Virus record (IMG/VR): IMGVR_UViG_3300048924_000131
Location: 1 to 29,404 of that record
Strand: one strand, 5' to 3'
DNA length: 29,404 nt
Source: a virus
Shown: in pieces, positions 1 through 29,404 of the stretch
Layout of the letters: each line of letters opens with the position of its first letter
Position numbering within the stretch: position 1 is the first letter of the stretch
The notes under the pieces: model-generated
What the model was told of the DNA's origin: nothing
What the model saw: the letters and a program-made list of their open reading frames with translations, nothing else
The model's database searches: none
Position numbers and translations under genes: made by a program

Positions 1-214
1 CGTTGTGACGGAGGAAACGCTCGTGATCGCCGTTGAGCAGAGCGCCGGTGGTGACCATTTCGGTGTAGAGCAGGGCGTTTTTCGACAGGATGCGCAGGAA
101 GTACCGGCAGTGACGGTCAGTCCAATCCATCATCGGTGCCACACTGAAGCGGCGAGACGGCTCGGAACGGGCATGGCTAGTGTTTACAGGCGCTTCAGGT
201 TTTTCGAAATTCAT
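1..214 (-). CDS. dusA: tRNA-dihydrouridine synthase A, N-terminal part (host gene, cut by window edge)
   Basis: The minus strand reads from an ATG at 214-212 leftward off the window (71 codons visible). DusA reduces uridine to dihydrouridine in the D-loop of tRNA using FMN and NADPH. The protein shows the hallmark DusA N-terminus: about 23 variable residues, then [20 protein letters not shown] and, later, [21 protein letters not shown], which includes the FMN-site strand. This is a chromosomal gene. It runs away from the phage integrase, whose start lies about 100 bp from the dusA start codon. The dusA 5' end is a known integration target for mobile elements in proteobacteria, so this is read as the attachment junction. 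The reading frame is intact here, so the element either restores or spares the start. Confidence 0.93.
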
Positions 215-310
215 TGATACTGATCTTTTATACAGCAGTTTTTACCCATTTTCCCTTGTTTTCTAAAGTCTGTTGCTACAATGTAGCAAGCGAATTCGGC
301 AATGTAGCAA
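120..310. other. Probable attachment junction (attL/attR) region at the dusA 5' end
   Basis: The prophage integrase begins at 317 and dusA begins at 214 on the other strand, so the crossover must lie within dusA's first codons or just upstream. The most conserved DusA segment, encoding [11 protein letters not shown] (about 110-150), is the natural core candidate. The exact core cannot be fixed without the opposite prophage end, which is outside the window. Confidence 0.4.
273..310. repeat. Three TGTAGCAA elements (one palindrome plus a direct repeat) before the integrase
   Basis: TTGCTACA (273-280) and TGTAGCAA (282-289) form a perfect 8-bp inverted repeat around one base. A third TGTAGCAA follows at 303-310, exactly 21 bp from the second, or two helical turns. 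The last copy ends 6 bp before the integrase ATG. The array probably binds integrase arm domains, an excisionase, or a regulator of int. This role is inferred from position and spacing only. Confidence 0.6.
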
Positions 311-316
311 CTGGAA

Positions 317-1408
317 ATGGGCACGATCACATCACGCAAGCGCAAGGACAACTCGACGGCCTACACGGCGCAGATACGGATCAATCGGGACGGGCGCACA
401 GTTTATCAGGAAAGCCAAACCTTCGACCGAAAGCAGGTCGCCCAGGCTTGGATCAAGCGGCGCGAGACGGAGCTGGCTGAGCCCGGTGCGATTGAGCGCG
501 CAAACCGTAAGGGTGTGACGATCAGAATGATGATCGAGCAGTACCTGGACGAGTACGAGAAGATCCGGCCTTTAGGCAAGACTAAGAACGCGACGTTGAA
601 GGCGATCAAGGATACCTGGTTGGGCGACCTCAACGACTCGGCCCTGACCAGCCAGAAGCTGGTGGAGTTTGCACAGTGGCGGATGGGCAAGGAAGGCGGC
701 GGCGTCCAAGCGCAGACGGTTGGCAATGATCTCTCGCATCTGGGGGCAGTCCTATCCGTGGCGCGGCCGGCATGGGGCTACGAGGTGGATCCGCTGGCCA
801 TGTCCGACGCACGCAAGGTTCTGCGAAAGCTAGGTATGGTGAGCAAGAGCAGGGAGCGTAACCGTCGTCCAACGCTGGAAGAGCTAGACAAGCTGATGAC
901 GCATTTCTTCGAGATGCAGACGCGTCAAAAAGCCCATATCGACATGCCGAGGATGATTGCGTTTGCTCTCTTCTCGACGCGCCGACAGGAGGAGATCACG
1001 CGGATTCGCTGGGATGATCTCGACGAGTCCCGCCAGGCCGTCCTGGTGCGTGATATGAAGAATCCCGGACAGAAGATCGGCAACGATGTGTGGTGCCATT
1101 TGCCGGATGAGGCCTGGGCGATCCTGCAGAGCATGCCCCGGACCGAGCGGGAGATCTTTCCGTACAACTCCCGATCGGTATCGGCGTCGTTCACGCGGGC
1201 GTGTCCGCTGCTGGGGATTGAGGACCTGCACTTCCATGATTTAAGGCACGAAGGGGTGAGTCGTCTGTTCGAAATGGACTGGGACATTCCTAGGGTATCG
1301 AGTGTTTCAGGCCATCGAGACTGGAACTCTCTACGGCGATATACGCATCTTCGGGGGCGCGGCGATATTTACAAAAAATGGAAATGGCTAGCCGAGGTTT
1401 GTGTTTAG
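317..1408 (+). CDS. int: Phage site-specific tyrosine recombinase (integrase)
   Basis: The 363-residue protein inserts and excises the prophage by recombining attP with the host att site. The N-terminal about 70 residues form an Arm-binding-type beta domain (RKRKDNSTAYTAQIRI, DRKQVAQAW). A core-binding helical domain spans about 75-175, and the catalytic domain about 185-350. The catalytic set is visible: R223 in STRRQEEI, a beta-hairpin lysine at K248 or K253, the H307-x-x-R310 box (HDLRHEG), H333 in SGHRDW and the nucleophile Y342 (RRYTHL). The ATG at 317 is used; upstream DNA carries the TGTAGCAA repeats and only a weak ribosome-binding site. The gene lies next to the dusA start, so the enzyme is probably of the dusA-targeting phage integrase group. 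No frameshift or truncation is seen. Confidence 0.96.
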   Translation: MGTITSRKRKDNSTAYTAQIRINRDGRTVYQESQTFDRKQVAQAWIKRRETELAEPGAIERANRKGVTIRMMIEQYLDEYEKIRPLGKTKNATLKAIKDTWLGDLNDSALTSQKLVEFAQWRMGKEGGGVQAQTVGNDLSHLGAVLSVARPAWGYEVDPLAMSDARKVLRKLGMVSKSRERNRRPTLEELDKLMTHFFEMQTRQKAHIDMPRMIAFALFSTRRQEEITRIRWDDLDESRQAVLVRDMKNPGQKIGNDVWCHLPDEAWAILQSMPRTEREIFPYNSRSVSASFTRACPLLGIEDLHFHDLRHEGVSRLFEMDWDIPRVSSVSGHRDWNSLRRYTHLRGRGDIYKKWKWLAEVCV

Positions 1409-1436
1409 GGCTTGCTGACTATCGAGGGTGAAAGTA

Positions 1437-1850
1437 ATGAAAAATAAAATTGATGTAAAGCGCACCGTTTTGATGATGTGGGGTATGGCATCCAGTCTTT
1501 TTCTTTGGTATTTCGTTGTGATATCAGAGGCAAAATTCAGTGTCTTTCAATACCTGATTTTTTGCACAATCCTCTTTGTTGGTGGCTTGGCATATGATGT
1601 ACTGTCAAAACTTTCCGCCTGTCCATACACGGAAGAGAATTCTCCCCTTTGGAGGCAAGTTATGAAGATTCTTTGCGTTGTGTTCTTGGGGTATATGTTC
1701 ATCGGTGCTGCCCTACTGGTCGGTCTTAACTTGGATGGCGGCAAGGGTATCCTAATAGCTATGGGCGGAGTGGTGCTAGGAATGTTTTGGGCAATGCATT
1801 TTCTTATAAAGTTGAAAGAGCCAGTGATCGCTTTGCTCGCATCAAAATGA
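1437..1850 (+). CDS. Small four-helix membrane protein, unknown function (possible moron)
   Basis: This 137-residue protein has four strongly hydrophobic stretches at about 10-29, 35-53, 74-93 and 100-122, separated by short charged loops, and no recognisable enzyme motif. It is predicted to be an inner-membrane protein. GAGG at 1424-1427 lies 9 bp before the ATG at 1437, so this start is preferred over the GTG at 1428. The gene sits 28 bp behind the integrase on the same strand and is followed by a hairpin terminator. Base composition is clearly more AT-rich than the integrase and the phage core. Position and composition fit an accessory lysogenic-conversion gene, for instance for superinfection exclusion, but no family was recognised and that role is a guess. 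Confidence 0.75.
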   Translation: MKNKIDVKRTVLMMWGMASSLFLWYFVVISEAKFSVFQYLIFCTILFVGGLAYDVLSKLSACPYTEENSPLWRQVMKILCVVFLGYMFIGAALLVGLNLDGGKGILIAMGGVVLGMFWAMHFLIKLKEPVIALLASK

Positions 1851-1853
1851 ACT

Positions 1854-1874
1854 GCGGGGTCGCTTAGACCCCGC
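1854..1874. terminator. Hairpin between convergent genes, probable bidirectional terminator
   Basis: GCGGGGTC (1854-1861) pairs perfectly with GACCCCGC (1867-1874) around a 5-base loop. It lies between the rightward membrane protein and the end of the leftward early operon. The T-tract is short on either strand (leftward: TTCATTTTG), so efficiency is uncertain. Confidence 0.6.
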
Positions 1875-1884
1875 TACATCCAGC

Positions 1885-2154
1885 TTATGCGGCTCTGCCC
1901 ATTAACTGGTTCTGTTCTTTCAGTGCTTTCTCTCGTTGCCGATCAATGTAATCCGCTAGATCCTTCAAGTGAATTCCAAGCGAAGCTTTTTGTGAATTTG
2001 CCCCCAATCTTACGACCGGAATGTCAATCTCTCCATCTAGTTGTTTCCGCTTGAACTTCTCTACTGTTAAGTGCATATAGTCCGCACATACCCGATCAAG
2101 CGTAATTACAGCTTGTCCATCGTACTGGGCCATAAGTAAGAACAAGGTGTTCAT
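1885..2154 (-). CDS. PrtN-family (pyocin activator) regulator, copy 1
   Basis: The 89-residue protein begins MNTLFLLMAQYDGQAVITL and continues DRVCADYMHL, EKFKRKQLDGEIDIPVVRL, QKASLGIHLKDLADYIDRQR. This is the full-length pattern of the PrtN family, whose P. aeruginosa founder activates pyocin genes after SOS release from PrtR. Here it is the last gene of the leftward early operon, facing the integrase across a terminator. The ATG at 2154 overlaps the TGA of the upstream gene (ATGA), which fixes this start over the longer reading frame beginning at 2205. It is probably a DNA-binding early regulator; a role in excision or late activation is possible given its place next to int, but neither is shown by the sequence. 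Confidence 0.88.
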   Translation of the reverse strand: MNTLFLLMAQYDGQAVITLDRVCADYMHLTVEKFKRKQLDGEIDIPVVRLGANSQKASLGIHLKDLADYIDRQREKALKEQNQLMGRAA

Positions 2155-2747
2155 AGCGCCACCTGCTTGATCAATTCGACCTGCTTCCACGCTCTGCGAT
2201 TCCAAGCTGCGAAGCCAGCGCGATACGCGTAATGCTCACGGGCGAACGAGTCGGATGTCTTCGCACCTGGTGCGGTGATGTAGGCGCCTCGCTGGGCGCA
2301 GTACTGCAGGCCCTCGGGGATAGGGAACTCTTTCTCGAACTCGACGCGCTCGTCGATCTGCACTTCGTCGACGGTTTCTTGTGATGGACTTTCAGAGTTG
2401 CTGTCAGGGTGCGTATACCCCACAGCAAGCTGCGCGGGCGGGCGATTTTGAGCGGTTAGCGTTGCATTGGGTGTGGCTGCCTCGCGCAGCTTTTCGTGGG
2501 GTATGAGCGCCTCGGTGGTGCTGCTGGAAGGGGCAATAATGCCTGCTGCTGCGCAGCAGAGGCTGTTTGTTTCTAGTGTGTCGACGCGGGCTTCTTCGCG
2601 GAGCAAAGCGGTCGGGGATTGGGTGTTGTGCTGGTCCTTTTGCATGCCACTTTCCTCCAAGGTTCGATTGCGCGTTGGTTCATCAGCCGTTGGTGAGGCG
2701 TGAGCCGTGTTGCGGTGTGTGTGGGATTGGGAGTAGGCCTGGCTCAT
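2151..2747 (-). CDS. Hypothetical phage protein with long disordered N-terminus
   Basis: This 198-residue protein is not recognised. Residues 1-110 are rich in Ser, Thr, Asn and Glu and look disordered. The C-terminal about 65 residues are compact and conserved-looking (EFPIPEGLQYCAQRGAYI, then EHYAYRAGFAAWNRRAWKQ). The start at 2747 overlaps the stop of the upstream gene by ATGA, and the end overlaps the PrtN-like start in the same way, so it is translationally coupled on both sides. A later ATG (residue 35) is possible as an alternative start. It is expressed with the leftward early operon; no function is proposed. Confidence 0.68.
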   Translation of the reverse strand: MSQAYSQSHTHRNTAHASPTADEPTRNRTLEESGMQKDQHNTQSPTALLREEARVDTLETNSLCCAAAGIIAPSSSTTEALIPHEKLREAATPNATLTAQNRPPAQLAVGYTHPDSNSESPSQETVDEVQIDERVEFEKEFPIPEGLQYCAQRGAYITAPGAKTSDSFAREHYAYRAGFAAWNRRAWKQVELIKQVAL

Positions 2748-3175
2748 GCGGCGCTCTCCTGATCTGCCGGCTCCAGCAGGGCAGCTATGGCGAGTGCTTG
2801 GTCGCGGAGGAGGCGGGTTTCGCGTTCGAGTTTTTTACCCGTGCGGAAGGCGGCGAATGTCTCGGCTGCGATCCGCAGTTTCTCGGCAATCTCTAGCAGG
2901 GTGATCCGTGCAGGTTCTCCGAGCTGTGAGGCCTCTAAGGCGCGCTTGTAGAAGTCGTAGAGTTGCTCGTGTTTGTTTTGAACCTGCTTAAGCGATAGCG
3001 TGAGGTTGCGGATCTCTTCAGATTCGTCAGCGCTCTGAACGGCTATGCCTTCGCTGTAGCCTTCTGCATAACCCTCGGTGAGGCCGTTGCTGAATCCGTT
3101 CCGGTAGGCGAGCCAGTAAATGCCGGCGGTCGTTAGGACGATTGCTATGAGGGCGCAGATTTGAATTGCAGTCAT
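2744..3175 (-). CDS. Membrane-anchored coiled-coil protein, unknown function
   Basis: This 143-residue protein has one N-terminal membrane segment (about residues 3-22, ICALIAIVLTTAGIYWLAY), then a Gly/Tyr repeat (GLTEGYAEGYSEGIA). A long charged helix follows with heptad character (about 50-85, and again 100-135). It should sit in the inner membrane with most of its mass on one side. It lies in the middle of the leftward early operon, with a 58-bp gap from the upstream PrtN-like gene and a 4-bp overlap with the downstream gene. The domain plan resembles small phage membrane proteins that act on superinfection or host envelope processes, but no family was identified. Confidence 0.72.
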   Translation of the reverse strand: MTAIQICALIAIVLTTAGIYWLAYRNGFSNGLTEGYAEGYSEGIAVQSADESEEIRNLTLSLKQVQNKHEQLYDFYKRALEASQLGEPARITLLEIAEKLRIAAETFAAFRTGKKLERETRLLRDQALAIAALLEPADQESAA

Positions 3176-3233
3176 GTGGTGTGCTCCTGGTGATGTCGTT
3201 GGCTGGTGGTGGCAGCCGCTTGGTTTGTGGTTG

Positions 3234-3551
3234 TTACTCGTTGGTGTCGTCCTGCTGTCGCTGCATGTCTTCGTCGGCCTTGTAGGCGCGGATGTCGATC
3301 AGTGAGGCGACGTGCCGGATGTGGGCGTACTTCGGCGCTTTGCGGCTGGTGTCCAGCGTGGTGATGGGGAGCTGAATGCGGCCGCTGCTGAGCTCGGCCG
3401 CGAACGATTGCTCGTTGAGGTTGCGAAAGTAGCGCTCGCGAACTCTGTCGAGCGGGATCAGAACGTCGCCGAAGGTGCGAAAGAGCAGCTCGACGGTGGC
3501 TGATTCCGGTGCCGGGTGCAGGCGCAGCGGGTTTTGTGCTGTGTTACTCAT
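3234..3551 (-). CDS. PrtN-family regulator, divergent copy 2
   Basis: The 105-residue protein aligns along its length with copy 1 at 1885-2154: ELLFRTFGDVLIPLDRVRER against FLLMAQYDGQAVITLDRVCA, FAAELSSGRIQLPITTL against FKRKQLDGEIDIPVVRL, and SRKAPKYAHIRHVASLIDIR against QKASLGIHLKDLADYIDRQR. It is therefore a diverged PrtN-type protein with an extra about 20-residue N-terminus and an acidic Gln-rich tail. The ATG at 3551 is preferred over the one at 3602; it overlaps the stop of the small upstream gene, and AGGAGG lies about 12 bases before it. Two PrtN-like genes in one operon suggest separate or antagonistic targets. Function is inferred from the family. Confidence 0.72.
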   Translation of the reverse strand: MSNTAQNPLRLHPAPESATVELLFRTFGDVLIPLDRVRERYFRNLNEQSFAAELSSGRIQLPITTLDTSRKAPKYAHIRHVASLIDIRAYKADEDMQRQQDDTNE

Positions 3552-3723
3552 GGCTCTGTTGGGCCTCCTTGCGTTGTTTTCGGGCTGGGTGGGTCCAGGC
3601 ATTCAGGCAGTGGGTTCTGGTCAGCTCGCGCAGATGTTCGGGCACTTCGAGGAGCGCGGCATTGCGCTCCTCTCGTGTCCGCATGGCGATGATCTGGCGG
3701 GCGTATTCCCTAGGCCACGTCAC
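3544..3723 (-). CDS. Small phage protein, 59 residues, GTG start
   Basis: A short frame runs from GTG (3723) to TAA (3544) and reads VTWPREYARQIIAMRTREER, then a helical stretch with VPEHLRELTRTHCLNAW and a basic tail. It fills the gap between the antirepressor-like gene and PrtN-like copy 2, overlapping both by a few bases, as expected in this tightly packed operon. The WPREYA...TREERRxAL...VPEHLR pattern looks like a small protein often seen in Pseudomonas phage early operons, of unknown function. The start is uncertain because no clear ribosome-binding site precedes the GTG; an internal ATG (residue 14) is the alternative. Confidence 0.6.
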   Translation of the reverse strand: MTWPREYARQIIAMRTREERNAALLEVPEHLRELTRTHCLNAWTHPARKQRKEAQQSHE

Positions 3724-3994
3724 GGCTGTCTGCCGGGATGGCAGGCAGGTCGATGCCCAACTGTTCAGCCAGCCAGCGGATGCCGGGTTGTTTCACCCTG
3801 GTCGACTGGCTGTACTGCATGCCGAGTTGGTCGTGGTACCACTGGCCGTCCTTGATGCGCAGGTAATCGCGGTCGCGGTTGGGGTAGGCCGGTAGGTTCC
3901 TCTCGTTCAGCAGGCCTTTTTCCCGCATGCGAGCGATGAGCTTTGGCCGGGTGAGGCCGAGTTGGGTTGCGGCTTGGGCGAGGTTGCGTTCCAT
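3710..3994 (-). CDS. KilAC-type DNA-binding / antirepressor-like protein
   Basis: The 94-residue protein consists almost entirely of a KilA-C-like domain: a winged-helix start (LAQAATQLGLTRPKLIARMR), then EKGLLNERNLPAYPNR, YLRIKDGQWYHDQ and a TRVKQPGIRWLAEQLG end. This is the usual order in the C-terminal domain of phage antirepressors, here without an N-terminal BRO/AntA partner. The ATG at 3994 is supported by GAGGAGG about 7 bases upstream, and it starts 10 bp after the preceding gene. In a CI-controlled leftward operon such a protein would plausibly interfere with repression or bind early promoters. Antirepressor activity is an inference from the domain alone. Confidence 0.78.
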   Translation of the reverse strand: MERNLAQAATQLGLTRPKLIARMREKGLLNERNLPAYPNRDRDYLRIKDGQWYHDQLGMQYSQSTRVKQPGIRWLAEQLGIDLPAIPADSRDVA

Positions 3995-4004
3995 GGCGTC
4001 CTCC

Positions 4005-4595
4005 TCATGCCGCGTGCGCGGCTGGGGTGGCCGCTGCAGCGAGGTGGTTGATGGACTCGGTGACCTTGCCGTATATCTCGACATCGGTGCCGTACGCGGT
4101 GAAGCAGCGGGTGTGCGGGCTTTTGTTGCCGATGCTCAGGATGGTGGTGACACCTGAGCGCGATTGCGTGCGATGCACCGCGACCTGAAGGGGGTAATCG
4201 AAGCCCATGTCGAGGCCCAGCACGCCACCGGTGCGTACCAGCTCGAACACGCGTTGCTTGTCGGAGACCTCGAAGCGGCCGTATTCGCGGCTGGCATGCG
4301 GGCGATGCACCAGGTCGCTGGTGTTGCTCGCGTCGAACGGGCCGTTGGCAATCTCTTCGATAAAGTCGGCCAGCTTGAGGTGCGTTTTCTTGTCGTTCTG
4401 CAGGGTCAGCGTGTGGCGCTCGCTGGCCAGCTCGACGACGAAGGTGCTCTCCTTTGTACCGCGTTCGACCTTGAGACGGAACGCCAGACACTCACGCTTG
4501 GGCGCTGTCCGGAGGACGTGGTTGAAGGTCTCGGTCAGGTTGACCTGGGCGTTGAGCAGTTGCAGCGTGCGGTTGTCGATTTTGTACTTGATCAT
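4005..4595 (-). CDS. Hypothetical early phage protein
   Basis: The 196-residue protein starts MIKYKIDNRTLQLLNAQVNL and ends in an Ala-rich tail (NHLAAAATPAAHAA). It looks like a soluble alpha/beta protein with several short strands; no membrane segment, signal peptide or metal motif is seen. The start at 4595 overlaps the stop of the first operon gene (ATGA), and the stop lies 10 bp before the KilAC gene, so all three are translated in series from the CI-repressed promoter. The family was not recognised; a role in early takeover or in regulating the lysis-lysogeny choice is only suggested by position. Confidence 0.7.
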   Translation of the reverse strand: MIKYKIDNRTLQLLNAQVNLTETFNHVLRTAPKRECLAFRLKVERGTKESTFVVELASERHTLTLQNDKKTHLKLADFIEEIANGPFDASNTSDLVHRPHASREYGRFEVSDKQRVFELVRTGGVLGLDMGFDYPLQVAVHRTQSRSGVTTILSIGNKSPHTRCFTAYGTDVEIYGKVTESINHLAAAATPAAHAA

Positions 4596-4768
4596 GCTGC
4601 GTGCCCTCCGCCGTTCGGATTGACTGGGGCAGGAGCCGCGCGTGCTGACAGCTTCGATTTGCTGATGGCGAACGCGCAGCCGAACTCGCGGGCTAGGCGA
4701 CGGATCTCAAAGATTTGGAAAGGGTTGGCAGCGGCTGGGTGGACGTGCAGGGTTGCAGTGGTGCTCAT
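4592..4768 (-). CDS. Small protein, first gene of the leftward early operon
   Basis: This 58-residue protein starts MSTTATLHVHPAAANPFQIF and continues EIRRLAREFGCAFAISKSKL with a Pro/Gly/Ala tail. The ATG at 4768 has GCGAGG seven bases upstream, whereas the longer frame from 4831 would begin inside the operators, so 4768 is the start. It is the first cistron after the operator-covered promoter and is coupled by ATGA to the next gene. The (F)xIxxLAxxxxCxFxIS pattern is seen in small Pseudomonas phage proteins of unknown function. It might be a small regulator or host-directed peptide. Confidence 0.62.
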   Translation of the reverse strand: MSTTATLHVHPAAANPFQIFEIRRLAREFGCAFAISKSKLSARAAPAPVNPNGGGHAA

Positions 4769-4802
4769 GGTTTGCCTCGCTCTGTGGTGGAAGAGTGAGA
4801 CA

Positions 4803-4831
4803 AATATCAACCAACGGTTGATTAATGTCAA
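4803..4831 (-). promoter_or_regulatory. Leftward early promoter (PL-like)
   Basis: On the minus strand, TTGACA (4831-4826) is a perfect -35 hexamer and GATATT (4808-4803) a 4/6 match -10, separated by exactly 17 bp. Transcription would begin near 4796, about 28 bp before the first gene. Both 17-bp operators overlap it, so CI binding should block RNA polymerase directly. Confidence 0.7.
4806..4822. promoter_or_regulatory. Repressor operator OL-a
   Basis: ATCAACCAACGGTTGAT is a perfect dyad with 7-bp arms around three bases. It covers the spacer and part of the -10 of the leftward promoter and matches the operators beside cI (consensus ATCAAC-N5-GTTGAT). Confidence 0.75.
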
Positions 4832-4843
4832 CTATCGGTTGAT
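4827..4843. promoter_or_regulatory. Repressor operator OL-b
   Basis: GTCAACTATCGGTTGAT matches the operator consensus ATCAAC-N5-GTTGAT with one change in the left arm. It overlaps the -35 of the leftward promoter, and its centre lies 21 bp (two helical turns) from that of OL-a, fitting cooperative dimer binding. Confidence 0.68.
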
Positions 4844-4965
4844 CATGCTTGTGTTGACTTAGCAGATGCTGCATTCCGGAGGGAGTAGTGGCATATTGCT
4901 TCTTGATCTTTTTTGCTGATTCACCCTTATTACACAAAACCATCAAAAAGCAGGCTGCTGAAATC

Positions 4966-4994
4966 GTCGTCGTTTAAATGGAATTTCATATATA
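4966..4994 (+). promoter_or_regulatory. Weak candidate promoter for the cargo gene
   Basis: TATATA at 4989-4994 would serve as a -10 in an AT-rich stretch just upstream of the cargo gene. The -35 position (around 4966-4971) matches poorly. It is offered only because the gene is divergent from its left neighbour and convergent with cI, so it needs its own promoter. Confidence 0.25.
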
Positions 4995-5011
4995 GGGATT
5001 GGGGTATTGAG

Positions 5012-6034
5012 ATGTATCTTCTAAATTTTAATATGCTTCGACCAGGTGATGTGATTTTTACATCAGAAAAAACACTGAAAAGCGGCGCGATTCGTAAAGT
5101 CTCGAAGGGTGAGTCATCCCATGTTCTACTTTGCGTAGGACACGGTAGTTGCATTCATGCTGATAAGAAGGGTGGCGTACACTCTTTCAATATTCAAAGG
5201 CTATTAATTAGCGATCCGGCTAATGTTTCAGTGAGAAGACTTTCCGGTGAGTATGCTTTCGATAAGGTAAAAGTGAAGTGCGTAACTGATTATGCACGAA
5301 GCAAGATAGGTACTAAGTACTCATGTTGGGAAGCTGTTAAGTCATTGCCAATTTTCAAGGCGGATTTTTTTAAGAATTTTTCAATCGATTTGCATAAGCC
5401 TTCAAGCCTTCAGTTTTGTTCAAGGTTGGTTGCTGAGTCGTATAAAAATGCAGGGATAAAGCTAGTTGATAATCCATCATCTTGCACGCCCGCGGATCTT
5501 GAGGGTTTTCCGGGGTTCAGAATTCTTCAAGATGTTTTTGTTCTGGCCAGCAAGGAAGATATTTCGTTCGCTCTGGATGTTGCAAGAGACAAGATAAAGA
5601 AGCAGACAGACATTACAAGTAAATTGTTAAGCAGCGTGCGTGAAAGATATGGAAGTCACATTCAAACCTTGAACGACGTGTTACAAACTGCTGTGGATGT
5701 CGATGGGGCTGATGCGGTAATAGCAGATATTACAGAAAAATCTGGATACCTCTATATGTGGCGGGATGACTTGGAGGCATGTCCTTGGCGTTATCAGTCG
5801 GAGATTTTCCGAAGCATTAAAATGCCAAATGGTGAACGTCAATCCACGATTATGCGAGAACTAAAAATGGCCCGAACTGACATAGAGAGGTTTACTGAAT
5901 CGCTAGAAAGAGCTCAGAAACGTTTGTTGGAATATCCTTTGGTTACTCTAGAACAGCAAGTTACGCTCTATACCACCCTTCTGCGGCTTGCGCACCAGAG
6001 GCAGTCGGTATTTTTGTATTTGGAAACTCAATAG
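5012..6034 (+). CDS. YiiX/C92-like permuted papain-fold cargo protein with helical C-terminus
   Basis: The 340-residue protein opens with MLRPGDVIFTS, then SHVLLCVGHGSCIHAD (H37), a GVHSFNIQRLL strand and YARSKIGTKYSCWEAV. QFCSRLVAESYKNAG (C136) and TPADLEG follow. This order (GD strand, His, late Cys-Ser/Glu-Lys/Arg-Leu-Val) is the circularly permuted NlpC/P60 pattern of the YaeF/YiiX C92 family, so a cysteine hydrolase acting on peptide, amide or lipid bonds is likely. Residues about 180-340 are mainly helical and not recognised. The ATG at 5012 has GGGG seven bases upstream and sits right before the conserved core; the longer frame from TTG 4913 has no support. The gene is strongly AT-rich, unlike its neighbours, and lies between the leftward promoter and cI, convergent with cI. 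It is probably a lysogenic-conversion or defence gene. Confidence 0.7.
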   Translation: MYLLNFNMLRPGDVIFTSEKTLKSGAIRKVSKGESSHVLLCVGHGSCIHADKKGGVHSFNIQRLLISDPANVSVRRLSGEYAFDKVKVKCVTDYARSKIGTKYSCWEAVKSLPIFKADFFKNFSIDLHKPSSLQFCSRLVAESYKNAGIKLVDNPSSCTPADLEGFPGFRILQDVFVLASKEDISFALDVARDKIKKQTDITSKLLSSVRERYGSHIQTLNDVLQTAVDVDGADAVIADITEKSGYLYMWRDDLEACPWRYQSEIFRSIKMPNGERQSTIMRELKMARTDIERFTESLERAQKRLLEYPLVTLEQQVTLYTTLLRLAHQRQSVFLYLETQ

Positions 6035-6070
6035 TCAGGCTGTTTTCCTTGTTTGTTATCGTGACGACAT

Positions 6071-6802
6071 TTATTCAGGGATGAATGAGCCTACTACTTT
6101 TCCACATATATGGGTCTCTTCCGTGATGTCAATGATTGGGTATTGCGGATTGATCGGTCGTAAGTACTGCCTTCCAGCGTCCTCTACCAATATTTTAAAA
6201 GTTGCCTCATTAGTTCTCGGAACCCTTGCAATGACGCGGTCACCAGTTTTGGCTTCTGCCTCAGGATCTACAAAGATGATGCATCCCGTCGGATAGCTTC
6301 GTCCTGGCCCAGGATTAGTCATTGAATCTCCGAGAACTTTCAAAGCATATCCATGGACGCTAATCGGTACGGGGCACGAAAGCCAAGAGTCAGCGTCATA
6401 GGTCTCAAAGTTTGAAATTGCTTCGCACCATGCACCAGCCTGAACCCATGATATCAATGGAACTTTACCAAAGCGCTGATTGACTTCGCTTACGTTACTT
6501 CCGACGCCAGTAGCTATTTTTCGAACGTTACTTTCCCCGGTCTGCTCTTTCGGCATCACCCCGTACTCAAGCCATTCCCGCCTAACGCCCAGCCATGAGC
6601 AGAGGGCAGACATGCTGTCAGCCTCAGCCATTGCCTCTCCATTCAGCCACTTGCTGATTGCCTGGGTCGTTTTATCAACACCCACGCTTTTCAGCTGACG
6701 ATGAATATCCACTCCACGACCACGGGCGCGTACGCCGGCATCGTCGAGAGCTTCGTGTAGGCGCTCGCTAAAAGCTGCGCGGAGGGAATTTTTATCAACC
6801 AT
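6071..6802 (-). CDS. cI: CI/PrtR-type repressor with S24 self-cleavage domain
   Basis: The 243-residue protein has an N-terminal helix-turn-helix (about residues 33-57, KTTQAISKWLNGE) and a C-terminal LexA/UmuD S24 domain. Visible are the Ala-Gly scissile bond A122-G123 (SWVQAGAWCEA), nucleophile S160 (LGDSMTNPGPG) and general base K203 (ATFKILVED). It should bind the ATCAAC-N5-GTTGAT operators, keep both early promoters off, and cleave itself when RecA is activated by DNA damage. The ATG at 6802 must be the start because an in-frame TGA lies five codons upstream. No ribosome-binding site precedes it, and an operator overlaps the start codon. Confidence 0.95.
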   Translation of the reverse strand: MVDKNSLRAAFSERLHEALDDAGVRARGRGVDIHRQLKSVGVDKTTQAISKWLNGEAMAEADSMSALCSWLGVRREWLEYGVMPKEQTGESNVRKIATGVGSNVSEVNQRFGKVPLISWVQAGAWCEAISNFETYDADSWLSCPVPISVHGYALKVLGDSMTNPGPGRSYPTGCIIFVDPEAEAKTGDRVIARVPRTNEATFKILVEDAGRQYLRPINPQYPIIDITEETHICGKVVGSFIPE

Positions 6803-6810
6803 GAGTTGAG
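6794..6810. promoter_or_regulatory. Repressor operator overlapping the cI start codon
   Basis: ATCAACCATGAGTTGAG has both half-sites of the operator consensus with one mismatch in the last base. The cI start codon (6802-6800, minus strand) lies at its centre, so it could autoregulate cI transcription initiation or early elongation. Confidence 0.6.
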
Positions 6811-6823
6811 AGTCTCATAAAGG

Positions 6824-6850
6824 TTGCGCAATAGTCAGTTGATCTATAAC
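6824..6850 (+). promoter_or_regulatory. Rightward early promoter (PR-like)
   Basis: TATAAC at 6845-6850 matches the -10 consensus in 5 of 6 positions. TTGCGC at 6824-6829 could be the -35 but with a short 15-bp spacer; TTGCGC with TAACAT (6847-6852) gives 17 bp with a weaker -10. Operator OR at 6851-6867 lies at the expected start point. Confidence 0.5.
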
Positions 6851-6867
6851 ATCAACCGCAAGTTGAT
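6851..6867. promoter_or_regulatory. Repressor operator OR
   Basis: ATCAACCGCAAGTTGAT is a perfect 6-bp dyad around five bases, identical in arms to OL-a near 4814. It sits at the probable transcription start of the rightward early operon. A half-site GTTGAT at 6838-6843 may mark a weaker neighbouring site. Confidence 0.75.
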
Positions 6868-6881
6868 AAATGGAGGTTGTC

Positions 6882-7142
6882 ATGTTGGACCCCGCAGATT
6901 TTCCAAGCGCGATTGCGTTTGCGTTTGAAGCCGTTGGCGGCATCGGGGCCGCTGCGAAGGTATGCAATAGAAGCTACCAAGCGCTGAACAAATGGCGTCA
7001 GGCTGCATGCCTGCCGCGAACGGATTACACAGGTGAAACAAAATACGCCGAGCTGTTGGCGACTGCTGCGAAGCAGAAAGGCAACGCATTCCAAGCTGCT
7101 TGGCTGTTGAACGCTTCGGCTCCCCAAAAAGCTGCTGCGTAG
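6882..7142 (+). CDS. Cro/YdaS-like helix-turn-helix repressor
   Basis: This 86-residue protein is the first gene of the rightward early operon and lies divergent from cI. Residues about 9-40 (AFEAVGGIGAAAKVCNRSYQ, then ALNKWRQAACLP) fit the YdaS/Cro-type helix-turn-helix, with helix 3 around SYQALNKWRQ. GGAGG (6872-6876) lies five bases before the ATG at 6882, which is preferred over the ATG at 6870 that would put the ribosome-binding site inside the gene. By position it should play the Cro role, lowering cI expression after induction; this is inferred from synteny and fold, not shown. Confidence 0.82.
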   Translation: MLDPADFPSAIAFAFEAVGGIGAAAKVCNRSYQALNKWRQAACLPRTDYTGETKYAELLATAAKQKGNAFQAAWLLNASAPQKAAA

Positions 7143-7146
7143 TTAG

Positions 7147-7170
7147 AAAAAAGGCGGCCCAAAGGCCGCC
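7147..7170 (-). terminator. Strong intrinsic terminator for leftward transcripts
   Basis: On the minus strand a perfect 7-bp GC stem GGCGGCC/GGCCGCC with a four-base loop (7170-7153) is followed directly by six T's (7152-7147). On the plus strand the hairpin is preceded by A's and has no T-tract, so it only stops leftward RNA. No leftward protein gene ends before it, which points to a small RNA. Confidence 0.8.
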
Positions 7171-7372
7171 AGTTCCTCCCGGCACGCACCACCACAGCGC
7201 TGTCGGGACGCGATAAAGAAGGGCGGGCACACCACATGCAACCACCTTTCTTTATCGCGCTTTTCCAAGGCTTGGAAGCCTTGGTGTTGCTGCCTCTTCC
7301 ACCACAGATTTGGCAGCTGTTGCGCCAGGGGGAGCAACGGATTGCTCGCCCCGGCACGGTGCCGGTATCGAT
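7147..7372 (-). ncRNA. Candidate leftward structured small RNA (about 225 nt), antirepressor-control (C4-like) type possible
   Basis: This segment between cro and the CII-like gene contains five nested hairpins: CCGGCAC/GTGCCGG (7351-7365), GAGCAA/TTGCTC (7332-7347), the 20-bp palindrome 7265-7284, a 12-bp stem CGCGATAAAGAA (7209-7220) with 7248-7259, and the terminator at 7153-7170. Just upstream on the minus strand lie TTGAAA (7406-7401) and TAGATC (7384-7379), 16 bp apart, so a transcript would begin near 7372, right at the first hairpin, and end at the T-tract. The only reading frames here run through the terminator and are not convincing genes. A C4-antisense-like role is a hypothesis; alternatively the plus-strand hairpins could be a cis antitermination element. 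Confidence 0.5.
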
Positions 7373-7471
7373 CCCTAAGATCTAGCCGGCGTTTGGGCCC
7401 TTTCAAGCCACGCGGCAAATGTATCACCACTGCATGTCGCGCGGCACTGGCAACTTACAAGGATTAATGCC

Positions 7472-7990
7472 ATGAGCCGTATCGCTCTGAGTTCTGTTGA
7501 GCGGGCGCAGCGGGAAGTTTTGCCGCTCGATCTCGCGCTTTACCATGCCGCACGGGACTACCCCGGCGGCGCCGCAGCCATCGCCGCCACCCCCGGCCGG
7601 AATGCGACCACGCTGCAGCACAAGCTTTCCCCAACCCACCCCAGCCACACGGTGAACATTCAAGAGTTCGGCGAGATTCTGGAGCTGACCAAGGATCGCC
7701 GCATTCTGGATGCGGTGCATGCGTTGGTCGGTGACACGACCTGGCAGGAGCTGGCCGAGGCGTACACAAATGACATGCCTGAGACGTTGACCACCGGTAT
7801 CGCGGAATACTTCCGCAAGGTGGCGGATCTGGCGGACACCTGGGCCAAGAGCATTGGTGACGGTGTCATTACTGATGAGGAACTGGCCGCGATTCGCCTG
7901 CAGGTGTTTCGTGGGATTCAGGGGCTGTTGGGGATGTTCAACCGCGCCACGTATGTCAACCAGACGACGCGAGGTGTTGATCGTGGCTGA
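7472..7990 (+). CDS. CII-like phage regulatory protein (P2/CP76 type)
   Basis: The 172-residue protein carries the CII/CP76 family pattern at residues about 18-100: LPLDLALYHAARDYPGGAAA, NATTLQHKLSPTHPSHTVNI, EFGEILELTKDRRILDAVHAL. The middle segment is the helix-turn-helix. The C-terminal half is helical and probably mediates oligomerisation. In P2-like relatives such proteins regulate the early lysis-lysogeny switch and replication genes. AAGGA lies about eight bases before the ATG at 7472. The stop overlaps the GTG of the TraR-like gene, so the two are coupled. It lies right after the structured segment that may encode a leftward RNA. Confidence 0.82.
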   Translation: MSRIALSSVERAQREVLPLDLALYHAARDYPGGAAAIAATPGRNATTLQHKLSPTHPSHTVNIQEFGEILELTKDRRILDAVHALVGDTTWQELAEAYTNDMPETLTTGIAEYFRKVADLADTWAKSIGDGVITDEELAAIRLQVFRGIQGLLGMFNRATYVNQTTRGVDRG

Positions 7991-8210
7991 CATTGCTGAC
8001 TTCGCTAATGACCTGGTGCAAGAGCGCATCGATCAAGCGCTCGCAGCACGCAACGCTACCAAGCCTGCCTTGGTGGCGCATTCGTTTCTGTTCTGCGAAA
8101 CATGTGATGACCCTATCTCGGAGGCCCGTCGTGTGGCGTCGCCCGGTTGCACGCAATGCGTGGGATGCCTTTCTCTCGCGGAACTGAAGGGGGCTCGCCA
8201 TGCTGGATGA
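7983..8210 (+). CDS. TraR/DksA-type C4 zinc-finger protein
   Basis: This 75-residue protein has an N-terminal helix (FANDLVQERIDQALAARNA) and a C-terminal C4 zinc finger, CETCDDPISEARR...GCTQCVGC. This is the phage-borne TraR/YbiI layout of the DksA superfamily; such proteins bind the RNA polymerase secondary channel and can mimic DksA plus ppGpp, shifting host promoter use. The GTG start at 7983 has GAGG about nine bases upstream and overlaps the end of the CII-like gene; the end overlaps the primase start by 11 bp. A longer frame from 7854 would overlap the CII-like gene deeply and is rejected. Confidence 0.85.
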   Translation: MADIADFANDLVQERIDQALAARNATKPALVAHSFLFCETCDDPISEARRVASPGCTQCVGCLSLAELKGARHAG

Positions 8211-10416
8211 GGTACTGGGGCAGTTCGCGGATTACGGGCTTGAGCCTGCGCAGCCATTGGTGTTCGGTAAGCTCACCCGGTGCAAGACGGCGCAGGACAA
8301 GGGCAAGGAAAAGAACGGCTGGTACATCGCCCACGAGCATCGCACCGAGAAGGGCGAGACGCTAATTTTCGGCGCGTTCGGTGACTGGCGTTCGGGTGAG
8401 TCGCAGAAGATCAAGGTCAAGGCCGGGCGGATGTCACCGGAAGAGCGTGAGGTTATGCGCGCTCGTCAGGAGGAGGCGAAGCGCCGGGCTGCGGAGATCG
8501 CAGCAAGTGCGGCGCGTCGTGCGGCGAAGCGTGCGGCGGGAATTTTCAAGCGCATGCCGGAGAAGGGCCGAAGCGACTATCTGGATCGTAAGCAGATTGT
8601 CGGTATCGGTGTTCGGTATGCGCCGCGCACGGGTGCGTTTCTTGTGCCTATGTGCAACGTGCGTGACGAGATTGTCGGCCTGCAGGTGGTGTTTCCAAGC
8701 AAGCAGGAAGACACCGGTCGGGACAAGTCGTATTGGCCATATGGGATGTCGAAGGAGGGCGCCTTTCACCTGATCGGGCCGCATCCGGATCCTGGTGAAC
8801 CCGTGCTGGTGTGTGAGGGCTATGCCACGGGCGTAAGCCTGCATATGGCGACTTCGCTGACCGTGGCCATTGCGTTTGACGCCGGCAACTTGCTGGTGGT
8901 GTGCAAGGCGATGCGTGAGCGCTTCGCCGGCTGCCCGCTGATCATTTGCCGGGACGATGACTGGAAGACCACGAAGCCCAACGGTGATGCCTGGAACCCT
9001 GGCGAAGAGAAGGCCAACAACGCGGCGCTGATCGTCGGTGGCCAGGTGGTCGCGCCGATCTTCTCCGGTGAGCGTGAGATCAAGTGGACCGACTTCAACG
9101 ACCTGCATGTTGCCGAAGGTTTGGAGGCTGTGCGCCGTCAGGTGCTGGCGGTGGTCAAGCCGCCGGCCGCAGGTGGCTGGAAAGACATGCTGGCTCGAAG
9201 CGAGAGCGGGGCGTTGATCGCGCACATGCAGAACGTCGAGTTGATCTTGGCCAACGATGAACGTTGGGCCGGGGTGATCAGTTACAGCGCTTTCAGTTCG
9301 AAGATCGTGAAGCTGCGTGCGGCGCCGTATGGCGGTGGCACGGGCGATTGGGCGGACATCGATGATGTGCGGGTGATGAAGTGGCTCGCGCAGCAGTACA
9401 ACTTGCGGGTGAAGGCGTCGCATGTGATCGAGGCGGTGAGCGTGGTTGCGCATGACCATGCGTTTCATCCGGTGCGGCAGTACCTGCGCAAGCTTGCGTG
9501 GGATCGCGTGCCTCGCCTGGAAAGCTGGCTCGCGGACGTCATGGGCGTGAAGGCTACCGATTACTCGAGCAAGGTCGGTAAGCGCTGGATGTTGTCGGCC
9601 GTGGCGCGGGTGATGAAGCCAGGCTGCAAGGCTGACTCGGTAATGATTCTTGAGGGTGCGCAGGGCGCCGGTAAATCGACGGCGATGAGCATTCTCGGCG
9701 GCGAGTGGTTCATGGATACGCCGTTCGCCCTCGGCGACAAGGATGGCTTTCAGGCGATCCGGGGCAAGTGGATCGTCGAGCTGGGCGAGTTGGACAGTTT
9801 TAACAAGGCCGAGAGTACCAAGGCCAAGCAGTTTTTCTCGGCGTCCACCGATACCTACCGTGAGAGTTACGGCCGTCGAACGATGGACGTGCCGCGTCAG
9901 TGCGTGTTCGTGGGGACGACGAACCAGGACGAGTACCTCAAGGACGCGACCGGTAATCGGCGCTATTGGCCGGTAGCGTGTACCAAGGTGGATCTGGAGC
10001 TGTTGCGTTCGATCCGCGATCAGCTGTGGGCCGAGGCGTTGTTCTGTTACGACGCGGGCGACCTTTGGTGGGTGACGCTGGATGAGGCGGCGATGTTCGG
10101 CGAGGAGCAGGACGAGCGCTTTGTGGTGGACGAGTGGGAAGGGCCGATTATGACTTGGCTGGAAGAGTCGCAGATCGGCGAGACCACCACCGGCAGCGAA
10201 GTGCTGAGCAGTGCGTTGAAGTTGGACTTCGGGCATTGGGGCAAGCCGGAGCAGATGCGCGTCGGGGCGATCATGCATCGGTTGGGATGGCGGCGTGTTC
10301 GGATGCCTCCGTTGGTGAAGAGTGGTCAGCGGCCATGGGCTTACAAGAAGCCTGCAGGTTGGGGCGGTACTTCGGCGTTGAAACGGGAACCGATTGAGGA
10401 GCCGTGCTTTGATTAA
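8200..10416 (+). CDS. Primase-helicase with TOPRIM and VirE/VapE ATPase domains
   Basis: The 738-residue protein is the prophage replication enzyme. The first about 150 residues form a basic, Ala-rich region leading into a TOPRIM domain (about 195-300): E206 in CEGYATGVSL, DAGN, and the D252-D254 cluster in IICRDDD, which bind catalytic metal for primer synthesis. The C-terminal VirE (VapE) P-loop domain has Walker A GAQGAGKST at about 486-494, IVELGELDSF as Walker B region and FVGTTNQDEYLKD as sensor 1. This fusion is typical of phage and satellite replication initiators. Its start overlaps the TraR-like gene and its end overlaps the antiterminator gene. The repeat-rich region beginning about 380 bp downstream could be its origin. 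Confidence 0.92.
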   Translation: MLDEVLGQFADYGLEPAQPLVFGKLTRCKTAQDKGKEKNGWYIAHEHRTEKGETLIFGAFGDWRSGESQKIKVKAGRMSPEEREVMRARQEEAKRRAAEIAASAARRAAKRAAGIFKRMPEKGRSDYLDRKQIVGIGVRYAPRTGAFLVPMCNVRDEIVGLQVVFPSKQEDTGRDKSYWPYGMSKEGAFHLIGPHPDPGEPVLVCEGYATGVSLHMATSLTVAIAFDAGNLLVVCKAMRERFAGCPLIICRDDDWKTTKPNGDAWNPGEEKANNAALIVGGQVVAPIFSGEREIKWTDFNDLHVAEGLEAVRRQVLAVVKPPAAGGWKDMLARSESGALIAHMQNVELILANDERWAGVISYSAFSSKIVKLRAAPYGGGTGDWADIDDVRVMKWLAQQYNLRVKASHVIEAVSVVAHDHAFHPVRQYLRKLAWDRVPRLESWLADVMGVKATDYSSKVGKRWMLSAVARVMKPGCKADSVMILEGAQGAGKSTAMSILGGEWFMDTPFALGDKDGFQAIRGKWIVELGELDSFNKAESTKAKQFFSASTDTYRESYGRRTMDVPRQCVFVGTTNQDEYLKDATGNRRYWPVACTKVDLELLRSIRDQLWAEALFCYDAGDLWWVTLDEAAMFGEEQDERFVVDEWEGPIMTWLEESQIGETTTGSEVLSSALKLDFGHWGKPEQMRVGAIMHRLGWRRVRMPPLVKSGQRPWAYKKPAGWGGTSALKREPIEEPCFD

Positions 10417-10768
10417 GGAGATCGATTCGCTGCTTCGGTTGTGGGCGCAGGAACTGCATTCCGAACATTCGAGAGGGGGACTTGCTGGGGGGAATATGGT
10501 TGCCATGATGATGGAGAGCAATGGGCAACTGATCCGTGGGCGTCGGGCCTTCCGTGCGCCGCTGGAGAGTTCTCTCGACATCGAGCTGATCGTGACCAAG
10601 CATCTGGCGCCCGAGCTGGTGACGGTTGTGCGGGAGCATTACTGCACGCTCGACGTTGATATGCGCTTGCGGTACGCGCACTGCGGTTGTGGCCGCGACA
10701 CGTACTACCAGCGTTTGCATGAGGCACACCTGCAGATTTTCGGAGTGATGATGGGGTTGGCTGCGTGA
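10409..10768 (+). CDS. Q-type late antiterminator-like protein
   Basis: The 119-residue protein begins with IDSLLRLWAQELHSEHSR and ends in a sigma-region-4-like helix-turn-helix: ELVTVVREHYCTLDVDMRLR, then CGRDTYYQRLHEAHLQIF. This is the plan of short phage antitermination (Q/ArpU-like) proteins that sit at the end of the early operon and switch on the late genes. TTG at 10409 is preferred as start, because GAGGAG lies seven bases upstream; TTG 10394 is the alternative. It overlaps the primase end by eight bases. The intrinsic terminators before the holin and inside the late operon are the expected targets to overcome. Assignment to the Q family is by pattern and position. Confidence 0.65.
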   Translation: MIKEIDSLLRLWAQELHSEHSRGGLAGGNMVAMMMESNGQLIRGRRAFRAPLESSLDIELIVTKHLAPELVTVVREHYCTLDVDMRLRYAHCGCGRDTYYQRLHEAHLQIFGVMMGLAA

Positions 10769-10793
10769 CCCCAGGCATTCGTCCGGCTGTTGC

Positions 10794-11103
10794 TGTCCCA
10801 CTGGCCCGTCTTGTCCCGCTGCGTTTTGATGCAGTGGGACAGGTGCGGGCCTTGTCGTTGTTAGGTTGTCCCACCGTCCCGCTACAAAGTGCCTCCCGCC
10901 CGTGTAAACGTAGCGGGAAGCAATACGCGCGTTTCACGCGCATGCGTGTTCTTTAAGATTCTTCCTTTACACGAGAAAGGAGAGAAATAAGTAGGACAGT
11001 GGGGCGAAGCCCCGAATTTGGGCGCTCTCAGGCGTCCCACTTCGATTCTGAAGGGTGGGACAGATGGGACACCGCCGAAACAGCAGAATGCCGGGGTGGG
11101 ATA
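10794..11103. repeat. Iteron-like TGTCCCAC repeats around an AT-rich core; candidate replication origin
   Basis: Forward copies of TGTCCCAC or one-base variants lie at 10794, 10812, 10867, 10875 and 11033. Reverse copies (GTGGGACA or variants) lie at 10834, 11055, 11064 and 11096. Two pairs form hairpins (10812-10822 with 10831-10841; TCCCGCTAC 10877-10885 with 10910-10918). Between the left and right clusters is an AT-rich stretch (about 10950-10992). Iterons on both sides of an AT-rich melt zone, just downstream of a primase-initiator gene, is the known origin plan of satellite islands such as SaPIs. No protein gene is supported here. Confidence 0.5.
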
Positions 11104-11171
11104 TTCGCCGACATTCGCTAGGCGTTCACCCGGTGTTACCCACTTATTCGCCGGGTGGCATTAAACCGGGG

Positions 11172-11200
11172 TTGCTGCCACCGGAATCGACCTGTAAAAA
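11172..11200 (+). promoter_or_regulatory. Candidate late promoter (PR'-like)
   Basis: TTGCTG (11172-11177) and TAAAAA (11195-11200) are separated by 17 bp, giving a start near 11207. It lies directly before a small nested hairpin (11217-11244) and the terminator at 11253, as lambda PR' precedes tR'. Hexamer matches are weak. Confidence 0.3.
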
Positions 11201-11252
11201 GTAGTCATCTTCGATAGGTGCGACCGCAGAGAGCGGCAGGCACCACACCACC

Positions 11253-11278
11253 AAACCCGGCCATTGCGCCGGGTTTTT
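11253..11278 (+). terminator. Intrinsic terminator just upstream of the late operon (tR'-like)
   Basis: AAACCCGGC (11253-11261) pairs perfectly with GCCGGGTTT (11268-11276) around a six-base loop, and the T-run reaches 11278. It ends 17 bp before the holin start, so late transcription must read through it, probably with the Q-like protein. Confidence 0.8.
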
Positions 11279-11295
11279 GCGTTTAGGGGTTGGCG

Positions 11296-11634
11296 ATGAC
11301 AAACGAGCAACAAGCGCTGGCAGAGATGCCGATCTGGTTAGTGATCGTCCTGGCCCTGGTCGGCGGCGTATCGGGGGAGATGTGGCGGGCCGACAAGGAC
11401 GGCGCGCGGGGCTGGGCGTTGTTGCGCCGCCTCGCGCTCCGGTCTGGGGCCTGCATTGTCTGCGGGGTGTCGGCGATGATGCTGATGATCGCGGCCGGCA
11501 TGACGATCTGGACGGCGGGCGCATTGGGTTGCCTGACGGCAATGGCTGGTGCCGATGTCGCCATCGGGTTGTATGAACGGTGGGCTGCCAAGCGGTTGGG
11601 CGTTTCGGAGTCGGCATCGACCGACCGAAGCTAG
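11296..11634 (+). CDS. Phage holin family protein
   Basis: The 112-residue protein begins MTNEQQALAEMPIWLVIVLA and has three hydrophobic stretches (about 12-31, 47-70 and 72-92) with a basic patch RADKDGARGWALLRRLALR between the first and second, and a short charged tail. Small size, the short N-terminal cytoplasmic segment and three helices fit a holin that forms inner-membrane lesions to time lysis. The ATG at 11296 has AGGGG seven bases upstream. It is the first late gene, ahead of the terminase; no endolysin or spanin is in the window, so the rest of the lysis cassette must lie downstream of the tail genes. Confidence 0.82.
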   Translation: MTNEQQALAEMPIWLVIVLALVGGVSGEMWRADKDGARGWALLRRLALRSGACIVCGVSAMMLMIAAGMTIWTAGALGCLTAMAGADVAIGLYERWAAKRLGVSESASTDRS

Positions 11635-11639
11635 GTCGG

Positions 11640-11768
11640 CGGCCGGGTGGGTGGGCGCAATTTTTCCGGGTCCTCCCTGAGGGTCGCCCCCTACACGGGT
11701 TAGCGAACTCGCGGGATCTCTGCAGCTGAGAATTTTGCAGTGATGTCCGTCTTTTCAAAGGGTTAAAT
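11640..11768. other. Non-coding stretch before terminase; possible cos region
   Basis: This stretch lies directly before the small terminase gene. AGGGTCGCCCCCT (11680-11692) has AGGG/CCCT dyad ends and resembles the complement of the lambda cosN core AGGTCGCCGCCC. GC-rich direct runs precede it and CGCGGGA follows. In lambda, cos also lies just upstream of nu1. The call rests on resemblance and position only. Confidence 0.35.
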
Positions 11769-12293
11769 ATGGGCAGGACAGTTAGCAAGGCCGACTTAAG
11801 CGAAATCGTCGGTCGTGATGAACGCACCCTGACCCGTTGGCAGAACGACGGCATGCCAGTGACCGAGTTCGGCCTCGGTCGGGGCAACGAAAACCAATAT
11901 GACACTCAAGCAGTGATTGAGTGGCTGATGCACCAGGCCTCGCTCAACGGCAAGAAAGAATCTTCCCGCGACCGCCTCGACCGGATCCGTGCCGACCGCG
12001 AAGAACTCGCGATGGCCAAGGATCTGGGGGAGGTCGTCATCGCCGATGACTTGGTCGAGCGCTTCGAAGCAATGATCACCGCCGCGAAGGTGGAGCTACT
12101 CAACACATTCCCCGACGTCCTTGCCGCCGAACTGTCGGCGCGCTACGGGGTGGAGGTCGACGACCTACTGATCAGGGATCCCATTGAAGCCATCCTGAGG
12201 AGGCTTTCTGACTATGACAAGGATGATGCCCCGTCAGATGGATATTCTGACGAACCGGACGATCCGGACGGCTTTGAAGAAAACGGCGACTAA
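11769..12293 (+). CDS. Terminase small subunit (Nu1 family)
   Basis: This 174-residue protein opens with a winged helix-turn-helix (VSKADLSEIVGRDERTLTRW, then QNDGMPVTE) as in lambda Nu1 (181 residues), which binds cos DNA. A YDTQAVIEWLMHQ segment and a long charged helix (about 65-100) for dimerisation follow. The C-terminal half should contact the large subunit, and the last 20 residues are very acidic. AAGGG precedes the ATG at 11769. Its 3' end overlaps the large subunit gene by 80 bp. With GpA-type large subunit next door, cos packaging is expected. Confidence 0.9.
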   Translation: MGRTVSKADLSEIVGRDERTLTRWQNDGMPVTEFGLGRGNENQYDTQAVIEWLMHQASLNGKKESSRDRLDRIRADREELAMAKDLGEVVIADDLVERFEAMITAAKVELLNTFPDVLAAELSARYGVEVDDLLIRDPIEAILRRLSDYDKDDAPSDGYSDEPDDPDGFEENGD

Positions 12294-14226
12294 GGCGCTG
12301 CGCGGCGCCTGCCGCAAGTGGGCGCCACCGCCGCGCATGAGCATTATCGAGTGGGCGGACAAGTACCGTTGGCTCGCGCCCGAGGAAGCGGCGCGCCCTG
12401 GCAAATATCGCTTTGACGTGACACCGCACCTGACTTGGCCCGGTGGGCCGTTGGAAGCGTTGGACGATCCAGCGGTCAGCGAGATAGTCGGCCGCAAGTC
12501 GGCGCAGGTGGCCTGGACATCGGGCGTACTGGGAAACGCCTTGGGCAAGTGGATCGACATTGACCCGTCGCCGATCCTGGTGCTGTTCCCCAAAGCCGAA
12601 GCCGCCAAGCAATACGTTGGTGAAAAGCTCGAACCGATGATCGAAGCCACACCACGCCTGCGCAAGAAAGTCGACTTGCGTAGTCGCAAGCTGCAGCAGC
12701 GTCAGGACTTCAAACGCTTTCCCGGCGGATTTCTGAAGATGGTCGGCTCCAACAGTCCGGCCAGCGTGAAATCCACGCCTGTGCCTCGAGTGGCCATTGA
12801 GGAGCCTGATGACTGCAACCTCAACCTGCGCGGCCAGGGCGACAGCATCAAGCTGGCGAAAGAGCGCCTGAAAACCTTCCGTCGCTCGAAGATCATCATC
12901 GGTGGGACACCAACCATCAAAGGCCTGTCGGCGATTGATGCAGAGCTGGAACTGTCGGATAAGCGTGTTGGCTTGGTGCCCTGCCATGAATGTGGTCATG
13001 AACACGCGCTGAGCTTTGACAACCTGCATTGCGACGAGGATCCGGATTACCTGCACGAGGTGTACGGCAAGAAGCGTCCGGAAAAAGCGTTTTATTCCTG
13101 CCCGCACTGCGGTGGGATCTGGGACGACAACCAGAAAAACGCCAACCTCAAAAACGGGCGCTGGTCGGCCACGGCTGAGTTTCGCGGGATAGCGGGCTAC
13201 ATTCTGAACGAGCTGTACGCGACGTTCTGGGGATCGCGTTTTCAGGTGCTGATGGAGAAGAAACTTCAAGCCGAACACGCGGCTTCGCAGGGCAATATCG
13301 GGCCGATGATCGCCTTCGTCAACAGCTCCAAAGGTGAAAGCTACGAGTACCAGAGTGACGCGCCGAAGACTGACGAACTGGAGAGGCGCGCCGAGCCTTA
13401 CGCCGAGCTGACCGCACCGAAAGGCGTGTTGCTGGTCACCGTTGGCGTCGACGTGCAAGGCGATCGCCTAGCCCTAGTGATTACCGGGTGGGGGCGCGGT
13501 GAAGAGTCATGGCGACTTTACTGGGGCGAGCTGCATGGCAACCCCATCGACCCGCATGATGCTGTGTGGCAGGAACTGGACCGGGTGATCTCCCGGCCGA
13601 TTCCCACCGAGGGTGGCGCGCAGCTGGCGGTGTCGGCGGTAAGTATCGACAGCTCCGACGGCAATACCAGCGATGCGGTTTATGCCTACGTTCGGGATCG
13701 CCAGCGCTACAACGTCATGGCGATCAAGGGGGCCTCCGTCGACAGTCGTGACAAGGAGATTTTCACCAAACCACCGCAGTCAGTGGATACCTCGCAAGAC
13801 AACACCAAGGCTGCGAAATACGGCCTGCGGGTACACATCGTCGGCACGCACAAAGCCAAAACATTGATCGACGGCCGACTCCGACTCAAGGGCAGTGGTC
13901 CGGGTCGTATGCACTGGTACAGCGAGATTCGCTCGGACTATTACGAGCAACTCACCAACGAAGTGCTGGCCCCACATGCACGCAACCCTAGCAAGATGGT
14001 GTGGCAGAAAAAGGCCGGTCGCCGCAACGAAGCGCTCGACTGCGAAGTTTATTCACTGCACGCCGCTCGCAGCCTGAAAACTCACCTGCTGCGGGATCAC
14101 GAATGGGACCAGCTGGAGCAACAACTGCTACAGCCAACCCTGTTCACCACCGAGCAACCGGTCGCACCGGTACCGCGCCGAGCTGTCGCTCGTGGGCGGG
14201 GCACCCGCAGTCGAGCGGGCTACTAA
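12214..14226 (+). CDS. Terminase large subunit (lambda GpA family)
   Basis: The 670-residue packaging ATPase and nuclease cuts cos DNA and pumps it into the prohead. Visible parts are the N-terminal ATPase with GRKSAQVAWTSG (adenine/Walker-A-like region, about residue 93), PRVAIEEPDD as Walker B, and IIIGGTPTIKG coupling motif. A zinc-binding pair CHECGHEH...CPHCGG (about 255-305) and the RNase-H-type nuclease with TVGVDVQGDRLALVITGWG (about residue 410) follow. The C-terminal Arg-rich tail may bind portal. GAGGAGG lies ten bases before the ATG at 12214; a second ATG seven codons in is possible. Length compares with 641 for lambda GpA. The start lies within the small-subunit gene, implying coupled translation. 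Confidence 0.95.
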   Translation: MTRMMPRQMDILTNRTIRTALKKTATKALRGACRKWAPPPRMSIIEWADKYRWLAPEEAARPGKYRFDVTPHLTWPGGPLEALDDPAVSEIVGRKSAQVAWTSGVLGNALGKWIDIDPSPILVLFPKAEAAKQYVGEKLEPMIEATPRLRKKVDLRSRKLQQRQDFKRFPGGFLKMVGSNSPASVKSTPVPRVAIEEPDDCNLNLRGQGDSIKLAKERLKTFRRSKIIIGGTPTIKGLSAIDAELELSDKRVGLVPCHECGHEHALSFDNLHCDEDPDYLHEVYGKKRPEKAFYSCPHCGGIWDDNQKNANLKNGRWSATAEFRGIAGYILNELYATFWGSRFQVLMEKKLQAEHAASQGNIGPMIAFVNSSKGESYEYQSDAPKTDELERRAEPYAELTAPKGVLLVTVGVDVQGDRLALVITGWGRGEESWRLYWGELHGNPIDPHDAVWQELDRVISRPIPTEGGAQLAVSAVSIDSSDGNTSDAVYAYVRDRQRYNVMAIKGASVDSRDKEIFTKPPQSVDTSQDNTKAAKYGLRVHIVGTHKAKTLIDGRLRLKGSGPGRMHWYSEIRSDYYEQLTNEVLAPHARNPSKMVWQKKAGRRNEALDCEVYSLHAARSLKTHLLRDHEWDQLEQQLLQPTLFTTEQPVAPVPRRAVARGRGTRSRAGY

Positions 14227-14236
14227 GGAAAACATC

Positions 14237-14452
14237 ATGACAGACGCACAACAGCGCCTCGCGGAAGTCCGGGCGGCGATCTCTGACGTCCTGAAAAAAG
14301 GTCAGCGCCTGCGCCGTGCGGATCGTGAACTGTATCGCGCCGAGCTGAACAGCCTGCGCCTTCTTGAGCAGCAATATGCCAAAGAGGTCGCGCTGGAACA
14401 GGCCCAACAACAGGGACGTGGTCGCAACCGCGTCTCCTACCTGGCGATCTGA
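14237..14452 (+). CDS. Head-tail joining protein (gpW family)
   Basis: This 71-residue protein starts MTDAQQRLAEVRAAISDVLK and continues GQRLRRADRELYRAELNSLR with a basic GRGRNRVSYLAI end. The two-helix plan and size match lambda gpW (68 residues), which plugs the filled head beneath the portal so the tail can attach. AAGGAA lies six bases before the ATG. It is placed between terminase and portal exactly as in lambda, with two bases to the portal start. Confidence 0.88.
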   Translation: MTDAQQRLAEVRAAISDVLKKGQRLRRADRELYRAELNSLRLLEQQYAKEVALEQAQQQGRGRNRVSYLAI

Positions 14453-14454
14453 TT

Positions 14455-16062
14455 ATGAGCTTCTTTCGAAAGGATCCGGCCGAGTTGCTGATGCGCGAGG
14501 CCATCAAGCTCGCTAAGTCAGCCTCCGGGGCCAAGCCCATCGTCGCCCAAGGTGGTGGCGGTGGGGTTGAGACTCGCTGGCGCGGTGCCTCACGCGTGCT
14601 GCGCAGTATGGCCAGCTGGATACCCGGTCTCGGCAGCCCGCGACGCGACCTCGACCAAAACGAGCGGCGCATGTTGGTGGCTCGTTCGCGGGATGCCATG
14701 CGCAATCACCTGATCGCAAGAGCGGCGATCACTCGCCTGCGCACCAACGTAGTCGGCACCGGTCTGGTTTGCCGTTCGCAGATTGATCACGCGGCGCTCG
14801 GTTTGAGTGAGGAGCAGGCCGAAGACCTCAATATCCAGCTCGACCGACTCTGGTCGTTGTATGCCGATGATCCACGTGAGTGCGACGCGGAAGCGACGCT
14901 CAATCACTACCAACTGCAGGCCTTGGTCATGGTCTCGTCGATGGTCGGCGGTGATGTATTGATTGCCAGCCCCGACGACGAACGTCCCGGCTGTGTATTC
15001 AGTACACGGCTGCAACTGATCGAGTCGGATCGGGTGTGCAACCCGTCTGGACAACTGGATAGCGCGAACCTGGTGGACGGCGTCGAATTCGACAGGCTCG
15101 GCGCACCGTTGGCTTATCACGTCTGCACCGGTTACCCGAACGAGTTCACCGCTGGGCAAGCCCTCAAATGGGAGCGATTGCCAGCCTTCGGTGAAGCCAC
15201 CGGCAGACGCCGAGTCATGCATGTGATGGCAGACAAGGAGCGTCCAGGTCAGAAGCGAGGCGCGCCGTACCTGGCCCCAGTGCTGGAGCCACTGCAGAAA
15301 TTGGAGCGGTACAGCAGCGCCGAGCTGATGGCGGCGGTGATCTCGGCCATGTTCACCGTATTCATCAAGAAGACCAACGACTTTCAGGTTGGGAATCTAC
15401 CGCTGACAGCGTTGGCCAACGAAGGCGATGGCCCTGGTGGGGACACCACTGGGGATGGCGAACTGGCGCTGGGCGAGGGCGCGATTGTCGACTTGGGGCA
15501 GGGCGAAGAACCCGTCATTGCTAACCCGGCTCGGCCCAATGCGCAGTTCGATCCGTTCTTTACCGCCGTTGTGAAGGAGATCGGTGCGGCCTTGGAACAA
15601 CCGATGGAGGAACTGCTGCTGCACTACAGCAGCAGTTACAGCGCGGCCCGTGCGGCGATGTTGCAGGCTTGGCGTTTCTACAGCCTGCGCCGCTGGTGGC
15701 TGATCTGCGACTTTTGCCAGCCCAGCCGCGAACTGCTGATTGACGAGGCTGTGGCACGTGGACTGATCAAGTTGCCCGGCTATGCGGATCCGGCTAAGCG
15801 CAAGGCTTACTGCCAGGCGATCTGGATCGGTCCGGCCCGTGGCGCCATCGATGAGTTGAAGGAGGCCAACGCCGCCGGCAAGCGCATCGAGATCGGTGTC
15901 AGCAATGAGACGCTTGAAACCGCCGCGATGACCGGTGAGCCGTGGCAGCAGGTGTATCGACAGCGCGTGCGCGAAGTCGAGCAGCGCCGCAAGGACGGCT
16001 TGCACGTCCTGCCCAAGGGGCGCGAGCAGGAAACCCCACCAAACAACCCCAACGAGGAATAA
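14455..16062 (+). CDS. Portal protein (lambda gpB family)
   Basis: The 535-residue protein forms the dodecameric ring at the head vertex through which DNA passes. The lambda-B-family pattern is seen throughout: an N-terminal RRDLDQNERRMLVARSRDAM, HLIARAAITRLRTNVVGTGL (about 83-102), RLQLIESDRVCNP, and a C-terminal wing with EIGAALEQPMEELLLHYSSS and YSAARAAMLQAWRFY. Length equals that of lambda gpB (533). A Gly-rich loop near residue 325 (GDGPGGDTTGDG) may be a variable insertion. The last about 25 residues are hydrophilic. Confidence 0.95.
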   Translation: MSFFRKDPAELLMREAIKLAKSASGAKPIVAQGGGGGVETRWRGASRVLRSMASWIPGLGSPRRDLDQNERRMLVARSRDAMRNHLIARAAITRLRTNVVGTGLVCRSQIDHAALGLSEEQAEDLNIQLDRLWSLYADDPRECDAEATLNHYQLQALVMVSSMVGGDVLIASPDDERPGCVFSTRLQLIESDRVCNPSGQLDSANLVDGVEFDRLGAPLAYHVCTGYPNEFTAGQALKWERLPAFGEATGRRRVMHVMADKERPGQKRGAPYLAPVLEPLQKLERYSSAELMAAVISAMFTVFIKKTNDFQVGNLPLTALANEGDGPGGDTTGDGELALGEGAIVDLGQGEEPVIANPARPNAQFDPFFTAVVKEIGAALEQPMEELLLHYSSSYSAARAAMLQAWRFYSLRRWWLICDFCQPSRELLIDEAVARGLIKLPGYADPAKRKAYCQAIWIGPARGAIDELKEANAAGKRIEIGVSNETLETAAMTGEPWQQVYRQRVREVEQRRKDGLHVLPKGREQETPPNNPNEE

Positions 16063-16064
16063 CC

Positions 16065-17297
16065 ATGCCCCGCGCATTTGAGCTGGCTGCCTCGCAGCCT
16101 TGGCTGATGCTGCCCGGCGCCCTGGAAAACCTGCTGACCATCGCAGACCGAATGGGCGACCCGGCGGCGCTGGAGACACGCTCCGGCATGAGGCTGGACA
16201 ACAGCCGTACCGTCAGCGTGCGCAACGGGGTGGCGATCATCCCAGTGGTCGGCCCGGTGTTTCGCTACGCCAATCTCTTCACCGAGATCAGTGGCGCGAC
16301 CAGTACCCAGGTGCTGGCGACCGACCTGCAAAAAGCGCTGGACGACCCCAAGGTCAGCGCAATCATCCTGAACATCGACAGCCCAGGCGGTGTGGCCGCC
16401 GGCATCAACGAGCTGGCCGACCACATCCATGCAGCCCGAGATCGCAAACGCATTGTTGCTTACATCGGCGGCACCGGTGCCAGCGCGGCCTACTGGATCG
16501 CCTCGGCGGCTGGCGAGATCGTCATCGACGAGACCGCGCTCGCCGGCAGCATCGGCGTCGTGATCGAGGCGGTTGTGGAGGGCGAGGCCGCTACAGGACG
16601 TAAGCGTTACCAAATCGTCAGCCGCAACGCACCCAACAAACGGGTGGATCTGTCCACCGAAGAGGGACGGGCCAAGGTCGGCGAAACCGTCGACGCTATG
16701 GGCGACGTCTTCGTAGCCAAGGTGGCCCGGAACCTGGGCGTGGATCCGGAGCGCGTTCCGGAGATGGGCGACTTCGGCGGACTGCGTGTCGGCGTCGCCG
16801 CTGTCGAGTCCGGCTTGGCCCATCGTCTGGGCTCGCTTGAAGCATTGATTACCGAACTGGCCAAAACGGCCGCAACCCAACCGAGGAAATTCAACATGAC
16901 CACCGTCAGCAGCACGGCGGAGTTGCGTGAGGCGCTGGCCGCCGGCACGGATCCGCAGACCATCCAGATCGCCCAGGCGAGTCAGCCGGATCTGGAGAGC
17001 ATCCGCACCCAGAGCCGCGAGGAGGGCGCAACCGCTGAGCGGCAGCGCATCACCGGCATCAACGCGATGGCCGGCAAGGGATTCGAGACCGAGATCGCTG
17101 CCGCTATCGATGCCGGTACCTCGGTCGAGGCCACCGCTCTGCAACTGTTCAAGGCAGCGCAGGATCGCGGCATTTCACTGAACGCGATCAAGGCCGATGC
17201 CACCGGCGCCTCGACCTCGACCCCGGCCGATAACGATGACCAGGGCGAACGTAAGGCCGTGGTCAACGCCATCGTCGTGGGCGCCTCGCGCCGCTGA
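16065..17297 (+). CDS. Prohead protease (S49/SppA-like, lambda gpC family) with scaffold domain
   Basis: This 410-residue protein has a ClpP/SppA-like serine protease domain (about 1-270): VAIIPVVGPV, ILNIDSPGGVAAG, then nucleophile S140 in GGTGASAAYWIASAA and ALAGSIGVV. A catalytic lysine is expected near residue 185 (GRKRYQIVS). Residues about 278-410 form a soluble Ala/Gln-rich helical scaffold (TDPQTIQIAQ, ATALQLFKAAQDRG). As in lambda, the protease should be taken into the prohead and degrade itself and the scaffold during maturation. The ATG at 16065 (GAGG eight bases upstream) is chosen; an earlier frame from 15942 overlaps the portal and is not used. Confidence 0.92.
   Translation: MPRAFELAASQPWLMLPGALENLLTIADRMGDPAALETRSGMRLDNSRTVSVRNGVAIIPVVGPVFRYANLFTEISGATSTQVLATDLQKALDDPKVSAIILNIDSPGGVAAGINELADHIHAARDRKRIVAYIGGTGASAAYWIASAAGEIVIDETALAGSIGVVIEAVVEGEAATGRKRYQIVSRNAPNKRVDLSTEEGRAKVGETVDAMGDVFVAKVARNLGVDPERVPEMGDFGGLRVGVAAVESGLAHRLGSLEALITELAKTAATQPRKFNMTTVSSTAELREALAAGTDPQTIQIAQASQPDLESIRTQSREEGATAERQRITGINAMAGKGFETEIAAAIDAGTSVEATALQLFKAAQDRGISLNAIKADATGASTSTPADNDDQGERKAVVNAIVVGASRR
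16896..17297 (+). CDS. Nested in-frame scaffold protein (Nu3-like)
   Basis: An internal ATG at 16896, in the protease frame, is preceded by GAGGAAA (16883-16889) at good spacing and begins MTTVSSTAELREALAAGTDP. The 133-residue product equals the C-terminal region of the protease, as lambda Nu3 does for gpC. It would be the main scaffold around which the capsid assembles. The evidence is the ribosome-binding site, the domain boundary and lambda precedent. Confidence 0.65.
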   Translation: MTTVSSTAELREALAAGTDPQTIQIAQASQPDLESIRTQSREEGATAERQRITGINAMAGKGFETEIAAAIDAGTSVEATALQLFKAAQDRGISLNAIKADATGASTSTPADNDDQGERKAVVNAIVVGASRR

Positions 17298-17309
17298 CAG
17301 GAGAAACGC

Positions 17310-17660
17310 ATGAGCAATCCAGAACGCCAAACCTACGTGCCCGAGCAGCTTTCAGCGGGCGCCTTCCCGGTGATGATTGACATCGCTGTGATCGCTGCCG
17401 GCCAGAACCTTCCGCGAGGCGCAGTCCTCGGACAAGTCCAGGCGAGCGGAGAGTACGTTTTGTGCAAGACCGCTGCCACGGACGGTTCCGAGGTGCCTTC
17501 AGCGATCCTCGATCAAGCCACGGACGCCAGTAACGGTGCACAAGCGGCGCCAATCCGCCTGACCGGCGAAGTGCTGGCCACCCAACTCACTCTCGGCGAA
17601 GGGCTCACCGTAGCGAAGGCGAAAGCCGTGCTACGAGCCCTGTGCCTCTTCGTTCGTTAA
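17310..17660 (+). CDS. Capsid decoration protein (lambda gpD family)
   Basis: This 116-residue protein reads LSAGAFPVMIDIAVIAAGQN, then GAVLGQVQASGEYVLCKTAA, SAILDQATDAS and GEVLATQLTLGEG. This is the gpD/HDPD beta-rich pattern (lambda D: 110 residues); trimers bind three-fold sites of the expanded capsid and stabilise it against DNA pressure. AGGAG lies eight bases before the ATG. It sits between protease/scaffold and major capsid as in lambda. Confidence 0.92.
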   Translation: MSNPERQTYVPEQLSAGAFPVMIDIAVIAAGQNLPRGAVLGQVQASGEYVLCKTAATDGSEVPSAILDQATDASNGAQAAPIRLTGEVLATQLTLGEGLTVAKAKAVLRALCLFVR

Positions 17661-17672
17661 CCGGAGTTTCCA

Positions 17673-18701
17673 ATGGATATTTTTGATACCCGCACCATGC
17701 TGGAAGCGGTCGAGCAGATGCCGACCGCACGCCGCTTTCTGTTGAACACTTTTTTCAACGGCGGCACTCCGGTGACGTTCCCGACCAAAACCGTGGACAT
17801 CGACATCATCAAGGGCAAACGCAAGATGGCGCCGTTCGTCAATCCGCGTCTGCCGGGCAGCCTGTCGCTGCGCGAGGGATACACCAGCAGCACATATGCG
17901 CCGCCATACATCCAGCCCAAACGTGAGACCACCGCCGAACTGGTACTCAAGCGTTCGGCCGGCGACAACCCGTACGCCACCCGTACACCGCTGGAGCGTG
18001 CGGGCCAGTTGCTGGGCAAGGATCTGCGTGATCTGGACGACGAGATCGTCCGCCGCGAAGAGTGGATGTGCGCCCAAGCGCTGACCACCGGCAAGGTTCG
18101 CGTGATCGGCGATGGCGTGGACGACACCATCGACTTCCTGATGGCGAGCGACCACCGGATCAGCCTCGGCAGCGGGCAATGGGGCACCGCCGACAGCGAC
18201 CCCATCGGCAACCTGCGCAGTTGGAAACGTAAGATCGCCAAGGACTCCGGCCGCACGGCCAACACTGTGGCCATGAGCGGCGAAGCGCTGGACGCCTTCC
18301 AATCCAATGCGACGGTGATGAAGCAACTCAATACCCGTCGCGTCGACATGGGCATGATCAAGCCAGAGGAATTGCCCGACGGCGTGACCTACTTGGGTTA
18401 CCTGAACGATCCGGGCGTCGACCTGTACGGCTATGACGAGTGGTATCTGGACGATGACGACGACGAACAGCCAATGATCCCGGTCGGCGGTCTGATCCTC
18501 GGTGCCACTTCGACGCGCAACGCGATGTTGTATGGCGCAATCCAGGATCTGGAGGCCGTGGAAAGCGGTCTGGTTGAAGCGGCCCGCTTTCCGAAAAGCT
18601 GGGTCACCCAAGAACCGAGCGCCCGCTGGCTGAAGCTGCAGAGTGCCGCCTTGGCCGGCCTGCTGGAACCGGACGCTTTCATCTACGCCAAGGTGGTGTG
18701 A
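17673..18701 (+). CDS. Major capsid protein (lambda gpE family)
   Basis: The 342-residue protein is the same length as lambda gpE (341). It begins MDIFDTRTMLEAVEQM and has family signatures: FLLNTFFNGGTPVTFPTKTV (about 23-42), REGYTSSTYAPPYIQPKRET, the long DLDDEIVRREEWMCAQAL helix, and a late acidic LDDDDDEQPMIPVGGLILG loop. It folds as an HK97-type subunit building the icosahedral shell. The frame is intact and the next gene starts one base after the stop. Confidence 0.94.
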   Translation: MDIFDTRTMLEAVEQMPTARRFLLNTFFNGGTPVTFPTKTVDIDIIKGKRKMAPFVNPRLPGSLSLREGYTSSTYAPPYIQPKRETTAELVLKRSAGDNPYATRTPLERAGQLLGKDLRDLDDEIVRREEWMCAQALTTGKVRVIGDGVDDTIDFLMASDHRISLGSGQWGTADSDPIGNLRSWKRKIAKDSGRTANTVAMSGEALDAFQSNATVMKQLNTRRVDMGMIKPEELPDGVTYLGYLNDPGVDLYGYDEWYLDDDDDEQPMIPVGGLILGATSTRNAMLYGAIQDLEAVESGLVEAARFPKSWVTQEPSARWLKLQSAALAGLLEPDAFIYAKVV

Positions 18702-18702
18702 C

Positions 18703-18915
18703 ATGGCCAAAAAAGCCGAATACCTAGTGATCGATGGTTGCGTGCAGGACGGTCGCAATGTGGTGGTCAAGGGCGAGCCCTACAGCCCGCCCAGCAGGGA
18801 GGTAGCGGACGCACTGTTGGCCGAGGGGTGCATTGCCGCCATCAAGGATCCGCGTGCGCAGCAATTGCTGCGAGACAATCCGGACGCGACCGACGACGTC
18901 GACGACGGTGCGTGA
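18703..18915 (+). CDS. Small head-region protein, unknown function
   Basis: This 70-residue protein reads MAKKAEYLVIDGCVQDGRNV, then GEPYSPPSREVADALLAEGC and an acidic tail DATDDVDDGA. It is a small beta-plus-helix protein of a type commonly found directly after the major capsid gene in Pseudomonas phages. By position it occupies the place of lambda FI (packaging helper), but no clear similarity to FI is visible. Translation probably couples to the capsid gene, as AAGGTGG lies just before its ATG. Confidence 0.7.
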   Translation: MAKKAEYLVIDGCVQDGRNVVVKGEPYSPPSREVADALLAEGCIAAIKDPRAQQLLRDNPDATDDVDDGA

Positions 18916-18917
18916 TT

Positions 18918-19229
18918 ATGGGTTTTCGCGAGTTGAGCGAAGACATGGACGCCCTGGTGCTGGATGGGCTGGGCGACATGGGGACGGTTGGCGGTCGCGA
19001 GATCGCCGGCTTCTTTTCCGCTCCCTGGTTGCAGCCGCGCATGGGACGGATCAACACCGGGTTGCGTGAGCCGCGTTTCGAGATCCGTGTCTGCGATGCG
19101 AACGGTGTCGAGGAGGGGCAACTGGTGGACATCGACCTGCCGACGCAGGACGGTGGCGGCCAGTATGACCTGGTGAAGCTCGAACCTGACGGCGATGGCT
19201 GGGTGGCATTGCTATTGAGGGCCAGATAA
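18918..19229 (+). CDS. Head-tail joining protein (lambda FII-like)
   Basis: The 103-residue protein starts MGFRELSEDMDALVLDGLGD, then GREIAGFFSAPWL, EPRFEIRVCDANGVEEGQLV and ends ALLLRAR. The pattern (short N-terminal helix, a beta core with IAGFFSAPW, and a paired DLP...YDLVKLEPDGDGW strand set) fits the phage attachment family of lambda FII (117 residues), which completes the neck and accepts the tail. ATG at 18918 lies two bases after the previous stop. The stop overlaps the next ATG by one base. Confidence 0.72.
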   Translation: MGFRELSEDMDALVLDGLGDMGTVGGREIAGFFSAPWLQPRMGRINTGLREPRFEIRVCDANGVEEGQLVDIDLPTQDGGGQYDLVKLEPDGDGWVALLLRAR

Positions 19230-19885
19230 TGAGCGTAGGCAGCTACTTCAAACCATCGTCCAGTGGCGGAATGATCTCGCTGCAGACTTCCACAGCAGAC
19301 CTTAAGGCATTCCAGGACTTTGCCGCTTTGGTGCCCAAGGCTGCCGCGAACGCACAACGTCGGGCGATCAACAAAACACTGCGTTGGCTTGTCACCTACA
19401 TCGCCCGTGCTGTCGGTCGTCAAGAGCGAATTGCGATCAAGGCGGTGAGACAGCGTCTACGGGCCTACCCGGTCAGTGGCGGGGCCAACAGCGGCAAGCT
19501 TTGGTTCGGTCTCGACTCCATCGAAGCCCGCCGCATCGGTAACGTCCGCCAGGGCAAAGCCGGTGTGTCGGTTGCAGGGCGTCGGTATGCAGGCGCCTTC
19601 CATAAAAAGGTCTACGGCAGTCAGGCAGACATCTGGATCCGTACAGCCAGCAAACATTTCGACGCCGCCGATTACCCGGACAGCGACGTCAGCGCGGCCG
19701 GCGGTGTCAGTTCGGGATGGATCGCCGAACACGGCAGCCGCTTCCCGCTGGCCAAGGCCAAGGTTTCGCTGGAGCAGGCCCGGCCTCTCTTTGAGGCTTG
19801 GATTCGTAAGGCCGACGCTCAACTGATGCATGTGCTGCAGCAGGAGCTGAACTTTGAACTGCAGAAGCATTTGAAGGGGAAATGA
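19229..19885 (+). CDS. Tail completion protein (minor tail gpZ-like)
   Basis: This 218-residue protein carries the Minor-tail-Z pattern: LKAFQDFAALVPKAAANAQR, RAINKTLRWLVTYIARAVGR and GQERIAIKAVRQRLRA near the N-terminus. LWFGLDSIEARRIG, RRYAGAFHKKVYG and a long basic C-terminal helix follow. Lambda gpZ (192 residues) acts at the head-proximal end of the tail. It follows the FII-like gene as in lambda, so the head and neck module runs to here and the module boundary to the P2-type tail lies just downstream. Confidence 0.8.
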   Translation: MSVGSYFKPSSSGGMISLQTSTADLKAFQDFAALVPKAAANAQRRAINKTLRWLVTYIARAVGRQERIAIKAVRQRLRAYPVSGGANSGKLWFGLDSIEARRIGNVRQGKAGVSVAGRRYAGAFHKKVYGSQADIWIRTASKHFDAADYPDSDVSAAGGVSSGWIAEHGSRFPLAKAKVSLEQARPLFEAWIRKADAQLMHVLQQELNFELQKHLKGK

Positions 19886-19886
19886 C

Positions 19887-20408
19887 GTGACGGATCAAGT
19901 CGACGAACCGTTCAGCTTTGTGCGGTTGTATCAGGCCGTTGAGGCACACATCAGGATTCACCTTCCGGACGTGTGCACGGTGGCTATGTGGCCGGATATT
20001 CGGGATCGAATTCCGCTACCGGCAGTACTGATTGAGCTGGCAGAAATAGAGCCGGGTCACGATCCGGGAACTGGTGAGACGAGTCTGTCTTGCAAGTTCG
20101 AAGCGCGGGTGATTACAGATCCGATCCACCGCGACCACCACCAGCAGGCGGTGTTTCTTGCCGGGCAGTTGGCCGTGCTATTGCGGATGCAGTCGTGGGG
20201 CGTGAAGGTAGAACCGGCCGAGTTTGTGCAGTCCATGCCGGACTGGACTAAACCAGAACTGGACGGCTACACCGTCTGGGTCGTGGAGTGGACACAGCAG
20301 ATCTACCTTGGCGACGCTGAATGGCCTTGGCCGGATCAGCCACCGGGCACTCTGGTGCTGAACTTGGAACCGGGCGACGGTCCTTTCCGTCCGGAAGACG
20401 TGTCATGA
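19887..20408 (+). CDS. Tail terminator-like protein (Gp37-type)
   Basis: The 173-residue protein reads FVRLYQAVEAHIRIHLPDVC, MWPDIRDRIPLPAVLIELAE, then LSCKFEARVITDPIHRDHHQ and YTVWVVEWTQQIYLGD. The order of a helix, P-x-P-x-V-LIEL strand and late W-V-x-W-x-Q strand resembles phage tail terminators of the Gp37/gpU type that cap the tail tube. The start is GTG at 19887 with AAGGGG seven bases upstream. Its stop overlaps the spike gene by ATGA. The exact family is uncertain. Confidence 0.6.
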   Translation: MTDQVDEPFSFVRLYQAVEAHIRIHLPDVCTVAMWPDIRDRIPLPAVLIELAEIEPGHDPGTGETSLSCKFEARVITDPIHRDHHQQAVFLAGQLAVLLRMQSWGVKVEPAEFVQSMPDWTKPELDGYTVWVVEWTQQIYLGDAEWPWPDQPPGTLVLNLEPGDGPFRPEDVS

Positions 20409-20992
20409 GTTCGGGTTATGTCGCCGCGCAGCACGACCGCATGCTCGCCGGCCTGGTCAAGGATTGCTACGTGGTCGCGGTGGATCTTGCCGCATCACCA
20501 CCGGCTTGCCGGGTTTCGGACGGCGAATGGGTCAGCGGTTGGGTGCGCTGGCACAGCATCGCCGCTGGCAAAGCGCGGCACTGGCGGGCGCCGAGCATCA
20601 ACGAGCAGGGCACGCTGATCAGTGCCAGCGGCGACGTGGCGCAGGGCACATTCATTCCTGGGCTGTACGGCAACGGCGGCCCACCGCCGGACAACCGCGA
20701 TCATGTCGAAGTCTGGCATTTCGAGGATGGCGGTCGCTTGGTCTACGACTGGCAGGACAGCATTTACAGCATCACCTTGCCCACCGGAAAGGTCACCATC
20801 AAGGTCGGGGCAACTCAGGCCGAGGTCACCGACAACGCTGTCACGGTGAAGTCGGGAACGATCGATCTCGAAGCCACGGTGAACATCAAGGGGCCGGTCA
20901 GTATCGATGGGTCGCTGCACGTCACAGGGAACATCACAAGCGACGGCGCGATCCTGGACACCACCGGCAACACGGCCAACCACAAACACTGA
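20405..20992 (+). CDS. Baseplate spike protein (P2 gpV family)
   Basis: This 195-residue protein has an OB-fold first half (VRWHSIAAGKARHWRAPSIN, then EQGTLISASGDVAQGTFIPG, the family signature) and a repetitive beta-helix second half (AEVTDNAVTVKSGTIDLEAT, VNIKGPVSIDGSLHVTGNIT). It ends in ANHKH. P2 gpV forms the trimeric membrane-piercing needle and binds iron through a terminal His-x-His, which is present here. Length is similar to gpV (211). This is the first P2-type tail gene and shows the virion has a contractile tail. Confidence 0.93.
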   Translation: MSSGYVAAQHDRMLAGLVKDCYVVAVDLAASPPACRVSDGEWVSGWVRWHSIAAGKARHWRAPSINEQGTLISASGDVAQGTFIPGLYGNGGPPPDNRDHVEVWHFEDGGRLVYDWQDSIYSITLPTGKVTIKVGATQAEVTDNAVTVKSGTIDLEATVNIKGPVSIDGSLHVTGNITSDGAILDTTGNTANHKH

Positions 20993-21007
20993 TAACCCAC
21001 TCCACCC

Positions 21008-21031
21008 AGCCCGCCGCGTGCGGGCTTTTTT
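21008..21031 (+). terminator. Intrinsic terminator inside the late operon (after gpV)
   Basis: AGCCCGC (21008-21014) pairs with GCGGGCT (21020-21026) around CGCGT and runs into six T's (21026-21031). It is in the direction of late transcription, so the genes beyond it depend on read-through or antitermination. Confidence 0.78.
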
Positions 21032-21046
21032 ATGCCCGGAGCAATC

Positions 21047-21277
21047 ATGGCCAAACCTCAAGACGATTCAACGACGCAGGATTCAGTCGCTGTTACTCAG
21101 CCGATCTCGACCTCGACCCTCACCTTTCGCGACACCCTCTACACCTCGCGCACGGTGATTCTTCCGGACGGTCGCACGCTTCCCGTAATCAAGAGCCTTG
21201 TCTCGGTCGAGGCGGGTGATGACATCGCGCTGAAATGCCTCAAGGCTCACCCCGAATACGAGCAGCTCAAGGAGTAG
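21047..21277 (+). CDS. Small tail-region protein between V and W, unknown
   Basis: The 76-residue protein begins MAKPQDDSTTQDSVAVTQPI and ends IALKCLKAHPEYEQLKE. The N-terminus is Ser/Thr-rich and probably flexible; the middle (TVILPDGRTLPVIKSLVSVE) looks like two beta strands. It follows an intrinsic terminator and has GGAG six bases before the ATG. P2 has no gene at this place, so it is either a small phage-specific tail part or a moron. Family not recognised. Confidence 0.68.
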   Translation: MAKPQDDSTTQDSVAVTQPISTSTLTFRDTLYTSRTVILPDGRTLPVIKSLVSVEAGDDIALKCLKAHPEYEQLKE

Positions 21278-21282
21278 ACCCG

Positions 21283-21609
21283 ATGATCGGAATGGATCGC
21301 CACACCGGGCAGCCCATCTCCGGCATCGAGCATCTGCGTCAGTCGGTTGGAGACATCCTCGGCACACCGCTGCTGAGCCGTCGTGAACGGCCGGAGTACG
21401 GCAGCAAGTTGCGGCGCATGGTCGACCTACCGATCAACGAAGGCTGGAAGAGCGCGGCGCAGGCTGAGGCCGTGCGGGCGCTCAACCAATGGGAGCCGCG
21501 ACTCAAGCTTGAGCGCATCGTGGTTGTCTCCGTCATCGGCGGCAAAATCAATTTCAAGATCAGCGGCGAGTACCTCGGTGAACGCGGCACGTTGGAGGTG
21601 TGGGTATGA
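21283..21609 (+). CDS. Baseplate protein (P2 gpW / T4 gp25 family)
   Basis: This 108-residue protein starts MIGMDRHTGQPISGIEHLRQ, then SVGDILGTPLLSRRERPEYG, and LKLERIVVVSVIGGKINFKI. The gp25 family signature (DIL.TP.GsR...R.eyGs.l) is clear. The protein forms part of the baseplate wedge that triggers sheath contraction. Start ATG 21283 has GGAG nine bases upstream. Its stop overlaps the gpJ start by ATGA. Confidence 0.94.
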   Translation: MIGMDRHTGQPISGIEHLRQSVGDILGTPLLSRRERPEYGSKLRRMVDLPINEGWKSAAQAEAVRALNQWEPRLKLERIVVVSVIGGKINFKISGEYLGERGTLEVWV

Positions 21610-22490
21610 GTACCCTGGTAGATCTGTCGGAGCTGCCGGCGCCTGACGTGCTGGAGCCGCTGGACTTTGAGGACACCTATAGCGAAGCGCTTGATGTGTT
21701 CCGTGGGCACATGGGGCAGAACTGGACAGCTTCGCTCGAAAGCGACCCAGTGACCAAGCTGCTGGAGGTCGGCAGCTACATCAAGCTCGGCAATCGGGCG
21801 CGAGTCAACGACGCGGCAAAGGCCCAGTTGTTGGCCTATGCCACCGGCACTGATCTGGATCACCTAGCCGCCAACGTCAACCTCAAGCGCTTGGTGATCC
21901 AGGCGGCGGACCCGCTGGCCGTGCCGCCGGTGGAGGCGGTGATGGAGTCCCATGATGCGCTGCGTGAGCGGGTTCAGCTGGCCTACGAAGGGCTGACCAC
22001 GGCCGGGCCGCGCAACAGCTACATCCTCCATGCTCGAAACGCCTCGGCGCTGGTGGCCGATGCGACGGCCGAAAGTCCGAAACCGGCCTGCGTCGACGTC
22101 ACGGTGCTGGGACTGGAGGGCGACGGCACGGCTGGGCCGCAGATTTTGGCTTTGGTTGCGGCGGCCGTGAACGACGATGACGTGCGCCCTGTCGGCGACC
22201 GCGTCACCGTGCGCGGCGCCGAGATCCTGCGTTACCGCGTGGATGCTGTGCTGCACATGAAAGGCACCGGCCCGGAGAACGACGCCGCGCTCACGGAGGC
22301 TATCCATCGGTTGGAGGCCTGGATCAATCCCCGGCGCCGCCTGGGCGTCGAGGTGGCTCGGTCCGGTGTCGATGCGCAGCTGCATGTCGCAGGCGTCGGC
22401 CGGGTCGAGCTCAAGGATTGGCAGGATTTGAAACCCACCAAGGCACAGGCCGCTTACTGCACGGGTTACACCGTCGTACTGGGAGGTTGA
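21606..22490 (+). CDS. Baseplate wedge protein (P2 gpJ family)
   Basis: The 294-residue protein (P2 gpJ: 302) has LLEVGSYIKLGNRARVNDAA, LLAYATGTDLDHLAANVNLK (about 60-100), and AYEGLTTAGPRNSYILHARN with VDVTVLGLEGDGTAG in the middle. These are the conserved J signatures. It joins gpW and gpI in the contractile baseplate wedge. The ATG at 21606 inside ATGA is preferred over GTG 21600. Confidence 0.94.
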   Translation: MSTLVDLSELPAPDVLEPLDFEDTYSEALDVFRGHMGQNWTASLESDPVTKLLEVGSYIKLGNRARVNDAAKAQLLAYATGTDLDHLAANVNLKRLVIQAADPLAVPPVEAVMESHDALRERVQLAYEGLTTAGPRNSYILHARNASALVADATAESPKPACVDVTVLGLEGDGTAGPQILALVAAAVNDDDVRPVGDRVTVRGAEILRYRVDAVLHMKGTGPENDAALTEAIHRLEAWINPRRRLGVEVARSGVDAQLHVAGVGRVELKDWQDLKPTKAQAAYCTGYTVVLGG

Positions 22491-23096
22491 ATGCGCAGTC
22501 TCTTGCCGCTCAACAGCACTCCATTGGAAAGGGGTATCGAAGCGACCTTCGCCGAGACCACGTTGATTCCGTTGCGCGCGCTGTACAACCCAGACACCTG
22601 CCCGGAGCATTTGCTGCCACATCTGGCCTGGGCCTGGTCGGTCGACCGCTGGGACCCGGCGTGGCCGGAACCGGTAAAGCGCGCGGCGATCAAGGCATCG
22701 TTCTACATCCACAAGCACAAAGGCACCATCGGTGCGCTACGTCGGGTGGTCGAGCCGCTGGGCTATCTGATCGAGGTGCTGGAGTGGTGGCAGACGGTGC
22801 CGGAAGGCGTGCCGGGCACCTTCGCTCTGAAAGTCGGAGTTCTCGACACCGGCATCACCGAGGAAATGTACCTCGAACTCGAACGTCTGATCGATGACGC
22901 CAAACCTGTCAGTCGGCAACTCACCGGCTTGGCCATCAGCCTTGAAACGCAAGGCAACTTGAACATTGCAGCGTCTCTTTACGAAGGCGACGAAATCGAC
23001 GTCTACCCGCCTGTGATGCGTGACATCGAAGTCACCGGCAGCTTCGGCGTGATCGGACGCGAACACACCATAGACACCCTGGACATCTATCAATGA
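22491..23096 (+). CDS. Tail protein I (P2 gpI family)
   Basis: The 201-residue protein begins MRSLLPLNSTPLERGIEATF and shows ALYNPDTCPEHLLPHLAWAW, SVDRWDPAWPEP and KRAAIKASFYIHKHKGTIGA, the defining run of phage tail protein I, followed by RRVVEPLGYLIEVLEWW. It links the wedge to the tail fibre. The start directly follows the gpJ stop, and its stop overlaps the fibre gene by ATGA. It is slightly longer than P2 gpI (176). Confidence 0.93.
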   Translation: MRSLLPLNSTPLERGIEATFAETTLIPLRALYNPDTCPEHLLPHLAWAWSVDRWDPAWPEPVKRAAIKASFYIHKHKGTIGALRRVVEPLGYLIEVLEWWQTVPEGVPGTFALKVGVLDTGITEEMYLELERLIDDAKPVSRQLTGLAISLETQGNLNIAASLYEGDEIDVYPPVMRDIEVTGSFGVIGREHTIDTLDIYQ

Positions 23097-24664
23097 CTGA
23101 TGCGAATTCGCAGTTTTTCGCCATCCTCACGACCGTGGGAAAGGCCAAACAGGCAAACGCCGACGCGCTCGGCATCCCCTGGAAAATCACCGAAATGGGT
23201 GTGGGCGATGCCAACAACATTGACCCGGTCATCCCCGCTGAAGGGCAGACCAAACTGATCAACGAATGGCGACGCAAGCCGTTGAACCGGCTGTTCGTCG
23301 ACCCGGTTAACCCGGCAGTGCTGATCGCAGAGCAGGTCATTCCTGCCGATGAGGGCGGGCGCTGGATCCGCGAGATCGGCCTATACGACGCAGACGGCGA
23401 TCTGGTGGCCGTGGCCAACTGCGCGCCGAGCTTCAAGCCGTTGCTGTCACAGGGCTCGGGCCGCACGCAGATCGTGCGCATGAACTTCATTGTCACCAGC
23501 ACCGGCAACATTCAGCTCAAGATTGATCCGGCGGTGGTGCTGGCCACGCGTGCATTTGTTGAGGCGGCGATTCTGGAAGTGCTGCCGAAGAACAAAACTC
23601 CGGGCCAGTGGACGCGGGTCAAGACCAATGATCGTGGGATTGTGGTGGAGGGTGATAACCCGGACACGCTTGCTGGCATGGGCATCAAGGACACCTACAC
23701 CAAGACGCAGATCGAGGCGATGATTGCCCAGGCCTCGGCGTTACCCGTGGGGGCCACGGTCGCGCTTCCGGTGGACAAAATCGCGCCCGGGTTTCTGGAG
23801 CTGGACGGCTCGGTTAAGAGCATTGCGGTATATCCAGATCTGGCAACATTCCTCGGAACTACCTTCAACAAAGGCGACGAGGGGGCCGGCAATTTCCGCT
23901 TGCCGGAATCGCGTGGCGAGTTCATGCGCGGCTGGGATCATGGGCGCGGGGTGGATGTTGGTCGAGCTATTGGCAGTAGCCAGCTGGGGCAGTTGGAGTC
24001 TCACGATCACGCTACTCGTTCGGGATTGGGCATTACTGGCTCTGGCAGTAATGCGTTGGTGGCGTATGCGAATACGACAGTCGGAACTCCGCTGTCGACC
24101 GGCGCGATGTCCTTCTATGGTGGGAATGAAACCCGCCCGCGTAACTTGGCGGTCATGTGGTGCATCAAGGCCTGGAACGCGCCGATCAATCAGGGAAACA
24201 TCGACATTCAGGCGCTTGCGGCGCTGGCCACGCAGGCCACCGAGATCAAGCTGGGTACGGCAAAGATCGCGACGCAAGCTCAAGTCAACGCCGGAAACGA
24301 TGACGCAACGATCATCACGCCGAAAAAACTTCGGTTCGGTTTCGCGATGCTGCTGGCAATCAACGGATTTATCGCGTTCCCGTCGTGGCTGGGGGGCTTC
24401 GTTTTCCAGTGGGGGCGAATCACAATCAACCAAGCAACAATCAATGCTCCAGCGTCTGGAAACTGGACGTATCCGATGCAGTTTCCGACGGTCTGTTACA
24501 CCGCTTGGGCGTTTCAACACTCGCTCGGGGGGAACGCTGGCGCATCGCTAATTGAGCGGATGAGTGGCGGTGGGGATCCGACGGTAAGCGGCGCAACGTT
24601 CTACATTGCTGATGCTGATGCGGTCGGCAACTACACGTTGCGAACTTTTGCTTTGGGCTTTTGA
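23093..24664 (+). CDS. Tail fibre protein (P2 gpH-like) with collar domain
   Basis: The 523-residue protein binds the host surface. The N-terminal about 150 residues are the tail-fibre attachment domain (FFAILTTVGKAKQANADALG, then ITEMGVGDANN, WIREIGLYDADGDLVAVAN). A tail-collar domain follows at about 222-370 (FLELDGSVKSIAVYPDLATF, NFRLPESRGEFMRGWDHGRG, RPRNLAVMWCIKA). The C-terminal about 100 residues look like a gp53-type receptor-binding tip (FPSWLGGFVFQWGRI, YPMQFPTVCYTAWAFQHS). It is shorter than P2 gpH (669), and the C-terminus is the part that usually varies between relatives and sets host range. Confidence 0.9.
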   Translation: MTDANSQFFAILTTVGKAKQANADALGIPWKITEMGVGDANNIDPVIPAEGQTKLINEWRRKPLNRLFVDPVNPAVLIAEQVIPADEGGRWIREIGLYDADGDLVAVANCAPSFKPLLSQGSGRTQIVRMNFIVTSTGNIQLKIDPAVVLATRAFVEAAILEVLPKNKTPGQWTRVKTNDRGIVVEGDNPDTLAGMGIKDTYTKTQIEAMIAQASALPVGATVALPVDKIAPGFLELDGSVKSIAVYPDLATFLGTTFNKGDEGAGNFRLPESRGEFMRGWDHGRGVDVGRAIGSSQLGQLESHDHATRSGLGITGSGSNALVAYANTTVGTPLSTGAMSFYGGNETRPRNLAVMWCIKAWNAPINQGNIDIQALAALATQATEIKLGTAKIATQAQVNAGNDDATIITPKKLRFGFAMLLAINGFIAFPSWLGGFVFQWGRITINQATINAPASGNWTYPMQFPTVCYTAWAFQHSLGGNAGASLIERMSGGGDPTVSGATFYIADADAVGNYTLRTFALGF

Positions 24665-24675
24665 GAGGTGCCGCA

Positions 24676-25116
24676 ATGAAGATGTTTTACAGCCCGTCTC
24701 ATAACGGCATGTTCAATGATGTCGTGTATGGAAAGTCTTTGCCGAAAGATGCGGTGTTGATTCCGTCCGAGCGCGTTAACGAAATCCTCGAAGGCTTGGG
24801 TATGCAGAAAACGCTCGTCGTTGGGGATGAAGGTTTGTTGGTGCTAGTTGACCCTGTCCCGATTGAGCCGACGATTGAGCAGTTGGCCGCTGCCGAAAGG
24901 GCTTGGCGTGATGCGGAGGTGCTTCGAATCTCTTGGTTGCGTGATCGTCACCGGGATCAAGTGGATACATCCGATGCGACCACGCTAACGCCTGAGCAAT
25001 TCAACGAGCTGCTGGTTTACATGCAGGCCCTGCGCGACTGGCCGCAATCTGCCGACTTCCCGGTGATCGAACGTCGACCCATTGCACCGGACTGGATCGC
25101 CGGGCAAAGCCAATAG
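24676..25116 (+). CDS. Tail fibre assembly chaperone (P2 gpG-like)
   Basis: The 146-residue protein starts MKMFYSPSHNGMFNDVVYGK, then LPKDAVLIPSERVNEILEGL, and ends with a helical half containing ERAWRDAEVLRISWLRDRHR, LTPEQFNELLVYMQALRDWP and the terminal RPIAPDWIAG. The last part is the usual tail-fibre assembly chaperone domain that helps the fibre trimerise. GAGAGG lies seven bases before the ATG at 24676. It directly follows the fibre gene, with which it normally co-evolves. Confidence 0.86.
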   Translation: MKMFYSPSHNGMFNDVVYGKSLPKDAVLIPSERVNEILEGLGMQKTLVVGDEGLLVLVDPVPIEPTIEQLAAAERAWRDAEVLRISWLRDRHRDQVDTSDATTLTPEQFNELLVYMQALRDWPQSADFPVIERRPIAPDWIAGQSQ

Positions 25117-25146
25117 ACGCCCCGTACTGACGGGGCGTTTTCTTTT
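25117..25146 (+). terminator. Strong intrinsic terminator after the fibre genes
   Basis: ACGCCCCGT (25117-25125) pairs perfectly with ACGGGGCGT (25130-25138) around ACTG and is followed by TTTTCTTTT. It begins one base after the stop of the fibre assembly gene and points along the late operon. Confidence 0.85.
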
Positions 25147-25176
25147 CCGTCACGCATAACACCAACACCCTCACAG

Positions 25177-25197
25177 CCTCGCTAATGCGGGGTTTTT
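25177..25197 (+). terminator. Second, weaker terminator in the G-FI gap
   Basis: CCTCGC (25177-25182) pairs with GCGGGG (25187-25192), including one G-T pair, around TAAT, with five T's at 25193-25197. It lies 21 bp before the sheath start. Confidence 0.55.
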
Positions 25198-25218
25198 CGT
25201 TTCTGGAGAACGAACTTT

Positions 25219-26385
25219 ATGAGTTTCTTTCATGGCGTCACGACCACTTCGGTCGATACCGGGGCGCGTACGATTTCGTTACCGTCCTCCTCGATCATCG
25301 GCCTGTGCGACACCTTCACCCCTGGACTGGTCGGCGGCGGTACCGCCAAGGCCGGTGAGCTCAAACTGATCACAACCGAACGCGAGGCCATCGCCGCCTT
25401 CGGCGCGGGGGCCGCGATCACCAAAGCTTGCCAGGCGATCTACACCAAAGCCAAGGCGGTTATCGTCGCCATCGGTGTGCCGAAGATGGACGACCCGGCG
25501 CTGCAGACCTCGGCGATCATCGGCGGCGTCCTAGCCTCCGGACAGCGCACTGGCCTGCAGGCGCTGCTCGATGGCAAAAGCCTGTTCAACGCCCAGCCGC
25601 GATTGCTGATCGCTCCAGGTCATTCGGCCACTCAGGCGATAGCCACAGCAATGGACGGTCTCGCGCAAAAACTGCGAGCCATCGCCATCATCGATGGGCC
25701 ATGCACGACCGATGAGGCCGCCATGGCCTACGCCGACAACTTCGGCAGCCGCAACCTGTTCATGGTCGACCCTGGTGTGCAGTTCTGGGACACCGACACC
25801 AGCAAGACCGTTGATGCGCCGGGATCGGCGTGGACTGCCGGTCTGTTCGCCTGGACGGATGCCACCTACGGCTTCTGGGCCTCGCCTTCGAACAAGGAGT
25901 TCACCGGCATCACCGGTACCACTCGCGCGGTCGAGTACCTGGACGGCGACGAAACCTGCCGAGCCAACCTGCTCAACAACGCGAACATCACCACGATCAT
26001 TCGCGACGACGGCTACCGGCTGTGGGGCAACCGCACCCTGTCGAGCGATCCGAAATGGGCTTTCGTCACCCGCGTGCGCACGCTGTTCATTCTCATGGAC
26101 GCGGTGCAGGCCGGCCACAAGTGGGCAGTCGACCGCTCGATCACCAAGACCTACGTCAAGGACGTCACCGATGGCCTGGAAGCGTTCATGCGCGACCTGA
26201 AAAATCAGGGGGCGGTGATTAACTTCGAAGTGTTCGCCGATGAAGAGCTGAACACGGCCAGTCAGATCGAGCAGGGCAAGGTGTACTGGCGAATCCGCTT
26301 CACCGACGTGCCGCCGGCCGAAAACCCAAATTTCCTCTTCGAAGTCACCAACCAATGGATGACCGAAGTGCTTGAAACCGCCTAA
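25219..26385 (+). CDS. Contractile tail sheath protein (P2 FI family)
   Basis: This 388-residue protein (P2 FI: 396) opens FHGVTTTSVDTGARTISLPS and IIGLCDTFTP, with ALLDGKSLFNAQPRLLIAPG and VKDVTDGLEAFMRDLKNQGA later, all typical of tail sheath proteins. Six-fold rings slide to drive the tube through the envelope. GGAGA lies ten bases before the ATG. It follows two terminators, so its expression depends on read-through of late transcription. Confidence 0.96.
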   Translation: MSFFHGVTTTSVDTGARTISLPSSSIIGLCDTFTPGLVGGGTAKAGELKLITTEREAIAAFGAGAAITKACQAIYTKAKAVIVAIGVPKMDDPALQTSAIIGGVLASGQRTGLQALLDGKSLFNAQPRLLIAPGHSATQAIATAMDGLAQKLRAIAIIDGPCTTDEAAMAYADNFGSRNLFMVDPGVQFWDTDTSKTVDAPGSAWTAGLFAWTDATYGFWASPSNKEFTGITGTTRAVEYLDGDETCRANLLNNANITTIIRDDGYRLWGNRTLSSDPKWAFVTRVRTLFILMDAVQAGHKWAVDRSITKTYVKDVTDGLEAFMRDLKNQGAVINFEVFADEELNTASQIEQGKVYWRIRFTDVPPAENPNFLFEVTNQWMTEVLETA

Positions 26386-26397
26386 GGAGGCCACCCG

Positions 26398-26901
26398 ATG
26401 AAGCCTGAAGTTTTGTCCAATTGTGCGGCGTTTATCGACGGCGTGAGTTTTGCCGGCGATGTGCCGAGCGTGACCCTGCCCAAGGTCGTGCTGAAAACCG
26501 AAACCTATCGGGGCGGCGGCATGGCCGGTGAGATCGAGATCCCGGTCGGTGTCGAAAAACTCGAAGCCGGATTCACCACCAACGGCGTGCGCCGTGAGGC
26601 GTTGAAGTGGTTCGGGCTGTCCGACCGCACTGCCTGCAATGCCGTGTTTCGCGGCACGTTCAAAGGCCTGCAAGGCAAGGTCATCTCGGTCATCGTCACC
26701 ATGCGCGGAGGCCTGAAAGAGGTCGACATGGGCGACTGGAAGGCCGGTGAAAAAGCCGAGACCAAACACAACATGGCATTGACCTACTACAAGCTCGAAG
26801 TCGGCGGTCGGTTGATTTACGAGATCGACATGGTCGGCATGGTGCTGGTGATCGACGGCGTCGACCAGCTCGCAGAAGAACGTTCGGCCCTGGGCCTTTA
26901 A
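26398..26901 (+). CDS. Tail tube protein (P2 FII family)
   Basis: The 167-residue protein (P2 FII: 172) begins MKPEVLSNCAAFIDGVSFAG and contains VPSVTLPKVVLKTETYRGGG, MAGEIEIPVGVEKLEAGFT and KHNMALTYYKLEVGGRLIYE, then IDMVGMVLVIDG. These mark the P2-type tube family. Hexameric rings form the inner tube. AAGGAGG lies seven bases before the ATG, twelve bases after the sheath stop. Confidence 0.95.
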   Translation: MKPEVLSNCAAFIDGVSFAGDVPSVTLPKVVLKTETYRGGGMAGEIEIPVGVEKLEAGFTTNGVRREALKWFGLSDRTACNAVFRGTFKGLQGKVISVIVTMRGGLKEVDMGDWKAGEKAETKHNMALTYYKLEVGGRLIYEIDMVGMVLVIDGVDQLAEERSALGL

Positions 26902-26913
26902 GGAAAACAAACC

Positions 26914-27228
26914 GTGAAACAAGACATTCAATCGACCACTGAATCGCCCCTCCCAAAATGGCTGCAACTGTCCGACGACGGTTTTCGCATCAGCCTCAAA
27001 TACCCGACCGAGTTGTGCGGTGTGACGGTCGACACCCTAATGATGCGCGCGCCCTGCGTGCGGGATGTGCGGGCCGCGCAAGCGGCCTCCAACGGTGACG
27101 CCGAGCAGCGTGAACTGTCGCTGTTTGCCTCGCTGACCCAGACCCCGGAGGCAGATCTGTTAGCGCTCAAGCTGGTCGATTACATGCGCCTGCAGACCGG
27201 CTATTTTCGTCTGGTCACGGACGAGTAA
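26914..27228 (+). CDS. Tail assembly chaperone (gpE-like / Mu gp41-like)
   Basis: The 104-residue protein reads FRISLKYPTELCGVTVDTLM, MRAPCVRDVRAAQAASNGDA and LLALKLVDYMRLQTGYFRLV, the pattern of TAC_7-type tail assembly proteins (P2 E: 91 residues). It coats the tape measure during tail assembly. The start is GTG at 26914 with AAGGAAA nine bases upstream. Directly after its TAA another frame continues into an E'-like sequence, so it is also expected to be made as a frameshifted extension. Confidence 0.88.
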   Translation: MKQDIQSTTESPLPKWLQLSDDGFRISLKYPTELCGVTVDTLMMRAPCVRDVRAAQAASNGDAEQRELSLFASLTQTPEADLLALKLVDYMRLQTGYFRLVTDE

Positions 27229-27346
27229 ATGCGACGGCTCGACGTTGAAGCTTTTGGCCAAACGCATGGCCAGAGAGACCGGGTTCTCGGCGGCTGAGAT
27301 CACGGCGATGCCCTTCAACGAACTGGTGTGGTGGCTTTCTGACTGA
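27164..27346 (+). CDS. E'-like frameshift extension of the tail assembly chaperone
   Basis: The frame one base ahead of gpE is open from 27164 to TGA at 27346 and ends KLLAKRMARETGFSAAEITA, then MPFNELVWWLSD, the usual E' C-terminal pattern. It has no start codon with a ribosome-binding site of its own, so it should be reached by ribosomal frameshifting from gpE within 27164-27226. The shift is +1 (equivalent to -2). A candidate +1 site is TAT TTT CGT (27202-27210), where a Phe tRNA could slip from TTT to TTC. Confidence 0.62.
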   Translation, partial: RSSWSITCACRPAIFVWSRTSKCDGSTLKLLAKRMARETGFSAAEITAMPFNELVWWLSD

Positions 27347-27384
27347 GCCACCGCTCAACACTTTCCGACGCATAAGGCACGCTC

Positions 27385-29404
27385 ATGGCGAAGAACCTCG
27401 CGCTTGGCTTTGTCATTGGCGGCGCCGTCGATCCGACGGTAGGCAAAGCGTTCAAGGACGTCGAAAGCAAGATCAAACATTTGGACTCGGTGGGCAGCAA
27501 AGCCCGAGTCCTGCAGAACACTATCGGCGACACCATGCGTTTGCGTGATGAATGGCGCAAGGCGCACATGACCGGTGCCGCAGGCGCAGACAAGCTGCTG
27601 GCCAAGTACGAAAAGAACCTCGAACTGCTGAAGAAACAGGGCGTCGAGGTGGGGCGATTGAGCAAAGCTTACGCCACCATGGGCCGCGTGGCCGCCGGTG
27701 CCGAACTCAAAGCCCTCGGGCATCGACAGATCGAGGAAGGTCGGTCTGGTCTGAAAAGCACCCTCGGTCAGGCCGGTGCGCTGACCGCCGCCGCAGCCAT
27801 TCCGACCAAGGTCAGTGCCGATTACGGCGCGATCATTCGCGACATCGCGATCAAGGCCAACATTGCCAATTCGCCGGAAGAGGCGCAGTTGTCCAAGACG
27901 GTGATCGACACGTCGCGCGATACCGGTATGGCACGCAATCAGGTGGCCGAAGTGGTCAATGCCCTGGTCGGTGCTGGCATGGAGCTGGACAAAGCGTTGG
28001 CCTACGCCCCGACGGCGGCCAAGTTTGCCATCGGCCAAGGATCGGAAGGCACTGAAACAGCCAAGATGATCAACGCGCTGGGACAAAACGCCAAGATCAC
28101 TGATCCGAAGGTAATGGAAAAGGCGCTGGAAGCCATCGCCTATCAGGGCCAGGCAGGCAGCTTTGAGGCGGTCGACATGGCCAAGTGGTTCCCCGAGCTG
28201 CTGGCCGGTATGGGCAAACTGGGCATCACCGGCATGGACTCGGTGACGCAGCTGGGCGCCATGCTTCAGGTGCAGATGAAGACGGCCGGCGGTTCGGACG
28301 AGGCCGCGAACAACCTCAAGAACTGGATGGAGAAAATCGGTTCCGGTGAGACGGTAGACGCCTATAAAAAGGCCGGTATCGACTACAAGGGCTCGATGCA
28401 GACCGGTTTGCAAAACGGCATGTCGACACTGGAATCCAGTTTTGCCCTGGCCCAGAAGTACATCCAGGCGACCGATCCGAAGCGAGCTGCCGAAATGGCC
28501 AAGGCCACGGCCGCGATAAGCAAAGAGGCCGATCCCGAGAAAGCCAAGGCCATGATGAAATCGCTGGAGGAGGCTTTGCGCACCGGTGACCTGTTCGCTG
28601 ACATGCAGGTGAAAGCAGCCCTGACGGCGTACATGCAGAACAAGGATCTGTACAACCAGCTGAAAAAGGACTCGGCCGGGGCCACCGGGATCCTCGACAA
28701 GAACCTCGCTGAACGCCGGCAGACGTCTGCGCAAAAATGGTCCGAGATGGCGCAGTCCATGGACGACGCCATGCGCAGCATCGGCGATGCGATCCGGCCG
28801 GTCACCGACGCCGTGGCTGACGGCATCAACAACGTCAGCCGCAAACTGTCGGTTTTTGCCGATGAGTTTCCACGGGTCACGCTGGGCATTGGTACGGCCG
28901 TCGCTGGACTGGTTGCGCTGAAGGGCGCCGTCAGTGCGTTCAAGGTCGGCAAGGGCCTGATGAACCTCGGGCGTGGCACCTTGATGGGCAACCCGAATAT
29001 TCCGCAAAAGGTGATCGTCACCAACCTGCCAGGGGCTGGGGGTGGGCTGGATGCCGGCGACTTGGATGCCGGCGATGGCAAGAAGAGCAAAGGTGGTAAG
29101 GGCGGCGGCAGCGGAGGCGGTGGGCGCGGCGGCAAGATCGCCGACGGCGTCAAGGGGCCGGCGATGCTCGCGGTCGTCGACGCCGGTTTCAAAGCCTATG
29201 ACACCTACCAGAATGCCGAGACTCAGGACGAAAAGGCCGAAGGCTACGGCGAGGCAGCGGGTGGACTGGCAGGTACTTTGGCCGGCGCGGCCGCCGGTGC
29301 TGCCATCGGTACGGCGGTCCCGATTATTGGCAACATCGTCGGCGGCTTGATTGGCGGATACCTCGGTTACATGGGCGGCGATGCGGCGGGAGGTTTTCTG
29401 GGCA
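27385..29404 (+). CDS. Tail tape measure protein (P2 gpT-like), cut by window edge
   Basis: About 673 residues are visible and the frame is open at the right edge. It starts MAKNLALGFVIGGAVDPTVG and shows the TP901-type tape measure core at about 135-330 (YGAIIRDIAIKANIANSPEE, AQLSKTVIDTSRDTG, VAEVVNALVGAGMELDKAL). A long helical stretch, a Gly/Lys-rich linker near 568-584, and a Gly/Ala-rich hydrophobic segment (about 628-672, like a membrane-inserting region) follow. It sets tail length, and the hydrophobic part may help DNA pass the inner membrane. It follows E/E' as gpT does in P2. Confidence 0.93.
   Translation, partial: MAKNLALGFVIGGAVDPTVGKAFKDVESKIKHLDSVGSKARVLQNTIGDTMRLRDEWRKAHMTGAAGADKLLAKYEKNLELLKKQGVEVGRLSKAYATMGRVAAGAELKALGHRQIEEGRSGLKSTLGQAGALTAAAAIPTKVSADYGAIIRDIAIKANIANSPEEAQLSKTVIDTSRDTGMARNQVAEVVNALVGAGMELDKALAYAPTAAKFAIGQGSEGTETAKMINALGQNAKITDPKVMEKALEAIAYQGQAGSFEAVDMAKWFPELLAGMGKLGITGMDSVTQLGAMLQVQMKTAGGSDEAANNLKNWMEKIGSGETVDAYKKAGIDYKGSMQTGLQNGMSTLESSFALAQKYIQATDPKRAAEMAKATAAISKEADPEKAKAMMKSLEEALRTGDLFADMQVKAALTAYMQNKDLYNQLKKDSAGATGILDKNLAERRQTSAQKWSEMAQSMDDAMRSIGDAIRPVTDAVADGINNVSRKLSVFADEFPRVTLGIGTAVAGLVALKGAVSAFKVGKGLMNLGRGTLMGNPNIPQKVIVTNLPGAGGGLDAGDLDAGDGKKSKGGKGGGSGGGGRGGKIADGVKGPAMLAVVDAGFKAYDTYQNAETQDEKAEGYGEAAGGLAGTLAGAAAGAAIGTAVPIIGNIVGGLIGGYLGYMGGDAAGGFLG

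Follow-up and report, generated by a model that had tools for sequence, protein, structure and literature searches.

Comparison of related Pseudomonas prophages shows that the gene at positions 5,012 to 6,034 of an IMG/VR virus record (29,404 nucleotides, analysed as a whole and hereafter called the window) lies in a slot that is exchanged as a cassette and forms a hypervariable cargo site. We propose, with a probability of about 0.6, that this gene is prophage cargo for defence, excluding superinfecting phages: it would be expressed in the lysogen and would probably act as an abortive C92 hydrolase triggered through its helical half. The main evidence is the comparison of the slots, which is a stronger result than the features of the protein themselves. 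A defence or exclusion role is well supported, indirectly, by what the slots contain and by the genes that neighbour relatives of the protein elsewhere.

The cargo gene and its locus

The elements that define the locus are listed below.

4005..4595, minus strand: conserved 196-aa early gene (phrog_15582), left border of the slot
4806-4822 and 4827-4844: two operator-like palindromes (ATCAACCAACGGTTGAT; TCAACTATCGGTTGA), OL-like, over a leftward promoter-like site
4851..6070, no strand: exchangeable cargo segment that starts past the leftward operators and ends at the stop of cI, its extent inferred from the empty slots
5012..6034, plus strand: cargo gene, 340 aa, with a permuted NlpC/P60 (C92) hydrolase domain and a conserved helical C-terminal half
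6071..6802, minus strand: cI-like repressor with a LexA-type C-terminal domain (phrog_4, E 1.5e-42), right border of the slot
6851..6867, no strand: matching palindrome ATCAACCGCAAGTTGAT upstream of cI, OR-like, read from the sequence

The open reading frame was confirmed to be real, with 340 codons for amino acids on the plus strand from an ATG at 5012. We favour this start over an upstream TTG at 4913 because relatives also begin with 'MYLL/VYLL'. The first-pass annotation had described the gene as far more AT-rich than its neighbours, and this is borne out by a GC content of 0.418 (GC3 0.387) against 0.501 for cI, 0.619 for the next leftward gene and 0.592 for the window. The segment upstream of the gene, from 4851, has a GC content of 0.41. 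The match of the repressor to the LexA model TIGR00498 is below the cut-off. Elsewhere in the window, a second AT-rich reading frame stands right after the integrase (1428-1850, plus strand, 140 aa, GC 0.42, phrog_17938); its product is hydrophobic and it is possibly another accessory gene.

The same annotation had placed the gene in a lambda rex-like position, with no operator immediately upstream. The latter statement is correct for the 160 bp that precede the ATG, but the two OL-like palindromes stand upstream of the gene. As for the position, lambda rexAB lies between the leftward operators and cI and is read from the cI transcript. The cargo gene occupies the same place, between the OL-like pair and cI, but on the opposite strand, so that it converges with cI. 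Unlike rexAB, it therefore cannot share the cI transcript and must have another promoter; Rex-type co-transcription is ruled out by the opposite strands. The cargo protein and RexAB are presumably unrelated types of protein. A simple scan for sigma-70-like sites between 4851 and 5006 gave none and performed no better than on shuffled sequences, so that expression of the gene in the lysogen is only presumed.

A hypervariable cargo slot in related prophages

We retrieved the loci that surround relatives of cI or of the 196-aa gene and measured the intervening stretch. Among the 120 loci, 89 slots are distinct, with lengths of 273-4559 bp. Ten of these (273-285 bp) have no cargo and stop a short way past operator-like palindromes; in the other 79, the main cargo proteins belong to about 41 unrelated families. 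This main cargo is antiparallel to cI in 74 of the 79 filled slots, and its GC content (median 0.41) is below that of the adjacent cI in every one of them. Phages with unrelated cargo have flanks of about 86-94% identical DNA, over about 2.1 kb on each side. None of the fetched slot loci contains a relative of the cargo gene of the window. Whether the gene is a fixed core gene had been set beforehand as a test of the proposal; its absence from these loci, along with the unrelated cargo between near-identical flanks, shows that it is not. The backbone is common, as the 196-aa marker gene was present in 47 of 398 sampled Pseudomonas genomes.

PADLOC models of defence or candidate defence match the cargo in at least 32 of the 79 filled slots, when whole blast-linked families are counted at E <= 1e-10 with the library of 2023. 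This count is a lower bound for that library because cargo representatives were only partly scanned one by one. The matches are to AbiC (7 slots), Septu PtuA/PtuB (6), PDC-S49 (4), S21 (3), S20 (3), S25 (2), S28 (2), PD-T7-3 (2, partial), DzbB (2, weak) and an AriA/PtuA-like ATPase (1); Septu and AbiC are established systems, and the PDC models are candidate families only. Pfam adds Cap15, NACHT, SIR2-like, putAbiC, KAP, reverse transcriptase and ABC-3C domains among the cargo. Many slots carry families that have no defence match, and 47 of the 79 filled slots have no assigned PADLOC family, individual scanning being partial. Altogether, the site displays the fixed flanks, many unrelated inserts, empty sites and known defence systems among the inserts by which a prophage antiviral hotspot is recognised.

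Two observations on other occupants of the slot can be added. A family of 600-aa cargo proteins (L105, L115, L070, L076 and L090) has no PADLOC match; one of its relatives adjoins a C92 gene in an unrelated bacterium (L242:5866-7686), and we regard the family as a promising further candidate for a role in defence. MT837188.1, a phage from a sample of human faeces, carries in the same slot (L003:4905-6716) a 603-aa protein that is 72% identical to the cargo of L046.

The N-terminal C92 domain

The features of the protein are as follows, all on the plus strand.

5012..5545: YaeF/YiiX-like permuted papain-fold domain, residues 1-178 (Foldseek, VIA, profile)
5120..5122: codon of the catalytic residue His37, kept in 105 of 106 aligned proteins
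5156..5158: codon of His49, probable third polar residue, aligned with Glu64 of BcPPNE
5318..5320: codon of Tyr103, equivalent of the conserved NlpC/P60 tyrosine, present in 106 of 106 proteins
5417..5419: codon of the catalytic residue Cys136, within QFCSRLVA (from the alignment)
5546..6031: conserved helical half, residues 179-340, with D234, SGYL 244-247, Y261, LY 319-320 and R330

The permuted NlpC/P60 order that had been read from the sequence, RPGDVIF and His37 followed by Cys136, agrees with a Pfam match to Peptidase_C92 (PF05708) above the cut-off (E 1e-9, 39.1 bits against 27). An AlphaFold2 model of the protein, built from 23 aligned sequences, reached a pLDDT of 91.8 and a pTM of 0.87. 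At E <= 0.001, Foldseek returned two solved proteins only, 3kw0 from Bacillus cereus (5.3e-5) and YiiX from Escherichia coli (2if6, 1.8e-4). A structural match to permuted papain-fold enzymes, which had also been set as a test, was thus found, and VIA gives a Z of 16.0 for 2if6 (145 residues at 2.7 A) and of 15.7 for 3kw0. Human PLAAT/HRASLS lipid enzymes score well under YiiX, with a Z of about 8 over about 100 residues. A profile built from the relatives recovers both solved proteins, at 3.2e-11 and 1.9e-10. With the single cargo sequence, phmmer found no solved relative and gave weak matches to nucleoporin coiled coils, which we take as chance.

The catalytic residues of BcPPNE, namely Cys154, His49, Glu64 and Tyr127 (PMC3142127), align with Cys136, His37, His49 and Tyr103 of the cargo protein, which by this alignment has a complete predicted catalytic set. 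The position of His49 is occupied by Asp, His or Glu in most of the 106 distinct aligned proteins. Part of the conservation of QFCSRLVA comes from the design of the search, in which this motif served as a pattern; the motif is mostly present too in relatives from Pseudomonas genomes that the profile recovered without the pattern. A simple regular expression for it missed or mislabelled the motif in a few Pseudomonas relatives.

The assignment does not extend to a named enzyme, since the NCBIfam equivalog cut-offs are not reached for YaeF (34.5 against 279), YiiX (17.6 against 216) or YebB (12.6 against 227). The best PHROGs match of the protein is classed as moron/auxiliary. Its label, 'enoyl-CoA hydratase/carnithine racemase-like' (phrog_1128), was dropped because the match spans the C92 part, the fold of which is that of YiiX. 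With a highest 19-residue hydropathy of 0.92, the protein has no membrane helix that we find convincing, and it is probably a cytoplasmic enzyme.

The helical C-terminal half

The C-terminal half had been called helical and unrecognised, and both terms apply. It is all helical and confidently modelled, also when modelled alone (pLDDT 92.1). Compared alone with solved structures, it gave no Foldseek match at E <= 0.001. Its best VIA Z, 7.5, is in the range usual for helical bundles, and we therefore recognise no convincing solved relative; MukF, CorA and similar entries among the matches were not accepted as relatives for the same reason. The missing solved match does not establish a new fold. 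Both halves are found joined in about 100 distinct proteins of plasmids, prophages and chromosomes.

Relatives of the cargo protein elsewhere

Full-length relatives, mostly from Proteobacteria, came from 100 plasmid records, 25 loci of viral contigs and 80 retained genome loci. Scans of the viral and genome contigs with the single cargo protein gave no relatives, whereas alignment-based scans found them. The distribution in Pseudomonas is patchy, with full-length matches in about 14 of the 398 genomes. The closest orthologues (about 44% identity; L293:7899-8906 and L294:7428-8423) stand alone at a Pseudomonas chromosomal site, and the L294 copy is interrupted by stops. Two-part relatives with about 27-37% identity occur on plasmids of Providencia, Rhizobium, Klebsiella and E. 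coli, where PGAP names them 'YiiX/YebB-like N1pC/P60 family cysteine hydrolase'.

Several relatives have neighbours of known or suspected defence systems. These examples were partly picked by eye without a matched control, and plasmids and prophages also carry cargo that is not for defence. In one viral contig (L011:7986-10951), the C92 gene is directly upstream of a CBASS pair, a CapV-type phospholipase and a CD-NTase. AbiH adjoins relatives at L004 and L020, AbiU does so at L017, and PifA and a ThsB-type TIR protein are near a relative at L265. On three E. coli IncF plasmids (L008:3044-5186, L301:2585-4772 and L302:3956-6142), the order is YacAB, the C92 gene and then a gene for a TIR-domain protein, on the same strand and about 90-100 bp after the C92 gene. 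This E. coli form is present in 50 of 5426 genomes, always plasmid-borne, and the C92 and TIR genes could possibly form a two-gene system there. A fixed partner across the family was also considered, and clustering of the neighbours gave none.

Other contexts recur as well. Five loci on P2-like contigs lie between putative gpS- and gpV-type tail genes, and five C92 loci are just downstream of an integrase, all of these genes being named by inspection; megablast with the P2-like form gave no match in E. coli genomes. In eight loci, mostly from Rhizobiales, the C92 gene is followed by a gene whose product has about 950 aa and a weakly LmuA-like N-terminus (L005, L214, L218, L228, L230 and L254 are among such loci). 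A tandem pair of C92-type proteins is seen at L213:1711-5089.

A possible mechanism and its alternatives

In the mechanism that we propose, the gene would be expressed in the lysogen from its own promoter within 4851-5011. The helical half would restrain the enzyme and sense infection or a phage product. Once released, the enzyme could use Cys136 to hydrolyse or transfer an acyl or amide bond; membrane lipids and lipid-modified targets are its most likely substrates. Damage to lipids would harm the membrane, and the infecting phage would be stopped at the cost of the cell, that is, by abortive infection. We infer the class of target because permuted relatives have hydrophobic substrate pockets and phospholipase or acyltransferase activities (PMC3142127, PMC12994826). 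To illustrate this, YiiX was found with a fatty acid (PMC3142127), and phospholipase activity is known for the permuted NlpC/P60 protein Tox-Act1, the toxicity of which requires its His and Cys (PMC12994826).

One could assume that the gene serves in defence but that its C92 domain is a peptidase or an amidase, acting on a phage or host protein, a cell-wall fragment or another small molecule. The want of a convincing membrane helix would suit such an enzyme; the hydrophobic pockets of the permuted group, the cleavage of phospholipids by its tested relatives and the match of the fold to PLAAT lipid enzymes (Z about 8) make it rather unlikely. It also seems unlikely that the gene has no antiviral role, being either a moron that aids the lysogen in stress, competition or virulence or a selfish addiction module. 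The moron/auxiliary class of the best PHROGs match would be in line with this, as would the YacAB toxin-antitoxin pair that adjoins the E. coli relatives, but the slot often carries antiviral systems in related prophages and no recurrent partner gene that could act as an antitoxin is seen across the family.

Two further explanations are, in our opinion, highly improbable. A gene that adjoins cI and converges with it might tune the expression of the repressor, and so belong to the regulation or maintenance of lysogeny. However, the main cargo at this position belongs to some 41 unrelated families, and ten of the 89 slots have no cargo at all; the cargo protein is therefore not needed for lysogeny. 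The gene could also have been inserted by chance, or be decaying, and have no function at present, as its low GC content and the internal stops of one Pseudomonas chromosomal orthologue might suggest, but the copy in the window is intact and retains all catalytic residues and most C-terminal motifs at 26-44% identity to its relatives.

Reading the gene as superinfection-excluding defence cargo, we can tentatively go further. The protein may by itself represent an anti-phage system that is widespread but so far undescribed: a permuted NlpC/P60 lipid (de)acylase that a helical sensor of a new type keeps inactive until infection fires it. The slot, in turn, may be a hotspot for defence in Pseudomonas prophages that is likewise undescribed and in which many other uncatalogued systems would be found. 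Such a bolder proposal is, for now, one that we put forward with reserve.

Relation to known systems

The C92 domain family and the prophage hotspots of P2, P4 and Vibrio K139-like phages are already known. With the YaeF/YiiX enzymes (PF05708; 2if6, 3kw0), the cargo protein shares the permuted fold, the GD motif and the His/polar/Tyr/Cys set; it differs from them by the additional conserved helical half of about 160 residues and by its prophage or plasmid context. The plasmid proteins named 'YiiX/YebB-like N1pC/P60' by PGAP belong to the same family as the cargo protein and are named by their domain, without an assigned function; the Rhizobium plasmid forms differ by a further cysteine-containing tail. 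Tox-Act1, compared here by its published description, resembles the cargo protein as a permuted NlpC/P60 protein; its own toxicity depends on His and Cys, and it is a secreted antibacterial T6SS effector with an immunity protein (PMC12994826).

Antiviral hotspots have been described in P2, P4 and Vibrio K139-like phages, one of them beside cI (Rousset et al. 2022, PMC9122126). Like these, the Pseudomonas slot is a hypervariable cargo site of temperate phages that is rich in defence systems, but its site is another one, bordered by the leftward operators and cI and with the 196-aa early gene on the opposite side. In a search made mainly at the level of titles and abstracts, with few subscription journals and preprints, we found no publication on this slot and none that links YiiX, C92 or NlpC to anti-phage defence. 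The cargo protein matched no model of the PADLOC library of 2023, with just one match at E 0.053.

A single search, from cI to the 196-aa gene, reads out the cargo of a common Pseudomonas prophage backbone, and further candidates can be drawn from the slot since 47 of its 79 filled copies have no assigned PADLOC family. If our proposal is true, bacteria would also use permuted NlpC/P60 enzymes, which are known from lipid metabolism, virulence and T6SS toxins, as effectors against viruses.
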